DNA of 64,000 nucleotides from Spirochaeta thermophila DSM 6192 (lineage in GTDB: Bacteria; Spirochaetota; Spirochaetia; Winmispirales; Winmispiraceae): the NCBI RefSeq assembly GCF_000147075.1, contig NC_014484.1, positions 761,501 to 825,500 of the forward strand. Reading direction: 5' to 3'. The notes beneath the pieces are model-generated. The model was not told the DNA's origin. It did not search any database and saw nothing but the letters and a program-made list of their open reading frames with translations. The translations under genes and the position numbers were made by a program. Positions 1-64,000 of the stretch are shown piece by piece (the first letter of the stretch is position 1; each line of letters opens with the position of its first letter).

Positions 1-220
1 CGATGTCCCGGCGTTTGGCCTCGGAGTAGGCGTAGAGGAGGGCCCCTATGCCGCTCGAATCGATGTAGGTGAGACCGTCGAGGTCGAATACGATCCTCGC
101 CGGGTGTTCGGGAAACACCTTCTGCAGCATATCCTTTATCCGAGGAGCCTGGTAGAGATCTAACTCCCCGCTCAGGGAGAGGATGAATGAATGCTTCTCC
201 CTGGTTACATCGATATCCAT
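1..220 (-). CDS. STAS-domain anti-sigma factor antagonist (partial)
   Basis: The gene runs off the left edge; the first 73 residues are visible. They carry an N-terminal beta strand pair and the signature DSSGIGALL, whose serine is the residue phosphorylated by anti-sigma kinases in SpoIIAA/RsbV proteins. In the family, the unphosphorylated antagonist binds the anti-sigma factor and frees the sigma factor. The start is ATG at 218-220 on the minus strand, preceded by AAGGGGG. The HATPase kinase at 590-1162 lies upstream on the same strand and is the obvious partner, with a PilZ protein in between. The C-terminus and any following gene are outside the window. Confidence 0.9.
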   Translation of the reverse strand, partial: MDIDVTREKHSFILSLSGELDLYQAPRIKDMLQKVFPEHPARIVFDLDGLTYIDSSGIGALLYAYSEAKRRDI

Positions 221-245
221 TCAGATACCCCCTTTGCTACGCTGC

Positions 246-275
246 ATTATACTGCCTCCCGAGCGAAGCTGCCAG
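246..275 (-). promoter_or_regulatory. Promoter for the STAS gene
   Basis: On the minus strand CTGGCA (271-276 region) is followed after 18 bases by a perfect TATAAT (246-251). The STAS start codon lies about 25 bases downstream. The antagonist can therefore be made independently of the kinase and PilZ genes upstream. Confidence 0.5.
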
Positions 276-279
276 GGGG

Positions 280-630
280 TCATATGGTACGGACGTGATC
301 CCGTATGAACTCCACCAGTTTTTTCAATTTGAGCGATGATTCTATGGGTACCTCTACGAAGCGGAATCCCGCCGTGTAGAAGAAATCCTCGTGGGCGGTC
401 CACCGGACCTCGGCAGTCACTTCAAAAGGAGGGATGCCCGTCTCTTCGAGGGGTATCACCTGGAGGACGTGATGCGCCCCCTCCTCCAGGGGAAGCGGCT
501 TCAGGAACTCGAGTTTACAGCCGAGGACAGAGATGTCCCTCACATAGGCGGGGGTCTCCTCGTCCTCGATGAGGGCCTTGGCGTAGAGATTATCGCGAGG
601 TACTTTCCGCTTCTCTTCTCTCTGCTCCAT
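280..630 (-). CDS. PilZ domain protein, probable c-di-GMP receptor
   Basis: A 116-residue single-domain protein. The N-terminal arginine motif is present twice in overlapping form (R4xxxR8 and R8xxxR12), and DxSxxG follows at D32-S34-G37; together these are the c-di-GMP binding signature of PilZ domains. The rest is a compact beta barrel (strands near 42-85) and a C-terminal helix. There is no other output domain, so it should act through a protein partner. The start has an upstream TAGGAG and overlaps the kinase gene by 41 bases, so the two are translationally coupled. The partner is inferred to be the anti-sigma kinase or the STAS protein. Confidence 0.85.
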   Translation of the reverse strand: MEQREEKRKVPRDNLYAKALIEDEETPAYVRDISVLGCKLEFLKPLPLEEGAHHVLQVIPLEETGIPPFEVTAEVRWTAHEDFFYTAGFRFVEVPIESSLKLKKLVEFIRDHVRTI

Positions 631-1162
631 GAGGGGCTCCTATAGCGATGCTTCCCCGGATGAGGGTCCCGTGTTTCTCCTGAGCATCCCAGGGCACTTC
701 GTTCCCGCTGCCGTCGAAGAAGTGGATTTCCAGTCTGTCGAAGACCTTCTTTGCGATATAGAGGCCCAGGCCGAAATGTCGGTTGCCGTTCGCCTCCCGG
801 TAGGCCTGGAAGGCCTTGCTCTCGATGTCGATCCTGTCCACCGGTAGATCGATGTCGTAGGGAAGGGTGGAGGGATCGAAGCCTCCTGCCTCGTCCCGTA
901 CCTCTGCGGTGAAGGAGCCGTCCTTGAAGGCGAGGGTCACGTACACAGGTGCAGGGTCGACCTTCTTCGAGAGCGCCCTGAGGGAGTTGCTCACAAGCTC
1001 GAGTACGGCGTAGATGATGGTCTGAGAGGCGTGCGGGAGTCCGACTATCTCCACTTTCCTGAGGAGGGAGAAGACTTCCGTGACCGTGGCCCCCGGATGA
1101 ATCGTGAGTCGGATCCGGGAGAGTTTTTTCTCGCCAATCCGCAGATAGTGTGGCATAATCAT
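590..1162 (-). CDS. HATPase anti-sigma-type serine kinase
   Basis: A 190-residue GHKL ATPase without histidine-kinase dimerisation or membrane segments. Visible boxes are the N-box ELVSNSLRA near residue 56, the G1 box DEAGGFDP near 92 and the G2 box FGLGLYIAKK near 130. This matches the anti-sigma kinase class (SpoIIAB/RsbW-like) that phosphorylates STAS partners, although the insert between the G1 and G2 boxes is longer than in RsbW. The ATG at 1162 has no Shine-Dalgarno sequence, and a promoter ends 5 bases upstream of it. A second ATG lies 6 bases in. It is the first gene of the kinase-PilZ-STAS set. Confidence 0.8.
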   Translation of the reverse strand: MIMPHYLRIGEKKLSRIRLTIHPGATVTEVFSLLRKVEIVGLPHASQTIIYAVLELVSNSLRALSKKVDPAPVYVTLAFKDGSFTAEVRDEAGGFDPSTLPYDIDLPVDRIDIESKAFQAYREANGNRHFGLGLYIAKKVFDRLEIHFFDGSGNEVPWDAQEKHGTLIRGSIAIGAPHGAERREAESTSR

Positions 1163-1167
1163 CTATA

Positions 1168-1196
1168 AGGATAACCGATTCTGCCGAGAAATGCAA
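1168..1196 (-). promoter_or_regulatory. Promoter placing the start at the kinase ATG
   Basis: On the minus strand TTGCAT (1191-1196), 17 bases, TATCCT (1168-1173), then five bases to the ATG at 1162. With normal start-site spacing the transcript would begin at or next to the initiation codon. Confidence 0.45.
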
Positions 1197-1209
1197 ATAG
1201 GGGGAGGAT

Positions 1210-3990
1210 GTGTTTCTCAACATCTATCTCTACCATGGGAAGATGGCCCGACGGATCGGGCGGAGGCCGGTGTTGGAGTTCTATGACGAGCTTCGCAGGC
1301 GGCTTGTGGAGGTATGGCCGGGTTGCGAGTTCGTGGAGCACGGTGACCTGTGGCGCCTCTCCCTCCCCCCCCAGCACTCGAGGGAGGACGTGCTCGCGCT
1401 TCTCTCCTCGCTTTTCGCTCTCAAGGAGTTCGTGGAGGACCGTTCACACCTCCATCACGGAGTCGCCTTTCTCCTCGAGGATGGCGGATCCGGAAGCGGC
1501 CGGACGCACGAGGAGATCCCCCTCGGAGGCGGCTGCCTCTGGAGCACGGAGGGGGTCTACCGTCTCCTCGTCCGACATGTACGGGCGAAACGGGAGGAGG
1601 ACCTGTGGCTCCTCACGGAACTGAGGGGCTATACCCCTTCCTCGGTCGAGTTCCCGTTCTCCCGGATGCCTCTTTCCCGGGGACAGTGCAGGGCCCTCGG
1701 CCGCTGCCTGCACATACTACGCCGGGGGGGCGTCTGCCACCTTAGGGCGCATCCGGCGGATCTCCTCGACTGGACCCTTGTCTGGCGTCTCGAGCGGAGA
1801 GGGTGGACCGTCCTGCCGCAGTCCTTCCACTCAGGACGCATGCTCACCGCGGAATCCCTTCTCTCGGGTCTCCTCCGTCTCCTCATCTCCCGCGTGGAGG
1901 AGGGTGACCTCCCGAAAGGGTATGTAGGGGAGATGCTTCGAAGGGTCCGCTATGAAGACATCCTCGTCGACATCCCGCTCCGTGCACTCTACCATGCATG
2001 CACGCATCTCATGGATCTCCTCCGGCGCAGAGGACGGAAGGTGGTCGTGCTGGTCGCCTCGGAAGGGGGAGAAGAGGAGGAGCCCATCCTCGTGCGCCTC
2101 CTCGAGTGGAGCAGGGAGAGGGGGATCGGCTGGGTGTGGGTCTCATCCACCTCCCCTCCCGCGTGGCTGAAGGACAGAACGGTTTCCGTGGTGGCGCCTG
2201 GCCTCACCCCCCGGGACAGAGAGAGGTTCTTCCGGGAGAGAGGAGTCGATCCCCTCCGAGGAGCAGGAAGGTGGCACCGATTCGAACTCTACGCCCGGAA
2301 CCTCGTGCGGGAGGACGAGGGCACTGGTCCCCTGGAAAGCTTCCTCATGGGACTCTCTCCGAAGGAGAGGAGACTCCTGTTGCTCCATGAGCTGTGTTTC
2401 CCCGTGCTGGGAGAGGAACGCATCAAGGACTGGGCCTCGAGATGGGATATCACGCCGCTCGAGGTGGAAGAGATGAGGAGCTGGCTGCAGGAGTATGGGG
2501 TGCTCTATCCGGGATCTCCTTCCTCCCCTCGGTATGCAGGAGTTTCCTCCTCCGGCGACGAGGTGCGGGAGATGGTCGCGCACCTCTCGATGGAACTCAG
2601 AAGGCTGGGGCATTCCGTCCCCTGGTTCTGGTTTCCCCATCTCCAGGGGGAGGAGCGGGATTCCTTCGTCTGGAACCTGTATCGGGGGTGGCTCCGGGGC
2701 GATAGCATGGTGAGGGATGCGAGAGAGGGAGGGCCCCTCTCCACACGGCTCCGAGAGGAGGAACGACGTGGGCTCCTCCTCCTTTCGAGGATGATGTATG
2801 CGCTCGAGGAAGAGGAGAGGGGGGAAGGGGACAGGGTGGTGACGTTGTACGAAAAGGAGACACCGTTCTCCTCGCCTTTCAGAGAGTTCCTCGATCTCCA
2901 CGTGGTGCGGTATCTCCGGGGAACCGATCCTCCCCGAGCCCTCTCCCTTGTGAAGGACCTCATCTTCCGGCTCCAGAACGGTCGTCCTTCCTCGTTCCTC
3001 AGGATCGTCGCCTATCTCGAGCTCACCCTCGCCATCGCTGCGAGAGGCACCCTCAGGGATGCGGAGGAGTATCTCCACCTCGCGGTGCACCTCGGAGAGA
3101 AGGATCAGGCCACCGGGCTCCTGGCGTCGCTCGTGGAATCCACCCTGTGGTGGCTCGAGGGGAGCTATACCAGGACGCTCCTCTCCCTCACCACGGCCCT
3201 GGACGGTGCGGTGGGGATCGACCTGCCCGAGGTGAGGGCCGCCCTCGGATTCGTGCTCGGCCGGACCCACGTGGAGTTCGGTGAGTACGAGAAGGCCCTC
3301 GAGGTCTTCGACGCTACGCACGGATATTTCCAGTCCGTGCTCTCTTCAAGGGCCCTGCGGGTATTCAAGAAGTGGAAGGCCCGTTGTCTCTTCTTCCTCG
3401 ACCGGTCGGAAGAGGCGGACCGCATCCTTCGGGAACTCCCTGAAGACGAGGAGGCGAGGTTGTTCCGTATAGAGGCCGCGGCCCGCGCAGGGGACACGGG
3501 AAGGATCATGGAACTCCTCTCCCTTCCGCCCGAGGATGTGAGGAAGTATCCGGAGGTAAAGGAGGACCTGCTTCCGTGGTGGTACACGGGCTTCGGGCTC
3601 ATAGAAGAGCGGGTCTTCTATCAGCAGCCGAGGGAACGAGTCCCCAGGATGCTCACCCGGGTCCTGGAGCTCTACGCCCGGGGCATGGAGGGGGACATGT
3701 CCGCGGTGGAAGCCTTCTCGGAGATCATCCGCCACGCCCATCTTCGCAAGGGCGATCCCTATACCCATCTCTACCACCTCTGGTACGGCGAGATCCTCCT
3801 CGACCTCGAGAGGAGGGGACTCTCCTATCAACAGGATCATCCCCTCACCATCCTTGGGAAAGGGGTGAAGCTCCTCCAGGTGAGGGCGAGCAGGATAGAG
3901 AACGCCACCCAGAAGCGGCACTACCTCTACAGGAACTACTGGAACGGAAGGCTCATGGAACTCGCGCGCCGCCACAAGCTCGTCTATTGA
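1210..3990 (+). CDS. Large protein, degenerate STAND/TPR regulator-like
   Basis: A 926-residue protein I cannot assign to a named family. It begins with about 120 residues of alpha/beta sequence. Near residues 270-320 a segment beginning KVVVLVASEGGEEEEP resembles the Walker B/sensor region of STAND ATPases, but no GxxxxGK[ST] P-loop is visible. A winged-helix-like stretch starting LSPKERRLLLLHELC lies near 388-440. The second half is all-helical with TPR-like repeats (for example near 690-760). No signal peptide or membrane span is seen. The start may be GTG 1210, where GGGGAGG is only two bases upstream, or ATG 1243. It is divergent from the kinase gene. Its function is unknown; a TPR scaffold or signalling role is a guess. 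Confidence 0.6.
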   Translation: MFLNIYLYHGKMARRIGRRPVLEFYDELRRRLVEVWPGCEFVEHGDLWRLSLPPQHSREDVLALLSSLFALKEFVEDRSHLHHGVAFLLEDGGSGSGRTHEEIPLGGGCLWSTEGVYRLLVRHVRAKREEDLWLLTELRGYTPSSVEFPFSRMPLSRGQCRALGRCLHILRRGGVCHLRAHPADLLDWTLVWRLERRGWTVLPQSFHSGRMLTAESLLSGLLRLLISRVEEGDLPKGYVGEMLRRVRYEDILVDIPLRALYHACTHLMDLLRRRGRKVVVLVASEGGEEEEPILVRLLEWSRERGIGWVWVSSTSPPAWLKDRTVSVVAPGLTPRDRERFFRERGVDPLRGAGRWHRFELYARNLVREDEGTGPLESFLMGLSPKERRLLLLHELCFPVLGEERIKDWASRWDITPLEVEEMRSWLQEYGVLYPGSPSSPRYAGVSSSGDEVREMVAHLSMELRRLGHSVPWFWFPHLQGEERDSFVWNLYRGWLRGDSMVRDAREGGPLSTRLREEERRGLLLLSRMMYALEEEERGEGDRVVTLYEKETPFSSPFREFLDLHVVRYLRGTDPPRALSLVKDLIFRLQNGRPSSFLRIVAYLELTLAIAARGTLRDAEEYLHLAVHLGEKDQATGLLASLVESTLWWLEGSYTRTLLSLTTALDGAVGIDLPEVRAALGFVLGRTHVEFGEYEKALEVFDATHGYFQSVLSSRALRVFKKWKARCLFFLDRSEEADRILRELPEDEEARLFRIEAAARAGDTGRIMELLSLPPEDVRKYPEVKEDLLPWWYTGFGLIEERVFYQQPRERVPRMLTRVLELYARGMEGDMSAVEAFSEIIRHAHLRKGDPYTHLYHLWYGEILLDLERRGLSYQQDHPLTILGKGVKLLQVRASRIENATQKRHYLYRNYWNGRLMELARRHKLVY

Positions 3991-4016
3991 CAGGGGCTTC
4001 CGGCCTTTGCTATAGT
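3987..4016 (+). promoter_or_regulatory. tRNA-Met promoter
   Basis: Perfect TTGACA at 3987-3992, an 18-base spacer, and TATAGT at 4011-4016. The -35 box overlaps the stop codon of the preceding gene. The predicted start near 4023 is a few bases before the mature tRNA end. Confidence 0.8.
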
Positions 4017-4027
4017 TTCCCACACAT

Positions 4028-4100
4028 GGTGGCGTAGCTCAGTTGGTAGAGCAAGCGGCTCATATCCGCTGGGTCAGGGGTTCGAGTCCCTTCGCCACTA
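4028..4100 (+). tRNA. tRNA-Met (anticodon CAT)
   Basis: A full cloverleaf of 73 bases. The acceptor GGTGGCG pairs with CGCCACT (one G-T), discriminator A. D arm GCTC/GAGC; anticodon stem AGCGG/CCGCT with loop CTCATAT, giving CAT; T arm AGGGG/CCCTT with TTCGAGT. The first acceptor pair is G-T and the D loop is of elongator type. A tRNA-Ile whose C34 is modified cannot be fully excluded from sequence alone. CCA is not encoded. Confidence 0.93.
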
Positions 4101-4106
4101 TACGAG

Positions 4107-4136
4107 GCGGCCAGAGAAGAGGCCGCTTTTTTCTTT
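4107..4136 (+). terminator. Terminator after tRNA-Met
   Basis: Perfect stem GCGGCC/GGCCGC with an 8-base loop, followed by TTTTTTCTTTT. It ends at the stop codon of the convergent nrdG gene. Confidence 0.88.
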
Positions 4137-4858
4137 TACAGGGGATCGTCCTCGTGAGGGGTGTGGAACCGGAGGGAACAACGGATGCCCCTCTCTTCGC
4201 AGAGATGCTTCCACTCCTCAAGTTCCTTCGGCGGGTACGGCGCAACCCCCCTATAGGCGGGATCGAGGGTCACCGAGGGCCTGAAACCTGCCACCACCAC
4301 GTGGTCGATCCCCTCCGGCAGGTCCTCCAGCATCCGGGAAAAGACCTCCCTGTCCACGATGGGGGGGCAGGCGGTCACCCGTACCTCATGGGGAATCCCC
4401 TGCTGCGCCACGAGCCCGAGCGACTCCTTCACCTTCTCTCCACCGGTCGTGTCGCCTCCCACCCTGTGGTAGAGATCGGGCGCGGTCTTGAAGTCCACCG
4501 CAACGTAGTCGAGAAGGGGAAGCACCTCCTCGAGCCGTTGAGGAAGGGTCCCGTTCGTGTCGAGCTTGCAGGCGTACCCCATCCCCCGCACCTCCTCGAT
4601 GAGGGAGGGGAGGAACCCCTTGAGCAGCGGCTCCCCCCCGGTGAAGACCACGCCCTTGAGTATCCCGCGTCTCCGTGTGAGGAATGCGCGGATCTCCTCC
4701 CACGGGAGGAAGTCCTCGGGGTCTCCCTCTACCAATTCGGGATTGTGGCAGTAGGGGCACCTGAGGTTACACCCCCCCGTGAAGAGGACCGCGCTGAGCA
4801 TGCCAGGAAAGTCGATGAGGCTCGTCTTCACGAGCCCCAGTCTGATCGCCTTGCTCAT
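4136..4858 (-). CDS. nrdG: Anaerobic RNR activase, radical SAM
   Basis: A 240-residue radical SAM protein. The cluster motif CNLRCPYC near residues 30-37 binds the 4Fe-4S cluster that cleaves S-adenosylmethionine; GGEPLL near 75 is the SAM-contacting glycine motif. In the family (the longer activase type sometimes called NrdG2) the enzyme places the glycyl radical on the class III reductase. It is the last gene of the nrdR-nrdD-radical/Grx-nrdG operon. Its ATG overlaps the stop of the glutaredoxin-fused gene in an ATGA, consistent with the two products working together. In this genome its substrate should be the separate radical-domain protein (inference). Confidence 0.9.
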   Translation of the reverse strand: MSKAIRLGLVKTSLIDFPGMLSAVLFTGGCNLRCPYCHNPELVEGDPEDFLPWEEIRAFLTRRRGILKGVVFTGGEPLLKGFLPSLIEEVRGMGYACKLDTNGTLPQRLEEVLPLLDYVAVDFKTAPDLYHRVGGDTTGGEKVKESLGLVAQQGIPHEVRVTACPPIVDREVFSRMLEDLPEGIDHVVVAGFRPSVTLDPAYRGVAPYPPKELEEWKHLCEERGIRCSLRFHTPHEDDPL

Positions 4859-5334
4859 GCCACGGCAGCCGCGCCCTTGAGGAGATCCTTGAGCTCCTCA
4901 GGCGAGGTGGTACGGCCCACCTCCTTCCCCTTGCCGTCGAGGAGGAGCACCGTGGGAGTGCCGAGCACGCCGTATCGCTCCGCGAGGCTTTGTCCCTCGG
5001 CCGTGTCCACGTCTACGGCCCGGTAGGAGATCCCCGCCTCCTCGAGGGCCTGCCTCATGGCAGGACAGTAGGGGCACGCCTTCCGGTAGAAGTAGAGGAT
5101 CTCGTCGGCTTCCCTCCGCTCCCGCGTCCTGAAGGTGTCGAAGGACAGCCCCACTTCGAAGGTCTTCCTGTGACGGTACTCTTCCTTCTTGCCTTTGTTC
5201 CAGTTCTTGAGCGAGCGGTAGTAGCCGACGATCCGGGTGTAGATCTCGGTCTCCCTTCCTTTCACCTCGGCCAGCCTGGCCTTGAGGGATTCGATCTCCC
5301 GATCGATCTCTGCAAGTCGTGCGCTCACGTCCAT
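4855..5334 (-). CDS. Glycyl-radical tail of class III RNR fused to glutaredoxin
   Basis: A 159-residue two-part protein. Residues 1-35 form a charged helix. Residues 34-59 (RIVGYY, then NKGKKEE and RKTF) match the C-terminal glycyl-radical segment of NrdD enzymes, with G37 the likely radical site. Residues 78-155 form a glutaredoxin/NrdH-like domain with the redox pair C87-P-Y-C90 and a cis-proline at GTP127. AGGAGG lies six bases before ATG 5334, so this is a true separate gene and not a tail lost to a sequencing frameshift. It follows nrdD, which stops without a radical motif. The fused redoxin could reduce the active-site disulphide after turnover (inference). Confidence 0.8.
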   Translation of the reverse strand: MDVSARLAEIDREIESLKARLAEVKGRETEIYTRIVGYYRSLKNWNKGKKEEYRHRKTFEVGLSFDTFRTRERREADEILYFYRKACPYCPAMRQALEEAGISYRAVDVDTAEGQSLAERYGVLGTPTVLLLDGKGKEVGRTTSPEELKDLLKGAAAVA

Positions 5335-5355
5335 ACGTTCCTCCTATGGGTGCAT

Positions 5356-7425
5356 TTACAGTGCGGCCTGGAGCCGTCCCTTTTCCTGTTCCAGTTCCTG
5401 GATCCTGGCGAGGATGCGCTCCCGCTCCTCGCGTTCGCAGTGCGGGCAGTAGCGGACCTCCCCCTTCAGGTACCCGTGCACCGGACACACCGAGAAGGTG
5501 GGGGTGATGGTGAAGTAGGGGATGCGGTAGGTTCCTGCGATGGCCTTCACCAGGTCGCGCACCACCCGCCAGTCGTCGATGGCCTCGCCCACGAAGGCGT
5601 GGAACACCGTACCCCCGGTGTACTGGATCTGGAGCTCCTCCTGGAGGTCGAGGGCGTCGAAGATGTCTGCCGTGTAGTCCACCGGGAGCTGGGTGGAGTT
5701 GGTGTAGTACGGTTCCTCCTCCCCTGCGGTGATGATGTCGGGGTAGTGCTCCTTATCGTGCCGGGCGAGGCGGTAGCTCGTGCTCTCGGCCGGGGTGGCC
5801 TCCAGGTTGAACAGGTCGCCGGTGTCCTCCTGGTAGTCCTGGAGCCTGCGGCGCATGTGCTGGAGCACCTCGAGGGCGAAGGCCCTCCCCTCGGGCGTGG
5901 TGATGTCCTTGCCCATGAAGTTGAGCAGGCACTCGTTCATGCCCACGAGCCCTATGGTGGAGAAGTGGTTGTTGAAGTGCTTGAGGTAGCGTTTGGTGTA
6001 GGGGAAGAGTCCCGCCTCCAGGAGCCGGGTGATGACCTTGCGCTTGATGGTGAGCGATTCGGCGGCGAGGTCCATGAGGTGGTTGAGCCGTCTGAAGAAC
6101 TCGGTCCGCGAGTCCGAGAGATACCCGATGCGGGGGAGGTTGATGGTCACCACCCCGATGGACCCGGTGAACTCGTCGGAGCCGAAGAGCCCGCCGCCCC
6201 GCTTCCTCAGCTCCCGCTTGTCGAGCTGGAGCCTGCAGCACATGGACCGCACGTCTCCTGGCTTGAGGTCGGAGTTGATGAAGTTCTGGAAATAGGGCGT
6301 CCCGTACTTGCCCGTCATATCGAAGAGCAGGGCGGCGTTCTCGCTGTCCCAGTCGAAGTCCCGCGTGATGTTGTAGGTGGGAATGGGATAGGCGAACCCC
6401 CTGCCGTTGGCGTCTCCCTCGAGCATCACCTCGAGGAAGGCCCGGTTGATCATGTCCATCTCCTCCTGGCACTCGCCGTAGGTGAAATCCTGGGGCTTCC
6501 CCCCCACGATCGCGGGCATGTCCTTGAGGTCCTCCGGTACCACCCAGTCCAGGGTGATGTTGGTGAACGGCGCCTGGCTGCCCCACCGAGAGGGCGTGTT
6601 CACGCCGAAGACGAAGCTCTGGACCGCCTGTTTCACCTCCTCGTAGCCGAGCCTGTCCACCTTCACGAAGGGGGCCAGATAGGTGTCGAAGCTCGAGAAG
6701 GCCTGCGCCCCGGCCCACTCGTTCTGCATGATCCCGAGGAAGTTGACGATCTGCTGTACCAGGGTGAAGAGGTGCTTCGCCGGCTTGGAGGAGACCTTTC
6801 CCTCGACACCACCGAGCCCCTCCTCGATGAGCTGCCTGAGCGACCACCCCGCACAGTAGCCGGAGAACATGGAGAGGTCGTGGATGTGGAAGTCTCCGTT
6901 GATGTGCGCCTCTGCGATCTCGGGAGGATAGACCTTCTTGAGCCAGTAATTGGCCGTGATACTCCCCGAGTTGTGAAGGATGAGCCCACCGAGGGAGTAG
7001 TTCACGTTCGCATTCTCGTTGACCCGCCAGTCGCTCTGGGAGAGGTAGCCGTCCATGATGGCGGAGATGTCGAGCATGAGCTTGCGGGTATCCCGCATGA
7101 TACTGTGCTGGGCCCGGTAGAGGATGTAGGCCTTAGCGAGGTCCACCTGGCGCTCCTCGATGAGCACGGTCTCGACCAGGTCCTGTATCTCCTCGATGGC
7201 CGGGGCCGAGTTGGGGTGCCGATCCCTCATGAGCGCGCGAAGCTTCTCCTCTACCAGATCGGTGAGGTGCTCGGCGAGGGGTTTGTCCTTCTCCCCCCTC
7301 ACGCTCTCAATGGCCTTGAGCACGGCACGCGTGATACGCGACCTATCGTAGAATTCGATCTGTCCGTCCCGTTTCACCACATACTTTGCCGGCGCTTCCC
7401 GCCGGGACGACACCTCATGTTCCAT
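5356..7425 (-). CDS. nrdD: Class III (anaerobic) ribonucleotide reductase, main chain
   Basis: A 689-residue protein. An N-terminal ATP-cone (about 12-105, beginning YVVKRDGQIEFYDRSR) is followed by the ten-stranded barrel typical of NrdD, with conserved stretches such as GDFHIHDLSMFSGYCAGW near 180 and WAGAQAFSSFDTYLAPF near 240. A zinc site (CPVHGYLKGEVRYCPHC) lies near 647-663. In ordinary NrdD the glycyl-radical loop follows the zinc site; here the chain ends about 26 residues later in a helix, and the radical loop is encoded by the next gene. It converts ribonucleotides to deoxyribonucleotides without oxygen. The upstream sequence AAGGAGGAG is a strong ribosome site. Confidence 0.92.
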   Translation of the reverse strand: MEHEVSSRREAPAKYVVKRDGQIEFYDRSRITRAVLKAIESVRGEKDKPLAEHLTDLVEEKLRALMRDRHPNSAPAIEEIQDLVETVLIEERQVDLAKAYILYRAQHSIMRDTRKLMLDISAIMDGYLSQSDWRVNENANVNYSLGGLILHNSGSITANYWLKKVYPPEIAEAHINGDFHIHDLSMFSGYCAGWSLRQLIEEGLGGVEGKVSSKPAKHLFTLVQQIVNFLGIMQNEWAGAQAFSSFDTYLAPFVKVDRLGYEEVKQAVQSFVFGVNTPSRWGSQAPFTNITLDWVVPEDLKDMPAIVGGKPQDFTYGECQEEMDMINRAFLEVMLEGDANGRGFAYPIPTYNITRDFDWDSENAALLFDMTGKYGTPYFQNFINSDLKPGDVRSMCCRLQLDKRELRKRGGGLFGSDEFTGSIGVVTINLPRIGYLSDSRTEFFRRLNHLMDLAAESLTIKRKVITRLLEAGLFPYTKRYLKHFNNHFSTIGLVGMNECLLNFMGKDITTPEGRAFALEVLQHMRRRLQDYQEDTGDLFNLEATPAESTSYRLARHDKEHYPDIITAGEEEPYYTNSTQLPVDYTADIFDALDLQEELQIQYTGGTVFHAFVGEAIDDWRVVRDLVKAIAGTYRIPYFTITPTFSVCPVHGYLKGEVRYCPHCEREERERILARIQELEQEKGRLQAAL

Positions 7426-7438
7426 GTCGTTCTCCTCC

Positions 7439-7912
7439 TTAGCGTGTCACGTTGTTGGTTTTCTGGATGTGTCCTATCTCCTCCAGGAACGCCTTGAGGT
7501 CCCTGAAGTTCTTGTACACGGAGGCGAACCTGATGTAGGCAACGAAATCGAGTCCCCTCAGCTCCTCGAGCACCATGTCCCCCAGGACCGAGGTGGGGAT
7601 CTCCCGCGCCACAGGATCGTAGAGCGCGGCGCGCTCCTCGATGCGGTTCACCATCTCCTCGATCGTCTTGCCCGAGACGGGGAGCTTCTCCACCGCCCTC
7701 AGGATGCCCTTCTCGATCTTGGTACGCTCGAAGGGCTCCCTCCTCCCCGACTTCTTGATGACCATGAGGGGTTTCTCCTCGATCCGTTCGTACGAGGTGA
7801 AGCGATATCCGCACGCGAGGCACTGCCGTCTCCTCCGGATGCTCTCCCCGCCTGCGAGGGTGCGCGTCTCGATCACCTTGTCGTCGGTGCTCCCGCAGTG
7901 AGGACATTTCAT
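7439..7912 (-). CDS. nrdR: Transcriptional repressor NrdR
   Basis: A 157-residue protein starting at ATG 7912, preceded by GGAGGGGG. This start gives the canonical N-terminus MKCPHCGS; in-frame codons further upstream were rejected because they lie within the promoter and operator. The zinc ribbon is C3xxC6 and C31xxC34, followed by an ATP-cone (about 46-136) that senses ATP/dATP in the family. It should repress its own operon (nrdR, nrdD, the glutaredoxin-fused tail, nrdG) through the palindrome at 7962-7981, which lies in its promoter. Confidence 0.95.
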   Translation of the reverse strand: MKCPHCGSTDDKVIETRTLAGGESIRRRRQCLACGYRFTSYERIEEKPLMVIKKSGRREPFERTKIEKGILRAVEKLPVSGKTIEEMVNRIEERAALYDPVAREIPTSVLGDMVLEELRGLDFVAYIRFASVYKNFRDLKAFLEEIGHIQKTNNVTR

Positions 7913-7924
7913 GGTCCGCCCCCT

Positions 7925-7938
7925 CCCACATATAGGGT
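7925..7938. promoter_or_regulatory. Possible second, degenerate NrdR box
   Basis: CCCACATATAGGGT has dyad symmetry around ATAT and lies between the promoter and the nrdR ribosome site. NrdR boxes normally come in pairs. This one is centred 40 bases from the strong box, longer than the usual three turns, so the assignment is weak. Confidence 0.3.
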
Positions 7939-7955
7939 CTTTACATGATGATTGC

Positions 7956-7984
7956 ATGATAACACAGTATATATAGTGTGTCAA
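7956..7984 (-). promoter_or_regulatory. nrd operon promoter
   Basis: On the minus strand a perfect TTGACA (7979-7984), a 17-base spacer and TATCAT (7956-7961). The NrdR box fills the whole spacer, so repressor binding would block RNA polymerase directly. Confidence 0.82.
7962..7981. promoter_or_regulatory. NrdR box
   Basis: ACACAGTATATATAGTGTGT is a near-perfect palindrome. It matches the known NrdR consensus acaCwAtATaTwGtgt at its core and lies inside the promoter of the operon that encodes NrdR itself. Confidence 0.85.
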
Positions 7985-8092
7985 TGCCATGGGTGCGAGA
8001 GGTGCATCTCCTTTTCGAAGAGGGACTTGCCGGATCTCTCACCTTCACTTTCAGGACGAACCTGGGGTATGGTGTACCCATGGAGGTGCGAG

Positions 8093-8422
8093 GTGAACAT
8101 CATTATCTACGGTACCAGAAAGTGCAGGAACACGCAGAAGGCCCTCCGCTTCTTCAAGGAGCGCCGCATCCCGGTGCAGTTCTTCGATCTCACCGAACGG
8201 CCCTTCAGCCCGGGCGAGGCGAGGAAGATCGCCCAGGCCCTGGGGGATGACGTGATCGACACCGAGTCACGGCTCTACCGTGAGCGCCTCGCCTTCATGG
8301 AGGTCTCCCCCGAGGAGCTCCTCCTCGAGTACCCCGGTGCCGTTCGGACCCCCGTCGTGCGGGAAGGTGCGCGCATCACCGCGGGCTATGTACCCGAGGT
8401 GTGGTCGTCCTGGCTCGCCTAG
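8093..8422 (+). CDS. ArsC/Spx-family thioredoxin-fold protein
   Basis: A 109-residue protein. It starts with a beta strand IIIYGTRKC followed by a helix NTQKALRFFKER, the thioredoxin-like opening of ArsC/Spx proteins with a single N-terminal cysteine. The middle segment VQFFDLTERPFSPGEARKI and the late RTPVVREGARITAGY match the family's conserved DLTE.P...E and RTP...G regions. GTG 8093 is chosen because GGAGG stands six bases before it. In the family such proteins are arsenate reductases or RNA polymerase-binding regulators (Spx); a single cysteine in the motif leaves the choice open. It is followed by the separately promoted DAHP synthase gene. Confidence 0.8.
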   Translation: MNIIIYGTRKCRNTQKALRFFKERRIPVQFFDLTERPFSPGEARKIAQALGDDVIDTESRLYRERLAFMEVSPEELLLEYPGAVRTPVVREGARITAGYVPEVWSSWLA

Positions 8423-8427
8423 AGGGG

Positions 8428-8456
8428 TTGTGCGAGTGGGTTTCTTCCGGTAGAAT
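8428..8456 (+). promoter_or_regulatory. Promoter of the DAHP synthase gene
   Basis: TTGTGC (8428-8433), 17 bases, TAGAAT (8451-8456). GGAGGAGG and the ATG at 8475 follow. The same -35 hexamer is seen before the FHA gene at 13968. Confidence 0.6.
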
Positions 8457-8474
8457 CAGGGGAGGAGGAACGAC

Positions 8475-9536
8475 ATGGTGACCCGCATCTCACAGCAGGC
8501 TGAAAACCTTCACATCCATGCCTTTGAGCCCCTCATCTCGCCCAGGGAGCTCAAGGAGGCCCTTCCCCTCACAGAGAAGGCCCTCACCACGGTGGTGGAG
8601 GCGAGGAAGACCATTGTGAACATCCTCACCACGCAGGATCCCCGTCCCATAGGCCTGGTTGGACCCTGTTCCATCCACGACCCCGTGGCGGCCCTGGACT
8701 ACGCACGGCGGCTCGCTGCGCTCCGCGAGAAGGTCAAGGACAGGCTCTTCCTCGTGATGCGGGTCTACTTCGAGAAACCGCGTACCTCGGTAGGGTGGCG
8801 TGGGTTCATCTTCGATCCCCACCTCGATGGCTCGGGCGACATCGCCTACGGCCTCAGGGAGGCGAGGAGGCTCCTTCTCGAGATCAACGAAATGGGGCTC
8901 CCTGCGGGCTCCGAGCTCCTCGATTCCATCGTGCCCCAGTACATCGCCGACCTCATCTCCTGGGCCTCCATCGGGGCGCGCACCACCGAGTCGCAGACCC
9001 ACCGCGACATGGCGAGCGGGCTCTCCATGCCGGTGGGGTTCAAGAACAGTACGGACGGCAGCATCGACAACGCCATCAATGCCCTCAAGGCGAGCAGGCA
9101 CCCCCACAGCTTCCTGGGCATCGACCAGGAGGGGCGCACCTGCATCGTCCGCACCACGGGCAATCCACACGGGCACATCATCCTTCGAGGAGGAAGACAG
9201 GGTCCCAACTACTACGAGGAGTTCGTGGAAGAGGCCGAGGCCCGCATGCGGGAGGAAGGCTTCGGCCCGGCCATCATGATAGATTGCAGTCACGCCAATT
9301 CGGGCAAGCGGTTCGTGCGGCAGGAGCGGGTCTTCAGGGCCTTTCTCGACCAGCGCCTCTCCGGACGCACCTCGCTCATCGGGTTTATGCTGGAGAGCAA
9401 TATCCACGAGGGGTGCCAGAAGATCCCCGAAGACCTCTCGCAGCTTAAGTACGGTGTCTCGATTACCGACGAGTGCATAGGGTGGGAGAAGACCGAGGAG
9501 CTCATCCTGGAGGCCTACCACCGCCTGGGAGGGTGA
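8475..9536 (+). CDS. aroG: 3-deoxy-7-phosphoheptulonate (DAHP) synthase, class I
   Basis: A 353-residue protein of the AroF/AroG/AroH type. It catalyses condensation of phosphoenolpyruvate and erythrose 4-phosphate, the first step of the shikimate pathway, in the cytoplasm. Family-conserved segments are all present: GPCSIHDP near 56, VMRVYFEKPRTSVGWRG near 95, GARTTESQTHR near 168, FKNSTDG near 191, DCSHANSGK near 268 and SIT/DECIGW near the end. The length is normal for the family. Feedback specificity (Phe, Tyr or Trp) cannot be read from sequence by eye. It has its own promoter and a strong Shine-Dalgarno sequence (GGAGGAGG). Confidence 0.94.
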   Translation: MVTRISQQAENLHIHAFEPLISPRELKEALPLTEKALTTVVEARKTIVNILTTQDPRPIGLVGPCSIHDPVAALDYARRLAALREKVKDRLFLVMRVYFEKPRTSVGWRGFIFDPHLDGSGDIAYGLREARRLLLEINEMGLPAGSELLDSIVPQYIADLISWASIGARTTESQTHRDMASGLSMPVGFKNSTDGSIDNAINALKASRHPHSFLGIDQEGRTCIVRTTGNPHGHIILRGGRQGPNYYEEFVEEAEARMREEGFGPAIMIDCSHANSGKRFVRQERVFRAFLDQRLSGRTSLIGFMLESNIHEGCQKIPEDLSQLKYGVSITDECIGWEKTEELILEAYHRLGG

Positions 9537-9685
9537 GCATGTGGAGGTGATGGAGGGAGGGGCGGAGGGGGGGAGTGAAGGCGTGGTAGGTCTAAGATGG
9601 AGCTCATGAGGGAAAGGAAGGTGAGGGAGGTGCCCCTGTGTAAGGAAGAGAGGGAGTGGTACTGAGTGGACCATTGTAAGGAAAG
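9537..9685. other. Purine-rich intergenic spacer
   Basis: No coding signal is seen. The plus strand is strikingly rich in G and A (long GGAGG-like runs) and leads directly into the first rhs fragment. It may be decayed sequence at the island border. Confidence 0.5.
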
Positions 9686-10150
9686 GAGTGGTGGGCGCAC
9701 GACGAGTGGGCGGGACGGCCCGAGGTGCGGTACCGGTATGCGGGCAAGGAGTGGGACGAAGAGAGCGGGCTGTACTACTTTGGCGCGCGGTACTACCGGG
9801 CCGAGGTGGGCCTGCACCTTAAGTCCTGATCCTGAGGGGACGCGGCTCGTCTCCCCCATGGAGGACGGCGCTCCCCGGAGTGGGTACAGCCTTGCCGAGG
9901 CGACCATATGGTACGGGTACTGCAGCTACAACCCCTTACGGTACGTGGATCCGGATGGGAGGGCGGATTGGGCGAAGATAGCAACTGGTTTTGGGATGAT
10001 GGTAGGTGGGGCTGTTGTTGCTGTGGGAACGGTGGTAGAGGATGCGGTTACGGGAGGATGGGGAACATGGAACGATCCTGCATCGTTTGGAGCTGCAGGA
10101 ACATTAGTGCTTGGTGGCGCCGCACTCATGGCAGAAGGGATAAGGGAGGA
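9686..10150 (+). repeat. rhs core-tail copy 1 with shared pre-toxin segment
   Basis: Encodes the end of an Rhs core (read WAHDEWAGRPEVRYRYAG, then GLYYFGARYYRAEVG), then SPDPEG and YNPLRYVDPDGR, then a hydrophobic pre-toxin stretch. It is nearly identical base for base to copy 2 (11153-11627). A CCTTAAG-containing lesion at 9817-9823 adds one base, ending the Rhs frame at a TGA (9827-9829) and shifting the remainder. Confidence 0.85.
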
Positions 10151-10635
10151 CTCAAGAGCTTCCTCGATAGCGATACCGGATGCATTGGCGGAATCATCAG
10201 GGCGTGACTATGTGTATCACGCAACGAGTGCAAGGGCCTTTGTAGAAGAACTCACCAGAAGAGGAGCAGCAGCTATAGACTATGAAAACCATGGTGACCC
10301 GGAAGCAAGATTTGGACTGGCGTTCTATGTAGCCGAAGATCCAGGTACTGCTCTGGCTGAGACAAAATTCTCAGCAGAGTTTGTGGTAAAGTTTAGTATG
10401 GATAAGAGAAGGATACTGGGATCTGACAGATCCAGCAGTAGCCGCACAATATGGGTATGTAGACGGAATGAAGCATAAGCATGTTCCTGCACTGCTTAAG
10501 GAAAAGAGTTTACCTGGAGGTGCGGCGGCGATAAAATACTGGAGTGAGAAGAATCCTGGAGGGGTGTGCTACGCAGTAAAGGATCCCAGTATTCTACGGT
10601 TTGAAGGAGTCTACTACATAGGAGGACTTGAATGA
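9822..10635 (+). pseudogene. Rhs C-terminal toxin 1, frameshifted (ADP-ribosyltransferase-like)
   Basis: This is the tip of a polymorphic toxin displaced from its Rhs core. After DPDGR comes a hydrophobic segment (WAKIATGFGMMVGG to about 10150) and then a unique domain beginning YVYHATSARAFVEEL with GLAFYVAEDPGTALAE, a layout like ADP-ribosyltransferase-fold toxins (tentative). An extra G in the GGG at 10418-10420 shifts the frame. As it stands the chain ends at 10478; with one G removed it reads on as LDLTDPAVAAQYGY and ends at TGA 10633-10635, overlapping the immunity ATG. The gene is therefore probably dead or carries a sequencing error. The 5' part is also out of frame with the Rhs core. 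Confidence 0.65.
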
Positions 10636-11138
10636 GTGAAAAGGAAATGCCTTTTGAGACGTATGTATTAAAGTGCACCAACTGTGGACATGTGTTCAAA
10701 GAAGAGTGGGATGATGTGGATATGACCTTTGACCGAGTAGTAAAGTGTATAAAGACGGGAGAGTTACGTTACTATAATGCTTATGAAGATAAAATCTATA
10801 ACAAAATAGCCGACCTCGTTAAAAGGTTTTTAGACACTAAATCCTTGGATGAGCAAACGAGGAGCGATAGATTTGATGATATTATTGATAAGATATATAG
10901 GAAGTTAACTGCCCTCTCATTAGGATGTGAGTATGCCCACCGGTATAAAAAACTGTGTCCCCAGTGTGGGGTGAAAGGGAAGGAGAAGTTTGAAAGAATC
11001 TGTGTATTCAAGGAAAGAAAAAAAATAAAGCAGTTGGAATATCGACCCTTGAGTGATGATGAGCTGAGAGAGCTGGTGGAAGAAATACTACGTGAGTATG
11101 AAGGAGGGGAGGCAGAGGAGGATGAGAGCGGGAGATAA
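10632..11138 (+). CDS. Probable immunity protein 1 (zinc-ribbon-like)
   Basis: A 168-residue acidic cytoplasmic protein with no recognised family. It has CTNC near residue 15 and CPQC near 113, which could form a split zinc ribbon, and a highly charged C-terminus. AGGAGG precedes the ATG, and the ATG overlaps the repaired stop of toxin 1, the usual toxin-immunity arrangement. The gene is clearly poorer in GC than flanking chromosome genes, pointing to transfer. The immunity role is inferred from position only. Confidence 0.65.
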   Translation: MSEKEMPFETYVLKCTNCGHVFKEEWDDVDMTFDRVVKCIKTGELRYYNAYEDKIYNKIADLVKRFLDTKSLDEQTRSDRFDDIIDKIYRKLTALSLGCEYAHRYKKLCPQCGVKGKEKFERICVFKERKKIKQLEYRPLSDDELRELVEEILREYEGGEAEEDESGR

Positions 11139-11152
11139 GAGGAGAGGATGGT

Positions 11153-11627
11153 CTGTGGGTGGAGTGGCGGTGGGCGCACGACGAGTGGGCGGGACGGCCC
11201 GAGGTGCGGTACCGGTATGCGGGCAAGGAGTGGGACGAAGAGAGCGGGCTGTACTACTTTGGCGCGCGGTACTACCGGGCCGAGGTGGGCCTGTGGCTGA
11301 GCCCTGATCCGGAGGGAGTGCGGCTCGTCTCCCCATGGAGGACGGCGCTCCCCGGAGTGGGTACAGCCTTGCCGAGGCGACCATATGGTACGGGTACTGC
11401 AGCTACAACCCCTTACGGTACGTGGATCCGGATGGGAGGGCGGATTGGGCGAAGATAGCAACTGGTTTTGGGATGATGGTAGGTGGGGCTGTTGTTGCTG
11501 TGGGAACGGTGGTAGAGGATGCGGTTACGGGAGGATGGGGAACATGGAACGATCCTGCATCGTTTGGAGCTGCAGGAACATTAGTGCTTGGTGGCGCCGC
11601 ACTCATGGCAGAAGGGATAAGGGAGGA
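11153..11627 (+). repeat. rhs core-tail copy 2 with shared pre-toxin segment
   Basis: Carries the undamaged version of the Rhs stretch (VEWRWAHDEWAG through GLWLSPDPEGVRLVSP). It lacks the CCTTAAG lesion of copies 1 and 3, but one C is missing in the run at 11329-11334 compared with copy 1, so it too is frameshifted. Identity with copy 1 continues through the hydrophobic pre-toxin region and stops abruptly at 11627, where the toxin tips diverge. Confidence 0.85.
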
Positions 11628-12003
11628 GGCTGAAATAAAGAACACACTAGTAGAAAGCATATCTCTTTCTTCCCAAGGGCGTTTGATAATTTTTAGACAT
11701 TATAGTAGAATAGAATATGCAGAAAGTATTTTATCAGGGTTGTGGCCTGGAACATATGTGACTACGGCAGAAGGGCCGCCCATGACAGGAAAGCAAGCTC
11801 AACAATTATTAGCGTTGCCCCATGAAGAACCTCCTAATTGTTATTATGAAGTAGTATTACCAGAAGGATATCCTGTTATAGGACCTCATCCTGTGGAGCC
11901 CACAGAAGTTCCTCCTCGGACGGGAGGAGGGGTAGAATATATATTACCAGAGGGAGCTCCAGCCGGATGCATTAGAGGGCCATTCCCAATTCCTCTGGAA
12001 TAG
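11335..12003 (+). CDS. Rhs C-terminal toxin 2, orphan (ART/HYD1-like)
   Basis: A 222-residue reading frame starting at the ATG of the repeated MEDGAPRSG segment, just after the one-base deletion that cuts it from the Rhs core. It passes DPDGR and the shared hydrophobic pre-toxin segment, then enters a unique GC-poor tip with RHYSRIEYAESILSG, LWPGTYVTTAEG, MTGKQAQ, and late GGGVEYILPEGAP. This pattern resembles small ADP-ribosyltransferase-type (HYD1-like) polymorphic toxin tips; that assignment is tentative. No ribosome site is evident at 11335. The tip is intact and is followed nine bases later by a small immunity candidate. Confidence 0.6.
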   Translation: MEDGAPRSGYSLAEATIWYGYCSYNPLRYVDPDGRADWAKIATGFGMMVGGAVVAVGTVVEDAVTGGWGTWNDPASFGAAGTLVLGGAALMAEGIREEAEIKNTLVESISLSSQGRLIIFRHYSRIEYAESILSGLWPGTYVTTAEGPPMTGKQAQQLLALPHEEPPNCYYEVVLPEGYPVIGPHPVEPTEVPPRTGGGVEYILPEGAPAGCIRGPFPIPLE

Positions 12004-12011
12004 GAGAAAAT

Positions 12012-12230
12012 ATGGGAAGCAAGTGTCCATTTAGTGTAGGAGATGAAGTGATTTTTGTTCCTTCAGAGAGAACGAAAGGGTGGTATCAGCAGATATTTGA
12101 GTTGATGGGGTTAATTCCAGGTAGAAAATATGTAATTAAAAAGATTGTGGAAGATACATATCTGTATTTTGATAACAACATTGGAGGATTTCCTTGGACT
12201 GATTTCAAGAAGCCAGGAGAAAAGGAGTAG
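12012..12230 (+). CDS. Probable immunity protein 2
   Basis: A 72-residue protein beginning MGSKCPFSVGDEVIF, predicted as a small SH3-like beta barrel (strands around VGDEVIFVP, KYVIKKIV and YLYFDN). It has a good ribosome site (AGGAG seven bases upstream), follows toxin 2 directly and is GC-poor like it. No known family is recognised; the role as antitoxin of toxin 2 is inferred from position. Confidence 0.6.
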   Translation: MGSKCPFSVGDEVIFVPSERTKGWYQQIFELMGLIPGRKYVIKKIVEDTYLYFDNNIGGFPWTDFKKPGEKE

Positions 12231-12293
12231 CGTATGTCTATGCTGCGCTTCATAAGAGTGGATATGGGGAAAGAATAGAATAAAGGCTGAGGG

Positions 12294-12510
12294 ATGAGTG
12301 GGGCAAGGAGAGCGGGCTGTACTACTTTGGCGCGCGGTACTACCGGGCCGAGGTGGGCCTGCACCTTAAGTCCTGATCCTGAGGGGACGCGGCTCGTCTC
12401 CCCCATGGAGGACGGGGCTCCCCGGAGTGGGTACAGCCTTGCCGAGGCGGCCATATGGTACGGGTACTGCAGCTACAACCCATTACGGTACGTGGATCCG
12501 GATGGGAGGG
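12294..12510 (+). repeat. rhs core-tail copy 3 (shortened)
   Basis: Matches copies 1 and 2 from the GCAAGGAG region to DPDGR. Twelve bases between GGCAAGGAG and AGCGGGCTG are missing, and the far 5' part is joined through a short GGG microhomology. It shares the CCTTAAG lesion with copy 1. Identity ends at 12510, before the hydrophobic pre-toxin segment, so this cassette diverges earlier than the first two. Confidence 0.8.
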
Positions 12511-13061
12511 AGCAATCATATCTATATGATATTTTAGGAATTAACGAAGAGCAGCGAGAAGCACTGAAATTGTTAGGTCCTATAGGGATTTTGCGGGCAC
12601 GAGCCATTGTTGATGAACGGCTAGAAGCAGCTCAAAAATATGCCCATGAAAGGCGTCTAGGACCTCCTGTAGACAATGAAGCAGATGCTTATAGACATTT
12701 TACATGGAATGTGAAAAATGTTGAAGTGTTTGGTGTGGAAAAGGCAAAAACTATAGCGGATAATCATGAGAAGTATTCAGCTGAAGGTTTTGGAGGTTCT
12801 CGTAGGTCTCTCATGGATTTATGGAATAACAGCGTAGGGAGACAACTTGCCGCGCTCTTCCCTGGAGTGAGTGAGGAATCTTTATGGGAAGCGGCGGTGA
12901 ACGCGGGAGTGGTGGTCCTTACCCCTGACGATCCGCGTTTGGATGAGTGGAGTTCCTCTTCTGAGTGGCAGGGAGAAGTCAGCATGACAGAGGAGCAAAA
13001 GAGAGCGGTAGAAAAACACCTAGAGCAATCAGGAGGAGGAGGAGATGAATCATGTGAGTAA
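12294..13061 (+). CDS. Rhs C-terminal toxin 3, orphan (DUF6973-like tip)
   Basis: A 255-residue reading frame. The first 25 or so residues are the repeat read out of frame; the CCTTAAG extra base then restores the Rhs frame at SPDPEG, leading through DPDGR to an intact tip. The tip has NEADAYRHFTWNV near residue 130, FGVEKAKTIADNHEKYS near 148 and SLMDLWNNSVGRQLA near 175, a pattern (DAxRH..WN, A..HE, MDL.NN..GR) I associate with DUF6973-type toxin and phage proteins. The activity is unknown. AAAGG lies seven bases before ATG 12294. The 3' end overlaps the lipoprotein gene by 17 bases. Confidence 0.65.
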   Translation: MSGARRAGCTTLARGTTGPRWACTLSPDPEGTRLVSPMEDGAPRSGYSLAEAAIWYGYCSYNPLRYVDPDGREQSYLYDILGINEEQREALKLLGPIGILRARAIVDERLEAAQKYAHERRLGPPVDNEADAYRHFTWNVKNVEVFGVEKAKTIADNHEKYSAEGFGGSRRSLMDLWNNSVGRQLAALFPGVSEESLWEAAVNAGVVVLTPDDPRLDEWSSSSEWQGEVSMTEEQKRAVEKHLEQSGGGGDESCE

Positions 13062-13521
13062 GTTGTTTTTTCGATTAGTAGTTGTCACGGTCAGCATTAT
13101 GATAATTGGGTGCTCGAATAATAATGTAAAAAGGATAGAATATAGCTTCAAACAGGTAAATGGTTTGAAGGATGAGGATGTGGTTATTGAACTAGCAGAA
13201 GAAGACAAGAATGGAATTTCTGTGAATATCAATTTCAAAAGGAAAGAGATCCCATTTACATACGATATTGTTTTTGGAGATGCGGGAATTTATGCTGTTG
13301 ATGTACTATGTGAAGGAAGACTAAAAGGCGGAAAAGTTGAAGTGATACTTTCTTATAGTGGGAGTGGAAAAGTGGTATGGCAAAAGGAGATTGTCCCAGG
13401 ACGAGTAAATATAAAGAGCTCCCAGATAGATTTCTATTCTAATGAGCTGACAGTTTTACTTGAATTTAGAGAAGCTATAGAAGGAACACTTAAGATTATC
13501 ATCACCCCTTGTTCAATATAG
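13045..13521 (+). CDS. Probable immunity lipoprotein 3
   Basis: A 158-residue protein with an N-terminal signal of lipoprotein type: basic start, hydrophobic LVVVTVSIMIIGC with the lipobox cysteine at residue 23, then SNNN. The mature part is beta-rich with no recognised family. It overlaps the end of toxin 3 and has its own GGAGGAGG ribosome site. Tethering to an envelope membrane suggests that toxin 3 acts outside the cytoplasm (inference). GC-poor compared with the chromosome. Confidence 0.65.
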   Translation: MNHVSKLFFRLVVVTVSIMIIGCSNNNVKRIEYSFKQVNGLKDEDVVIELAEEDKNGISVNINFKRKEIPFTYDIVFGDAGIYAVDVLCEGRLKGGKVEVILSYSGSGKVVWQKEIVPGRVNIKSSQIDFYSNELTVLLEFREAIEGTLKIIITPCSI

Positions 13522-13667
13522 AGGTGCATTGGGAACCTAAAGATTAGGAGAACACGGCGAGATACACAGGACCAGGCCATAGTGTTTAGTCAAGTATACT
13601 GCGTCCCGTAAGAGTGGACACGGAGAGATGGTAGAGGTAAGACTGGAATAAGGAGAGGAGGAGGCAC

Positions 13668-13924
13668 ATGAAGAAGCGGACATGGACGACTGAAGAGAAG
13701 CTTGGGAGCGTGGAAGGGGGTGATGGAGATACGGAGGCGGAGAGTGCGCGGTGGGTGCACAGCGACCTGGTGGGGAGCGTGAGCGTGCTGACGGACGGGG
13801 GAGGGAACGTGGTGGGGAAGTGGGTGTACCTGGCGTACGGGGAGCTGTGGGTGGAGTGGCGGTGGGCGCACGACGAGTGGGCGGGACGTCCTTAAGGTGC
13901 GGTACCGGTATGCGGGCAAGGATG
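13668..13924 (+). pseudogene. rhs core fragment 4, truncated
   Basis: Begins with ATG 13668 after GGAGGAGG and encodes a short leader, then a longer piece of Rhs core than the other copies: WVHSDLVGSVSVLTDGGG, VGKWVYLAYGELWVEWRW and AHDEWAGRP. A GTCCTTAAG lesion at 13889-13897 adds a base and creates a stop at 13893-13895. Similarity ends at GCGGGCAAG (13924), where unrelated sequence with the FHA promoter starts. No toxin tip follows. It marks the right border of the island. Confidence 0.75.
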
Positions 13925-13928
13925 CTCC

Positions 13929-13957
13929 TTGTGCGATGCTCTAAACTGCAGTATACT
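13929..13957 (+). promoter_or_regulatory. Promoter of the FHA gene, leaderless type
   Basis: TTGTGC (13929-13934), 17 bases, TATACT (13952-13957). The ATG at 13968 is 11 bases past the -10 box and has no ribosome site, so the message probably starts within a few bases of the start codon. Confidence 0.6.
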
Positions 13958-13967
13958 GGTACTCAGT

Positions 13968-14312
13968 ATGGGGGATGATACCATCATCGGTTCCAGCCCG
14001 GTGGGCAAGCGGCTGGGGTCCATCCAGAAGCGCGAGAAGAACTACTGCCTCATCTTCGGCAACAAACGGCTCCCGATCGTGACCAAGATCACGATAGGCC
14101 GCGCCTCGGACAACGATGTGGTGATCGACAACAAGCTCGCGAGCAGGTATCACGCCTTCATACAGAAAGTCAAGAACGAGTACTTCCTCAAGGATCTCAA
14201 CAGTACGAACGGCACCTATCTCAATGGGGTCCGCATTCCCCCTGACAAGTACTTGAAGCTCGCACCGGGGGACGTGGTGACCATCGGCAAGACGAATCTC
14301 ATCGTGATGTGA
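13968..14312 (+). CDS. FHA domain protein
   Basis: A 114-residue protein that is essentially one forkhead-associated domain. The phosphothreonine-binding signature is clear: GRASDNDVVI near 46, then SRYHAFI, then LKDLNSTNGTYLNG near 80. FHA proteins bind phosphothreonine peptides made by Hanks-type kinases; such a kinase is encoded at 16798. ATG 13968 is preferred over an upstream ATG at 13929 because the latter falls in the promoter -35 box. Being outside the main kinase operon but beside it, it is probably an adaptor for the same pathway (inference). Confidence 0.85.
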   Translation: MGDDTIIGSSPVGKRLGSIQKREKNYCLIFGNKRLPIVTKITIGRASDNDVVIDNKLASRYHAFIQKVKNEYFLKDLNSTNGTYLNGVRIPPDKYLKLAPGDVVTIGKTNLIVM

Positions 14313-14335
14313 CACGTACCTTCGGGCACCTTCCT

Positions 14336-15211
14336 CTAGGATTCTTCCTCGGGGTTGAGAGGGGAGATGTCCACCGAGGCGGCCTTTTCCTTGAAGGAGC
14401 GTGAGGGCTTGAAGCGGGGAACCGCGAGTGCAGGCCGTGCGGGCACGAGGATCTCTCCACCCGTGGCAGGATGCCGCATGACCCGTGCCTTGCGTGGGGG
14501 GCGTACGGTGAGGCTGAAGGAGCCGAGGGTGCCGAGGCGTACCCGCTCGCCCATGAGCACACCGGCCTCCACGAGGGTGAGGTAGTCGGCGAGGAGTTCC
14601 TTCACCACCTTCCGGGGAAGGTCGTGCCGGCGGGAGAGGTACGAGGTGATGGTGCGGAGGGTGAAGTGGTCGATCTCAGTGGGCGTTGCGGGCATGGTGG
14701 ACCTGTTGATCTTCACGAACCCGTTGGTGAGGTAGATGGTCGCTTCCCTCACCCTTCGCTCCTGCTCTGCAGGGGCGAGCGAGGGATCACAGACCGCTAT
14801 CTTGTAGACCGCTGAGCTCTGCTTGAGGGCCGATCCCTCGAAAGAGGCGGTCTTCCCCTCTTCCACAGGGGCTGCGAGGCGTACGTCTTCGGCGCGGATG
14901 CTCTCCGGCACGTCGGAACGGAACTTGATGGAGGCGTACTCGAGCCACCTCCGATCTTCGCGGACCGGCCCCAGGCTGATGAGCGAGCCTGAATAGGTGA
15001 GGATGATGAGGCCTCTCGGATCGTCCGCCTCCACGCGGCCGAGCATCTGCATGCCGAGGCTCTGTGTCTGGCTCGTGAAGAGCTGGAACTTCTTTTCCCA
15101 CGCGAGCGCGTACCGCTCTTTCAGTTCGTCCCGTTCCTCGGGATTTCCCTCTTGAAGCAGCATCTCTATCTGACGCTGTATTTCATAAGGGAGACGGTCG
15201 AATGCATTCAT
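14336..15211 (-). CDS. Two-domain protein: unknown N-domain fused to HU/IHF DNA-binding domain
   Basis: A 291-residue protein. Residues 1-165 match the neighbouring protein at 15276-15800 (shared DDPRGL, LTYSGSL, SxGP, S/D-V-P-(E/D)S and SSxVYKIAV). Residues about 180-280 form a complete HU/IHF-like unit: a helical part, VRLGTLGSFSLTVRPPRKAR, the beta arm MRHPATGGEILVPARPA with the intercalating-proline region, then FKPSRSFKEKA. HU proteins bend DNA. AAAGGGGG precedes the ATG. The unknown N-domain thus gains a DNA-binding module, suggesting a nucleoid-associated or regulatory protein (inference). Confidence 0.8.
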   Translation of the reverse strand: MNAFDRLPYEIQRQIEMLLQEGNPEERDELKERYALAWEKKFQLFTSQTQSLGMQMLGRVEADDPRGLIILTYSGSLISLGPVREDRRWLEYASIKFRSDVPESIRAEDVRLAAPVEEGKTASFEGSALKQSSAVYKIAVCDPSLAPAEQERRVREATIYLTNGFVKINRSTMPATPTEIDHFTLRTITSYLSRRHDLPRKVVKELLADYLTLVEAGVLMGERVRLGTLGSFSLTVRPPRKARVMRHPATGGEILVPARPALAVPRFKPSRSFKEKAASVDISPLNPEEES

Positions 15212-15275
15212 GGTACCCCCTTTTCAAGAAAAGTGTGATAGAATACGCTATAGTATACAATGGAAGGAGGTTCGT

Positions 15276-15800
15276 ATGGAAGTCTTTAATTCACTTGCGC
15301 CGGTGATTCAGGAACACATCAAACAGATGGCCAAGACCACGGGTCTTCCTCTAGAGGATGAGACCTACGAGAAGCTCGCGAAGGCCTGGGTCGAGAAGGA
15401 GAAGGCCTTTCAGGAGGCGCTCCAGGAACATCGGTTCGAAGAGGTCTCGTTCTTCGGGAAGGACGATCCTCGCGGGCTGCTCGTGCTCACCTACTCGGGG
15501 TCGCTCCTTTCCATAGGGCCGCTCAAGGATGGTAAGCGGAGGGTGGAGTACACATCCATCGGCCTGCGCACCGATGTGCCCGACAGCGCCGTGAAGGAGG
15601 ACTCCGATCTCGCCGAGGATGTGGAGACCGATGCAGTGGTGAAGTTCTCCCGGGGGCCTATCCAGCAGAGTTCTCCGGTCTACAAGATCGCGGTGTTCTC
15701 CGAGGAGAAACCGGCCGAGGAGGAGGACGAACTGCTCACCCAGGTGATCCAGGAGCTCAGCGAGGATTTTGCAGAGATCAATAAGACCGTGATCGACTGA
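15276..15800 (+). CDS. Conserved protein, paralogue of the HU-fused neighbour's N-domain
   Basis: A 174-residue cytoplasmic protein of unknown function. ATG 15276 has AAGGAGG in front and is preferred over an earlier in-frame ATG at 15210. The core around DDPRGLLVLTYSGSLLS and the late SSPVYKIAVF align with the divergently transcribed gene at 14336-15211, so the pair arose by duplication, one copy carrying HU. The C-terminus is acidic. Its stop overlaps the ATG of the phosphoesterase (TGATG), and it heads the run leading into the kinase and FHA genes. Confidence 0.7.
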   Translation: MEVFNSLAPVIQEHIKQMAKTTGLPLEDETYEKLAKAWVEKEKAFQEALQEHRFEEVSFFGKDDPRGLLVLTYSGSLLSIGPLKDGKRRVEYTSIGLRTDVPDSAVKEDSDLAEDVETDAVVKFSRGPIQQSSPVYKIAVFSEEKPAEEEDELLTQVIQELSEDFAEINKTVID

Positions 15801-16786
15801 TGCCGCTCCTTGACGTGCTGGACCAGATACGGGCCAGGGACGGCCTTCCCGAACGGGATGCCTACCTCGCGCTGGTGGAGGAGAGCCTCTCTCTGTTGGA
15901 GGGTGAGCCCCCTGTGTACCGACCGCGGGACGTACAGGGCCGGAGTGGGGGGCTCGTGTACCTCGATCCCGAGCTCCCCACCGTGATCGTGCCCGACCTG
16001 CACGCGAGGTACGACTTCTTCCACGCCCTCATGCACGCCCGGCTGTTGGGGGCCGGACGGGTGGGGGAGATGCTCGAGGAGGGGCGCATACAGGTGCTCT
16101 GCCTGGGCGATGGGTTCCACTCGGAGCGGAGGGGGAGGGAGCGGTGGAAGCAGGCCTTCGACGAGTACGCCACCGCCTTCAGGGTGCGGAGGGCCATGGA
16201 CGAGGAGATGAAGGAGAGTTTCGCGCTCATGGAGATGGTGATGCGTTGTAAGCTCGCCGCTCCCCGTTGCTTCCACTTTCTGAAGGGAAACCATGAGAAC
16301 ATCCTCAACGAGGAAGGGGAAGGGAACCATCCTTTCAGGAAGTACGCCTTCGAGGGCGAGATGGTGAGGGAGTACGTGCTCCGGTTTTACGGCGAGGACT
16401 TCCTCCACACGTATGCGAGGTTCGAGAAGGCGTTGCCTCTCCTCGCGGTAGGAGGGCGTTTCCTCGCCTCCCACGCCGAGCCTGCCGAGGTGTACGACGA
16501 GGAGGTGGTGATCAACATGCGGCTCTATCCCGAGGTGATCTACGGCCTCACCTGGACGGACAACGAGGCCGCGGACGAGGGGAGCGTGGAGGGGATGCTC
16601 GCGCACTACCTTCCGGACGTGCCCGATGCTGTGTATTTCGGAGGGCACCGCCCGGTCTCCGGTGCTTACATGGAGCGGGCGGGAGGGCGGTACATCCAGG
16701 TACACAATCCTTCGCGCTGGGGGGTGGCGGTGGTGATGCCCCAGAGGCCCTTTGATCCAGGAACTGATCTCATCGACATCCACTGA
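15800..16786 (+). CDS. Calcineurin-like metallophosphoesterase
   Basis: A 328-residue protein with the metal-binding motifs of the family in order: PDLHARYDFF (DxH) near 62, CLGDGFHSE (GD..H) near 98, KGNHEN near 165, SHAEPAE near 223 and GGHRP near 285. No signal peptide is seen, so it acts in the cytoplasm. It sits between an unknown regulator and a Hanks-type kinase and could reverse kinase-dependent phosphorylation or cleave another phosphoester; the substrate cannot be told. Its stop codon is nine bases before the kinase GTG. Confidence 0.82.
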   Translation: MPLLDVLDQIRARDGLPERDAYLALVEESLSLLEGEPPVYRPRDVQGRSGGLVYLDPELPTVIVPDLHARYDFFHALMHARLLGAGRVGEMLEEGRIQVLCLGDGFHSERRGRERWKQAFDEYATAFRVRRAMDEEMKESFALMEMVMRCKLAAPRCFHFLKGNHENILNEEGEGNHPFRKYAFEGEMVREYVLRFYGEDFLHTYARFEKALPLLAVGGRFLASHAEPAEVYDEEVVINMRLYPEVIYGLTWTDNEAADEGSVEGMLAHYLPDVPDAVYFGGHRPVSGAYMERAGGRYIQVHNPSRWGVAVVMPQRPFDPGTDLIDIH

Positions 16787-16797
16787 AGGAGGGTGTG

Positions 16798-18654
16798 GTG
16801 GCGGAACAGCCCAAGGAGATAGGCAACTACAAGGTGATCTCGCTCCTCGCACGGGGCGGCATGGGTGCGGTGTACAAGGCCCTCCACCCCGTGCTCAAGC
16901 GCCACGTGGTGATAAAGAAGCTTGCCCTCAAGGGGCGGAAGGAGGTCATCGAACGCTTCAAACGTGAGGCGAAGATCCTCCTCGACTGCAAGGACCCCAG
17001 GATCGTCCACATGTACGACTATTTCACGGAGGGACGTTCCCACTACATCGTGATGGAGTTCGTGGACGGGATGGCCGTGGATGTGCTCGTCAAGCAGCGG
17101 CGCTACCTCCCTGCGCCCCTCGCCCTCTATGTCCTCCGCGAGGTGTGCTATGCCCTCAAGTATGCGCACGACCGAGGTATCGTGCACAGGGACATCAAAC
17201 CGGCCAACATCCTCATATCCAAGGAAGGTGAGGTCAAACTCACCGACTTCGGCATCGCCGCCGTGGAGAGCGACGAGGAGGAGGATCTCACCCGAGAGGG
17301 AATGACCCTCGGCACGCCTTCCTACATGCCACCCGAGCAGTTCAAGGATGCGAAACACGTGGACAAACGGGCCGACATCTACGCCCTCGGCGTGATGCTC
17401 TATGAGATGGTGACGGGTAAGCGTCCGTTTCCCGGCAATTTCGCTCCCGAGACCATCATGATGATCCAGAAGGGGCGCTACCTCCCGGTGAAGAAGCTCA
17501 ATCCCGATGTGCCCCGCACGGTGAGCAGGATCATCCGCAGGACCATCAATCCCAATCCCCGGAGGCGGTTCCAGGATGTGGCCCAGATCATCCGGATGGT
17601 GGAGCGCTACCTCTCGCGCTTCGATGAGGCCGAGCTCAGGCATACGCTCTCGGCCATGGTGCTCCAGCCTGCGATCCCCGAGCCCGAGTTCAGGCAACGG
17701 AGGCGGGGAGGGCTCGTGGCGGCGCTTCTCGCATTCGGTGTGCTCCTCTTGGGTGGTGCGGGGTACGCGGGATGGCGGACCGGTTTCATCCAGGAGACGG
17801 TACTCGCCTCACGGTACGGGCGCCTTGACGTGGAGGTGCGGGTGCCGGCCGGGGTGAAGGAGCCGGAGGAGCTTTTCGTCAAGGGGGTGCTCTTCATCAA
17901 CGACCGGAACGAGATCCCACCTGCGCCGTATCCACCGTTGCGCTTCGAGTTCGTAGGGGAGGAGGGGGAAACCCTGGTCTTCTCGTCCCGCCCCCTGTAC
18001 GTGGCGCCCGGTGCCTATCGTCTCAAACTCATGGTGGAAAACAGGGTGTACTGGTATTCCTGGGAGATCCTTCCTCTCTCCGAGGGTGGGCTTCCGCCTC
18101 TTCTCGTGGATGTGGGCGAGGTGGCCGTCCGTCCGCTCAGGGTGGAGGGCGTAGCCCGTGACGCCCTCAGCGGCACGAGGATCCTGGAAGGGGTGCGGTT
18201 CCTCGTGCTCCTCGACGGTCGCTGGGTGTCGATCGATGAGGTGGAGGCAGGGAGACTGGTGACCGGACGCGTGTGGCGCTTCCGGGCAGAGGCAGAGGGG
18301 TACTACCCCGAGGTCTTCTCCCTCCTCATACGCCCGGGGCAGGACGAGCTTATCCTCTCCGCCGCCTTGGTGCCGAAACCGGGGAGGCTCGTGCTCTCGG
18401 CGCCCGAGGGCGTCACGTTCCTTCTCGACGGGAAGGAGCGGGTACGTGCAGGGGGACAGGATCTCGGGTGGGTGGATCTCTCTGTCTACCGCGGAGGGGA
18501 AGGTGTCTGGGATCTCCCCTCCGGTCGATATGAGGCCACGGTGCGCAAGGGGGGGGAGGAGGCCCGTTTGGTCTTCCTCCTTCCCCCCGAGGGAGAGGTG
18601 CGGCTCTCGGTGCGTGAAGGGGAGGGTGGACTCATGCTCATGAAGGAGGAGTAG
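16798..18654 (+). CDS. Hanks-type Ser/Thr protein kinase, membrane-anchored
   Basis: A 618-residue protein. Kinase domain about 10-275: glycine loop ARGGMGAVYKA, invariant lysine in VVIKK, catalytic loop HRDIKPANI, DFG, and TPSYMPPEQ. A single membrane segment (AALLAFGVLLLGGAGYAGW) lies near 305-323, followed by about 295 residues of beta-rich extracytoplasmic sequence with PEGA-like repeats rather than PASTA. GTG 16798 fits the GGAGGG ribosome site better than GTG 16795. Next come a membrane FHA protein and a VWA-FHA protein, likely substrates or readers. The outer part probably senses an envelope signal (inference). Confidence 0.9.
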   Translation: MAEQPKEIGNYKVISLLARGGMGAVYKALHPVLKRHVVIKKLALKGRKEVIERFKREAKILLDCKDPRIVHMYDYFTEGRSHYIVMEFVDGMAVDVLVKQRRYLPAPLALYVLREVCYALKYAHDRGIVHRDIKPANILISKEGEVKLTDFGIAAVESDEEEDLTREGMTLGTPSYMPPEQFKDAKHVDKRADIYALGVMLYEMVTGKRPFPGNFAPETIMMIQKGRYLPVKKLNPDVPRTVSRIIRRTINPNPRRRFQDVAQIIRMVERYLSRFDEAELRHTLSAMVLQPAIPEPEFRQRRRGGLVAALLAFGVLLLGGAGYAGWRTGFIQETVLASRYGRLDVEVRVPAGVKEPEELFVKGVLFINDRNEIPPAPYPPLRFEFVGEEGETLVFSSRPLYVAPGAYRLKLMVENRVYWYSWEILPLSEGGLPPLLVDVGEVAVRPLRVEGVARDALSGTRILEGVRFLVLLDGRWVSIDEVEAGRLVTGRVWRFRAEAEGYYPEVFSLLIRPGQDELILSAALVPKPGRLVLSAPEGVTFLLDGKERVRAGGQDLGWVDLSVYRGGEGVWDLPSGRYEATVRKGGEEARLVFLLPPEGEVRLSVREGEGGLMLMKEE

Positions 18655-18655
18655 T

Positions 18656-19546
18656 ATGTCGCTCATGATGAAACGTCTCGTGATGATGCTTCTGGGGGTG
18701 GTGGGGGGGATCGTGGTGTGGCCCCTCCTGCTCCTCGTGGAGAGCCTGCAGACGGTCTTTTCGAGCTATCTCGTGTTCTCACTGCTCGAAGGGATGCTCT
18801 TCGGCCTCGTCTTCGGTGCGGTCTTCGGTTCCTTCGAGGGGATCGTGGTCTCCTCGCGCCGAAAGGGGCTCCTTGGGCTGCTTTGGGGTGCGATCTTCGG
18901 CCTTGCGAGCGGCGCGCTGGGGATCCTCGTCGGCCAGCAGGTGCTCTTCGTGGTGGCCGAAGGTGTGCTCTCGGGGTGGGAACGGGGCCGGGAGGCGGGA
19001 CTCATGTTCGCGAGCGGGCTCGGCTGGGGGTTCATAGGCCTTCTGGTGGCCCTCACCGAGGGGTTCAGGTCCCGATCCCTGCGCAAGCTCGGGGTGGGGA
19101 TCGCAGGCGGGCTTGTCGGAGGCCTCGTGGGGGGAAGTGCCCTCCAGGCCTTCAAGCTCTCCTTTCCCGGAAGTCCCTGGGCGCTTCTCGGAGGGCTCGT
19201 GCTCTTCGGACTTCTCTTGAGTTTCTTCTATGCCTTCTTCGAGAACCGGTTCTCGTGGGGGGCGCTCAAGGTCCTCACAGGGCCGCTCAAGAACAAGGAA
19301 TACCACCTCGTCAAGACGAAGATGAGCATCGGGGCCGATCCGAAGTGTGACATCGTGCTCAAGGGGTATGGAGAAGTGCGACCGGTGCACGCCTGGATCA
19401 TGATGCGTAAGGGAAAGGTGGTGGTCCGAAGGGAGGGGGATGCATCCCTCAGGGTGAACGACCGGACGGTGGAGGAGGCCCAGCTCCGGAGGGAGGATGT
19501 CATCGCCTTTGGCAAGGCCAAGCTCATCTACGGCATATTCGTGTAG
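18656..19546 (+). CDS. Multi-span membrane protein with C-terminal FHA domain
   Basis: A 296-residue protein with about six hydrophobic segments in residues 5-195 (glycine-rich, for example VFGAVFGSFEG and GGLVGGLVGGS), then a cytoplasmic FHA domain (about 215-296: KTKMSIGADPKCDIVL, VRPVHAWIM, VNDRTVEEAQL). The FHA serine/arginine signature is somewhat relaxed (GADPKCD rather than GR). It begins one base after the kinase stop. It is probably a membrane component that docks phosphorylated partners of the kinase. Confidence 0.8.
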   Translation: MSLMMKRLVMMLLGVVGGIVVWPLLLLVESLQTVFSSYLVFSLLEGMLFGLVFGAVFGSFEGIVVSSRRKGLLGLLWGAIFGLASGALGILVGQQVLFVVAEGVLSGWERGREAGLMFASGLGWGFIGLLVALTEGFRSRSLRKLGVGIAGGLVGGLVGGSALQAFKLSFPGSPWALLGGLVLFGLLLSFFYAFFENRFSWGALKVLTGPLKNKEYHLVKTKMSIGADPKCDIVLKGYGEVRPVHAWIMMRKGKVVVRREGDASLRVNDRTVEEAQLRREDVIAFGKAKLIYGIFV

Positions 19547-19555
19547 GAGGGGGGT

Positions 19556-20932
19556 ATGAAGGTACGCTATGCGTTCATGTTGGTGGCCGTCATGTGGCTG
19601 GGAGGGGCGCTCTCCTCTCAGACGCTCACCATCACCCAGGTGGACACCTCGTCGCTCCTGTTCACCCAGACGGTGAGGGCCTACTTCTATGTGGACAATC
19701 TCCCAGGGGGGAAGGTGCTCACCGCCGCCGACATCGAAGCACGGGAATCTCCCGACGGCGCCTCGTGGCGCCTCCTGCCCGTGCGCTCGGTGCGGCGGGG
19801 CGTGAACCGCGAGGAAGGGATCTCGTTCCTCCTCGTGCTCGACGCCTCGGGGAGCATGTGGGACGCTCTCGACGGCACGCCCACGGAAGATCCGGACCGG
19901 ATGCGGATCACTCATGCAAAGCGGGCGATCCGTGAGTTCCTTCCGCTCCTCTCCGGGCGGGACAGGGTGGGACTCGCGGTGTTCAACCGCACCTATCGGG
20001 TGATCCAACCGATCGTCGGCGATCCCTCCCTGGTGCTCGAGAAGCTCGATGCGATCGAGCGTCCCTCCCGCGAGCAGGCCTACACCGAGCTCTACCGCTC
20101 GATGGAAGAGGCCCTCACCGACTTCGGGGAGGAGGGGAGACGGCGGGTGCTCGTGGTGCTTTCGGATGGTGAGAACTTTCCGGTGGATCCTTCAGAGAGT
20201 CCCTCCACTCCCGGGACCGCGATCGATCTCGCCCACCGCTACGGCATCACCTGCTACGTGATCCACTTCGGTACCGAGAAGGACAGGCTCATAGGGGATC
20301 TCGCCTCCGAGACCGGGGGAAGGGTCTTCGATGCGCGCAATGCCCTCGAGCTGGCCTCGGTGTACACCGCGATCCAGGAGCAGGTGCTCCAGGAATATGC
20401 GGTCGCCTACTATGCGGCGATGTTCCCGGGTGAACGGAGGTACGTGCGCATAGCCCTGAAGGGTTCCGGCACCTCCGACGAACAGTACTACTACGCCGGC
20501 ACGGTCCTGGGCAGCGCATCCACCGGTGTGCCGTGGTACGCCCTGGTCCTCATGCTCCTCGCGATCGGTGTGTGGGCCTTCTTCCTCCTCTTCAAGCTGG
20601 AGAAGGAGACGACTCAGGCGGGACTCCAGCTCCTCTTCGGTGCCCCCGGCATGGGCACACGCATGTTCGCCCTCGCAGGGACCAAGACCGTGATAGGTGG
20701 CGATGCCACGGCCGACATCACCATCACAGGGAACCCCTCGCTCAGGCCGCAGGCGGCCACCATCTACTACGATCCGGATCGGGGCCAGTACACCATCCAG
20801 GGCGACGCAGAGCTCACGGTGAACAATCAGCCGGTGACGAGCAAGAAGCTCGAACCGGGGGATGTGATCAATATCTCGGGCACGGTCGTGGTCTTCGATG
20901 CACCCGACGAGGAGAAGGGCAAGAGGGGCTAG
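19556..20932 (+). CDS. Secreted-type VWA domain protein with cytoplasmic FHA domain
   Basis: A 458-residue protein. Signal peptide at 1-20, then a von Willebrand A domain (about 85-285) with the metal site DASGSMWDALDG and SDGEN. One membrane span (ALVLMLLAIGVWAFFLLF) lies near 325-342. The C-terminal FHA domain (about 355-450) has GGDATADITI and VNNQPV. The topology puts VWA outside and FHA inside, so it may pass phospho-signals from the kinase to an extracytoplasmic complex (inference). Last gene of the cluster; the convergent cobS ends 11 bases away and no terminator lies between. Confidence 0.82.
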   Translation: MKVRYAFMLVAVMWLGGALSSQTLTITQVDTSSLLFTQTVRAYFYVDNLPGGKVLTAADIEARESPDGASWRLLPVRSVRRGVNREEGISFLLVLDASGSMWDALDGTPTEDPDRMRITHAKRAIREFLPLLSGRDRVGLAVFNRTYRVIQPIVGDPSLVLEKLDAIERPSREQAYTELYRSMEEALTDFGEEGRRRVLVVLSDGENFPVDPSESPSTPGTAIDLAHRYGITCYVIHFGTEKDRLIGDLASETGGRVFDARNALELASVYTAIQEQVLQEYAVAYYAAMFPGERRYVRIALKGSGTSDEQYYYAGTVLGSASTGVPWYALVLMLLAIGVWAFFLLFKLEKETTQAGLQLLFGAPGMGTRMFALAGTKTVIGGDATADITITGNPSLRPQAATIYYDPDRGQYTIQGDAELTVNNQPVTSKKLEPGDVINISGTVVVFDAPDEEKGKRG

Positions 20933-20943
20933 CGGCGATCACC

Positions 20944-21735
20944 TCACGGGAGGGGGGTTGGGCCTGTCGCCGCCGCACATGCGAGGAGGGTGATGACGAA
21001 CGAAATCTGATGTACCGCGCCCAGGGTGTCACCAGTGAGGCCTCCGATTCGGCGGGTGAAGAGCGAGCAGAGGAGACGGACGACGAGTCCCAGGCCGAAG
21101 AGGCCGGCACCGAGGGCGAGGAGGGAAGGCCAGCCTCGTTCGAGAACGAGGAGGAGTCCCGGAACGGAGAGGGGAAGGCCGGAGAGGAAGAGGTCGGAGA
21201 GAGGGATTCGTCCCACGAAGATCGAACCAAGGCCAGAGGGCCGGGCCGGGGTGGTCCGCCACATGGCGAGCACCGTGGCCCAGCGGGCTGCGATCGGGGC
21301 GCCGAGGAGTGCTGGAGCGGAGAGGGGGGAGGGGAGGAGGGAGGTGAGGGCTGCGAGGGCGAGTACGGTGGTGAGGATGAGGGAGAGGTTGCCCGCGGTC
21401 CCGGGGTGAGGGTCTTTCATGGCGGCGAGCCGGAGGTGTCGGTCTTCCTCGGGATCGGGATGAGGTCTCACTGCAAGGCCATCGAAGGTATCGGAAAGGC
21501 CATCCTGGTGGAAGCCTCCGCCGAGGGCGGTGATGAAGGTGAGGATGAGGGCGGAGGAGAGGAAGGGAGGAAAGAAGAGCGTACAGAGCCGGGCGAGGGC
21601 GAGGAGCATCGCTCCCTCCATGAGCCCCACCACCCCCATCCATCCCACCGCCCCCCTCAGTTCCTCCTCGGCCTTCACCCCCACCCCCACCCCCACCCTC
21701 CACACCAGCCCCATCGCCACCAGCAGTCCCCTCAT
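20944..21735 (-). CDS. cobS: Adenosylcobinamide-GDP ribazoletransferase (cobalamin synthase)
   Basis: A 263-residue integral membrane protein. The family signature GGGFHQDGLSDTFDGLA near 68 and the later GRIPLSD and GGLTGDTLGA segments are clear, with several hydrophobic spans. It joins alpha-ribazole to adenosylcobinamide-GDP, the last assembly step of the lower loop of B12. The ATG overlaps the cobT stop (ATGA). The plus strand here is very C-rich, so other frames are open by chance and were ignored. Confidence 0.9.
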   Translation of the reverse strand: MRGLLVAMGLVWRVGVGVGVKAEEELRGAVGWMGVVGLMEGAMLLALARLCTLFFPPFLSSALILTFITALGGGFHQDGLSDTFDGLAVRPHPDPEEDRHLRLAAMKDPHPGTAGNLSLILTTVLALAALTSLLPSPLSAPALLGAPIAARWATVLAMWRTTPARPSGLGSIFVGRIPLSDLFLSGLPLSVPGLLLVLERGWPSLLALGAGLFGLGLVVRLLCSLFTRRIGGLTGDTLGAVHQISFVITLLACAAATGPTPLP

Positions 21736-22838
21736 CCCTTCCCCCTCGCCACCCCTGCCTCCTCGAAGGTGCGCATCTGCTGGTAGACGCGCACCCCCGC
21801 CTCCACCACCCCCATCCCCAGCACCGCACCCGTCCCCTCCCCCAACCGCATCCCCAGGTCCAGGAGCGGGCTGAGCCCCATCGCCTCGAGCATCACGCGG
21901 TGCCCCGGCTCGGGCGAGACGTGGCCGGCGAACAGGTAGTCCCTCACCGTGGGGCACAGCCGCCACGCCACCAACGCGCCGGCCGTGCTGATGAGCCCGT
22001 CCAGCACCACCGGCACCCTGTGTGCCGCCGCTCCCAGCACCGCCCCGGCGATCGCCCCTATCTCGGCCCCGCCCACCGCTGCCAACACCTCCATCGCCCC
22101 CCGCCCCTCGAGCCCGTGCCGCCTCACCCCCTCCTCCACCACCCGCACCTTCTTCGCGAGCCGATCGCCCCTCACCCCTGTGCCCGGCCCTACCACCTCC
22201 TCCGCCCTCCTCCCCAGCAAGGCCGCCGCCACCGCGCTTGCCGCCGTGCTGTTCCCTATCCCCATCTCCCCCACCGCCAAGAGCCTGTACCCCCTGGCCA
22301 CATACTCCTCCGTGCACCGCACCCCCACCTCCATGGATCGTCTCGCCTCCTCCTCGGTCATCGCCGGTTCCTGCAGGAAGTTGCGCGTCCCGTAGACCAC
22401 CTTCTCCCGGACCAACCCCTCCGTCGGAGGCAGATCCTCCGCCACCCCCACGTCCACCACCACCACATCCGCCCCAACCTGCTTCGCCAGCACATTCACC
22501 GCAGCCCTCCCCGAAAGAAAGGTGGAGACCATCTGGACCGTCACCTCCCTCGGGTAGCCCGACACCCCTTCCTCCGCCACACCGTGATCCCCCGCGAACA
22601 CGAAGACCGCTTTCCGTCCTATATCGGGCATCTCCTCACCCCTGATGGCCACCACCCTTGCCGCACACTCCTCGAGCCGCCCCAGGCTCCCGGGCGGTTT
22701 GGTGAGGTTGTCGAGTCGCGCTCGGGCCGTGCGGAACCAGTGCCCCTCCGGACTCCTGATCCGGGCGATCACCTCCTCGAGGATCCCCGGAGATCCCTTC
22801 CCCCGCAGCCCCGCTTCACGCTCCCGTGGCCCGTACAT
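21732..22838 (-). CDS. cobT: Nicotinate-nucleotide-dimethylbenzimidazole phosphoribosyltransferase
   Basis: A 368-residue protein. Family features: LTKPPGSLGRLE near 35, FAGDHGV near 65, GEMGIGNST near 165 (the catalytic glutamate lies late, in the GHVSPEPGH region near 305) and VLDGLISTAGAL. It transfers ribose phosphate from nicotinate mononucleotide to a base such as dimethylbenzimidazole, releasing nicotinate. ATG 22838 is chosen because GGAGGAGG lies just upstream, giving MYGPRERE. The substrate is the product of PncB encoded in the same operon, and PncB can recycle the released nicotinate. Confidence 0.93.
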   Translation of the reverse strand: MYGPREREAGLRGKGSPGILEEVIARIRSPEGHWFRTARARLDNLTKPPGSLGRLEECAARVVAIRGEEMPDIGRKAVFVFAGDHGVAEEGVSGYPREVTVQMVSTFLSGRAAVNVLAKQVGADVVVVDVGVAEDLPPTEGLVREKVVYGTRNFLQEPAMTEEEARRSMEVGVRCTEEYVARGYRLLAVGEMGIGNSTAASAVAAALLGRRAEEVVGPGTGVRGDRLAKKVRVVEEGVRRHGLEGRGAMEVLAAVGGAEIGAIAGAVLGAAAHRVPVVLDGLISTAGALVAWRLCPTVRDYLFAGHVSPEPGHRVMLEAMGLSPLLDLGMRLGEGTGAVLGMGVVEAGVRVYQQMRTFEEAGVARGKG

Positions 22839-22914
22839 CACCGCACCTCCTCCTCGTCGGAACTCACGATCTGTAAAAGCCCTCCCGAACCCTCGGGGCC
22901 GGGCACCCATCTCC

Positions 22915-23433
22915 TCACTTTATCCGGACAGGGATGCCCGTCACCATGAGCACCACCTCGTCCGCTCGAGCGGCGAGTTCCCGATTCACTGAACCGAGCA
23001 GATCACGAAACCGCCTTCCGAGAGGGGTAGGGGGGACCAGCCCCATACCCACCTCGTTCGTCACGAGGACGAGGCGAGACCCCTCATCCGTACGCCCCCT
23101 CCAGGATTCCACCTCCCTGTGGAAGGCCTCGATACGACCTTCCGGCTCGACCCCCTTCACCAGGAGATTGGAGACCCACACCGCGATGCAATCCATCACC
23201 ACCACCCCGTCTCGCTGGCGGCCCAGGACCCCGGCGGGGTCCAGCGCCTCCTCCACCGTCTCCCACCCGGAACCACGGTCCTTTCGATGCCGCGCGATGC
23301 GTGCACGCATCTCCTCGTCCACGGGCTCCGCCGTTGCGATGAAGACCCGCCTTCCCGAAGGGGGGGCCAGCTCGAGGGCGTAGGCACTCTTTCCGCTTCG
23401 CGCCCCTCCAGTGATGAGGATCACCCTTCCCAT
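22915..23433 (-). CDS. cobU: Adenosylcobinamide kinase / guanylyltransferase
   Basis: A 172-residue protein with P-loop GGARSGKSAYA at 9-19, then FIATAEP, ARHRKDRG (histidine of guanylylation) and late VTNEVGMGLVP. It phosphorylates adenosylcobinamide and adds GMP to give the activated ring used by CobS. Normal family length. It lies between pncA and cobT on the same strand, with a 76-base gap before cobT. Confidence 0.93.
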   Translation of the reverse strand: MGRVILITGGARSGKSAYALELAPPSGRRVFIATAEPVDEEMRARIARHRKDRGSGWETVEEALDPAGVLGRQRDGVVVMDCIAVWVSNLLVKGVEPEGRIEAFHREVESWRGRTDEGSRLVLVTNEVGMGLVPPTPLGRRFRDLLGSVNRELAARADEVVLMVTGIPVRIK

Positions 23434-23461
23434 CCTGCCCCCCTCCCTCCGTGGACCCCCC

Positions 23462-24070
23462 TCAGCGTACGTTCCCCGACCGTAGGATGGTGATCCCCTG
23501 TTCCCTCATGCGGACCACCGCCTTTTCGAAGTCCTCCTGATCGAGGGGCCTCGTAGCGTCCTCCACCACGAAGGTGGCGAATCCCTCGGCGGCCGCATCC
23601 ATGGCCGTGTAGAAGACGCAGTACTCGCCGGCGAGCCCCGTCACGTACACCTCCCTCACCCCCCGCTCCCGCAGGTACCCGGCGAGCCCCGTGGTCCGCT
23701 TCCGGCCGTTGTCGTAGAACCCGCTATAGCTGTCGATCCCGGGATCCGTCCCCTTGCGGACGATCGCCTCCACGGGACGGAGGTCGAGCCCGGGTGCGAA
23801 CTCCGCGCCCGGGGATCCCTGCACGCAGTGATCGGGCCAGAGCACCTGCTCGAGTCCCTCGAGGGTGATCACCTCGTAGGGCCTCCTCCCCGGATGATTC
23901 GATGCGAAGCTCTTGTGTGTGGCAGGGTGCCAGTCCTGGGTGGCCACCACCACGTCGAACCGGCCCATGAGGCGGTTGATCACCGGGATGACGGCATCGC
24001 CTTCCGGCACCGGAAGGGCCCCTCCCGGGACGAAATCGTTCTGGACGTCCACGACGATGAGCGCTCTCAT
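23462..24070 (-). CDS. pncA: Nicotinamidase
   Basis: A 202-residue isochorismatase-fold hydrolase. The catalytic triad is visible: aspartate in VVDVQNDF (D8), lysine in VRKGTD near 104 and cysteine in GLAGEYCV near 150; metal ligands fall in TQDWHPATH near 45-53. It turns nicotinamide into nicotinate, feeding PncB. The ATG overlaps the pncB stop (ATGA), so the two salvage enzymes are coupled. Confidence 0.93.
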   Translation of the reverse strand: MRALIVVDVQNDFVPGGALPVPEGDAVIPVINRLMGRFDVVVATQDWHPATHKSFASNHPGRRPYEVITLEGLEQVLWPDHCVQGSPGAEFAPGLDLRPVEAIVRKGTDPGIDSYSGFYDNGRKRTTGLAGYLRERGVREVYVTGLAGEYCVFYTAMDAAAEGFATFVVEDATRPLDQEDFEKAVVRMREQGITILRSGNVR

Positions 24071-25485
24071 ACATCCTCCTCCTCACGCGAGATGTAGGGC
24101 GCCATGATCTCATCCCGCAGGTGTCGCAAGGCCCTGCTCACCCCCACCTTGTAGATGTGGGGGTACTCGAAACGCTTGTACTCGGGGGGGAGCGCGGCGA
24201 GCCGCTCCCTCGCGTACCGGGCGATCTCCTGCACCGTGGGTGCGGGCCCCACACGGCGGCCCTCCTCCATCACCAGGTGGTGGAGCTCCTCGGTCTCGAA
24301 GTCCCTCACGCACAGCTTCTTGCCCGGTTCGTACGGGTGGTGGATGGTGTGCGTCCCCTCCTCGTCCGCGAGCAGTATCCCGTCGGCCACCCACCCCCCG
24401 TCCCCGTTGGCGTAGCGCACCGCGCGCTTGCGGCCCGGGAGCGTGGTCTTCACGATGGTGTTGGAAATCTTCATCCGCGGCCTTCCTGCGCACATCGAGA
24501 GTTTGTACACCCCGTCCAGGGCCGCATCCGGCTGACCGGTCACCATCCTGGTGCCCACGCCGAAGATGTCGATGGGAGCGCCCTGCTCGAGGAGGCTCTT
24601 CACCACCCGCTCGTCCAGCTGGTTGGAGACCGCGATCTTCACGTGGGTGAGGCCCGCCTCGTCGAGCATCCTCCTCGCCTTTCGTGAGAGGTAGGCGAGG
24701 TCGCCGCTGTCGATCCGGATCCCGCGCAACCTGTGACCGGCTGCCTCGAGCTCCTTCGCCACCGTGATGGCGTGGGGGATCCCGCTTCCCAGGGTATCGT
24801 AGGTATCCACCAGGAGGATGCACGAGTCGGGATTGTGCCGCGCGTACTCCCTGAACGCCTCGAGCTCGTTGTCGTAGCTCTGCACGAACGAGTGGGCCAT
24901 GGTCCCCACCGCCGGGATCCCGTAGCGCCGGGCCGCCTCCATGTTGGAGGTGCTGTCGCACCCTCCTATCACCGCCGCCCTGCTCGCCATGATACCGCCC
25001 CAGCCGTGGGCCCGCCGCAGTCCGAAGTCGCTCACCACGCGCTCGCCTGCTGCGAGACGCACCCTCGCCGCCTTGGTGGCGATGAGGGACTGGAAGTTGA
25101 GCACCGCGAGAAGGAGGGTCTCTATGAGCTGGGTCTCGAGGAGGCTCCCCTCCACACGGAGGATCGGCTCGTGGGGAAAGGCGATCTCTCCCTCTCTGAA
25201 AGAGTAGATACTCCCCCTGAACGAGAACCCCTCGAGGAACGAGAGGAACTCGCTCCTGAACCCGTCGCGTTCCAGGAAGGCGAGATCCTCCTGTGAGAAG
25301 CGGAACTCCTCGATGAGCTCGAGGAGGTCTCCGAGCCCGGCGAAGACCAGGAACCCCCCTTCGTAGGGGAGGGTACGGAAGAAGTAGTCGAAGCAGGCGG
25401 GAAGCTCGGCCCTGCCGGAGAAGAAGTAGGTCTGGGCCATGGTGAGCTCGTACTTGTCCACGAAGAGGGCGGGATGCAGCTCCAC
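24067..25485 (-). CDS. pncB: Nicotinate phosphoribosyltransferase
   Basis: A 472-residue protein that makes nicotinate mononucleotide from nicotinate and phosphoribosyl pyrophosphate. Seen: the N-terminal YELTMAQTYF, FGLRRAHG near 153, GTMAHSFVQSY near 195, DTYDT near 228, RIDSGDLAYLS near 256 and GVGTRMVTGQP near 307. Start GTG 25485 has AAAGGAGG upstream. First gene of pncB-pncA-cobU-cobT-cobS. The product is both the NAD precursor and the substrate of CobT. Confidence 0.94.
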   Translation of the reverse strand: MELHPALFVDKYELTMAQTYFFSGRAELPACFDYFFRTLPYEGGFLVFAGLGDLLELIEEFRFSQEDLAFLERDGFRSEFLSFLEGFSFRGSIYSFREGEIAFPHEPILRVEGSLLETQLIETLLLAVLNFQSLIATKAARVRLAAGERVVSDFGLRRAHGWGGIMASRAAVIGGCDSTSNMEAARRYGIPAVGTMAHSFVQSYDNELEAFREYARHNPDSCILLVDTYDTLGSGIPHAITVAKELEAAGHRLRGIRIDSGDLAYLSRKARRMLDEAGLTHVKIAVSNQLDERVVKSLLEQGAPIDIFGVGTRMVTGQPDAALDGVYKLSMCAGRPRMKISNTIVKTTLPGRKRAVRYANGDGGWVADGILLADEEGTHTIHHPYEPGKKLCVRDFETEELHHLVMEEGRRVGPAPTVQEIARYARERLAALPPEYKRFEYPHIYKVGVSRALRHLRDEIMAPYISREEEDV

Positions 25486-25524
25486 GCGCGTCCTCCTTTC
25501 GGGCGTCTCGTTATAAGGTATCGT

Positions 25525-25566
25525 GAAAAAGGGAAAAAGACAACGCAGCCCCTTCCGGGGCTGCGT
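25525..25566 (-). terminator. Terminator of the sugar ABC operon
   Basis: Perfect 10-base stem ACGCAGCCCC/GGGGCTGCGT with a 4-base loop, then a T-rich run on the minus strand. It follows the last permease gene by a few bases and isolates it from pncB. Confidence 0.92.
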
Positions 25567-25572
25567 CTCGTC

Positions 25573-26415
25573 TCACTGCTTCACCGATCCTGCGAGGAGG
25601 CCCCTTATGAAGTACTTTCCCAGGAGCAGGTACACGAGGAGCGGCGGGAGGGCGGCGAGGAGCGCGCCCGCCATCTGGACATTCCACTCGACGATCTGGC
25701 TGCCCGCCAGGTTCTGGAGGGCCACGGTGATGGGCTGCACCCGAGGGTTCTGGGTGATGGTCACCGCGAAGAGGAACTCGTTCCAGATACTCGTCATCTG
25801 CCAGATCACCACCACGACGAAGGCCGGGGCCGAGAGCGGGAGGAGGATGTGCCGGTAGATCCTGAAGAGCCCCAGGCCGTCGATCTGAGCCGCCTCTATG
25901 AGCGACCCCGGTATCTCGGTGTAGTAGTTGCGGAAGATGAGGGTGGTGATGGGGATCCCATAGACCACATGGGTGAGGATGAGTCCCGGCAGGGTGCCGT
26001 AGAGCCGTATCCTGCTGAGGAACTGCACCAGGGGGATAAGGATGCTCTGATAGGGGATGAACATCCCGAAGAGCACGAAGGCGAAGAGCAGGTTCGCCCC
26101 CGGGAACCGCCACTTGGCGAAGATGTACCCGTTGATCGACCCCAGGAAGGCGCTCAGGATGGTCGCCGGCACCGTGAGGAGCACGCTGTTCACGAAATTC
26201 GGCCCCAGTTTCTCGAGGGCCTTGGCGAACCCCTCGAGCGACACGGTACGGGGGAGCGACCACATGTTCTGGATGTTCACCTCCGTGAAGGACTTGAGGC
26301 TCGTGGCGAGGAGGACGTACACCGGTACGAGGAAGAAGACGGCTCCCACCACGAGCACCAGGTAGAGGGCGATCCTCGCCGCCGCCTTCTGCCGGAGCGC
26401 GTACTCCGCCCTCAT
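25573..26415 (-). CDS. Sugar ABC transporter permease, MalG type
   Basis: A 280-residue membrane protein with six hydrophobic segments. The EAA loop [20 protein letters not shown] near 175-195 contacts the ATPase. ATG 26415 overlaps the stop of the first permease (ATGA). Second permease of a CUT1-type importer; no ATPase gene is nearby, so a shared MsmX-like ATPase encoded elsewhere is likely (inference). The binding protein is of the glucose/mannose type. Confidence 0.92.
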
Positions 26416-27308
26416 GCGCGCCTCCCTTCCCTGAAGACCGACACCAGGTAGGGGACGATCACCACCGCCACGAGAAAGAGCATCACCATGGAGATGACCG
26501 CACCCTGGGCGTAGTGGTTGCCCCTGAAGGTGGTCTCGAACATGAAGATGCCCGGGAAATCCGTGGCGAATGCCGGCCCCTTGCCGGTCATCACGTAGAC
26601 CAGGTCGAAGATCTTGAGAGAGATGTGCCCCAGCACGATGAGTGCGGAGAGGGTGATGGGCTTGAGGAGGGGAAGGATCACGAGCGTGAGCCTCTGGAAG
26701 TAGGTGGCCCCGTCGATCATGCTCGCCTCGATGACATCCTCGGGGATCCCCCTGAGGGCGGCGAGGTACATGGCCATGGTGTAGCCGGAGAACTGCCACG
26801 AGGCGGCGATGATGAGGGGGATGAGCGCCACGTGGAAAGGCCCCACGGTCGACGGATCGGTGTACCACCCCCAGGTCACGGGGATACCCAGCTTCTGCAA
26901 CAGGGCGTTGAGGCCCACCGTGGGGTTGAAGATCCACCTCCACGCGACACCCGTGACCACGAAGCTTATCGCCATGGGGAAGAGGTAGATCGTCCTGAAG
27001 ACATCCTCCCCCTTCACCGACCGCTCCAAAAGCAGGGCGAGGGCGAGTCCAGTGGTGACGGTGAGGCCGAGAAAGAAGATGGTGAAGAAGAGGGTGTTCC
27101 AGAGATCGGTCTGGAACCGCTGGGTCTGGAAGGTTTCAATGTAGTTCTTGAACCCCACGTAGGTGAAGTTGGGGAGGATCCCATCCCATGCGGAGACCGA
27201 GACCCTGAACGACCAGATGATGAATCCGTAGACGAAGATGCCCACGGCGATGATCGAGGGAAGCACGACCGCAGCGGCCTTCAGCAGTTCCCTTCGCTGA
27301 TACAGCAT
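26412..27308 (-). CDS. Sugar ABC transporter permease, MalF type
   Basis: A 298-residue membrane protein with six hydrophobic segments and the EAA motif [20 protein letters not shown] near 195-215. It forms the channel with the neighbouring permease. It is separated from the binding-protein gene by a stable stem-loop that may lower its expression relative to the binding protein. Confidence 0.92.
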
Positions 27309-27339
27309 ATCGCGCTCCTTCCTGGTATGTAGAGAAAGA

Positions 27340-27367
27340 GGGTCCGTCCCCGGATGGGAACGGACCC
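27340..27367 (-). terminator. Stem-loop between binding-protein and permease genes
   Basis: An 8-base perfect stem (GGGTCCGT/ACGGACCC, extended by two pairs past a mismatch) lies in the 69-base gap. A weak T-rich stretch (CTCTTTCTCT on the minus strand) follows. It is probably a partial terminator or 3' stabiliser that keeps binding protein in excess. Confidence 0.6.
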
Positions 27368-27377
27368 TTCGACCGGC

Positions 27378-28634
27378 TTACTTCTTCGCGTACTTGTCGG
27401 CGATCTTCTGGAGCTGGGCCGCGGCCTTGTCCACGTCCCTGTCGGCCACCAGCACCGAGACCACGTCGTTGAGTTCGGTCACCCAGGCCTCGGAGGCGGC
27501 GGCGCCGTGGGCCACGGACGGGATGATCTCGTTCGAGGCGAAGTCGTCCATGGCAGCCTGGAGATACTCGTCATAGAGCGAACGGTCTCCATCGATCCGG
27601 CTGGGTATGGAGCCTTTCTTCGGATTGAAGGCATCCTGTCCCTCTCTGGAGGCGCACACGGTGAGCCACTTTATGGCCGCATCCCGGTGCGGGGCTCCCT
27701 TGGGCAGTCCGAAGGAGTCGGAGAGCATGATGAACATACCGCTCGTGCTGGGAGAGGGCGACCAGCCGTAGTCGACCCCCACCTTGAGCCCCTTGGACTT
27801 GAAGTAGCCGTGCGCCCAGTCGCCCATGATGGTCATGGCCGCCTTGCCGTCGGCCACGTACTGGGCTGCGGCGTCCCAGCTCAGGGCTGCGTGATCGCTG
27901 TTCACGTACTCGAGCATGCGAACGAAGGTGGTGAGGGCCCTCTTGGTCTCGGCGCCGTCCCATCGCGTCGTGCCGTTCCAGAGGCCGCGGTACCGTTCAG
28001 GACCCAGGCTCCCCGCGAGCACGGACTCGAGCAGATGGGTGGAGGCCCAGATCCCGTTGTCGCCGAGTGCGAGGGGGGTGATGCCCTTGTCGGCGAGGGT
28101 CTCCGCCACGGAGAAGAACTCGTCGAAGGTCCTGGGCGGGGTGAGTCCGTTCTGATCGAAGACCTTCTTGTTGTACCACAGCACGTTCGAGCGGTGGATG
28201 TTCACGGGCACGCTGTAGATCTCTCCCTGATAGGAGATGATGTCGATCACCCCTTTGGGGTACTTGTCGAGGAACCCGTTCTCCTCGAAGATGAAGGTGA
28301 TGGGCTCCATGGCACCGGCCACCACCCAGGTGTCGATGAGCTCGTGACCCGCGTGCACCTGGAAGCTGTCGGGCGGGTTGCCTCCCTGCATCCGGGTGGC
28401 GAGGACGGCCTTGGCATTGGATCCCGCGCCCCCTGCCACCGTGGCGTTGATCACCTCGATCTCGGGATACTTCTGATTGAAGACCTCGATGAGGGCTTCG
28501 AGACCTTCGGCCTCACCCCCTGCGGTCCACCAGCTGAAGATCTCCACCTTGTTCTCTTCCTCCTTCTGCGCACCCGCCCACACCGTTGCTGCGAGCACGA
28601 CGCAGAGGAGAAGTCCTGTGAGTATGCGTCTCAT
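27378..28634 (-). CDS. Sugar-binding protein of ABC transporter (glucose/mannose type)
   Basis: A 418-residue exported protein. A signal peptide (RRILTGLLLCVVLAATVWAGA) leads into the mature binding fold. The segment EIFSWWTAGGEAEGLEALIE, followed by AGGAGSNAKAVLATRM, closely recalls glucose/mannose-binding proteins of the COG1653 group. ATG 28634 has GAGGAGG upstream and is preferred to an earlier in-frame ATG because that would include the promoter. A sigma-54 type promoter lies 38-52 bases upstream. First gene of the importer operon. Confidence 0.92.
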   Translation of the reverse strand: MRRILTGLLLCVVLAATVWAGAQKEEENKVEIFSWWTAGGEAEGLEALIEVFNQKYPEIEVINATVAGGAGSNAKAVLATRMQGGNPPDSFQVHAGHELIDTWVVAGAMEPITFIFEENGFLDKYPKGVIDIISYQGEIYSVPVNIHRSNVLWYNKKVFDQNGLTPPRTFDEFFSVAETLADKGITPLALGDNGIWASTHLLESVLAGSLGPERYRGLWNGTTRWDGAETKRALTTFVRMLEYVNSDHAALSWDAAAQYVADGKAAMTIMGDWAHGYFKSKGLKVGVDYGWSPSPSTSGMFIMLSDSFGLPKGAPHRDAAIKWLTVCASREGQDAFNPKKGSIPSRIDGDRSLYDEYLQAAMDDFASNEIIPSVAHGAAASEAWVTELNDVVSVLVADRDVDKAAAQLQKIADKYAKK

Positions 28635-28671
28635 GTGCACCTCCTCGTAAAGGGTGTATATGTACGATATA

Positions 28672-28686
28672 GCAATAAGGATGCCA
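28672..28686 (-). promoter_or_regulatory. Sigma-54 promoter of the sugar ABC operon
   Basis: On the minus strand TGGCAT, five bases, TTGC, which is the -24/-12 element with exact spacing (consensus TGGCAC-N5-TTGC). The start would be near 28660, leaving a short leader with the ribosome site. An NtrC-type activator gene is next upstream. Confidence 0.75.
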
Positions 28687-28716
28687 AACGTGTTCATCAC
28701 ATGAAGAAGACGGTCC

Positions 28717-28747
28717 ATACAACTCGTTTCGATGTAATGTGTTGTAT
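28717..28747. promoter_or_regulatory. Candidate activator-binding inverted repeat
   Basis: Perfect ATACAAC (28717-28723) and GTTGTAT (28741-28747), 17 bases apart, about 60-85 bases upstream of the predicted sigma-54 start site. Two CCGTTC direct repeats ten bases apart follow at 28758 and 28768. Either could be the enhancer for the NtrC-like regulator. Confidence 0.45.
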
Positions 28748-28835
28748 TGGGATGACTCCGTTCGATTCCGTTCCTTTATCTTCATGGGGCCGATTGTTCC
28801 CTCATGGAAACAGGAGTGTTTCCTCAGGGATACAT

Positions 28836-30188
28836 TCACAGGCCGTATTCCCGTATCCTGTGGTAGAGGGTCTTGCGGGAAATGCCCAGGAGACGGGCCG
28901 TCTCGCTTATGTGGTAACCGGTCCGCCTCAGGGCATCCTCGATGAGGGCGCGCTCGAGCTCACGGGTGTGGCGGCGTACTGCCTCGGGAAGGGTCTCGCC
29001 CTCCTTCAACGAGGGGCGGGAACCGGGAGCCCTGGGGAGATCGATGCGGTCGATGAGGGGTCCCTCTGCGAGGAGCACGGCGTTGGTGATGACATTCTTG
29101 AGCTGCCGGATGTTGCCGGGCCAGGTGTAGGAGACGAGGGCCCGCTCCACCTCCGGGGTGAAGCCTTCCACCTTGCGGTGGTACCGGAGCCTCGCCTCCT
29201 TGAGGAAGAGGTAGGCGAGGGGGAGGATGTCCTCCTTGCGTTCCCTGAGCGGGGGAAGGTGTATGTGGATGACCTTGAGCCGGTAGAAGAGATCGCTCCT
29301 GAAGAGCCCTTCCTCGACCCGTCTCTCTATGGGGGCATTGGTGGCTGCGATGATCCGGCACTCGGCGGTGAGGGGTCTGCTCCCCCCGATCCGGTGGAAG
29401 GTCCGCTCTTCCAGGACGTGGAGGAGTTTGGCCTGCATCGCGAGGCTCATCTCCCCGATCTCGTCCAGGAAGAGGGTGCCTCGGCCCGCCTGCTCGAACT
29501 TGCCGCGGGTGCGTTCCACCGCCCCGGTGAAGGCCCCCCGTTCGTGTCCGAAGAGTTCACTCTCGAGGAGGGTCTCGGGGATGGCGGCGCAGTTGATCTC
29601 TATGAAAGGCCTGTCCTTCCGCACGCTCTCGTAGTGGATCCTCCTGGCCGTGACCTCCTTGCCGGTGCCGGTTTCTCCTGTGATGAGCACGGGGACGTCG
29701 AGGTCTTTCACCTTCTGGATGGTGACTTCCACCTGGTGCATGAGGGGGTGCCGGCTCCTGAAGGGCTCGCGTTCCTCCTTCGACCACCGGGCCTCGAGGA
29801 TGGCCTGCTGTTCTGCGCGGCGCCGCATGTCCTCCCACTCCCGTTCCAGGAGGGAGAGGAGGAGGGTGTGGTCCACCGGCTTGGTGAGGAAGTTGCGGGC
29901 GCCCATCCGCATGCACTCCACGGCGGTAGGGATGTCGCCGTACCCGGTGATCACCAGGACCGCCACGTGCGGGTGGTGTGCCACCATCTCCGCGAGGAGG
30001 CTCATCCCGTCGTCCTTCCCCAGCCTGAGGTCGAGGAGGGCGATGTCCACCTCGTGGCGCATGAGGATCTCGCGGGCCTCGCTGGCGGTGCGGGCGAGAA
30101 GGACGCGGTAGCCCTGCACTTCCAGGAACTTCTTGAGACCGAGAAGAAGGCCTTCTTCGTCGTCAACGATGAGTACTACCGGCTGCAC
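28836..30188 (-). CDS. NtrC-family sigma-54-dependent response regulator
   Basis: A 450-residue protein in three parts. The receiver domain (4-120) has the phosphorylation aspartate in LLDLRLG. The AAA+ domain (about 143-370) has GETGTGKE, the sigma-54-contacting GAFTGA, GTLFLDEIGE and the arginine finger region. A Fis-type helix-turn-helix (ETARLLGISRKTLYHRIREY) ends the protein. Its start overlaps the end of the sensor kinase gene, its cognate partner. A consensus sigma-54 promoter lies downstream before the sugar-binding gene, the likely target. Confidence 0.94.
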   Translation of the reverse strand: MQPVVLIVDDEEGLLLGLKKFLEVQGYRVLLARTASEAREILMRHEVDIALLDLRLGKDDGMSLLAEMVAHHPHVAVLVITGYGDIPTAVECMRMGARNFLTKPVDHTLLLSLLEREWEDMRRRAEQQAILEARWSKEEREPFRSRHPLMHQVEVTIQKVKDLDVPVLITGETGTGKEVTARRIHYESVRKDRPFIEINCAAIPETLLESELFGHERGAFTGAVERTRGKFEQAGRGTLFLDEIGEMSLAMQAKLLHVLEERTFHRIGGSRPLTAECRIIAATNAPIERRVEEGLFRSDLFYRLKVIHIHLPPLRERKEDILPLAYLFLKEARLRYHRKVEGFTPEVERALVSYTWPGNIRQLKNVITNAVLLAEGPLIDRIDLPRAPGSRPSLKEGETLPEAVRRHTRELERALIEDALRRTGYHISETARLLGISRKTLYHRIREYGL

Positions 30189-32199
30189 GTAGTCGTACCT
30201 CCACGGTGGCGCCGGAGGGGGTCCGGTTCCGTACCGCGATCCTCCCGCCGGCTCGTTGTATGATGTGATGGGTGATGGTCATGCCCAATCCGGTCCCTTC
30301 CGCCTTGGTGGTGAAGAGGGGGGCGAAGAGGTGGGACTCCGAGGGTTCGGGAAACCCGGGTCCCGTGTCGTGGAAGGCGATGACCAGGGCATCGTCCACG
30401 GCACGTGCCTCCACCTGGATGGAGCCGCCTTCTCCTATGGATTCCATGGCGTTCTTGAGGATGTTGAGGGCCACCTGCTTGAGCTCCGCCTCCGAGATGA
30501 GGGCGGAGGGAAGCGGGCCTGTGCTGGTGTAGGAGAGCGCTATCCTCTTCTGTCTCGCCTGGGGGGTGAGGAGGCCGATGGTGTCCCTGAGGGTCTGGTC
30601 GACGTCGCAGGGGCCCTCGGTGCGTCCCCGTGCGTGGGAGAGGATGGTCTTCACGAGGTTTCCTATCCTGGTGATCTCTTTTTCGATCCAGAGGAGGGAT
30701 TCGCGGCGCTCCGGATTCTCTTCCACCGAGAGGAGGTAGGCGAGATGGGAGCTTATGGCGCCAAGGGGGTTGTTGATCTCGTGGGCGAGGCCTGCCGAGA
30801 GGGCGCCGAGGGCGGAGATGCGCTCGCTTATGAGGAGGGTCCTCCAGAGGGCCTCCAGTTCGGTGACTTCTTCGAAGACGAGGAGGGCCTTGGGTTCTCC
30901 TTTTTTCCTGTCGGCGGATTCGAAGGGTTGTATCTTGAGGGTGAAGACGCGTTCCGAGGAGGCGAGGCGTACGCGTTCGAGGGTGGTGGGCCGGGAGAGG
31001 TCGAGGTCCTCGACCGGGGTGGGGAGGTGGAAGGAGGCGGAGATGAGGGAGGTGGCGAGACGGCCGAGGATGTGGGGAGGGGAGGTGCCCAGCATCTCGG
31101 CGAAGTAAGTGTTGCAGAACTCGATCGTGCCGTCGGGGCGGACCACCACGATACCGGCGCGGAGCGATGAGACGATCTGGCGGTTGTACGAGGTGAGACG
31201 GGCGATCTCACGGTACTGTTCGCGGATGATCCGCTCTTCCTCGAGGAGGGTCTTCACGATGTGTGAGGCCTGATGGGCGATGAGACCGATCTCGTCGCGG
31301 GAGGAGAGAGGGGGGAGGGGGTGCTCCTGGGCGTGGGGGAGCCAGGCGAGGAGGCGCTGGAGGGGGGAGAGGAAGTGGGTGGTGCTCCCGGCGGCGAGGG
31401 CGGCGGAGATGAGGAGGGTGAGGAGGAAGAGGGCGAGGATGGTCAGGCCGATGGTGCGCAGGTCGATCTTGCCGGGAAGGGCGGAGCGGAGGGTGATGAG
31501 GTAGAGTCCTTCGGGGACTTCGCCGGAGAGGAGACGGGTGTAGGCGAGGAAGGGATGGTTGCCTATGCGAATCTCACGGAAGGCGGCGTCGAGGGGAGGG
31601 GTGAAGCGGGGAGTCTGGGAGGCGAGGATGTGTTCAGGGGTGGAGAGGGCCACGCGGGTATCCCGCGAGGGGTTCCACGCGAGGAGGCGGTCCTCGTCGA
31701 CCAGGGTGAAGAGGAGGACGTGGCCCGATCCTGCGGGGGTGTGGTAGGGCGAGCCGGCGACGAGGAGGAGGGAGGGGCGGCCGTACACGGGGGCGAGGAG
31801 GTAGAGGGCGCGGGGGAACCGGAAGGAGGAGAGGGAGAGGGAGGGGAGGGCGAAGGGTTCCCGGATACGGTAGCTGTAGTGGTCCACGAGGATGCGGCCG
31901 CCCTGGTCGAGAAGTACCACCCGGTCGGCGGGCGTGGTGGCGCAGATGAGCGAGCCGAGACGGGGAAGGGTGGGGGAGGGAGTTTCCAGGTGGGAGTTGA
32001 GGAGGGCGAGGGCGTTGAGCATGTCCCTCTTGAGCGCCTCGAGCGAGCCCTTCACCGTCTCCCACGTGCCGGTGAGGATCTCCTCCTCGGTGCGCCTCAG
32101 CCGCTCACTGTAGAAGAGGAGCACAAACGCGGTATTGAGCGCCGTGTGCAGGACGAGGAGACTCGAGAAGACGAGTATGAGCTTTGTCCGGAGTTTCAC
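30163..32199 (-). CDS. Membrane sensor histidine kinase
   Basis: A 678-residue protein. Membrane span near 7-29, an extracytoplasmic sensor region (about 30-245), a second span near 250-272, then HAMP, PAS (about 345-440, GIVVVRPDGTIEFCN), HisKA with the phospho-acceptor in AHEINNPLGAI near 472, and HATPase boxes NILKNAMES, DTGPGFPE and GTGLGMTI. It should phosphorylate the NtrC-type regulator, whose gene overlaps its end by 26 bases. The ligand is probably a sugar or its breakdown product, judging by the downstream importer (inference). Confidence 0.93.
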   Translation of the reverse strand: MKLRTKLILVFSSLLVLHTALNTAFVLLFYSERLRRTEEEILTGTWETVKGSLEALKRDMLNALALLNSHLETPSPTLPRLGSLICATTPADRVVLLDQGGRILVDHYSYRIREPFALPSLSLSSFRFPRALYLLAPVYGRPSLLLVAGSPYHTPAGSGHVLLFTLVDEDRLLAWNPSRDTRVALSTPEHILASQTPRFTPPLDAAFREIRIGNHPFLAYTRLLSGEVPEGLYLITLRSALPGKIDLRTIGLTILALFLLTLLISAALAAGSTTHFLSPLQRLLAWLPHAQEHPLPPLSSRDEIGLIAHQASHIVKTLLEEERIIREQYREIARLTSYNRQIVSSLRAGIVVVRPDGTIEFCNTYFAEMLGTSPPHILGRLATSLISASFHLPTPVEDLDLSRPTTLERVRLASSERVFTLKIQPFESADRKKGEPKALLVFEEVTELEALWRTLLISERISALGALSAGLAHEINNPLGAISSHLAYLLSVEENPERRESLLWIEKEITRIGNLVKTILSHARGRTEGPCDVDQTLRDTIGLLTPQARQKRIALSYTSTGPLPSALISEAELKQVALNILKNAMESIGEGGSIQVEARAVDDALVIAFHDTGPGFPEPSESHLFAPLFTTKAEGTGLGMTITHHIIQRAGGRIAVRNRTPSGATVEVRLRAAGSTHR

Positions 32200-32250
32200 C
32201 TACCGGCTTACTATACCCCCTCTCCTCTCCGCGGTCAACGAAGACGTGCA

Positions 32251-33255
32251 CTACGACCTCAGCATACCCTCCCTGAGGATCGAAAGGAGGTCGACGTCCA
32301 CCATGTACCCCCCCATCTCCACGTACCGCGTACCGGGTCTCCCGTGCTCCACCACGCCGAAGGGCCCCTTGAAGTTCCAGAGGGCGTAACCCCATCCCCA
32401 CTCGCGGTAGAGGGAGATCACGTCCTCGAACCACCGGAGGGCCGTAGGGTTCTCCACCTGGTTGTAGCATCCGAACTCCCCGATGTGGACGGTCACCCCT
32501 CGGGCGGCCACCTCGAGCCAGGGGCGGTAGAAGACGCGGAGCGTCTCCCTGTCCCAGGCCGCTCCTTCCCAGACGAGTCCGGGGTAGTTCGGGCGCTCCT
32601 TCACCTTCTCGTGATCGGGCCACCACCGGGCACGGTAGTGGGTCAGGGCCATGGGTTGGTACCCCCGCCCGCTGTGGATCACCCCGAGATCGGCGAGTTC
32701 GGGCATGGCCTGGTGGCCGCCGCCCACCCCGTCGATCACGATGGTCCGATCCGGATCGATGGCCCGTACGGCCTCCACGGTCCGCCTCATGAGGGCCTCG
32801 TGCACCTCCCTGGTGAACCCGTACTGTCCCTCCTCCGGCGGCTCGTTGAGGAGGTCGAAGCTCAGCTCCTCTCCCGGGATGTCCCGGTACCTCCGGGCGA
32901 AGCCCTCCCAGAGGAAGACGAATGCATCCTGTGCCTCGCGGTCTGTCCAGAGATTGTGGCGTTCGAGGTCGTTACGGTTGATGCAGTATCCCGGTGCCCG
33001 GTGAAGGTTGAGGGAGACATGCAACCCACGGTTCCTGCATGCCTCGATATAGGCGTCGATCCGCTCGAGGACCCGCTCGTCCGGATGGAAGTAGTCGAAT
33101 CCCTCCGTCCAGAACCTGTAGTCCATGGGGATCCGGATGAAGTTGAATCCCCAGTCCCCGATGAGGTCGAGGGCTCGTTCATCCGCAGGCTCTGGGGAAG
33201 GATGTTCGGGATCGCGCGTGAAGATCCACTGCAGGTTGAAGCCGTAGTAGGGCAT
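32251..33255 (-). CDS. Glycoside hydrolase family 5 (cellulase-type)
   Basis: A 334-residue TIM-barrel hydrolase without signal peptide, so presumably cytoplasmic. The acid/base glutamate sits in DLLNEPPEEG near 150 and the nucleophile in HIGEFGCYNQ near 270; also conserved are GFNFIRIPMDYRFW near 35, RAPGY near 88 and the late WGYALWNFKGPFG. ATG 33255 is chosen for the GAGGAGG in front and for the compact start MPYYGFNL. The family cleaves beta-glucans or mannans; an intracellular enzyme would act on imported oligosaccharides, fitting the neighbouring importer and two-component system. Confidence 0.9.
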   Translation of the reverse strand: MPYYGFNLQWIFTRDPEHPSPEPADERALDLIGDWGFNFIRIPMDYRFWTEGFDYFHPDERVLERIDAYIEACRNRGLHVSLNLHRAPGYCINRNDLERHNLWTDREAQDAFVFLWEGFARRYRDIPGEELSFDLLNEPPEEGQYGFTREVHEALMRRTVEAVRAIDPDRTIVIDGVGGGHQAMPELADLGVIHSGRGYQPMALTHYRARWWPDHEKVKERPNYPGLVWEGAAWDRETLRVFYRPWLEVAARGVTVHIGEFGCYNQVENPTALRWFEDVISLYREWGWGYALWNFKGPFGVVEHGRPGTRYVEMGGYMVDVDLLSILREGMLRS

Positions 33256-33282
33256 GCGTCCTCCTCGTGGTTTTGTGCCACT

Positions 33283-33310
33283 ATGATACCGGTTTCCATG
33301 AAAAAGGCAA
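33283..33310 (-). promoter_or_regulatory. Promoter of the GH5 gene
   Basis: On the minus strand TTGCCT (33305-33310), 16 bases, TATCAT (33283-33288), about 28 bases before the GH5 ATG. Confidence 0.5.
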
Positions 33311-33343
33311 TACCCCTTGCCCCGGGCCACCCGGAAAGGTACC

Positions 33344-35040
33344 ATGAAACACATGTCGGTCCTGCGCAGGATCCCCCTCTTCCTCATCCTCCTCGGCCTC
33401 GCCGCCGAGGAACCCGCTCCCTGGTGGTACATCGCCACCGGGAACGCGGCCGCCCCCCCCGTGCCCCTCTCCCCCTCCGCCGTCCTCCTCGCCACCGACG
33501 ACCGCACCCTCACCCTCCTCTCCCTCTCCGGCACCCCCCTCCGCACCACCACCCTTCCCGACCGCCCCCGCACCCTCCTCGCCTCACCCCCCCACGGCCC
33601 CCTCTACCTCCTCCTCCGCCCCCACACCCTCCTCGCCCTCACCCCTGCGGGCACCCCCTCTGGACCCTCGCCCTCCACCCCCCGCACCCCCCCGCCATCC
33701 TCCCCTCCGGCACCCTCTACGCCCTCACCACGCCCCGCACCCTTGCCCGCATCACCCCCACCGGCCGCACCCTCTGGCGCCTCACCCTCCCGGCCGACCC
33801 CGTGCTTCCCCCCGTTGCCACCGCGGGCGGCCCCCTCTACCTCGCCCTCCCCGACACCCTCCTCGCCCTCACCCCCGGCGGCCGCACCCTCTTCCGCATC
33901 CCCCTCGAGGCCTCCCCCCTCGCCCTCGTCCCCACCCCCCGGACGGGCCCTCTCCTCCTCACCGCGCGGTCCCTCACCCAGTTCGACCCCACCGGGACCC
34001 TGCTTTGGACCCGCCCCCTCACCTCCGGCGCCGCCCCCGCCCTTCGGACCGCACCCGGCCACATCGCCGTGATCACCCAGGATGGCACCATCCATCGATT
34101 CGATGCAGACGGCACCCCCCTCGACCGCCGTACCCTCCGCACCCCCCTCGCGCCCTCTCTCACCGCCCTCGCCGCCGACGGCACCCTCCTCCTCGCCACG
34201 CGTGACGGTCGCATCCTCGCCCTCGCGCCCGACCACACCCTCACCGACCTCACACCCGCCCCCCCCATCCCCTATCGAGGCACCCCCCTCCATCTCCTCC
34301 TCACCGAACAGGGACGCATCCTCCTCACCACCAGCGACTGGCTCCTCTACGCCCTCCCGACACCCCTTCGCCCCTCGCCCCTCTGGGCCCATGAACGCGG
34401 CCCCGCCGCCGGCACCGCCTCCCTCACCCGAGGCCCCGCCATCCCCCCCTGGTGGGAGGACGATCCCCGCTACCGGACCCTCCGCAGACTCGCCACCTCC
34501 TCGGACGTCGAGGACAACCTCAGGGCCCTCTCCCTCATCGAACGTCTCCTCGAAGGAGACCAGGCCCTCGAGACCCTCGACTATCTCATCCCCCTCCTCC
34601 AGGAGCTCGCCCTGAGGGGCATGGGAGACCCCCGCACCACCCGCACCCACAGCCCGGTACGCGCCCGCGCCTACCTCCTCCTGGCCCGCACCGGAGACCC
34701 CGCCGCCCTCCCCCGGATCCTCTCGGGACTCGCGTACGAGACCCTCCCCGAACCCGTCGAAGCCCTGCTCGCCGCGGTGGCCGCCTTCCCCCTCGATCCG
34801 GACGGCACCCTCACCGACCGGCTCGAGACCCTGCTCCACAGACTCCCCCGCACCACCCTCACCGCCGTACTCGACGAATTTGTAGGTGCACTCTCACGCA
34901 TTGTGGAGTATAATAGGGGGAGGGAAGGTGTGGAGAAGGCCATGAGACTCGCGCACCAGCTCGCCACAGGACCGTATCCCGCGGCCGTCCGCAGGGCCGC
35001 GCTTGACATACTCACCCACCAGGAAAAGGAGGCCCCATGA
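33344..35040 (+). pseudogene. Exported beta-propeller-like protein, frameshifted
   Basis: The first part (33344 to about 33650) has a signal peptide (RRIPLFLILLGLAA) and repeats such as LLATDDRTLTLLSLSG. A missing G near 33650 moves the frame; with it restored the chain reads HPLWTLALHPPHP and continues to 35040, about 565 residues. The body shows repeated blade units (PTGRTLWRLTLPA, PGGRTLFRIPLEA, PTGTLLWTRPL, ADGTLLLATRDGRILAL) like PQQ-type propellers; about 200 helical residues follow. The plus strand is extraordinarily C-rich and has an 8-C run at 33453-33460. It is coupled (ATGA) to the P83/100 gene. Broken gene or sequencing error cannot be told apart here. Confidence 0.7.
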
Positions 35041-36602
35041 GACGCATCACCGCCCTCTTCCTAGGGCTCCTTCTCGCCATGCCCCTCGCACCCCTCGAAG
35101 TCGCCCGCGACGAACTCGAAGCCTACCGGGATGCGGAGATCACCTTCGTCAACTACGAAGGCCCGCACGAGAAGATCGAGACCATCGAACAGATCAGAGG
35201 GATCGGCATCGCCCTCGCCTCTGGGAGGGACTACACCACGCCCTTCACCGCCGATTACGCGGGCAAGTACCGCATCATCCACGCCGTCGATCCGGCCACC
35301 GCGGTAGGACTCGACGCCGACATCATGGAGATCCTCCCCTCGGCCCGGGTGGACCACATCCTCAACCTCAGGCGCATCATCTCGGGATACCTCCAGGAAG
35401 CCTACGGCTATAGCCCGGAGGACGCCGCCACCCTCGCCTTCTTCATCACCATCTACAACGCCGTGCTCAGGGGCAACGTCACCTACTTCCAGGAGATGTA
35501 CAAACCCGTGGTGGTCCGGCACCTCAGGGCCGACACCGTCGGCCTCTCGCGACACTACCGCGACTGGCCCGGGGGAAGCCAGATCATCATCCCCCTCACC
35601 GAAGGGGCGGCCCGTGCGGACATCACCGCCATAGAGACCGGGACCCTCACCGGCCCCGAGGTGATCCAGGAACTCAAGATCAGGGAGGACAAGGCCATCC
35701 CGGAACGCAAGGAGATGGTCGAGATCAAGGAGAAACAGATAGAGGAAGAGAAGGCCGCCCTCGAAGCCCGGAAGCAGGAGGTGACCGAAGAGGAGACACG
35801 CCTCGCGGAGGAGAAGGCCGCCCTCGAAGCCCAGAAACAGACCCTCGAGCAGGAGAAGGCACGGGTGGAGGAGACCCTGGCCCAGGCGCCCCCCGGGAGC
35901 GAAGAGGAACGCCAGGCCCTCGAGGAGAAACGGGCCGTGGAGGAGAAGGAAGCCGAGATCGCCCGGATGGAGGAGGAGACCGCCGAGAAAGAGGCCCGGA
36001 TAGAGGAGGAGAAGACCGAGATCGCCCGGAAAGAGGCCGAAATCGAGAAGAAGGAAGAGGCCGTGAAACGTGAGCGCGAGGACATCGCCCGCGACCAGGA
36101 GAAGGTCATGGCCCAGCAGGCCGGAGCCGCACCCGAGCGCGTCCCCGTGGTGGAGGTGACCGATCCCGAGGGCCTCATGAAGAGCAGGTTCCTCCTCCTT
36201 GACACCACCACCTACGAGCCGGTCGCAGGGGCGGGCCTCACCATCGTGGGGAGGACCCCCGTCCCCTTCTCCGGAGGCTACCTCGTGATCGTGCCCCGGG
36301 ACGGAACCACCGGCACCCTCACCCTCGTCGACGCCCGCACCCTCGACATTCTGAGGGAATGCGCCGACCCGGTGAGCATCCAGAGCCTCATCGAAGTACA
36401 CGAGGGCAACGTCTATGCCGTGTTCCAGAAAGACGGGAGGTGGCACGTAGGCCGGTTCGACCAGAACCTCGTCCGGCTTGCCTACACCAGGGAGGAAGTG
36501 GCACCCTACACGAGCTTCACCTTCACACCCACAAGTCTCTTTCTCCAGCGACCCGACGGGAGGATCATAGAGGTCTCACTCTCGAGCCTGAGCGCGGAGT
36601 GA
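35037..36602 (+). CDS. P83/100-family spirochaete protein
   Basis: A 521-residue exported protein. Signal peptide at 1-20. The N-terminal domain (about 20-200) has the family-conserved FVNYEGPHEKIETIEQIRGI and ASGRDY. A long charged coiled coil (about 225-370) is built of EEEKAALEARKQ-type repeats. A beta-rich C-terminal domain ends near RPDGRIIEVSL. The family is known from Borrelia (an antigen on the cell cylinder) and Treponema; its function is not established. The ATG overlaps the stop of the propeller gene, suggesting that the two work together in the periplasm (inference). Confidence 0.88.
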   Translation: MRRITALFLGLLLAMPLAPLEVARDELEAYRDAEITFVNYEGPHEKIETIEQIRGIGIALASGRDYTTPFTADYAGKYRIIHAVDPATAVGLDADIMEILPSARVDHILNLRRIISGYLQEAYGYSPEDAATLAFFITIYNAVLRGNVTYFQEMYKPVVVRHLRADTVGLSRHYRDWPGGSQIIIPLTEGAARADITAIETGTLTGPEVIQELKIREDKAIPERKEMVEIKEKQIEEEKAALEARKQEVTEEETRLAEEKAALEAQKQTLEQEKARVEETLAQAPPGSEEERQALEEKRAVEEKEAEIARMEEETAEKEARIEEEKTEIARKEAEIEKKEEAVKREREDIARDQEKVMAQQAGAAPERVPVVEVTDPEGLMKSRFLLLDTTTYEPVAGAGLTIVGRTPVPFSGGYLVIVPRDGTTGTLTLVDARTLDILRECADPVSIQSLIEVHEGNVYAVFQKDGRWHVGRFDQNLVRLAYTREEVAPYTSFTFTPTSLFLQRPDGRIIEVSLSSLSAE

Positions 36603-36612
36603 GGGATCGACG

Positions 36613-36642
36613 TTGACCCTCACCCTGCAGATGCTGCATACT
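36613..36642 (+). promoter_or_regulatory. Promoter of pyrBI
   Basis: TTGACC (36613-36618), 18 bases, CATACT (36637-36642), 36 bases before the pyrBI ATG. No pyrimidine attenuator hairpin is seen in the short leader. Confidence 0.55.
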
Positions 36643-36677
36643 CGGTGCCGGACCACACCCACTCATGAGGAGGACCT

Positions 36678-38252
36678 ATGAGCGAGCATCCCTTCAGGGG
36701 AAGGACCATCGCCACGGTGCGGGATCTCTCGGTGGACGAGCAGTACTACCTCTACACCAAGGCCCGGGAGTTCAAAGAAGGCTTCGAAAAAGGCGGGGAC
36801 ATCTCCAAGTTCCGTATCGAAGACCCTTCCATGGCGGTGTACCTCTTCTTTCTGGAGGACAGCACGAGGACCAAGGAATCGTTCCGGAACGCCGCCCTCT
36901 TCCATGGGGTGAAGGTCAACGACTTCAACGTCCTGAGTTCCTCCTTCAACAAGAAGGAGAGCATCACCGACACCGTGAAGATGCTCGTGGGCTACAGTAA
37001 ACGCACCATCGTGGTCACGCGTTCCCGTCAGGAGGGCCTCTGCAGGTGGCTCGAGCAAGCCGTGGGCGCCTACGCCCGCGACGTCGGCAGGGACCTCGTG
37101 GCCTTTATCAACGGAGGCGACGGCAAACACGAGCACCCCACCCAGGAATTCCTCGACGAGTTCTCCTTCCTCGAACACCTGGGGTGGGACAGGAGCGGGA
37201 TCCACATCGCCCTGGTGGGAGACCTCTTCCACGGTCGTACCGTCCACTCCAAGGTAGACGGCCTCAAGGTCTTCCGGCAGGTGGAGGTCGATCTCATCGC
37301 TCCCGATGACCTCGCCATGCCCGAACACTACGTGCGCAAGATGGAGCTCGCTGGCTTCACCGTACGGAGCTTCCCTTCGATCGAGGCCTACCTCTCCCAG
37401 CGGAACATCGCCCCCATCTGGTACTTCACTAGGCTCCAGCTCGAGCGGATGGGCGAGCACATCCTCGAAAAGGCCCCCATGCTGAGGAAGGCCGTCACCT
37501 TCAGGAAGGAGTTCATGGACCTCTTGCCGGAGGGGACGCGATTCTACCATCCCCTTCCGCGGCACAGGGAGACCCCCACCATCCCCCACTTCCTCGATGC
37601 AACCCCCCTCAACGGCTGGGACAGACAGTCGATCAACGGCTACTTCACCCGGGCCGTACTCCTCTCCATGGTCGCCGGGAAGATAGGAGACGACTTCGAG
37701 GGTGCACCTCGCCTCCTCCCCACCTTCAACGAAGACTTCGTGCAGGAAGTCGAGGTCCGACCCCGACGGAAACCGGACTACAAGGTGGGGATAAAACCAG
37801 TGGAGAACGGGATCGTCATCGACCACATCGGGATGGGCAAGGATCCTGCGTCCATCTGGAACCAGATCGATAAGATCCGTCGGATCCTCAGGCTCGATTG
37901 CATCAGCTCGCATGGCGTCTACACGTCCCATCGCACGGGAGAGTACAAGGGCATCATCTCCCTCCCCGACGTCCTCTCCTTCGACAGACCTCACATCAAG
38001 ATGCTCGGCGCCATTGCCCCCGGATGCACCCTCAACATCATCAAGGAGGGACGGGTGGAACGGAAGTTCCGTATAGGGATGCCTCCACGTATCTACAACT
38101 TCGAGGAGATCTCCTGCACCAACGAGGACTGCATCTCACACCCCGATCAGCACGAACACGTCATCCCGGAGTTCCACCGTTCCGACGAGGGGCTCTTCGT
38201 GTGTAAGTACTGTGAACGACCGCACACCTACGAGACCATATGGAGGAGCTGA
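36678..38252 (+). CDS. pyrBI: Fused aspartate carbamoyltransferase catalytic-regulatory chain
   Basis: A 524-residue fusion. The catalytic part (about 1-345) has the carbamoyl phosphate motif DSTRTKES near 61, HEHPTQEF near 152 and the late FYHPLPRHRE. The regulatory part (about 360-520) starts near KVGIKPVENGIVIDHI and ends in a zinc site C(4)C...CKYC. The enzyme makes carbamoyl aspartate, the committed step of pyrimidine synthesis, using the product of CarAB (58358-62743). Such fusions exist in some other bacteria. AGGAGG precedes ATG 36678. The normal helices and loops are all present; no defect is seen. Confidence 0.94.
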   Translation: MSEHPFRGRTIATVRDLSVDEQYYLYTKAREFKEGFEKGGDISKFRIEDPSMAVYLFFLEDSTRTKESFRNAALFHGVKVNDFNVLSSSFNKKESITDTVKMLVGYSKRTIVVTRSRQEGLCRWLEQAVGAYARDVGRDLVAFINGGDGKHEHPTQEFLDEFSFLEHLGWDRSGIHIALVGDLFHGRTVHSKVDGLKVFRQVEVDLIAPDDLAMPEHYVRKMELAGFTVRSFPSIEAYLSQRNIAPIWYFTRLQLERMGEHILEKAPMLRKAVTFRKEFMDLLPEGTRFYHPLPRHRETPTIPHFLDATPLNGWDRQSINGYFTRAVLLSMVAGKIGDDFEGAPRLLPTFNEDFVQEVEVRPRRKPDYKVGIKPVENGIVIDHIGMGKDPASIWNQIDKIRRILRLDCISSHGVYTSHRTGEYKGIISLPDVLSFDRPHIKMLGAIAPGCTLNIIKEGRVERKFRIGMPPRIYNFEEISCTNEDCISHPDQHEHVIPEFHRSDEGLFVCKYCERPHTYETIWRS

Positions 38253-38253
38253 G

Positions 38254-38658
38254 TCATCCCCTCCTCTTCTCCCACCACCTGCGGACGGTCCGCCAGAGTC
38301 TCCTGAACCAGAGTCGGATCCGCATCCAGAGGGAGGGGTGCTCGAGTGCGTTGAGGAGGAGATAGCCGTCGGTCTCCTCCTGGAGGGAGAGCTGTTTCCG
38401 GGTGGTGTTCTCCTCCATTTCCAGCTCCCGCATCCCCATCTCGTCGTCGATCGGCACGATCCGTACCTCGATGGTCTTCCACCCGAGTTCCTGTGCGGCC
38501 CTCAGCCTCCGATAGCCTGCGATGAGATCGAAGTCCCGGGAGATGATGATGGGGTGGAGGAGACCGTGCTTCTTCATGCTCTCTTTGAGCGGAGAGAGGT
38601 CACCCACATCCTTTCGTATCCGCTTGGGGATCCTTATCCGTCCGATATCCACTTGCAT
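38254..38658 (-). CDS. ParB-like N-terminal domain protein with aromatic/basic tail
   Basis: A 134-residue protein. Residues 5-95 match the ParB/Srx fold (DIGRIRIPKRIRKDVGD, LKESMKKHGLLHPIII, LIAGYRRLRAAQELGW, the last being the GxRRxxA nucleotide-binding motif of ParB). There is no helix-turn-helix DNA-binding domain. Instead the last 27 residues alternate tryptophan, leucine and arginine (LWMRIRLWFRRLW, TVRRWW), a likely membrane-binding amphipathic helix. Convergent with pyrBI, whose stop is one base away. No clear ribosome site is present. Not the usual chromosome-partitioning ParB; function unknown. Confidence 0.75.
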   Translation of the reverse strand: MQVDIGRIRIPKRIRKDVGDLSPLKESMKKHGLLHPIIISRDFDLIAGYRRLRAAQELGWKTIEVRIVPIDDEMGMRELEMEENTTRKQLSLQEETDGYLLLNALEHPSLWMRIRLWFRRLWRTVRRWWEKRRG

Positions 38659-38704
38659 ACGCTTCTAGGTACAAACTATCAAAAAATCTCCATTGTGGAA
38701 AGGC

Positions 38705-41239
38705 TTAGTCGAGCAAGGGATTGGAGGAGAGGTCCAGCTCCTCCTGCGGCGTCGGCGCGATCCCTCCGCCGGGGGTGGCGGACGGTTCGGCATCCAGACT
38801 CTCCATGAGGTTCCTGATCTCCGGATCGAGTTCTATCCCGATGGAGAGGGGCAGCTCGTCCGGTGTGTCCTGCACCAGGAGGGAGTCGAAGAGTTTCGAT
38901 TCCAAGATCTGATCCCGCTCCTGCTCGAACTCCACGATGCTGTCGAATTCCTTGGGTTCCGTGCCAGTGAGGAAGACCTCCGTGCGGACTTCGCCGGTGT
39001 AGCCGGGTGGGGGCAGCAGCCCGTGCTCGGTCACCTCCACTTCCACGATCCCCCGTGAGGGTTTGGGGAAGTCTTTAGGCGGGAGATCCTCGTGGATGGC
39101 CTTCATGTAGCGGGCCCACACCGGACCTGCGGTGACCGCGCCCGTCTGGTTGACGCCGAGGGAGTTGCCGGGCTGGTCGAAGCCGAACCAGACGGCCGTG
39201 GTGAAGTAGGGGGAGAAGCCCACGGTCCATACGTCGGACCAGTTCTGGGTGGTACCCGTCTTGCCGGCCATGGGCATGGGAAACCCTCCCACGAGCTGAC
39301 GGGCGTAGCGGAGGGTTCCCTCCTCCACCGTGCTCTGGAGCAGGCTCGTCATGATGTAGGCGGTCTGGGGGCTGATGAGATAGATGGCGTCCCCCTTGCG
39401 CTTCTGCTCCTCGCGGAGCTCCTTTTCCGGTTCGAGCACGATCCTCCCGTTGCGGTCCTCCACGTAGCGGATGGCGAGGGGGGTCACCTCCTTGCCGCCG
39501 CTTGCGAACACCGCGTAGGCCCGTGCCATCTGTATGGGGGAGACGGTGATCACGCCCAGGCCCAGGGGATACTTCCGGGGGAAGGTCCGGGCGATCTCGG
39601 TCGGGTCGGAGATCCCCAGAAGGAGGGCCGCTCGTTCGATCGCCGCGTCGAACCCGATGGCGTCGAGCACCTTGAGGGAGGGGACGTTCATCGAGTGGGA
39701 GAGTGCCTCCCTCACGGTCACGTAGCCCTTCCACTCGCCCCGGTAGTTGAGGGGGGTGTACGGTGTGCCGTCGTCGTTCCAGAAGACCACGGGTGCGTCG
39801 TAGATGAGGGTGGCGGGCGTGAACTTCCTGGAGTCGATCGCCGCCGAGTAGTAGAGTGGCTTGAACGAGGAACCGGGCTGCACCTTGGCCTGGACCGCGC
39901 GGTTGAACTGGTTGATCTGTTCGAACGAGCTTCCTCCGACCATGGCGAGGATGTAACCCGTATCGTTCTCGAGGGTGATGAGAGCCCCTTCGACCCTCGT
40001 GCGACCCCGCTCCTGCTGGCGCTTCCGGTTTTCACGCTCGATGGGGGTGGCGAGTTCCTGTATGTCGAAGAGATTGGTGCTCATCTCCAGCACGGGGAAG
40101 AGGTTGTCCATGGCGTACTGCTTCGCGTCCTGCATGCGCCGCCTCTCGCCCGCGGCGATCTCAGGGAGGTCGAAGGCCAGGGAGAGCATGTCGAGCACCG
40201 GGATGAACTCCTGCTCGGCCTTGGACCTGGCCCGGGACCTGTTCGACCGGTAGACCGCGTTCACCCGGGCGAATCCTTCCTGCATGTACCTGTCGGCCTT
40301 TTCCTGGAAGTCGAGGTTGAGGGTGGTGTGGATCACGAAACCATCGGTGTAGATGTTGAAGGTCCCAAGGAGCCGCTCCTCGAGCTGCTGTCGCACGTAC
40401 TCCGAGAAGTACGGGGCCCTGTCCTCGCGTTCGAAGAAGGCCGAGGTGTTCTGGGGCCGGGTGTAGTCGAAGTTGCGCCAGAACTCGTCGAACGATGCCT
40501 TGGCTTCCTCCTCGGTGGCATACCCCAGCCGTACCATCTCCTGGAGTACGGTCCACTGCATCTTCTTTGCCCGCTCGGGATGGTTGATGGGGGAGTATCT
40601 GGCGGGGCTCGCGAGCTGGATCACCAGCATCACCGATTCGGCGAGTGAGAGTTCCCGTGCCGAGTGACCGAAGTAGAACTGGGATGCAGCCTCCACGCCG
40701 TAGGTCCCGGCGCCGAAGTACATGGTGTTCAGGTAGAGTTCCAGGATTTCCTTCTTTGTAAGGTTCCGTTCGAGTTGGAAGGCCCACCACAACTCCTTGA
40801 GCTTCCTGGTGATGGTGATCTCCCGTCGATCGGTGTAGAGGTAGCCCGCCACCTGCTGGGTGATGGTGCTCCCGCCGGAGAAGTACTGACCCGTGACGAT
40901 GTTCCAGAGGGCACGGAAGAAGTTCCTCACGCTGAACCCGTTGTGCCGAAAGAACTCCTGGTCTTCACGGGTGATGAGGGCGTAGATGAGGTGGGGAGGG
41001 AGTTCCTCTATGGAGACGATCTCCCGCTTCTCGTGTGAAAAGAACTCGGTGATGAGCCGGTCCTTCACGTCGAGGACCTTGCTCGGCAGCGCCACCTTGC
41101 TCCTTCCCACGTCGTAGAAGTGCTCGATGTTGAGGGTTCCGGCGAGGGCGAGACCCACCCCTATGCCCGTGCCGATCGACCAGAGGAGGAGCACGCCTAT
41201 GAGTACGTTGAGGAACAGAGTGGAGCGCTGCACACCCAT
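38705..41239 (-). CDS. Penicillin-binding protein 1A, class A
   Basis: An 844-residue bifunctional cell-wall synthase. A cytoplasmic tail and membrane anchor (9-33) lead to a glycosyltransferase family 51 domain (about 70-240, ALITREDQEFFRHNGF, GGSTITQQ). The transpeptidase domain (about 400-720) has SSFK (PGSSFKPLYY), SMN and KTGTT. The C-terminal 90 residues are acidic and proline-rich. It lacks a Shine-Dalgarno sequence; a consensus promoter ends eight bases before the ATG. Downstream lies the ParB-like gene. Confidence 0.94.
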   Translation of the reverse strand: MGVQRSTLFLNVLIGVLLLWSIGTGIGVGLALAGTLNIEHFYDVGRSKVALPSKVLDVKDRLITEFFSHEKREIVSIEELPPHLIYALITREDQEFFRHNGFSVRNFFRALWNIVTGQYFSGGSTITQQVAGYLYTDRREITITRKLKELWWAFQLERNLTKKEILELYLNTMYFGAGTYGVEAASQFYFGHSARELSLAESVMLVIQLASPARYSPINHPERAKKMQWTVLQEMVRLGYATEEEAKASFDEFWRNFDYTRPQNTSAFFEREDRAPYFSEYVRQQLEERLLGTFNIYTDGFVIHTTLNLDFQEKADRYMQEGFARVNAVYRSNRSRARSKAEQEFIPVLDMLSLAFDLPEIAAGERRRMQDAKQYAMDNLFPVLEMSTNLFDIQELATPIERENRKRQQERGRTRVEGALITLENDTGYILAMVGGSSFEQINQFNRAVQAKVQPGSSFKPLYYSAAIDSRKFTPATLIYDAPVVFWNDDGTPYTPLNYRGEWKGYVTVREALSHSMNVPSLKVLDAIGFDAAIERAALLLGISDPTEIARTFPRKYPLGLGVITVSPIQMARAYAVFASGGKEVTPLAIRYVEDRNGRIVLEPEKELREEQKRKGDAIYLISPQTAYIMTSLLQSTVEEGTLRYARQLVGGFPMPMAGKTGTTQNWSDVWTVGFSPYFTTAVWFGFDQPGNSLGVNQTGAVTAGPVWARYMKAIHEDLPPKDFPKPSRGIVEVEVTEHGLLPPPGYTGEVRTEVFLTGTEPKEFDSIVEFEQERDQILESKLFDSLLVQDTPDELPLSIGIELDPEIRNLMESLDAEPSATPGGGIAPTPQEELDLSSNPLLD

Positions 41240-41247
41240 ACGTAGAG

Positions 41248-41276
41248 ACAGTAGGAGGAGGAGGGGGGTTTGTCAA
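41248..41276 (-). promoter_or_regulatory. PBP1A promoter, leaderless type
   Basis: On the minus strand TTGACA (41271-41276), 17 bases, TACTGT (41248-41253), then eight bases to ATG 41239. The transcript should begin within one to two bases of the ATG. Confidence 0.72.
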
Positions 41277-41330
41277 GGAGGACCGGGTAGGCGATGCGTG
41301 CGGTCCCCTCTGCCCGAGGGGGCACCGGCC

Positions 41331-41359
41331 TTGCCGAGAAGGCCCCTCTCTGGTATCCA
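41331..41359 (+). promoter_or_regulatory. Promoter of the methyltransferase gene
   Basis: TTGCCG (41331-41336), 17 bases, TATCCA (41354-41359). ATG 41368 is eight bases further. A GAGGG touches the ATG and is too close to serve as a ribosome site. Confidence 0.4.
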
Positions 41360-41367
41360 TGTGAGGG

Positions 41368-42168
41368 ATGCGGTTCGCGGATCCCCCGGTGGTGACTGTC
41401 TCTCTCGGAGCCTCGGAGCGGGAGATCGAGTGGGCGTGCTCGCTCGCGAGAGAACTGGACCTCGTCCTCGTGCCTCGCGGAGATCGCAGCCTGGAGGATC
41501 TGGCGGCCGCATCCGGAGCCTCCGCGGTGCTGGTGGTGGGCAAGGATGGCCTCTCCCTGTTCCACGCAGGGAGACGGTACGTCTTCCACCCCAACATGGC
41601 CGTCCTGAGGGTCGATCGCCTCCGGAAGGGGGTGGAGGACAGGCTCGTGGCGGTGGCGGGGCTCGGGGCCGGAGACCGGGTGCTCGACTGCACGTGCGGG
41701 ATGGCAGCCGATGCCGTGGTGGCATCCTTCGTGGTGGGGGAGGGGGGCGAGGTGCGCGCCCTCGAGGCCTCGCCCGTCCTCGCCTCCCTGGTGCGGGGCG
41801 GTCTCGCTTCGTACGTCCACCCCGATGCGAGGCTCTGCGAGGCCATGCGGCGGGTGGAGGTGCTCACCGCCGACTACAGGGACTACCTCGCTCAGGAGGA
41901 TTCGGGCTCGTGGGACGTGGTTCTCTTCGACCCCATGTTCGAGTCCACCTACGACGCCTCACGCGGGATCGACCTCGTGAGGATCCTCGCGAGGGAGGGG
42001 CTGCCCGACAGGGAGGACATCGAGAGGGCGCGGCGTGTGGCTCGGCGGTGTGTGGTGGTGAAGGATCGGCCGCCGGGCGCTCTCATCCGTCGTCTCGGGG
42101 TGGATGTGGTCCACCGCTCGCGGAAGGTCTGGTATGGGGTTGCGGAGGGGACGGCCTCACGATCGTAG
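41368..42168 (+). CDS. Class I SAM-dependent methyltransferase, RsmJ-like
   Basis: A 266-residue protein. The SAM-binding loop is DCTCGMAADAVVAS near 110, followed by an acidic strand end in VRALEASP and the catalytic-type motif DVVLFDPMFEST near 190. A late VVVKDRPP matches the RsmJ family, which methylates G1516 of 16S rRNA. The first 95 residues also resemble the short alpha/beta start of that family. The exact RNA target is inferred. Divergent from PBP1A. Confidence 0.72.
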   Translation: MRFADPPVVTVSLGASEREIEWACSLARELDLVLVPRGDRSLEDLAAASGASAVLVVGKDGLSLFHAGRRYVFHPNMAVLRVDRLRKGVEDRLVAVAGLGAGDRVLDCTCGMAADAVVASFVVGEGGEVRALEASPVLASLVRGGLASYVHPDARLCEAMRRVEVLTADYRDYLAQEDSGSWDVVLFDPMFESTYDASRGIDLVRILAREGLPDREDIERARRVARRCVVVKDRPPGALIRRLGVDVVHRSRKVWYGVAEGTASRS

Positions 42169-42179
42169 AATCGTAGAGA

Positions 42180-42213
42180 TGAAGAAAAAGGGCCGACCCC
42201 CGAAGGGCCGGCC
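42180..42213 (-). terminator. Terminator of the mla-envelope operon
   Basis: On the minus strand a GC-rich stem (GGCCGGCCC/GGGTCGGCC with one mismatch) and a CTTCG-type loop, followed by CTTTTTCTTC. It lies about 110 bases beyond the last gene of the operon (42324). Confidence 0.8.
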
Positions 42214-42323
42214 GCGGGTCGGTAATGTATAGCGTCTGGGAGGGGAACTATAGCGATTACCGACACCCTGATTATCGACGTATGCCGTCGGAAAATTTAC
42301 CAAAAAATCTCCGCCACGACCAC

Positions 42324-43310
42324 CTAGTGTGCCGGCTCCTCTATGTGCAGGTCGAGGAGCAGGGTGATGGTATAGGTGACGTTCTCGGTGACCTCGAACT
42401 CCCTGGTGATGGAGTAGTCCCCCACCTTGATCACCACGCTGTGGGTGCCCGTGGTGATGGGGAGCAGTTCCCGGGGCGCCGCGTCTATCTTCTCTCCGTC
42501 GAGGAAGATCTCGGCGATCTCGGGCACGTGGAAGAGGAGCGAGGGATGCGCCCTCTCGACCTCCACGACCAGTTCCGTGGTCTTGCCCTTCTCCACCGCG
42601 AACGTCTTCTCCAGGGGGGAGAACGCGGGCCCCTTTATGGTGAGGGAGTGGAGGCCGCTCGAGAGCAGGATCGGATCGCCCGTGTAGGAGATTTCCTTCC
42701 CGTCTATGAAGAAGGTGCATGCCGGGATTTCCTCGTCGTCGAGGCCCTCTATCCTGAGGCGGAGATACCCTTTCCGGGCGTAGAGAGGGAGCACGGTGCA
42801 CTCGAAGGCCTGTGAGGAGGCCGAGGAGGGGAGACCCTTCATCACAGGGGTGAGGACGAAGGCGAGGGGGAAGTCGTCGGGTGCGACGGCCGGGGTGGGG
42901 AAGACCCCCGGACCTCCGGGAACGAAATCCGAGGAGGGGAAGGGGACCTGTATGACCACCTCGGTGGAGGTCGGGAGGATCTGGAAGAACGTGCGCGTCC
43001 CCTGGTAGACCCTCCGCTCCGGGGAGGGCGCGGGAAGGATCCCACGGTACAGAATCCCCGCGATCCCCTGCACACCCTGGAGCTTCCGGGGGACGGTGAT
43101 CCGCAGCTCGAGCCCTGCGTACAGATCCCTCTCCTCAGGAGGTATGGTGATCACGAGGACCTCCTCCAGGAAGAGAGGAATGGGGCCTCCGTCCCTGCCG
43201 TCCCACACCTTCGTCCTGAGGCCTCGGATCTCCTCCCCCCCAAGGGGCACAGAGAGGAGGATGGCGAGCACGAGCATCATCTTCGCAGGAACTGTAGAGG
43301 ATCTTTCCAT
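42324..43310 (-). CDS. Exported protein with PEGA-like domains
   Basis: A 328-residue protein with an N-terminal signal (KMMLVLAILLSVPLGG). The C-terminal 130 residues hold two PEGA-like units: FFIDGKEISYTGDPILLSSGLHSL near 205 and IFLDGEKIDAAPRELLP, TTGTHSV near 272. PEGA domains are common in surface or periplasmic proteins. The N-terminal 180 residues are beta-rich and unrecognised. Its start overlaps the M23 peptidase gene by 34 bases, and it ends the operon. Confidence 0.7.
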   Translation of the reverse strand: MERSSTVPAKMMLVLAILLSVPLGGEEIRGLRTKVWDGRDGGPIPLFLEEVLVITIPPEERDLYAGLELRITVPRKLQGVQGIAGILYRGILPAPSPERRVYQGTRTFFQILPTSTEVVIQVPFPSSDFVPGGPGVFPTPAVAPDDFPLAFVLTPVMKGLPSSASSQAFECTVLPLYARKGYLRLRIEGLDDEEIPACTFFIDGKEISYTGDPILLSSGLHSLTIKGPAFSPLEKTFAVEKGKTTELVVEVERAHPSLLFHVPEIAEIFLDGEKIDAAPRELLPITTGTHSVVIKVGDYSITREFEVTENVTYTITLLLDLHIEEPAH

Positions 43311-44167
43311 CTCTCCCCCAATTGGGTGCCGAAGTGGAGGTGGGGTCCGGTGGTCAAGCCCGTGGTTCCCACGCGTCCGATCACGGAAGAGAGCACGACC
43401 TCCTCTCCCTCGGCCACCGTGATCTCCTCGAGGTGGCCGTAGAGGGTCTTATAGCCCCCCGCGTGTGCTATGATAATATATAGCCCAAGGACCGGATCTT
43501 TTCCAGTTGCCACCACCTTTCCTTCGCGGGCGGGATACACGGGCGTGCCTTCGGATACGGCGAGGTCGATGCCGTAGTGGAACGAGGTCTTTCCCGTGAT
43601 GGGGCTGATCCTGTGCCCGAAGGTGCTGGTGATCCTCGCTCCCTTCACGGGCATCTGGAAGAAGACGTTGAGGAAGAGGAGGCGTTCCAGAGGGGTGAAC
43701 CCCTCACCCGGGTGGAAGAGGAAGCGCGTGGAGGCTTCTCCCGTGTGGACCACCACCTCCCGACCTTGGCTGCTCCTGGGTGAGACGGCCAGATACTGCT
43801 CGAAGTCGGTGCGCGGCTCGGTGGGGACGAAGAGCCCGGGCTGATTGGGGAGGAGGAGGGGCGTCCCCGGGATGAGATCGTCGGGGTGTTGGAGCCTGTT
43901 GAGGGTTGCGATCGCATCGTAGGGTATGTTGGCGGCGGCGGCGATGGTCATGAGGGTGTCGGAGGGGGAGGGCACGTAGAGGTAGAGGAGGAGAGGGGGA
44001 GGATCGGCGTCGGTGCGGGATGCGGCGAGGTGGGAGGATGCAACGTCGGCGAGGAGTTGCTTGAAGAGGGGATCGGAGGAGGAGAGGTCCCGGATGAGGG
44101 GATACCATGGCTGGGCGAGCGAGGGGAGGGTGAGGATGCACGAAAGGAGGAAGACGCGTCCCATCAT
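43277..44167 (-). CDS. LysM and M23 (LytM) peptidase-domain protein
   Basis: A 296-residue exported protein (signal LLSCILTLPSLA). A LysM-like unit (about 62-110, MTIAAAANIPYDAIATLN) binds peptidoglycan. The M23 domain (about 185-296) has SFHYGIDL (HxxxD), YGHL and GPHLHFG, all zinc ligands present, so an active endopeptidase is expected. The two adjacent ATG codons at 44167 and 44164 overlap the upstream stop; either could start the chain, with no ribosome site apart from coupling. It may open the wall locally for the Mla-type complex encoded upstream (inference). Confidence 0.85.
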   Translation of the reverse strand: MMGRVFLLSCILTLPSLAQPWYPLIRDLSSSDPLFKQLLADVASSHLAASRTDADPPPLLLYLYVPSPSDTLMTIAAAANIPYDAIATLNRLQHPDDLIPGTPLLLPNQPGLFVPTEPRTDFEQYLAVSPRSSQGREVVVHTGEASTRFLFHPGEGFTPLERLLFLNVFFQMPVKGARITSTFGHRISPITGKTSFHYGIDLAVSEGTPVYPAREGKVVATGKDPVLGLYIIIAHAGGYKTLYGHLEEITVAEGEEVVLSSVIGRVGTTGLTTGPHLHFGTQLGERWKDPLQFLRR

Positions 44168-44562
44168 AATAGGTATCGGAGGAAGAGGACGAGGAGAAGA
44201 GCTGCTCCTGCCACTGCCGCCCCGGCGAGGGGGGACCCGGCGCTCATGAGGAGGAGCCCGCCGATGATCCCTGTACCTCCGAGAACCCATCGGACCAGGC
44301 CTTTGAGGAAGGGGACGAGCACCTCCTTCGCATAGGCCCGCAGCCCCTTCGAGCGTATGCGTACGACGAGACCCCTGAAGAGATGGAAGCCGGCGAGGAA
44401 TGCGGTCAGTCCCACGGTGAGCCAGGCGAGGAGGGGGGGCGAGAGCACGGCGACGCCCCACAGGCCGTAGGCCGCGAGGGCTCCCACCAGGGCGATGAGT
44501 GCGCAGACCAGGAGGACGTCCAGGATCGTCTCCATCTCACGCTTGAGCGACTGTTTGTTCAC
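44164..44562 (-). CDS. Small integral membrane protein
   Basis: A 132-residue protein of unknown family with about four hydrophobic segments (ILDVLLVCALIALVGALA, LLAWLTVGLTAFLAGFHLF and two more). Start GTG 44562 overlaps the stop of the lipoprotein gene (GTGA) and has AAAGGAG upstream; an earlier in-frame start would overlap the lipoprotein gene by far more. Its place in the operon suggests a membrane partner of the neighbouring envelope proteins. Confidence 0.65.
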   Translation of the reverse strand: MNKQSLKREMETILDVLLVCALIALVGALAAYGLWGVAVLSPPLLAWLTVGLTAFLAGFHLFRGLVVRIRSKGLRAYAKEVLVPFLKGLVRWVLGGTGIIGGLLLMSAGSPLAGAAVAGAALLLVLFLRYLL

Positions 44563-45521
44563 GGCGTCACTCCTTTGGATCCTTCCTCCTGGTCGGGGAG
44601 GTCGGGTCGTCCCCTCAGTATTCCCACAAACCACGAGAGTTCCTCCTCCTTCCCGAGTTTCTCTGCGAGGGGGAGGAGCTTTTCGAGGATCGCATTCCCG
44701 CGACGGTCCTCTCCCATCGCCGTCCATATGCCTAAGGCCCTGGTGTAGGAAAGATAGGCGAGCTCGTCTTCCCCTCTTTCGAGGTAGAGGTCCCCGAGGG
44801 TCGTGAGGGAGAGGGCGATCCCGGGGGCATGTTCGGCCCTCTTGTCATGTGAAAGGGATTCCTGGAGCAGGGCCACGGCGGTCTCCGTATCCCCCTCGGA
44901 GGCGGCGATGGAGGCGAGGACGTAGTAGTTGGCGGCGAGTCCCCGCTGATCCTTCGCCCTCTCGTTGAGGGCCGCCGCACGTTCGAGATAGGCCTTCGCC
45001 TCCTCCCGTCGCCCTTCCCGTGCGAGCATGAGGGCCATGTTGTGGTACACGGTGGCCACCTTTTCCGGGTGTTCCTTCTCCACGTCCGACGAGGAGGCGA
45101 TGAGCGAGTCGAGCATCGCTCGTGCCTCCTCCATCCGTCCTGTGCGCTGGAGGAAGGAGGCCCTGCCGGAGCGAACCTCGTATGAGAGGAGCCGGTCGTC
45201 GGTGAGGACGAGGAGCTCCTCCGCCCGGGTGAGGGCCGCCCCGGCTCCCGTCTCGTCGCCTCGGGCGATGGCCACCTCGGCGAGGGCGAGATAGGAGCGG
45301 ATCACCCCCGGGATGTGGTCCACGGAGAGGTTCTCATGGAGGGCCCGCAGGAAGAGGGCCTCGGCCTGGGCGTAGCGCCCCTTGGTGAAGTAGTCCCACC
45401 CGTACGTGAGGTAGGATGCCGCCTGGTTGCGCACCTCGAAACGTTCCTCGGGTACGGGCGGCTGACTCGAGCAGGATGCGAGGATCAAGGGGAGAGCGAA
45501 GAGCAGGTGTGCGTGCCTCAT
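44559..45521 (-). CDS. TPR lipoprotein
   Basis: A 320-residue lipoprotein with lipobox LILASC (cysteine at 17). The mature part is a row of TPR units, for example YLTYGWDYFTKGRYAQAEA, VYHNMALMLAREGRREEA and LTTLGDLYLERGEDELA. TPR lipoproteins serve as scaffolds in the periplasm. It overlaps mlaD (ATGA) and the small membrane protein (GTGA). Confidence 0.82.
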   Translation of the reverse strand: MRHAHLLFALPLILASCSSQPPVPEERFEVRNQAASYLTYGWDYFTKGRYAQAEALFLRALHENLSVDHIPGVIRSYLALAEVAIARGDETGAGAALTRAEELLVLTDDRLLSYEVRSGRASFLQRTGRMEEARAMLDSLIASSSDVEKEHPEKVATVYHNMALMLAREGRREEAKAYLERAAALNERAKDQRGLAANYYVLASIAASEGDTETAVALLQESLSHDKRAEHAPGIALSLTTLGDLYLERGEDELAYLSYTRALGIWTAMGEDRRGNAILEKLLPLAEKLGKEEELSWFVGILRGRPDLPDQEEGSKGVTP

Positions 45522-46501
45522 CGGAAGGCTCCTTCACGTAGAGGTTCGAGAAGGGTCTCCTGCGTCTGTTCCTCGGGTATCCCACCGCGGATGAGGGGAT
45601 TGTTCCGGATTCCTTCCAGGACCTCCCTTCCCCTCCGGATGGCCTGTTTCCCCTCTTCGAGGGTACCCACGAGTTGGGGCTCGGTCGAGGTGAGGAATTC
45701 GGTGAACTGCCTGAGGTTCGAGATCGCCGCCTCGAGTTCGCTGAGACTCGCCTCTATCGTGCTGTAGAGTTCCATCTCGTCGTCGAGTATCTTGGCGAGG
45801 GATCCCCGGGCACCCAGGAGCCGGGGGACGAGCCCTTCCACCTCGGACAGCCCTGCGGAGAGGGTCTCGATGTTGGCGGCGATCCCTTCTATCCGTTGGA
45901 GCACGGCGCCCAGGGCCACTCCCTCGTTCCCCGAGAGCCCTGCCTCCACCGTGGTGAGGGTCCGATCGAGGGAGAGGAGTACGGTGTTGAGGTTCTGGAG
46001 CACGGGCTCCACCTCCCCCAGGAGCCGGGTGATCGCGTCGGCGCCCGGAGGAACGTCCACACGTCCCTCTTCCACGAGGCGTCTTCCTTCCTCGAAGTCG
46101 AGCGAGGGGATGAGGCTCCCCTCGGGGAGTGGCGGGGTGGGCGTCTTCCCCTGGTAGAAGACGAGGCCCCCTCCCAACCCGAGTGGGTTCGAGACCACGG
46201 CGAGCACCGAGTCCTCGTAGACCTTGTCGTAGAACCGATCTTCGATGTAGAGGAAGACCTTCACCCGGTTGTCCTCGTCGAGGGTGATGTCGGTGACCTT
46301 CCCGATGGCGAAGCCCTTGAACTGGATGCCCATCCCCGGCTTGATCCCATGGGTTTCGGAGAAGTACGTATAGAAGTGGTAGTTCTTCGAGAACCACCGC
46401 TGGTTCACGCCGAGGAGGATGAGGACCCCGACGAGGGCCACGAGGCCTCCCAGTACGAAGAGACCCACGATCTGGGATGCGAAGCGTATCTTGAATTTCA
46501 T
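45518..46501 (-). CDS. mlaD: MlaD/MCE-domain lipid-binding protein
   Basis: A 327-residue protein with one N-terminal membrane span (about 8-35) and an MCE domain (about 38-115, SETHGIKPGMGIQFKGFAIGKV). About 200 residues of helix follow, longer than E. coli MlaD and more like the long-tailed MCE proteins that reach across the periplasm. ATG 46501 overlaps the mlaF stop (ATGA). Together with mlaF and mlaE it forms a lipid ABC transporter. No mlaC, mlaB or mlaA gene is in the operon. Confidence 0.88.
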   Translation of the reverse strand: MKFKIRFASQIVGLFVLGGLVALVGVLILLGVNQRWFSKNYHFYTYFSETHGIKPGMGIQFKGFAIGKVTDITLDEDNRVKVFLYIEDRFYDKVYEDSVLAVVSNPLGLGGGLVFYQGKTPTPPLPEGSLIPSLDFEEGRRLVEEGRVDVPPGADAITRLLGEVEPVLQNLNTVLLSLDRTLTTVEAGLSGNEGVALGAVLQRIEGIAANIETLSAGLSEVEGLVPRLLGARGSLAKILDDEMELYSTIEASLSELEAAISNLRQFTEFLTSTEPQLVGTLEEGKQAIRRGREVLEGIRNNPLIRGGIPEEQTQETLLEPLREGAFR

Positions 46502-47310
46502 GGCGAACCCCCCTGCCACACGTCTTCTCCATCGAGGAGGGAGAGGATGTCCATGTCGTAACTCGCCGCCTGGCTGAGCACGTCGGAGAGGGCCTCGATG
46601 GTCTCGGGATTGGTGCTTCGGATCACCTGCGAGAGGGAGCCGGTCTCCACCAGACGTCCCTCTTTCAGGATGATCACCTCGTCGGCGAGGTTGGCACAGA
46701 CCCTTGGGTCGTTCGTGGCTGCGATGATGCTCACCCCTTTCCCCTTCTCCTTCCTCAGGCGCTGGATCATCCGCTCACAGACGGCCGGATCCACCGATGA
46801 GGTGGGCTCGTCGAGGAAGAGGACGCGCGGTTCGACGAGGAGGGCCCTCATGAACGAGGCGATCTTCCTTTCCCCCAGAGAGATCTGGGAAGGGCGGAGG
46901 GAGAGGTCGTCGTCGAAGAGGAACTCTTCGCACATACGCTCGATCCTTCGCAAGAGGGCCTGCCTGTCGGCCGAGGGATCCCTCTGGAGCACCGGGAGGG
47001 TGAGGTTCTGGAGCAGGCTCATGTTCGCCCACAGTGCCGCGTCTTGAAACACGAAGGCGGTCTGCCTCCTCATCGAGAGGAGTCGCTCGTGGGAGAGCCG
47101 GGTGATCTCCTCTTCCCCGAAGATGATCCGGCCTTTCTCTATCTCCTTGAGTCCGTTCATCACTTTGAGGAGGGTGGACTTGCCCGATCCGGAGAGGCCC
47201 ATGATCACGGTGGTCATGCCTTCGGGCACCTCCAAGGTGATCTCCTTGAGGATGGATACCCCTTCTATGGTCGCGGTCACCTCTTCCAGGCGTATACAAC
47301 TCCGTCTCAT
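46498..47310 (-). CDS. mlaF: Mla-type ABC transporter ATPase
   Basis: A 270-residue ATPase. Walker A GLSGSGKST near 40, Q-loop FVFQD near 90, signature ISLGERK near 148 (a variant of LSGGQ), Walker B VLFLDEP near 170, D-loop SSVD. At the switch position the usual histidine is asparagine (AATNDP), a change that lowers ATP hydrolysis in most ABC proteins. It powers lipid movement with MlaE and MlaD. The start overlaps the end of mlaE (ATGA). Confidence 0.9.
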   Translation of the reverse strand: MRRSCIRLEEVTATIEGVSILKEITLEVPEGMTTVIMGLSGSGKSTLLKVMNGLKEIEKGRIIFGEEEITRLSHERLLSMRRQTAFVFQDAALWANMSLLQNLTLPVLQRDPSADRQALLRRIERMCEEFLFDDDLSLRPSQISLGERKIASFMRALLVEPRVLFLDEPTSSVDPAVCERMIQRLRKEKGKGVSIIAATNDPRVCANLADEVIILKEGRLVETGSLSQVIRSTNPETIEALSDVLSQAASYDMDILSLLDGEDVWQGGSP

Positions 47311-48098
47311 AGGTAGTACACCAGGGTGAGGAGTGCATCGGCCACGATGCAGTAGACGAATCCCTTGCCTACCGCCTTTATGGCCACCTGCGGTATCTCG
47401 GTGGAGGCGCGTTCCACCTGGAACCCGCTGTAGGTCCCGACCAGGGCGATCACGGCCCCGAAGGTGGCGCTCTTCACCAGGGAGGAGAGGATGTCCACCG
47501 GCTTCAGCCTGAGGAGCAGGTTGTGGAAGTACTCGGCGAACTGTATAGGGTGGATGAGAGAGGTCACGAAGAAGGAACCCAGGAGTCCGAAGATATTGAA
47601 GTAGACGTTGAGGAGGGTGACGGCCACGATGGCGCCGAGGAACCGGGGTACCACGAGATAGGAGATGGGGTCTATGCCGAATGCCATGTAGGCCTCGATC
47701 TCGTGGGAGACCACCATGGTGCCGATCTCGGTGGCGATGGCGGTTCCCGATCGAGCGGTCACGATGAAGGCCGTGAGGATGGGACCCAGCTCCCGGGTGA
47801 TCACCGCGATGAGGATGGGGTAGACCAGGTCTCCCTGTCCGAACTGGGGGAGGAGGGAGACGCCCTGGATGATGATGAGGGCCCCTATCCCCAGGGCGAG
47901 GAGGGCGATGACGTTGAGGGCCTCCACGCCGGTGAAGAGTATCTGAAGGACGAGGACCCTCCCGGCTTCCCCCCGTCGTTTGCGGAAAAAGAGGACGGTC
48001 TCCTTGATGACCGTGGCCACGTACCCTATGCCGTAGAGGATGTCGTGTGTACGAGCGATGGCCCGATTTCCCAGGGAGCTGAGGATGTCTCCGCTCAT
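47307..48098 (-). CDS. mlaE: Mla-type ABC transporter permease
   Basis: A 263-residue membrane protein of the MlaE family. Conserved RELGPILTAFIVTARSGTAIATEIGTM near 105-130, EIEAYMAFGIDPISYLVVPRF near 135-155, and several hydrophobic spans. It forms the lipid-conducting part with MlaD and is driven by MlaF. Its ATG overlaps the end of the PHP gene (ATGA). Confidence 0.92.
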   Translation of the reverse strand: MSGDILSSLGNRAIARTHDILYGIGYVATVIKETVLFFRKRRGEAGRVLVLQILFTGVEALNVIALLALGIGALIIIQGVSLLPQFGQGDLVYPILIAVITRELGPILTAFIVTARSGTAIATEIGTMVVSHEIEAYMAFGIDPISYLVVPRFLGAIVAVTLLNVYFNIFGLLGSFFVTSLIHPIQFAEYFHNLLLRLKPVDILSSLVKSATFGAVIALVGTYSGFQVERASTEIPQVAIKAVGKGFVYCIVADALLTLVYYL

Positions 48099-48955
48099 GT
48101 ACAGACTCCGCAGTGGGAAAGTCGTTCGATCAAGTCCGGGATGAGGGATGAGGTGATCGTGAGCCCCCCCGCGGTGGTGCCCAGGTCCACATCCCGCCTG
48201 TCCTTGCCGTGGAAGTCCGAGCCCGCCGAGACGAGGAGGCCCAGCGAGGCGGCAGTCCGGGAGAACTTCCGTGCCTCCTCCAGGGAGTGGGAGTAGTGGT
48301 AGGCTTCTACCCCGTCCACCCCCGCCTCACGGTAGTCGGCGAAGCGCCGAACGAGCTCCTCGTCCGGGATCCCGAGGCTCACGGGATGTGCGATCACGGC
48401 GAGCCCCCCCGCCGCATGGATGGCCCTCACGGCCTCCTCCAAGGTGCACCCTGCCTTGGGCTCGTAGAAGGGCCTCCCGTAGTTGAGATATTCCTCCATG
48501 GCCTCGGGGATGGATCGAGCCAGGCCTCTCGCCACCAGAAGGCGGGCGAAGTGCGGACGCGTGACCACCCCCTGCACCTCCTCCATGTCCTCGAGGGAGA
48601 CCTCTATGCCCGCTTCGCGCATCCTGTGGATGATGCGGACATTGCGCTCGTGGCGGCGTCTCCTCAAGTCTGCGAGCAGATACCCGAGCACGGGGTTCGA
48701 GGCATCGATCCCGAGCCCGAGGAGGTGGAATTCGCCGCCCTCGTGGGCCACTTCCATCTCGATCCCCGGGATGAAGGAGATCCCTTCCTCCCGTGCGGCG
48801 CGTGATGCCTCCTCGAGCCCCGACGTAGTATCATGATCGGTGAGGGCGAGGAGCCCGATGCCCAGGCGGGCGGCCTCCTTTATGAGGAGGGAGGGGGAGA
48901 GGGCCCCATCCGAGGCGGTGCTGTGCGTGTGCAGATCGAGCCGCATAGCTTCCAT
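48095..48955 (-). CDS. PHP-domain phosphoesterase (TrpH/YciV type)
   Basis: A 286-residue protein with the metal-binding PHP motifs in order: DLHTHSTASDG at 7, TDHDT near 40, PGIEMEV near 63, AHPVSLG near 193 and SDFHG near 245. Family members hydrolyse 3',5'-bisphosphonucleotides or short RNA 5' ends. It is the first gene of an eight-gene operon ending in envelope functions, to which it has no clear functional link. Either ATG (M1 or M4) could start it; AGGTG precedes the first. Confidence 0.86.
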   Translation of the reverse strand: MEAMRLDLHTHSTASDGALSPSLLIKEAARLGIGLLALTDHDTTSGLEEASRAAREEGISFIPGIEMEVAHEGGEFHLLGLGIDASNPVLGYLLADLRRRRHERNVRIIHRMREAGIEVSLEDMEEVQGVVTRPHFARLLVARGLARSIPEAMEEYLNYGRPFYEPKAGCTLEEAVRAIHAAGGLAVIAHPVSLGIPDEELVRRFADYREAGVDGVEAYHYSHSLEEARKFSRTAASLGLLVSAGSDFHGKDRRDVDLGTTAGGLTITSSLIPDLIERLSHCGVCT

Positions 48956-49047
48956 ACACCTATTACAGTAGGAAAAAACCGACTCCTGCTCAATGCCCCG
49001 GGGAGGGGCGGGGAAATCCCGTGGAGGATGGTATACTATATAAATGC

Positions 49048-49076
49048 TTGATTTTCTCGAGGTATGGTTTTACAGT
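49048..49076 (+). promoter_or_regulatory. Promoter of the cNMP-binding operon
   Basis: TTGATT (49048-49053), 17 bases, TACAGT (49071-49076). The AGGAGAGG ribosome site and ATG 49093 follow directly, which supports this start over an earlier in-frame ATG at 49021. Confidence 0.6.
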
Positions 49077-49092
49077 CGAAAAAGGAGAGGAT

Positions 49093-50070
49093 ATGCCCCG
49101 AACCGTCCACTACAAAGCGAGCTCCGTGATCTATTTCGAAGGGGATGTGGGAGACAAGGCCTACATCCTCCGCGAAGGAGAGATCGTCCTCACCTCCACC
49201 GATCTCGAGACGGGCCAGGAGGTGCACGAACGGATAGGCAAGGGGGAATTCTTCGGTGTCAAGTCGAGCGTGGGGCGCTATCCCCGGGAGGAGACTGCGA
49301 TGGTCCTCTCCGACGCCGAGGTGCTGGAGTTCTCCGCCTCTGAGTTCGAGGGCTTCCTCCTCAAGAACCCCCGGGTGATGATGAAGATGCTCAAGGTGCT
49401 CTCCCGTCAGCTCCGACGTATCCACAAGCGGGTTCAGACCTTGCTCGCCGTCTCGGAGGAGGTGAATCCCGAAGAGGGCCTCTTTTCTATCTGCAAGTAC
49501 TACATCGAGAAACAGCAGTTCTCACAGGCCGCCTACGCCCTCGGCCGGTACCTCGCCTACTATCCGGATGGCGTCCACGTGGAGGAGGTGAAGGCCGCCC
49601 TCACCCGCGTACAGGCTGCCCAGGCGAGAGGGGGTACGGGTGCGCTTTCCATCCCGTCGCCCGAGCCCAGGAAGCCCTCCCTCTCGTCCGCGGAGAAGGA
49701 CTTCTACGAGGCAGAGAGCCTGTTCGGCCAGGAACGGTACGAGGAGGCCCTTGCCTCCTTCACCCGGATTGCAGAGGGATCCGACCAGGAGGATGTCCGG
49801 CGCAGGGCCCTCTTCGAGTCGGGGAGGTGTCTCATGGCCATGGCGCGTTACGACGAGGTCATCCAGCACTACTCACGGTTCGCACGGGACTTCTCCGACG
49901 CACCGGAGACCTCGGAGGCCCTCTTCCTCATCGCCCGTGCCTACGAGGAGAAGGGCGATGGAGCACGGGCAGGGGCACTCTACCGTAAGGTGCTCTCCCT
50001 CCCGGGAGTGAGCAGCGAAGTGGTGAAGAAGGCGCGGAAGGCACTCAGGGGCCTGGAGGAACGGGTATGA
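49093..50070 (+). CDS. cNMP-binding domain protein with TPR-like tail
   Basis: A 325-residue protein. Residues 1-115 form a cyclic-nucleotide-binding barrel (ASSVIYFEGDVGDKAYILREGEI-type start split by a turn, then IGKGEFFGVKS). Instead of a DNA-binding domain there are helical repeats (QFSQAAYALGRYLAYYPD, RYEEALASFTRIAEG, YEEKGDGARAGALYRKVL) of TPR type, about 145-320. It is therefore a ligand-sensing adaptor rather than a transcription factor. The stop overlaps the next cNMP gene (ATGA). Confidence 0.82.
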   Translation: MPRTVHYKASSVIYFEGDVGDKAYILREGEIVLTSTDLETGQEVHERIGKGEFFGVKSSVGRYPREETAMVLSDAEVLEFSASEFEGFLLKNPRVMMKMLKVLSRQLRRIHKRVQTLLAVSEEVNPEEGLFSICKYYIEKQQFSQAAYALGRYLAYYPDGVHVEEVKAALTRVQAAQARGGTGALSIPSPEPRKPSLSSAEKDFYEAESLFGQERYEEALASFTRIAEGSDQEDVRRRALFESGRCLMAMARYDEVIQHYSRFARDFSDAPETSEALFLIARAYEEKGDGARAGALYRKVLSLPGVSSEVVKKARKALRGLEERV

Positions 50071-50714
50071 TGCTCACGGGGCCGTCATTCGACCGATTCG
50101 CCGTCTACTACAAGAGGGGTGACATCATCTTCTGTGAGTATGAACCGGGGGACACTTTCTACCTCATCCAGGAGGGGAGGGTACAGATCTCCAAGATCAT
50201 GGGAGGGCTCGAAAAGACCATCGACATCCTCAAGCCGGGAGAGATCTTCGGAGAGATGGCCATCCTGGAGGAGGCACCGCGCTCGGCCACGGCCGTGGCC
50301 CTGGACGACGTGAAACTACTCGAGTTCACCAAGGAGAATTTCTCCCTCCTCCTCGAGGGAAACCCCCAGATCGCCCTGAAGCTCCTCAAGCTCTTCATCA
50401 AGCGCATCTATGACCAGAAACGAAGGCTCATGATCCTCACCCTCGACGATGAGCAGGCCAGGATCGCGGACGTGTTCCTCATGCTCGCCGAGTCCCGTCT
50501 TCAGGAAGAAGAGGACGAGGGCAAGGGGCTCGTCTTCGAGACCACGGTGGACGACATCGCCCATTGGGCCGGGATGAATCCCACCCGCGCCCGCAACGTG
50601 CTCAACCAGTTCGCCTCACAGCACCGGGTGACGCTCCATCCCGACAAGATCGTGGTGCACAACATCAACGATTTCAGGCGCCTGGTGTCCTCCCGGAGAC
50701 CCATACGGAAATGA
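50067..50714 (+). CDS. Crp/Fnr-family transcription regulator
   Basis: A 215-residue protein. The cNMP-binding barrel (about 15-115) has GDTFYLIQEGRVQI and LKPGEIFGEMAILEEAPRSATAVA, with the glutamate and arginine-serine of the phosphate-binding cassette, so cAMP or a related ligand could bind. A winged helix lies at 140-205 (TTVDDIAHWAGMNPTRARNVLNQF). It follows a cNMP protein without DNA-binding domain and precedes UbiB, overlapping both by ATGA. Confidence 0.85.
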   Translation: MMLTGPSFDRFAVYYKRGDIIFCEYEPGDTFYLIQEGRVQISKIMGGLEKTIDILKPGEIFGEMAILEEAPRSATAVALDDVKLLEFTKENFSLLLEGNPQIALKLLKLFIKRIYDQKRRLMILTLDDEQARIADVFLMLAESRLQEEEDEGKGLVFETTVDDIAHWAGMNPTRARNVLNQFASQHRVTLHPDKIVVHNINDFRRLVSSRRPIRK

Positions 50715-52363
50715 GAAGACGACAGGGAAGAAAGGCACGCCTTGCCCGCTACCGCGAGATCTTCACCCTCCTCGTGGGATACGGGTTCGACGAGGCCCTC
50801 CGCCGCCTCCCGCTGCGGGGCTTTTTCGTGAGGAAAAGACGCGGTGGGAAGGTGGAAGGGCTTCCCTACGAAACGAGGGTGCGCCTCCTCCTGGAGGATC
50901 TCGGTCCCACCTTCATCAAGTTCGGTCAGCTCCTCAGCAACCGACCGGATCTCGTGCCCCCCCGGCTCGCCAGAGAGCTCATGAAGCTCCAGGATCGGGT
51001 CGCCCCCTATCCCTCGGAGGAGGCGTTCGCCATCTTCGAGGAGGAGCTCGGGGTCGCCCCCTCGGAGGTGTTCGCACGCATCGAACGTGAGCCCATCGCC
51101 TCGGCATCCATGGCCCAGGTCTACCGGGCCCATCTCCCATCGGGTGAACAGGTGGCGGTGAAGATCCAACGCCCTCACCTCGAGGAGATCATCGAGACCG
51201 ATCTCGAGATCATGGAACGCCTCGGCTCGATCCTGGAGCAGCTGTTCTTCGAGGGACACATCCCCATGAAGGCCCTTGTCCGGGAGTTCGGACGCCAGCT
51301 GCGGAAGGAGATGGATTTCTCGGGAGAGCTTCGTCGCATCCAGCGTTTCCGGGAGATGCACGCCGGGATGCCCCGGGTGATGGTGCCTCATGTGTACGAG
51401 CGACTCTCGGGAACCCGCGTGCTCACCATGCAGTACGTGGAGGGCATCCGGGTGAGTGAGCTGGATGCCCTCCGGGATGCGGGCATAGACCCTGCGGACA
51501 TCGCCCGGGTCGGGGTTGAGAGCGTACTCACCCAGATCTTCGTGCACGGGTTCTTCCATGCCGATCCCCATCCAGGCAACATCCTGGTCCTGCCCAACGG
51601 AAGCCTCTGCTTCCTCGACTTCGGGGCCATGGGGGTCCTCGATCCGTCCACCAGGATCCACCTCGCCCAGATCTTCCTCGGCATAGGGGAACAGAGTCCA
51701 CAGAAGGTGGTCTATGGTCTCCTCTCACTCGCCGGTCGCAGGGAAGGACTGGACAGGAGACGCCTCGAGCAGGAGGTCTACGACCTCATCCAGGACTATG
51801 CGTTCCTGCCTCTCGGTGCGCTCAACGTCAAGGAGGTGATAGAACGCTTCTATCAGCTCATCCTCCACCACAGGCTCGTCTTCCCTCCGGGACTCTATCT
51901 CTTCTTCAAGACCTTGCTCGCACTCGAAGCCTTGGGGAGGACCCTCGACCCGGGTTTCCAGCTGGTCGAGTACCTGCAGCCGCACGTGGAACGGTTCGTG
52001 GCCAGTACCCTCAGGAAGAACCAGCTCCTCAAGAACATCCCCTTCTTCCTCTCGGAGGCCTTCGACAGCCTCAACGAGACGGGGTTCGAGATACCCCAGC
52101 TCATCCAGCGACTCAAGGAGGGGAAGGTGGTGGTGGACCTCTCGGATACCGACCTCAAACTCCTCTCCCAGAAGGTGGACGAGTCGACCACCCGGCTCTC
52201 CTTGAGCCTCATCATCGCCGCGGCGATCGTGGGCTCCTCCATCCTCATCCAGGCGAAGATACCGCCCCTCTGGAACGGTGTCTCGATTCTCGGAGTCGTC
52301 GGTCTCGCTACGGTGGGAATCCTCGGGGGACTGCTCGTGCTTCACTTTTTGAAGCGATCCTAG
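50711..52363 (+). CDS. UbiB/ABC1 (ADCK) family protein kinase-like protein
   Basis: A 550-residue protein. The family motifs are present: KFGQLLSNRPDLVP (KxGQ) near 74, SASMAQVYRA (alanine-rich loop) near 132, EMDFSGE near 200, HADPHPGNI near 283 and FLDFGAMG near 301. Two hydrophobic C-terminal segments near 500-545 anchor it. In other bacteria UbiB supports quinone synthesis; whether this anaerobe makes quinones is not known from the window, so the target lipid is open. ATG 50711 overlaps the Crp-like gene stop. Confidence 0.88.
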   Translation: MRRRQGRKARLARYREIFTLLVGYGFDEALRRLPLRGFFVRKRRGGKVEGLPYETRVRLLLEDLGPTFIKFGQLLSNRPDLVPPRLARELMKLQDRVAPYPSEEAFAIFEEELGVAPSEVFARIEREPIASASMAQVYRAHLPSGEQVAVKIQRPHLEEIIETDLEIMERLGSILEQLFFEGHIPMKALVREFGRQLRKEMDFSGELRRIQRFREMHAGMPRVMVPHVYERLSGTRVLTMQYVEGIRVSELDALRDAGIDPADIARVGVESVLTQIFVHGFFHADPHPGNILVLPNGSLCFLDFGAMGVLDPSTRIHLAQIFLGIGEQSPQKVVYGLLSLAGRREGLDRRRLEQEVYDLIQDYAFLPLGALNVKEVIERFYQLILHHRLVFPPGLYLFFKTLLALEALGRTLDPGFQLVEYLQPHVERFVASTLRKNQLLKNIPFFLSEAFDSLNETGFEIPQLIQRLKEGKVVVDLSDTDLKLLSQKVDESTTRLSLSLIIAAAIVGSSILIQAKIPPLWNGVSILGVVGLATVGILGGLLVLHFLKRS

Positions 52364-52435
52364 AGCCAGAAGTGGGATTCGAACCCACGACCCACGCTTT
52401 ACGAGAGCGTTGCTCTACCTCTGAGCTATTCTGGC
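52364..52435 (-). tRNA. tRNA-Thr (anticodon CGT)
   Basis: A 72-base cloverleaf on the minus strand. Acceptor GCCAGAA/TTCTGGC, discriminator T; D arm GCTC/GAGC; anticodon stem ACGCT/AGCGT with loop CTCGTAA giving CGT; T arm GTGGG/CCCAC with TTCGAAT. Its 3' end touches the ubiB stop codon. CCA is not encoded. Confidence 0.93.
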
Positions 52436-52446
52436 GTGCGCACGCA

Positions 52447-52475
52447 TATATACCCTATTTCCTCCCGAAAATCAA
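52447..52475 (-). promoter_or_regulatory. tRNA-Thr promoter
   Basis: On the minus strand TTGATT (52470-52475), 17 bases, TATATA (52447-52452). The start falls near 52440, five bases before the mature tRNA. Confidence 0.7.
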
Positions 52476-52496
52476 GAAGCCCGTCCGGCAAAACCG

Positions 52497-52523
52497 TTAA
52501 CTCTTCCCGCACGGGGTCGATAA
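52497..52523 (+). promoter_or_regulatory. Sigma-28-like flagellar promoter
   Basis: TTAA (52497-52500), 15 bases, GTCGATAA (52516-52523), close to the flagellar sigma consensus TAAA-N15-GCCGATAA. The flgF ATG at 52534 lies ten bases further and has no ribosome site. Confidence 0.65.
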
Positions 52524-52533
52524 TCAAAGTGGT

Positions 52534-53376
52534 ATGATACGAGGGTACTACATAGGCGCGAGCGGCATGGCGAGCCAGCTCAACCGGATGGACGCCATCG
52601 CCAACAACCTGGCCAACGTGGACCTCACCGGGTACAAACGGGACACCGCGATCTTCAAGGCCTTCCCCGAGCTGCTCATCCGAAGGATGAACGACAGGTA
52701 CTTCAAGATCCCGTGGGGATCCATCGACAACACCCCCGTGGTGGGGAAGCTCGGCACCGGGGTGGAGACGAACGAGGTCTACACCGTGTTCGAGCAGGGA
52801 CCGCTCAAGGAGACCAAGGACCCCTTCCACTTCGCCCTCGAGGGACAGGGGTTTTTCACCGTGCTCACCCCGCAGGGCGAGCGCTACACCAGGAACGGGT
52901 CCTTCATCCTGGGACCGGAGGGGCTGCTCGTCACCAAGGAAGGTTACCCCGTGGTGGGTGAGAACGGGCTCATCCGCATCAAGGCCAACAACTTCGTGGT
53001 CGATGAAGACGGGCGCATCTTCCAGAACGCCCGTTTCGCGGAGGATCCCGACAGGCTCGTAGCCCTCGAGGAAAACGAGTGGGACGAGACGGAATTGGTG
53101 GATCGTCTCAAGATAGTGAACGTCCGCAGGCCCCGCTATCTCCAGAAGCAGGGGGACTCGCTCTGGAGGACCACCCGGGAGTCCGGGGAGGCGGAGATCC
53201 TCCAGGAAGGAAGACCGAAGGTGCGCCAGGGCTTCCTGGAAGGGTCGAACGTGAACCCGGTGACGGAGATGGTGCAGATGATAGAGGTGAACCGGGCCTA
53301 CGAGGCCAACCAGAAGACCATCGAGACACAGGACACCCTGCTCGGCCGACTCATCAACGAGGTGCTGAAGATATGA
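52534..53376 (+). CDS. flgF: Flagellar basal-body rod protein, FlgF/FlhO type
   Basis: A 280-residue rod protein. N-terminal rod signature GASGMASQLNRMDAIANNLANV, middle FALEGQGFFTV with RYTRNGSF, and C-terminal VNPVTEMVQMIEVNRAYEANQKT. These heptad ends pack the rod. It is the more divergent of two paralogues here; in spirochaetes the pair is named variously FlgF/FlgG or FlhO/FlhP. First gene of flgF-flgG-flgJ, behind a sigma-28-like promoter. Confidence 0.88.
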   Translation: MIRGYYIGASGMASQLNRMDAIANNLANVDLTGYKRDTAIFKAFPELLIRRMNDRYFKIPWGSIDNTPVVGKLGTGVETNEVYTVFEQGPLKETKDPFHFALEGQGFFTVLTPQGERYTRNGSFILGPEGLLVTKEGYPVVGENGLIRIKANNFVVDEDGRIFQNARFAEDPDRLVALEENEWDETELVDRLKIVNVRRPRYLQKQGDSLWRTTRESGEAEILQEGRPKVRQGFLEGSNVNPVTEMVQMIEVNRAYEANQKTIETQDTLLGRLINEVLKI

Positions 53377-53401
53377 ACATGATGGATCAGGAGGCGGAGA
53401 T

Positions 53402-54196
53402 ATGATGCGATCGCTCTGGACCGCGGCATCCGGCATGGTGGGACAGCAGTACCACATAGACACGGTGGCGAATAACCTCTCGAACGTGAATACCACCGGA
53501 TTCAAGAAGAACCGGGTGGACTTTCAGGACCTCATCTACCAGACCGTCCGCATGGCGGGTACCCCTGCCACCGAGGTGACCGTGGTGCCAACCCCCACCC
53601 AGGTGGGACACGGCGTACGGGTGGCGGCGAGCAGCAAGATCTTCACCCAGGGGGCCCTCCAGCACACGGACAACGTGAGCGACCTCGCGATTCAGGGCGA
53701 GGGGTTCTTCAGGGTCCTCCTCTACGACGGCACCTACGCCTACACCCGTGACGGCTCCTTCAAGATCGACAGCAACGGTCAGCTGGTCACCTCGAACGGG
53801 TACCGCCTCATCCCCGAGATCGTTCTCCCCGAAGGTTTCATTGCCGACACCCTCGCGGTCTCGGAGGACGGAAGGGTGACCGTGAAGGTGCCCGGTCAGG
53901 ACGATCCCGTGGAGGTGGGGCAGATACAGCTCTACCGCTTCGTGAACCCCGCAGGACTCCTCGCCGTGGGCGACAACCTCTACAAGGTGACGAACGCCTC
54001 GGGTGATCCCATAGGCGGGAGACCCGGATTCGATGGTATGGGCAAGCTCCTTCACAAGTTCCTCGAGATGTCCAATGTCTCCGTAGTGAACGAGATGGTG
54101 GAGATGATCGTGGCTCAGCGGGCCTACGAGCTCAATTCGAAGGCGGTCCAGACCTCGGATTCCATGCTTGGCACCGCCGTGAACCTCAAGCGCTAG
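53402..54196 (+). CDS. flgG: Flagellar distal rod protein FlgG
   Basis: A 264-residue protein with the ends typical of FlgG: LWTAASGMVGQQYHIDTVANNL and, near the C-terminus, VNEMVEMIVAQRAYELNSKAV. The central LAIQGEGFFRVLL and YTRDGSFKIDSNG are conserved. Normal length for FlgG. GGAGG precedes ATG 53402. It builds the distal rod of the periplasmic flagellum. Confidence 0.93.
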   Translation: MMRSLWTAASGMVGQQYHIDTVANNLSNVNTTGFKKNRVDFQDLIYQTVRMAGTPATEVTVVPTPTQVGHGVRVAASSKIFTQGALQHTDNVSDLAIQGEGFFRVLLYDGTYAYTRDGSFKIDSNGQLVTSNGYRLIPEIVLPEGFIADTLAVSEDGRVTVKVPGQDDPVEVGQIQLYRFVNPAGLLAVGDNLYKVTNASGDPIGGRPGFDGMGKLLHKFLEMSNVSVVNEMVEMIVAQRAYELNSKAVQTSDSMLGTAVNLKR

Positions 54197-54206
54197 GAGG
54201 AGCACG

Positions 54207-54494
54207 GTGATCAACCCCCTCGACCTGTATAAGATAGTAGACACACCGGTGCCTCCCGGGCTCCCCCGGAAGGAGGATCCGAAGCTCAAGGAGGCAACCG
54301 AGGAGTTTGAAGCCCTTTTCGTGAAGATGATGGTCGATCAGATGCGGAAGGGGGTGCCGAGATCGGGGCTCCTCGAGAAGAACATGGCCGAGGAGGTCTT
54401 CGAAGACATGCTCTACGACGAGTATGCGCGGCTCATGGCTAAGACCACCAGGTTCGGTCTCGCGGAGATGCTCTACAAGGAACTCTCCGGATGA
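54207..54494 (+). CDS. flgJ: Flagellar rod-binding protein, FlgJ N-domain only
   Basis: A 95-residue protein matching the rod-binding domain of FlgJ (EATEEFEALFVKMMVDQMRK, SGLLEKNMAEEVFEDMLYDEYA). The muramidase domain found in enterobacterial FlgJ is absent, as in many other bacteria, so a separate wall hydrolase must open the layer. Start GTG 54207 with AGGAGG upstream. Last flagellar gene of this unit. Confidence 0.88.
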   Translation: MINPLDLYKIVDTPVPPGLPRKEDPKLKEATEEFEALFVKMMVDQMRKGVPRSGLLEKNMAEEVFEDMLYDEYARLMAKTTRFGLAEMLYKELSG

Positions 54495-54580
54495 TCGAGG
54501 TGTAGCGAAATGAGAAAAATGTGCCGCACCGATGTATGAAAAAGCAGACAGAATACGAGGTGAAAGCTGGAATGGCACGG

Positions 54581-54612
54581 GGAGGATCTCATGATCCTTC
54601 CCTTTTCTTTTT
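54581..54612 (+). terminator. Terminator after the flg genes
   Basis: A nine-pair stem GGGAGGATC/GATCCTTCC with a 4-base loop, then TTTTCTTTTTATT. It separates the flagellar unit from the sigma factor gene. Confidence 0.85.
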
Positions 54613-54642
54613 ATTGAAGTGAATTATATGGCCACATGATTG

Positions 54643-54657
54643 TGGCACGCTCCTTGC
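54643..54657 (+). promoter_or_regulatory. Sigma-54 promoter of the sigma factor gene
   Basis: TGGCAC (54643-54648), five bases, TTGC (54654-54657), an exact match to the consensus -24/-12 element. The start would be near 54669, leaving 12 bases that include the GGAG ribosome site before ATG 54681. Confidence 0.85.
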
Positions 54658-54680
54658 TGGATAATGGACAGGAGTGTGCC

Positions 54681-55526
54681 ATGAGCAGAAAGAGAGTCGT
54701 GAAGTACAGCGTCGGAAGGGAAGAGATAGCCTACCTCAGGGAGATCAAGCGCTATAAACTGCTCTCTCCCGAAGAGGAGAGGGAGCTCGGCAAGCGGATA
54801 CGCCGGGGTGATCCTGAAGCACGGGAACGGCTCATCACCGCAAACCTCAGGCTCGTGGTGAAGATCGCGCTCCAGTTCTCGGTACCCGATATCCCCCTCC
54901 TCGATCTCATACAGGAGGGTAACATCGGCCTCATCCGGGCGGCGGAGAAGTTCGACTATCGGAGGAACATCCGCTTCTCCACCTATGCGGCCTGGTGGAT
55001 ACGACAGGCCATCCACAGGGCGCTCATGAACAAGCGGCGTCCGATACGGCTTCCGAACCGTAAGGAGGACGTGCTCCGCAAGATAGAGAAGGCGAAACAG
55101 CTCCTCGAGCAGCGTCTCATGAGAGAACCCTCCACCGAGGAGATCGCCGAGCTTCTCGGCATGGAGACCGAGGAGGTCGAAGAGCTCATCAACCTGGGCC
55201 AGGAGGTGGTCTCCCTGGAAACCCAGATCAACGACGGGAGCATGGACCTCCATGATGTGTGTCCCGGTGGTGCCTCTCCCGAAGAAGAGGTGTGCAGGAA
55301 GGCCTGCAGGGAGGATACCCTCACCCTCATACAGCGGACCCTGGATTCCCGGGAGAGCGAAGTGGTCCTCCACCGCTACGCGCTCACCGGACCTCGCTAT
55401 ACCCTCAAGACGTTGAGCGAGCATCTGGGGATCTCTCCCGAGACCGTGCGGCAGATAGAGATCCGTGCCCTCCGGAAGTTGAGGGAGCGGGCCGAGGTGG
55501 TGGGTGATTACGTGCTCTCTCGGTGA
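54681..55526 (+). CDS. Group 2 sigma-70 family factor (RpoS/RpoD-like)
   Basis: A 281-residue factor. Region 2 is complete (ANLRLVVKIA, LLDLIQEGNIGLIRAAEKFDY, STYAAWWIRQAIHRAL), region 3 follows (RLMREPSTEEIAELLG), and region 4 has the helix-turn-helix (TLKTLSEHLGISPETVRQIEIRALRKL). Region 1.1 of housekeeping sigma factors is missing, so it is an alternative factor. ATG 54681 is chosen for its GGAG; an earlier in-frame ATG at 54636 would lie before the sigma-54 start site. Its promoter makes it a target of sigma-54, a layout like the RpoN-RpoS cascade of Borrelia. Position after the flagellar genes may be coincidental. Confidence 0.88.
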   Translation: MSRKRVVKYSVGREEIAYLREIKRYKLLSPEEERELGKRIRRGDPEARERLITANLRLVVKIALQFSVPDIPLLDLIQEGNIGLIRAAEKFDYRRNIRFSTYAAWWIRQAIHRALMNKRRPIRLPNRKEDVLRKIEKAKQLLEQRLMREPSTEEIAELLGMETEEVEELINLGQEVVSLETQINDGSMDLHDVCPGGASPEEEVCRKACREDTLTLIQRTLDSRESEVVLHRYALTGPRYTLKTLSEHLGISPETVRQIEIRALRKLRERAEVVGDYVLSR

Positions 55527-55527
55527 G

Positions 55528-55556
55528 TTGAAGTTTACGCCGGAAACGGCGATATA
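55528..55556 (+). promoter_or_regulatory. Promoter of the deacetylase operon
   Basis: TTGAAG (55528-55533), 17 bases, GATATA (55551-55556). The GTG at 55563 is six bases past the -10 box; the nearby TGAGG is too close to act as ribosome site. Confidence 0.4.
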
Positions 55557-55562
55557 TGAGGT

Positions 55563-56495
55563 GTGAGTACAGAGAAGCCGTCTCCCAGGAAGAGAAGCGG
55601 GGGGGCCCGATCCCGCGGCCGAAGGAAGCCCGCGAGAAAGCGTGCAAAGGCGAAGAGGGGCGCGAAGGGCTTCGGCCTCGTGTGGTTTCTCCTCGGCCTG
55701 CTCGCGGGCGCGGTCGCCGTATGGGTGGTGGCGCCTCCCCGTCCGGTGCCGTCCCCTCTCCCCACACCCCTCCCTTCCCCCTCACCCCTTCCCAGCGCGG
55801 TCCCCACGCCCTCCCCCACCCCTCGGGTGGAGGGGGTCCTCTACCTCATCATCGACGATGCGGGGTATTCCCTCGAACAGGTGGAGCCCTTCCTCTCCCT
55901 TCCCTTCCCGCTCGCGGTCTCCGTGCTCCCGGGTCTCCCCCTCTCGGGGGAAGTGGCCCGTAGGGTGCGGGAGGCCGGCAAGACCCTCTTCCTGCATCTC
56001 CCCATGGAGCCCGAGGGGAATGAAGACCCCGGTCCGGGGGCCCTCTATGTCTCCATGTCCCGGGCGGAGATCGAGCATGTGATCGCGGAGGACCTCGCCT
56101 CGGTCCCCGGGGTGCAAGGTGTGAACAACCACATGGGCTCGCGTTTCACCAAGGACCCTTTACGAATGGAGTGGATTCTTAGTATCCTTGCGGCCGGCGG
56201 TCTCCTGTTCGTCGACAGCAGGACCACGCCCGAGAGCGTGGTGAGGGAGACGGCCTTCAGGCTCGGGGTGCCTGTGATGGAGCGGGACGTGTTCCTGGAC
56301 AACGAGCAGACCGCAGTCTACGTGGAACAGGCCTTCATGCACGCCGTGCAGATCGCCAGGAGGCGTGGGAGGGCGGTGGCCATAGGCCACGTGTGGACGC
56401 GGGTCCTTCCCGGCGTGCTCGGCCGCATGGCGGATCGCGCCAGGGATGAGGGCGTGATCCTGGGGGACATACTGGAGGTACTGGAGCGGCGATGA
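55563..56495 (+). CDS. Divergent polysaccharide deacetylase family protein
   Basis: A 310-residue protein of the DUF610/YibQ type. A strongly basic cytoplasmic tail (1-35) precedes one membrane span (FGLVWFLLGLLAGAVAVWVV), then a proline/serine linker (about 58-88) and the catalytic-type domain (about 90-305: LIIDDAGYSLEQ, LPFPLAVSVLPGLP, LHLPMEP, NNHMGSRFT, FVDSRTTP, GHV). These keep the metal-binding D and H pattern. It should act on wall or envelope sugar. Start GTG 55563 is the only in-frame start before the conserved region. The stop overlaps tsaD (ATGA). Confidence 0.82.
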   Translation: MSTEKPSPRKRSGGARSRGRRKPARKRAKAKRGAKGFGLVWFLLGLLAGAVAVWVVAPPRPVPSPLPTPLPSPSPLPSAVPTPSPTPRVEGVLYLIIDDAGYSLEQVEPFLSLPFPLAVSVLPGLPLSGEVARRVREAGKTLFLHLPMEPEGNEDPGPGALYVSMSRAEIEHVIAEDLASVPGVQGVNNHMGSRFTKDPLRMEWILSILAAGGLLFVDSRTTPESVVRETAFRLGVPVMERDVFLDNEQTAVYVEQAFMHAVQIARRRGRAVAIGHVWTRVLPGVLGRMADRARDEGVILGDILEVLERR

Positions 56496-57508
56496 GGATA
56501 GTGGGTATAGAGACCTCGTGCGACGAGTGCGGGGTGGCGGTGGTCGAAGACGGACGACGCATCCTGAGCAACGTGGTGGCCACCCAGATAGAGTTCCACA
56601 AGCCCTACAGCGGGGTGGTGCCGGAGATCGCCTCCCGGAAGCACGTCGAATGGATAGAGGATGTCTACCTCAAGGCGCTCGATGAGGCAGGTGTGGCCCA
56701 GGAATCCCTCGATGCGGTGGCCGTGGTGAACCGGCCGGGGCTCGTGGGAGCCCTCGTGGTGGGTGTGTCCTTCGCCAAGGCCCTCGCCTATGGGCTCGGG
56801 AAGCCTCTCGTCGCAGTGGACCACATCAAGGCCCACCTCTATGCCCCCCTGATGGAGTTCGATATCCCGTATCCGTTCCTGGGACTCCTCCTCTCGGGTG
56901 GACACACGGTGATCGCAGAGGTGCAGGGCTACGACGAGTTCAGGGTGCTCGGTACCACCATAGACGATGCGTGCGGCGAGGCCTTCGACAAGGTGGCCAA
57001 GCACTACGGATGGGGATATCCCGGCGGTGTGGTGATAGACCGCCTCGCCCGGAAGGGGAACCCGGAGGCGTGCGCCTTCCCCGACCCCTCTCTCCACAAG
57101 GGGAGACACCGGTACGATGTCTCCTACTCGGGACTCAAGACCGCGGCCATCCATCAGCTCGACCAGTTCTGGAACCCCGAGTACCCCAGGACCGACGAGA
57201 ACCTCGCCGCGGCCTTCCAGAAGGCGGCCATCGACATGATCCTGAGACGGCTCGAGCTCGCGGTGGAGGATACGGGTATCCGTCGGATCGTGGTGGGCGG
57301 TGGGGTGGCCGCCAACTCGTATCTCAGGAACGCCCTCGGTGCCAGGACCGACTGGGACGTCTTTTTCCCCTCTCTCCCGCTCTGCGGCGACAACGGTGCC
57401 ATGGTGGCGGGTATCGCCTATCACTACGCGCGGGAGGGGAAGTTCGCCGCCCTCGATCTCGACGTCCATGCGCGGGTCGAGGCCTTCAAGCCCTATGCCG
57501 GCACATGA
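56492..57508 (+). CDS. tsaD: tRNA N6-threonylcarbamoyladenosine synthase subunit TsaD
   Basis: A 338-residue member of the Kae1/TsaD family. N-terminal GIETSCDECGVAVV, the metal-binding HIKAH near 111, LLSGGHT near 133, TIDDACGEAFDKVAK near 155, GGGVAANSYLR near 268 and GDNGAM near 295. It transfers the threonylcarbamoyl group to A37 of tRNAs that read ANN codons. It is coupled to the deacetylase gene by an ATGA and followed by apt. Confidence 0.95.
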   Translation: MRIVGIETSCDECGVAVVEDGRRILSNVVATQIEFHKPYSGVVPEIASRKHVEWIEDVYLKALDEAGVAQESLDAVAVVNRPGLVGALVVGVSFAKALAYGLGKPLVAVDHIKAHLYAPLMEFDIPYPFLGLLLSGGHTVIAEVQGYDEFRVLGTTIDDACGEAFDKVAKHYGWGYPGGVVIDRLARKGNPEACAFPDPSLHKGRHRYDVSYSGLKTAAIHQLDQFWNPEYPRTDENLAAAFQKAAIDMILRRLELAVEDTGIRRIVVGGGVAANSYLRNALGARTDWDVFFPSLPLCGDNGAMVAGIAYHYAREGKFAALDLDVHARVEAFKPYAGT

Positions 57509-57546
57509 GTTCCGGCTGGGGTGAAACTCATCGACGGAGGGGTGAT

Positions 57547-58074
57547 ATGTCCTTCGATCTCGACGCGAGAATCCGCAAGGTGCCCGATTTCCCCAAGCCG
57601 GGCATCCTGTTCTACGACATCACGAGCATCCTCTTGGATCCTGAGGCCTTCTCCTACTGCATCGAGCGGATGGTCGAGCGGTACAAGGACCGCCCTGTCA
57701 ACGCGGTGGCAGCCGTGGAGTCCCGGGGGTTCCTCTTCGCCGCGCCCTTTGCCCACAGGATGGGGCTTCCCCTCGTCCTCGTGAGGAAGAAGGGCAAGCT
57801 TCCGGGCAAGACGCGGGCACGACGGTTCCAGCTCGAGTACGGGGAGGACGTGATCGAGGTCCACGAGGCCGACGTGCACGAGGGGCAGCGCATCCTCCTG
57901 GTGGACGACCTGGTGGCCACGGGAGGCACGCTCAAGGCAGCGGCGGAACTCCTGGTCGAGTGTGGGGCCGAGGTGGAGGAGATCTTCTGCGTCATCGGAC
58001 TCCCCTTCCTCAAGTTCAGGGAGTATCTCGCCGGCATCCCCGTCACCACCCTCATCGACTACGAGCACGAGTAG
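57547..58074 (+). CDS. apt: Adenine phosphoribosyltransferase
   Basis: A 175-residue protein. N-terminal RKVPDFPKPGILFYDIT (typical of Apt), ESRGFLFAAP near 58, VRKKGKLPG near 80 and the PRPP loop LLVDDLVATGGT near 117. It salvages adenine to AMP. ATG 57547 follows GGAGGGG by four bases. Last gene of deacetylase-tsaD-apt. Confidence 0.95.
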   Translation: MSFDLDARIRKVPDFPKPGILFYDITSILLDPEAFSYCIERMVERYKDRPVNAVAAVESRGFLFAAPFAHRMGLPLVLVRKKGKLPGKTRARRFQLEYGEDVIEVHEADVHEGQRILLVDDLVATGGTLKAAAELLVECGAEVEEIFCVIGLPFLKFREYLAGIPVTTLIDYEHE

Positions 58075-58078
58075 GGGC

Positions 58079-58107
58079 TTGACACGGGGAAAGGTTTTTT
58101 GTAGATT
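58079..58107 (+). promoter_or_regulatory. Promoter of the tRNA-Gln/tRNA-Glu pair
   Basis: TTGACA (58079-58084), 17 bases, TAGATT (58102-58107). The start lies about eight bases before the first tRNA. Confidence 0.78.
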
Positions 58108-58121
58108 CTGGTAAGATTCAT

Positions 58122-58192
58122 TCCCCGGTGGTGTAATGGTAGCACCGCAGACTCTGGATCTGCTTGTGGGGGTTCGAGTCCTCCCCGGGGAA
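58122..58192 (+). tRNA. tRNA-Gln (anticodon CTG)
   Basis: A 71-base cloverleaf. Acceptor TCCCCGG/CCGGGGA, discriminator A; anticodon stem GCAGA/TCTGC with loop CTCTGGA giving CTG; T arm GGGGG/CCTCC with TTCGAGT. CCA is not encoded. Confidence 0.92.
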
Positions 58193-58201
58193 CGGAGACA
58201 T

Positions 58202-58273
58202 GGCCCCTTCGTCTAGTGGTTAGGACAGGAGATTCTCATTCTTCAGGCAGGGGTTCGACTCCCCTAGGGGCTA
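58202..58273 (+). tRNA. tRNA-Glu (anticodon CTC)
   Basis: A 72-base cloverleaf. Acceptor GGCCCCT/AGGGGCT, discriminator A; D arm GTCT/GGAC; anticodon stem GGAGA/TCTTC with loop TTCTCAT giving CTC; T arm AGGGG/CCCCT with TTCGACT. CCA is not encoded. Transcribed with tRNA-Gln. Confidence 0.92.
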
Positions 58274-58274
58274 T

Positions 58275-58299
58275 ATCCGGCGGCTGCCGGATTTTTTTT
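58275..58299 (+). terminator. Terminator of the tRNA pair
   Basis: Perfect 7-base stem ATCCGGC/GCCGGAT with a GGCT loop, then eight T. It separates the tRNAs from carA. Confidence 0.9.
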
Positions 58300-58308
58300 A
58301 GGATTTTC

Positions 58309-58344
58309 TGCATAAATATGCAGAAAATATCGCATAAATATGCA
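58309..58344. promoter_or_regulatory. Tandem palindromic operator before carA
   Basis: Two copies of GCATAAATATGCA (within 58309-58322 and 58331-58344), each a near palindrome, are centred 22 bases apart. They lie between the tRNA terminator and the carA ribosome site. The form resembles an ARG box (TGAATAAATATTCA type) with two symmetric changes, and carAB is a classic arginine/pyrimidine-controlled operon, so ArgR/AhrC-like repression is suggested. The regulator is not identified. Confidence 0.55.
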
Positions 58345-58357
58345 ATAGGAGCCAGTA

Positions 58358-59524
58358 ATGGAAGAACGCTGTGCCCTGGTCCTGGAAGACGGGATGGTCT
58401 TCTACGGCACCTCCTTCGGTGCCCCCGCCCTTCCGATCGAGCGCCTCACCCCGGGGCTGAAACCGCTCGAAGGGGTGGGAGAGGTGGTGTTCAATACCGG
58501 GATGGTGGGATACTTCGAGATCCTCACCGATCCCTCGTATACCGGACAGATCGTGACCATGACCTATCCCCATATCGGGAACTACGGGGTGGATGAGGCC
58601 TGGTGCGAGAGCGGTCCGGAGGAGGGACGACGTAAGGTGAAGGCCGCAGGTTTCGTCATACGTTCGCTCTACGACGGACCGGTTCCCGAGGGGCGCATGT
58701 CCCTTCACGAGTACCTCGCCTCACAGGGGATTCCCGGCATCACCGGCGTGGATACCCGTGCCCTCACCCTGAGACTCCGCGACGGCGGGAGCCCCTTCGG
58801 CGTCATCGTGGCCGTGCCCCACGGGAGGGAGAGGCTCAACGACGAGGAGCGGACGAAGGTGGTGGAATACCTCACGAGTATCCCCCACATGGAGGGGGCG
58901 AACCTCATAGGGTACGTGGGCACGCATCAGGTCGTGGACCTGGAGGGCCGGCGGCCTCCTCACTTCGCGGTGATCGACTGCGGGATCAAGGCCAACATCA
59001 TACGGGAGCTCAAGGCCCGCGACGTCCAGGTGACGCTCTTCCCCAGTTCCGTGGGGGCCGACGAGCTCCTCAAGCCCGAGTTCGACGCCGTGCTCTTCTC
59101 CAACGGCCCAGGCGACCCGGCGGTGCTCACCGAGCAGATCGACCTCGCCCGCTCCCTCATCGGCAAGAAGCCCCTCTTCGGCGTGTGCCTGGGTCACCAG
59201 ATCATCTCCCTCGCTTTCGGCGCCAAGACCTACAAGATGAAGTTCGGCCATCACGGTATCAACAACCCGGTGCGCGACGAGTTCACCCGCCGGGTCTTCG
59301 TCACCTCCCAGAACCACGGGTTCGCAGTGGACGAAGAGACCCTCCCCGACGACCTCCTCGTCTGGTTCAGGAACGCCAACGATGCCACGGTGGAGGGAGT
59401 CGCCCACAAGGACCTCCCGGTGAAGGCCTCCCAGTTCCACCCCGAGGCAGGACCCGGCCCTCACGACTGTTCCTGGATCTTCGACGAGTTCATCAGTACC
59501 GCCCTCAGGGCGAGAAAGGAGTAG
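58358..59524 (+). CDS. carA: Carbamoyl-phosphate synthase small chain
   Basis: A 388-residue glutaminase subunit. N-terminal domain with GEVVFNTGMVGYFEILTDPSY; class I amidotransferase domain with the nucleophile in GVCLGHQ near 272 and HPEAGPGP near 355. It supplies ammonia to CarB for arginine and pyrimidine synthesis. AGGAG lies before ATG 58358. It is three bases from carB. Confidence 0.96.
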   Translation: MEERCALVLEDGMVFYGTSFGAPALPIERLTPGLKPLEGVGEVVFNTGMVGYFEILTDPSYTGQIVTMTYPHIGNYGVDEAWCESGPEEGRRKVKAAGFVIRSLYDGPVPEGRMSLHEYLASQGIPGITGVDTRALTLRLRDGGSPFGVIVAVPHGRERLNDEERTKVVEYLTSIPHMEGANLIGYVGTHQVVDLEGRRPPHFAVIDCGIKANIIRELKARDVQVTLFPSSVGADELLKPEFDAVLFSNGPGDPAVLTEQIDLARSLIGKKPLFGVCLGHQIISLAFGAKTYKMKFGHHGINNPVRDEFTRRVFVTSQNHGFAVDEETLPDDLLVWFRNANDATVEGVAHKDLPVKASQFHPEAGPGPHDCSWIFDEFISTALRARKE

Positions 59525-59527
59525 CCC

Positions 59528-62500
59528 GTGCCGGCACGGAAGGACATCTCTTCGGTACTCATCATAGGTTCAGGTCCCATCGTGATAGGCCAGGCCTGTG
59601 AGTTCGACTATTCCGGAACCCAGGCCGTGAAGGCCCTCAAGGAGGAGGGGTACCGGGTCATCCTCGTGAATCCCAACCCCGCCACGATCATGACCACTCC
59701 CGGCCTCGCCGACGTGGTGTACATGGAGCCGCTCGAGGTTCCCTACCTCGAGGAGATCATCAGGAAGGAGCGGCCTGACGCCCTGCTCCCCACCATGGGA
59801 GGGCAGACGGGCCTCAACCTCTCGGTGGAGCTCTACGAGGCGGGGGTGCTCGACCGCTACGGGGTCGAGCTCATCGGCGCGAACGTGGAGGCCATCAGGA
59901 AGGCCGAGGACCGGGGGCAGTTCAAGGAGGTGGTGACGAGCATCGGCCTGGATGTGCCCCGATCGGCGATGGTCAAGAGCCTCCAAGAAGGACGGAAGGT
60001 GATGGAGGAGATCGGCTTGCCCTTGGTGATCCGGCCGAGCTTCACCTTGGGCGGCAAGGGAGGGAGCATCGCCTCCACGCCCGAGGACTTCGAACTCCTC
60101 CTGGAACGGGCCCTCCTCGAGAGCCCGGTCCACGAGGCCCTCATCGAGGAGTCGCTCCTCGGATGGAAGGAGTTCGAACTCGAGGTGATGCGTGACCATA
60201 TGGACAATGCAGTGATCGTCTGTTCGATAGAGAACATCGATCCCATGGGCGTGCACACCGGTGACAGCGTGACCGTGGCTCCCATCCAGACCCTCTCCGA
60301 CTGGGAGTACCAGAAGATGCGGACCGCCGGGATAGAGGTGCTGCGGGCCATCGGCGTGGACTGTGGGGGATCGAACGTGCAGTTCGCCGTACGGCCGGAC
60401 ACCGGGAGGATGGTGGTGATAGAGATGAATCCCCGCGTCTCTCGGTCGAGTGCCCTCGCGAGCAAGGCCACGGGCTTCCCCATCGCCCGGTGTGCCGCCA
60501 AACTCGCCGTGGGGTATACCCTGGACGAGGTGATCAACGAGATCACGGGGAAGACGGTCTCCTGCTTCGAGCCGGCTCTCGACTACGTGGCGGTGAAGGT
60601 TCCCCGGTTCGAGTTCGACAAATTCCCCTCGGAGTACGAGGAGCTGGGCACGCAGATGAAGTCGATCGGCGAATCCCTCGCCCTGGGGAGGACCTTCGCC
60701 GAGGCCTTCAACAAGGCCTGGCGTGCGGCCGAATACGGATTCGAGGGACTCCAGGAGCTTCGTGGCGTGAGTGACGAGGACCTCGACCGGATGCTCCACT
60801 TCCTCCACCCCAGGAAGTTCTTCGCCATCTACACCGTGCTCCGACGGGAGGGGAGAGGGGCGGTCCCCTATCTCGCGGAGAAGACCAAGGTGGATCCGTG
60901 GTTCCTCTTCGAGATGGCCCGGGTGGCCGAGTTCGAGAACGAGCTCGAGCGTGAGCGCACGCTCACCCCGGAACGCCTCCTCCAGGCGAAGCAGTACGGA
61001 CTCACCGACAGGCGCATCGCCTCGCTCGTGGGGATGCGCGAGGAGGAGGTGAGCGCCATGCGGGATGCCCATGGCTTCAGGGCCTCCTACCACTTCGTGG
61101 ACACCTGTGCCGGGGAGTTCGAGGCCCAGACCCCCTACTTCTACAGCACCTATGGCGAGATCGACGAGGGCGGTGATGCCGGTGAGGAGAGCGTGATCAT
61201 CATCGCCTCCGGGCCGAACAGGATCGGACAGGGGCTCGAGTTCGACACCTGCTGTACCCTCGCCACCATGGCCTACCGGGAGCTGGGGAAGAAGGCCATC
61301 ATGGTGAACTCCAACCCCGAGACCGTGTCCACCGATTTCAACGTCTCCGACAGGCTCTACCTGGAGCCTCTCTCCCCGGAAGATGTGGGGGAGATACTCA
61401 AGAAGGAGAGGACTAAAAAGGTCGTCGTCCAGCTCGGCGGCCAAACCCCCCTCAACATGGCCGAGGCCCTCGAGGCGGCAGGCGCCGAGATCGTGGGGAC
61501 GCCGGTGCGGGGTATCAAGGAAGCGGAGGACCGAGGGTTTTTCGCCGATCTCGTGCGTCGAGTGGGGCTCAACCAACCGGCCAACCGCGCCGCCCGCACC
61601 CTCGAAGAGGTGCGCGCCTTTGCCGAGGAGATTGGCTATCCGGTCCTCCTCCGTCCCTCCTTCGTCCTGGGCGGGAAGAGCATGTTCATCGCCTTCTCAC
61701 CCGACGAACTCGAGGAGTTCCTCAGGAGGGGGGTGGAGATCTCTCCTGATCGTCCGGTGCTCGTGGATCAGTTCCTCGAGGATGCCTTCGAATACGACGT
61801 TGATGCGGTCTCCGATGGGGAGAACGTCTACATCGGGGGGATCATGCAGCATATCGAGGCGGCGGGCATACACTCCGGCGATTCCGCCTGCGTCTTCCCC
61901 CCGTACAAGTCGAACCCCGAGGTGCTCACCCAGATGAAGGAGGCCACGGTGAAGATCGCCCGTGAGTTGGGGGTGAAGGGGTTCCTCAACATCCAGTATG
62001 CGGTGAAGGACGACGTGCTCTACGTGCTCGAGGTGAACCCCAGGGCCTCCCGGACCGTACCCTATCTCTCCAAGGCCTCGGGGGTGAACATGGTGAAGGC
62101 CGCGGTGAGGGTGTGGGAAGGGGAGGACCTCAAGACCCAGGGGCTTGTCGGAGAGGACGGTGTGGGCGAAGGACGGTGTGTGGTGGGCTGGGCGGTGAAA
62201 GAGGCCATGTTTTCGTTCGACCGATTCCGCACCGTGGACCCCATACTCGGGCCTGAGATGAAGTCCACCGGCGAGGTGATAGGGATAGGCCGCACCTTCG
62301 GAGAGGCCTTCGCCAAGGCCCAGCTGGCGGCGGGAAACACCCTTCCCACGAAGGGACGGGTGTTCGTCTCGGTCCACGATGCCGACAAGGCGACGATCCT
62401 GCCTATCGTGAAGGAACTCGTGGAGCTCGGGTTCGAGATCGCAGCCACGAGAGGGACCGCCGACTTCCTCTATCGACACGGTATCTTTTCGGAGGTCCTC

Positions 62501-62743
62501 CTCAAGCTCCACGAGGGGCATCCGAATGTCGTCGATCACATGAGGAGGGGCCGGATCCATCTGGTCATCAACACCCCCCTCGGTCGATTCTCCCAGCGGG
62601 GGGACGAACACATCCGCATAGAGGCCTTGAGGAGGAAGATCCCCTATACCACCACCACGTCCGCGGCCAAGGCGGCGGTGGAGGGGATAAAGTATCTCCT
62701 CTCCGGTGAAGTCCGGGTGCAGGAGGTGACGAAATTCGAGTGA
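59528..62743 (+). CDS. carB: Carbamoyl-phosphate synthase large chain
   Basis: A 1071-residue enzyme of normal length with two ATP-grasp halves ([17 protein letters not shown] near 15 and [16 protein letters not shown] near 560). The first half contains [10 protein letters not shown]-like and [16 protein letters not shown] segments; the C-terminal MGS-like domain (about 940-1071) is the allosteric site. Start GTG 59528 overlaps the ribosome site region AAAGGAG at the end of carA. It makes carbamoyl phosphate for pyrBI and arginine synthesis. No terminator is seen before the rRNA promoter. Confidence 0.96.
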
Positions 62744-62762
62744 GTTTTTTGCGCCGGAGGTG

Positions 62763-62791
62763 TTGACAAAAAAGAGGGAGTCGGGTATAGT
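62763..62791 (+). promoter_or_regulatory. rRNA operon promoter P1
   Basis: Perfect TTGACA (62763-62768), 17 bases, TATAGT (62786-62791), with an A-rich start to the spacer. Confidence 0.85.
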
Positions 62792-62829
62792 CACCCTCGC
62801 ATTCGCAAGAGCGAGCGGATGTAACCCGC

Positions 62830-62858
62830 TTGACAAAGTGAATGAAAAGGCGCATACT
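62830..62858 (+). promoter_or_regulatory. rRNA operon promoter P2
   Basis: Perfect TTGACA (62830-62835), 17 bases, CATACT (62853-62858). An alternative -10, TACTAT, lies two bases further. Two tandem promoters are typical of rRNA operons. Confidence 0.78.
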
Positions 62859-62880
62859 ATAAAACTGCGCTGTGGAATTG

Positions 62881-62892
62881 TGTTCTTTGGCA
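62881..62892 (+). promoter_or_regulatory. rRNA antitermination boxA
   Basis: TGTTCTTTGGCA matches the boxA core TGCTCTTTNACA closely and lies in the leader between P2 and 16S, where NusB/S10 would bind. Confidence 0.65.
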
Positions 62893-63000
62893 GAAGGTAG
62901 CGAAGGGGAGGTTGAGTAAGGGTGTGATGGAGACGAAGTGGTCGTACTGCTGCGTTGGGTAGTGGTACGGCATGAGGTAAGGTTTGAGCTAGAGAAGGAG

Positions 63001-63024
63001 AACCGCACTCTTCGGAGTGTGGTT
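63001..63024 (+). other. UUCG-capped leader hairpin before 16S
   Basis: AACCGCACTC/GAGTGTGGTT forms a 10-pair stem (one G-T) closed by TTCG. It ends a few bases before the mature 16S region and probably takes part in processing or folding of the precursor. Confidence 0.75.
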
Positions 63025-63029
63025 AAGAG

Positions 63030-64000
<971 letters not shown>

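Follow-up and report, generated by a model that had tools for sequence, protein, structure and literature searches.

In the Lyme spirochaete, virulence is switched mainly by the RpoN-RpoS cascade. A published account holds that Borrelia appropriated this cascade, and it already notes that Borrelia RpoS goes back to a duplication separate from that of the gamma-proteobacteria (PMC6719511). In this system, activation of rpoS by Rrp2 does not require the 238 bp before the gene, nor does Rrp2 bind them (PMC1976401), and BosR binds the rpoS 5' UTR (PMC11109971). Here, we compare these arrangements with a locus of the free-living spirochaete Spirochaeta thermophila DSM 6192, which lies in a 64-kb stretch of its chromosome that was analysed as a whole (hereafter the window; all positions refer to it unless a genome handle is given).

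Positions 54681-55526 of the window (+ strand) encode a 281-amino acid sigma factor, sigma A, one of seven sigma-70-family members in the genome as counted by region 2. Regions 1.2, 2, 3 and 4 are all found in the open reading frame, region 1.1 is absent, and the protein qualifies as a group 2 member of the sigma-70 family. Directly upstream, at 54643-54657 (+ strand), lies TGGCACGCTCCTTGC, the sole match to a -24/-12 element in the entire window, where 0.04 matches are expected and four of 100 shuffled sequences had one. The -12 C at 54657 is followed by AGGAG at 54670-54674 and by the ATG at 54681, and we infer a transcription start at 54669, 12 nt past the -12 C. Another ATG in the same frame, at 54636, is located 5' of the promoter, so a sigma-54 transcript could not use it. 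An earlier note on this DNA had claimed a TGGCAC-N5-TTGC element whose -12 part ends 24 bases before the start codon of a gene for a group 2 sigma factor, and all parts of that description hold. What is expected of a sigma-54 promoter is in place, namely TGG-N9-TGC with consensus flanks 5' of the gene, one intact rpoN in the genome, and a candidate, still putative, activator site about 100-150 bp upstream. As far as sequence comparison can tell, the promoter is confirmed as real; its activity is inferred.

The sigma gene is embedded among conserved neighbours on the same (+) strand. An flgF-type (52534-53376) and an flgG-type (53402-54196) flagellar rod gene and a gene for an flgJ-like rod-binding protein (54207-54494; PF10135) precede it, and genes for a divergent polysaccharide deacetylase (55563-56495; PF04748) and for TsaD (56492-57508; PF00814) follow. 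Further upstream of the flagellar unit, two cyclic-nucleotide-binding (Crp-like) genes occupy 49021-50714, and homologues of these are found near the same locus in several families.

We searched sixty Spirochaetia genomes with the sigma protein, and the best thirty loci, from 19 family-level groups, formed a clear top group. In 29 of these best thirty orthologues, a TGG[CT]A[CT]-like -24 element and a TGC -12 element stand just 5' of the start; the single exception (L117) has the weaker element TGGCCCTATTTGTGC. Five bases (T1, G3, T13, G14 and C15) are invariant in 35 aligned promoters, and the distance from the TGG to the ATG is 36-44 nt at most loci. At loci with long flanks, the element precedes the sigma gene in every case (17/17) and none of the neighbouring flgF, flgG, flgJ-like, deacetylase or tsaD genes that served as controls (0/79). 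A chance match as the origin of the motif is ruled out by this conservation together with the control genes. Across some two dozen family-level groups the promoter is kept, and more examples occur outside the class.

Upstream of the promoter, an 18-bp dyad, TGTATGAAAAAGCAGACA (UAS-A, 54533-54550, + strand), is centred 101 nt before the -24 TGG and constitutes a putative enhancer site. A TGTATA-N6-TATACA dyad with at least 9 of 12 matches lies 92-112 nt before the TGG at 28 of 31 loci, whereas eight control intervals of the same width yield it at 0-6 of the 31. A search of 393 Spirochaetota genomes for dyad, spacer and promoter as one combined pattern returned 45 matches, spread over 39 of the genomes; the reversed control returned 2. 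Thirty loci bearing dyad and promoter were fetched. Of these, 13 precede a sigma gene, in genomes both of the class and beyond it, and eight precede another gene family. None of the ten Borreliaceae loci that we examined has a TGTATA dyad near the promoter, in agreement with the published enhancer-independent activation (PMC1976401). A second, distal UAS-like dyad, TGTATAAGATAGTAGACA, lies within the flgJ-like gene (54226-54243, + strand); it is kept in the genus, the genome has few such sites, and it may be an auxiliary site, with coding constraint not excluded. Two genomes (G025 and G045) carry a diverged, treponeme-like sigma, and G025 has a perfect dyad at -148 together with a TAGCAC-N5-TTGC promoter.

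The genome contains ten strong matches to sigma-54 activators. That no activator gene adjoins the sigma gene had been noted before, correctly. The nearest in the window, at about 28836-30176 (- strand), is an NtrC-type gene some 24 kb from the sigma gene that is neither the Rrp2 nor the NtrX-like orthologue. The gene for the NtrX-like activator (G000:C1:2416425-2417792) lies in the rpoN cluster, downstream of rpoN, and its start overlaps the end of a 562-amino acid kinase-like open reading frame, which by its position we take to be an NtrY-like kinase. With Borreliaceae, G025 and G045 set aside, the NtrX-like activator occurs in all 33 sigma carriers and in one of 22 non-carriers, the latter a fragmented assembly (G054); over all 60 genomes, the co-occurrence gives a Fisher p of 1.6e-10. 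It is also present in five genomes outside the class that have both sigma and dyad. It is absent from Borreliaceae, and at the cutoff used it was not found in G025 and G045, although both carry the sigma. Since carriers as well as non-carriers are grouped in few large clades, the pattern reflects few independent losses, and the Fisher value serves only as a guide.

By these measures, the distribution of the NtrX-like protein follows that of the dyad-bearing sigma far more closely than the distribution of Rrp2 does. An Rrp2 orthologue with 56% identity exists in S. thermophila (513 bits, compared to 364 for the next protein), and orthologues at this identity or above occur in 62 of 65 genomes, with or without the dyad-bearing sigma and without association with sigma carriage (Fisher p 0.13). 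Its presence in genomes that lack the dyad-bearing sigma weakens Rrp2 as the sole candidate. The most likely activator is the NtrX-like protein of the rpoN cluster rather than the Rrp2 orthologue, an identity that is inferred in the absence of binding data.

Rrp2 may have a different partner. A second group 2 sigma gene (G000:C1:547097-547906, + strand), which occurs with or without the first, has its own sigma-54 promoter 38 nt before the ATG in S. thermophila. Such a promoter precedes 11 of the 22 other sigma genes tested first, housekeeping sigmas included, and 17 of 18 further loci chosen for the second sigma family. The dyad at the second sigma is close to GTGTCA-N3-TGACAC, unlike the TGTATA dyad of the first, and in 14 genomes Rrp2 is encoded 6-12 kb from this gene. 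In the three Borreliaceae searched, there were only two sigma-70 matches, rpoS and an rpoD-like gene, and no second group 2 sigma. These genomic patterns are most simply read as assigning Rrp2 to the second sigma; Borrelia, after its losses, would use Rrp2 on rpoS without an enhancer. Both points are inferred. Extended to the ancestor, this reading posits two parallel cascades, one in which the NtrX-like protein would act through TGTATA-N6-TATACA on the RpoS-type sigma and a membrane-protein gene (see below), and one in which Rrp2 would act through GTGTCA-N3-TGACAC on the second sigma; in Borrelia, the second sigma would have disappeared along with the NtrX-like protein and the dyad, and the orphaned Rrp2 would have been re-used on rpoS without an enhancer. 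We regard this scheme as evenly poised between right and wrong. If true, the activator swap would account for the odd enhancer independence of Borrelia.

Rrp2 could instead be the ancestral activator that binds TGTATA-N6-TATACA, with Borrelia having lost the dyad only. Rrp2 is, after all, the proven activator in Borrelia (PMC1976401), and the recognition helix of its orthologues, including the one in S. thermophila, is invariant everywhere. Against it stand the retention of Rrp2 in nearly all genomes without a dyad-bearing sigma, its proximity to another group 2 sigma with a different dyad, and the closer tracking by the NtrX-like protein. We consider it possible but rather unlikely.

Less probable still, the dyad could be the operator of some other regulator, for example a repressor, next to a sigma-54 promoter that is real. 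Reading the dyad as an activator site rests on position and symmetry alone, and binding data are lacking. Yet sigma-54 enhancers typically sit at such a fixed distance of about 100 nt (PMC3037356), and the spacing is the same at an unrelated gene that has a sigma-54 promoter. This gene (G000:C1:28355-28924, - strand) encodes a membrane protein of about 205 amino acids; in S. thermophila the dyad lies about 98 nt before TGGCACGATTATTGC, and dyad and promoter precede the gene in many families. A distant Borrelia homologue (27%) has neither. The protein gave no significant Pfam or NCBIfam match, and a structure search returned only a weak resemblance to CDP-DAG synthetase (E 0.26, prob 0.84). Its conserved motifs recall, to our eyes, lipid kinases such as the polyprenol/dolichol kinases.

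How does sigma A relate to Borrelia RpoS? Most families share the gene order flgF-flgG-(other flagellar genes)-flgJ-like-sigma-deacetylase-tsaD, as do three Borreliaceae genomes (L133-L135) whose chromosomes measure 0.91-0.93 Mb. At a Lyme-group locus (L299), the sequence before the gene, ATTTTTAAATTAAATTGGCACAGTTTTTGCATG, is identical to the B31 rpoS primers of PMC1976401, and this exact match identifies the locus as rpoS. In a 35-row tree, a 100/100 branch places Borrelia RpoS on one side with the window protein and its orthologues; on the other side are E. coli RpoS and RpoD, the S. thermophila paralogues and proteins of other phyla. Sigma A hence groups with Borrelia RpoS and not with E. 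coli RpoS. Borrelia RpoS sits on a long branch, and an AU test did not reject its grouping with E. coli RpoS (p 0.084), so the tree alone is insufficient and the orthology leans on synteny. Judged chiefly by this conserved gene order, the sigma gene is the positional orthologue of Borrelia rpoS (BB0771). The long branch and the indecisive AU test leave formal room for rpoS having been wired to sigma-54 independently in Borrelia and in free-living spirochaetes, but nearly all other lineages with the gene have it at the same locus, in the same gene order and behind the same promoter, and we hold such independent wiring to be very improbable. In two Borreliaceae genomes, rpoN itself appears broken (G020:C1:472400-472828 and G058:C1:475649-476073), and the rpoS -24/-12 element is retained.

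Two predicted RNA structures flank the promoter on the + strand. A terminator-like hairpin with a T-rich run (54579-54612; -18.6 kcal/mol, z -3.6) follows the flgF-flgG-flgJ-like unit, and a second hairpin (54640-54684; -25 kcal/mol, z -3.8) pairs a 5' arm at 54640-54654, made up of the promoter, with a 3' arm at 54670-54684, which contains the Shine-Dalgarno sequence and the ATG. RNA begun at 54669 would lack the 5' arm, so that only read-through RNA would be silenced. Promoter and ribosome-site arms from one locus match each other more closely than arms taken from different loci (permutation p 0.001). Compared with shuffled sequences in which promoter, Shine-Dalgarno and ATG are left intact, the hairpin reaches p<0.05 in 15 of 31 loci; it is significant in one of ten further sigma loci and in none of seven at the membrane-protein gene. 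These statistics control only in part for base composition and relatedness. Given this variability between lineages, we rejected the hairpin as the main feature, and silencing of read-through RNA is plausible as a lineage-variable extra layer. That the motif arose by chance and the hairpin, strong as it is, matters by hiding the ribosome-binding site is scarcely credible, as the hairpin is significant at about half of the loci and the promoter present at nearly all.

We propose the following sequence of events. RpoN holoenzyme would bind the -24/-12 element at 54643-54657, and an NtrC/NtrX-type activator seated on the dyad at 54533-54550 would loop over about 100 bp and open the promoter. RNA starting at about 54669 would carry a 12-nt leader and be translated into the group 2 sigma, which would then turn on its own regulon. 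Borrelia would have lost both the NtrX-like activator and the dyad, and would now run Rrp2 without an enhancer. Promoter, conservation, synteny, the fixed spacing of the dyad and the co-occurrence are established at the level of sequence; promoter activity, looping, activator identity and regulon are inferred. With this division in mind, we think it highly probable that the locus represents an ancestral spirochaete sigma cascade with inherited sigma-54 control, dyad and NtrX-like activator, later reduced in Borrelia.

In the open-access literature, we came upon no description of the conserved promoter or of the dyad for organisms other than Borrelia, and the passages located in a 2025 sigma-54 regulon survey that covers Spirochaetia (PMC12316311) do not mention this wiring. 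New here are the dyad and its loss in Borreliaceae, the NtrX-like co-occurrence, the second sigma-54-driven sigma and the membrane-protein target. On the genomic evidence, the cascade is an inherited spirochaete device that free-living species possess and of which Borrelia has lost the putative enhancer site and the probable activator. Both puzzles, the origin of the cascade and the enhancer-free action of Rrp2, thereby become directly testable in harmless organisms.

Compared to the known systems, sigma A resembles E. coli RpoS, the general stress sigma, in being a group 2 factor with regions 1.2-4. It differs in lying on the opposite side of the 100/100 branch, and at 225 bits it falls short of the curated RpoS cutoff of 378.7; we rejected its classification as a proteobacterial RpoS. 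The candidate activator recalls the NtrYX two-component system in being NtrX-like, in the overlap of its start with the NtrY-like kinase gene and in its place in the rpoN cluster, but it scores 485 bits to NtrX, below the curated cutoff of 600. The closest likeness is to the Rrp2-RpoN-RpoS cascade of Borrelia burgdorferi, with which S. thermophila shares the gene position, an orthologous sigma, the -24/-12 element and the presence of an Rrp2 orthologue. The earlier note had claimed the same wiring as Borrelia rpoS: the orthologous sigma and the same promoter bear this out, and identity of the wiring does not stand, as the free-living relatives have an upstream dyad and probably another activator. 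Its further suggestion that the cascade is older than host adaptation is supported by the synteny, the 100/100 branch and the breadth of promoter conservation inside and outside the class. In S. thermophila the dyad stands at a fixed distance and the leader is predicted to be 12 nt long; Borrelia is without the dyad, the NtrX-like activator and the second group 2 sigma, and the rpoS leader in the Lyme group is roughly 40 nt longer. With dyad and activator lost, and with a separate, Rrp2-linked second sigma in its relatives, the Borrelia cascade is probably the stripped-down remnant of an older one.
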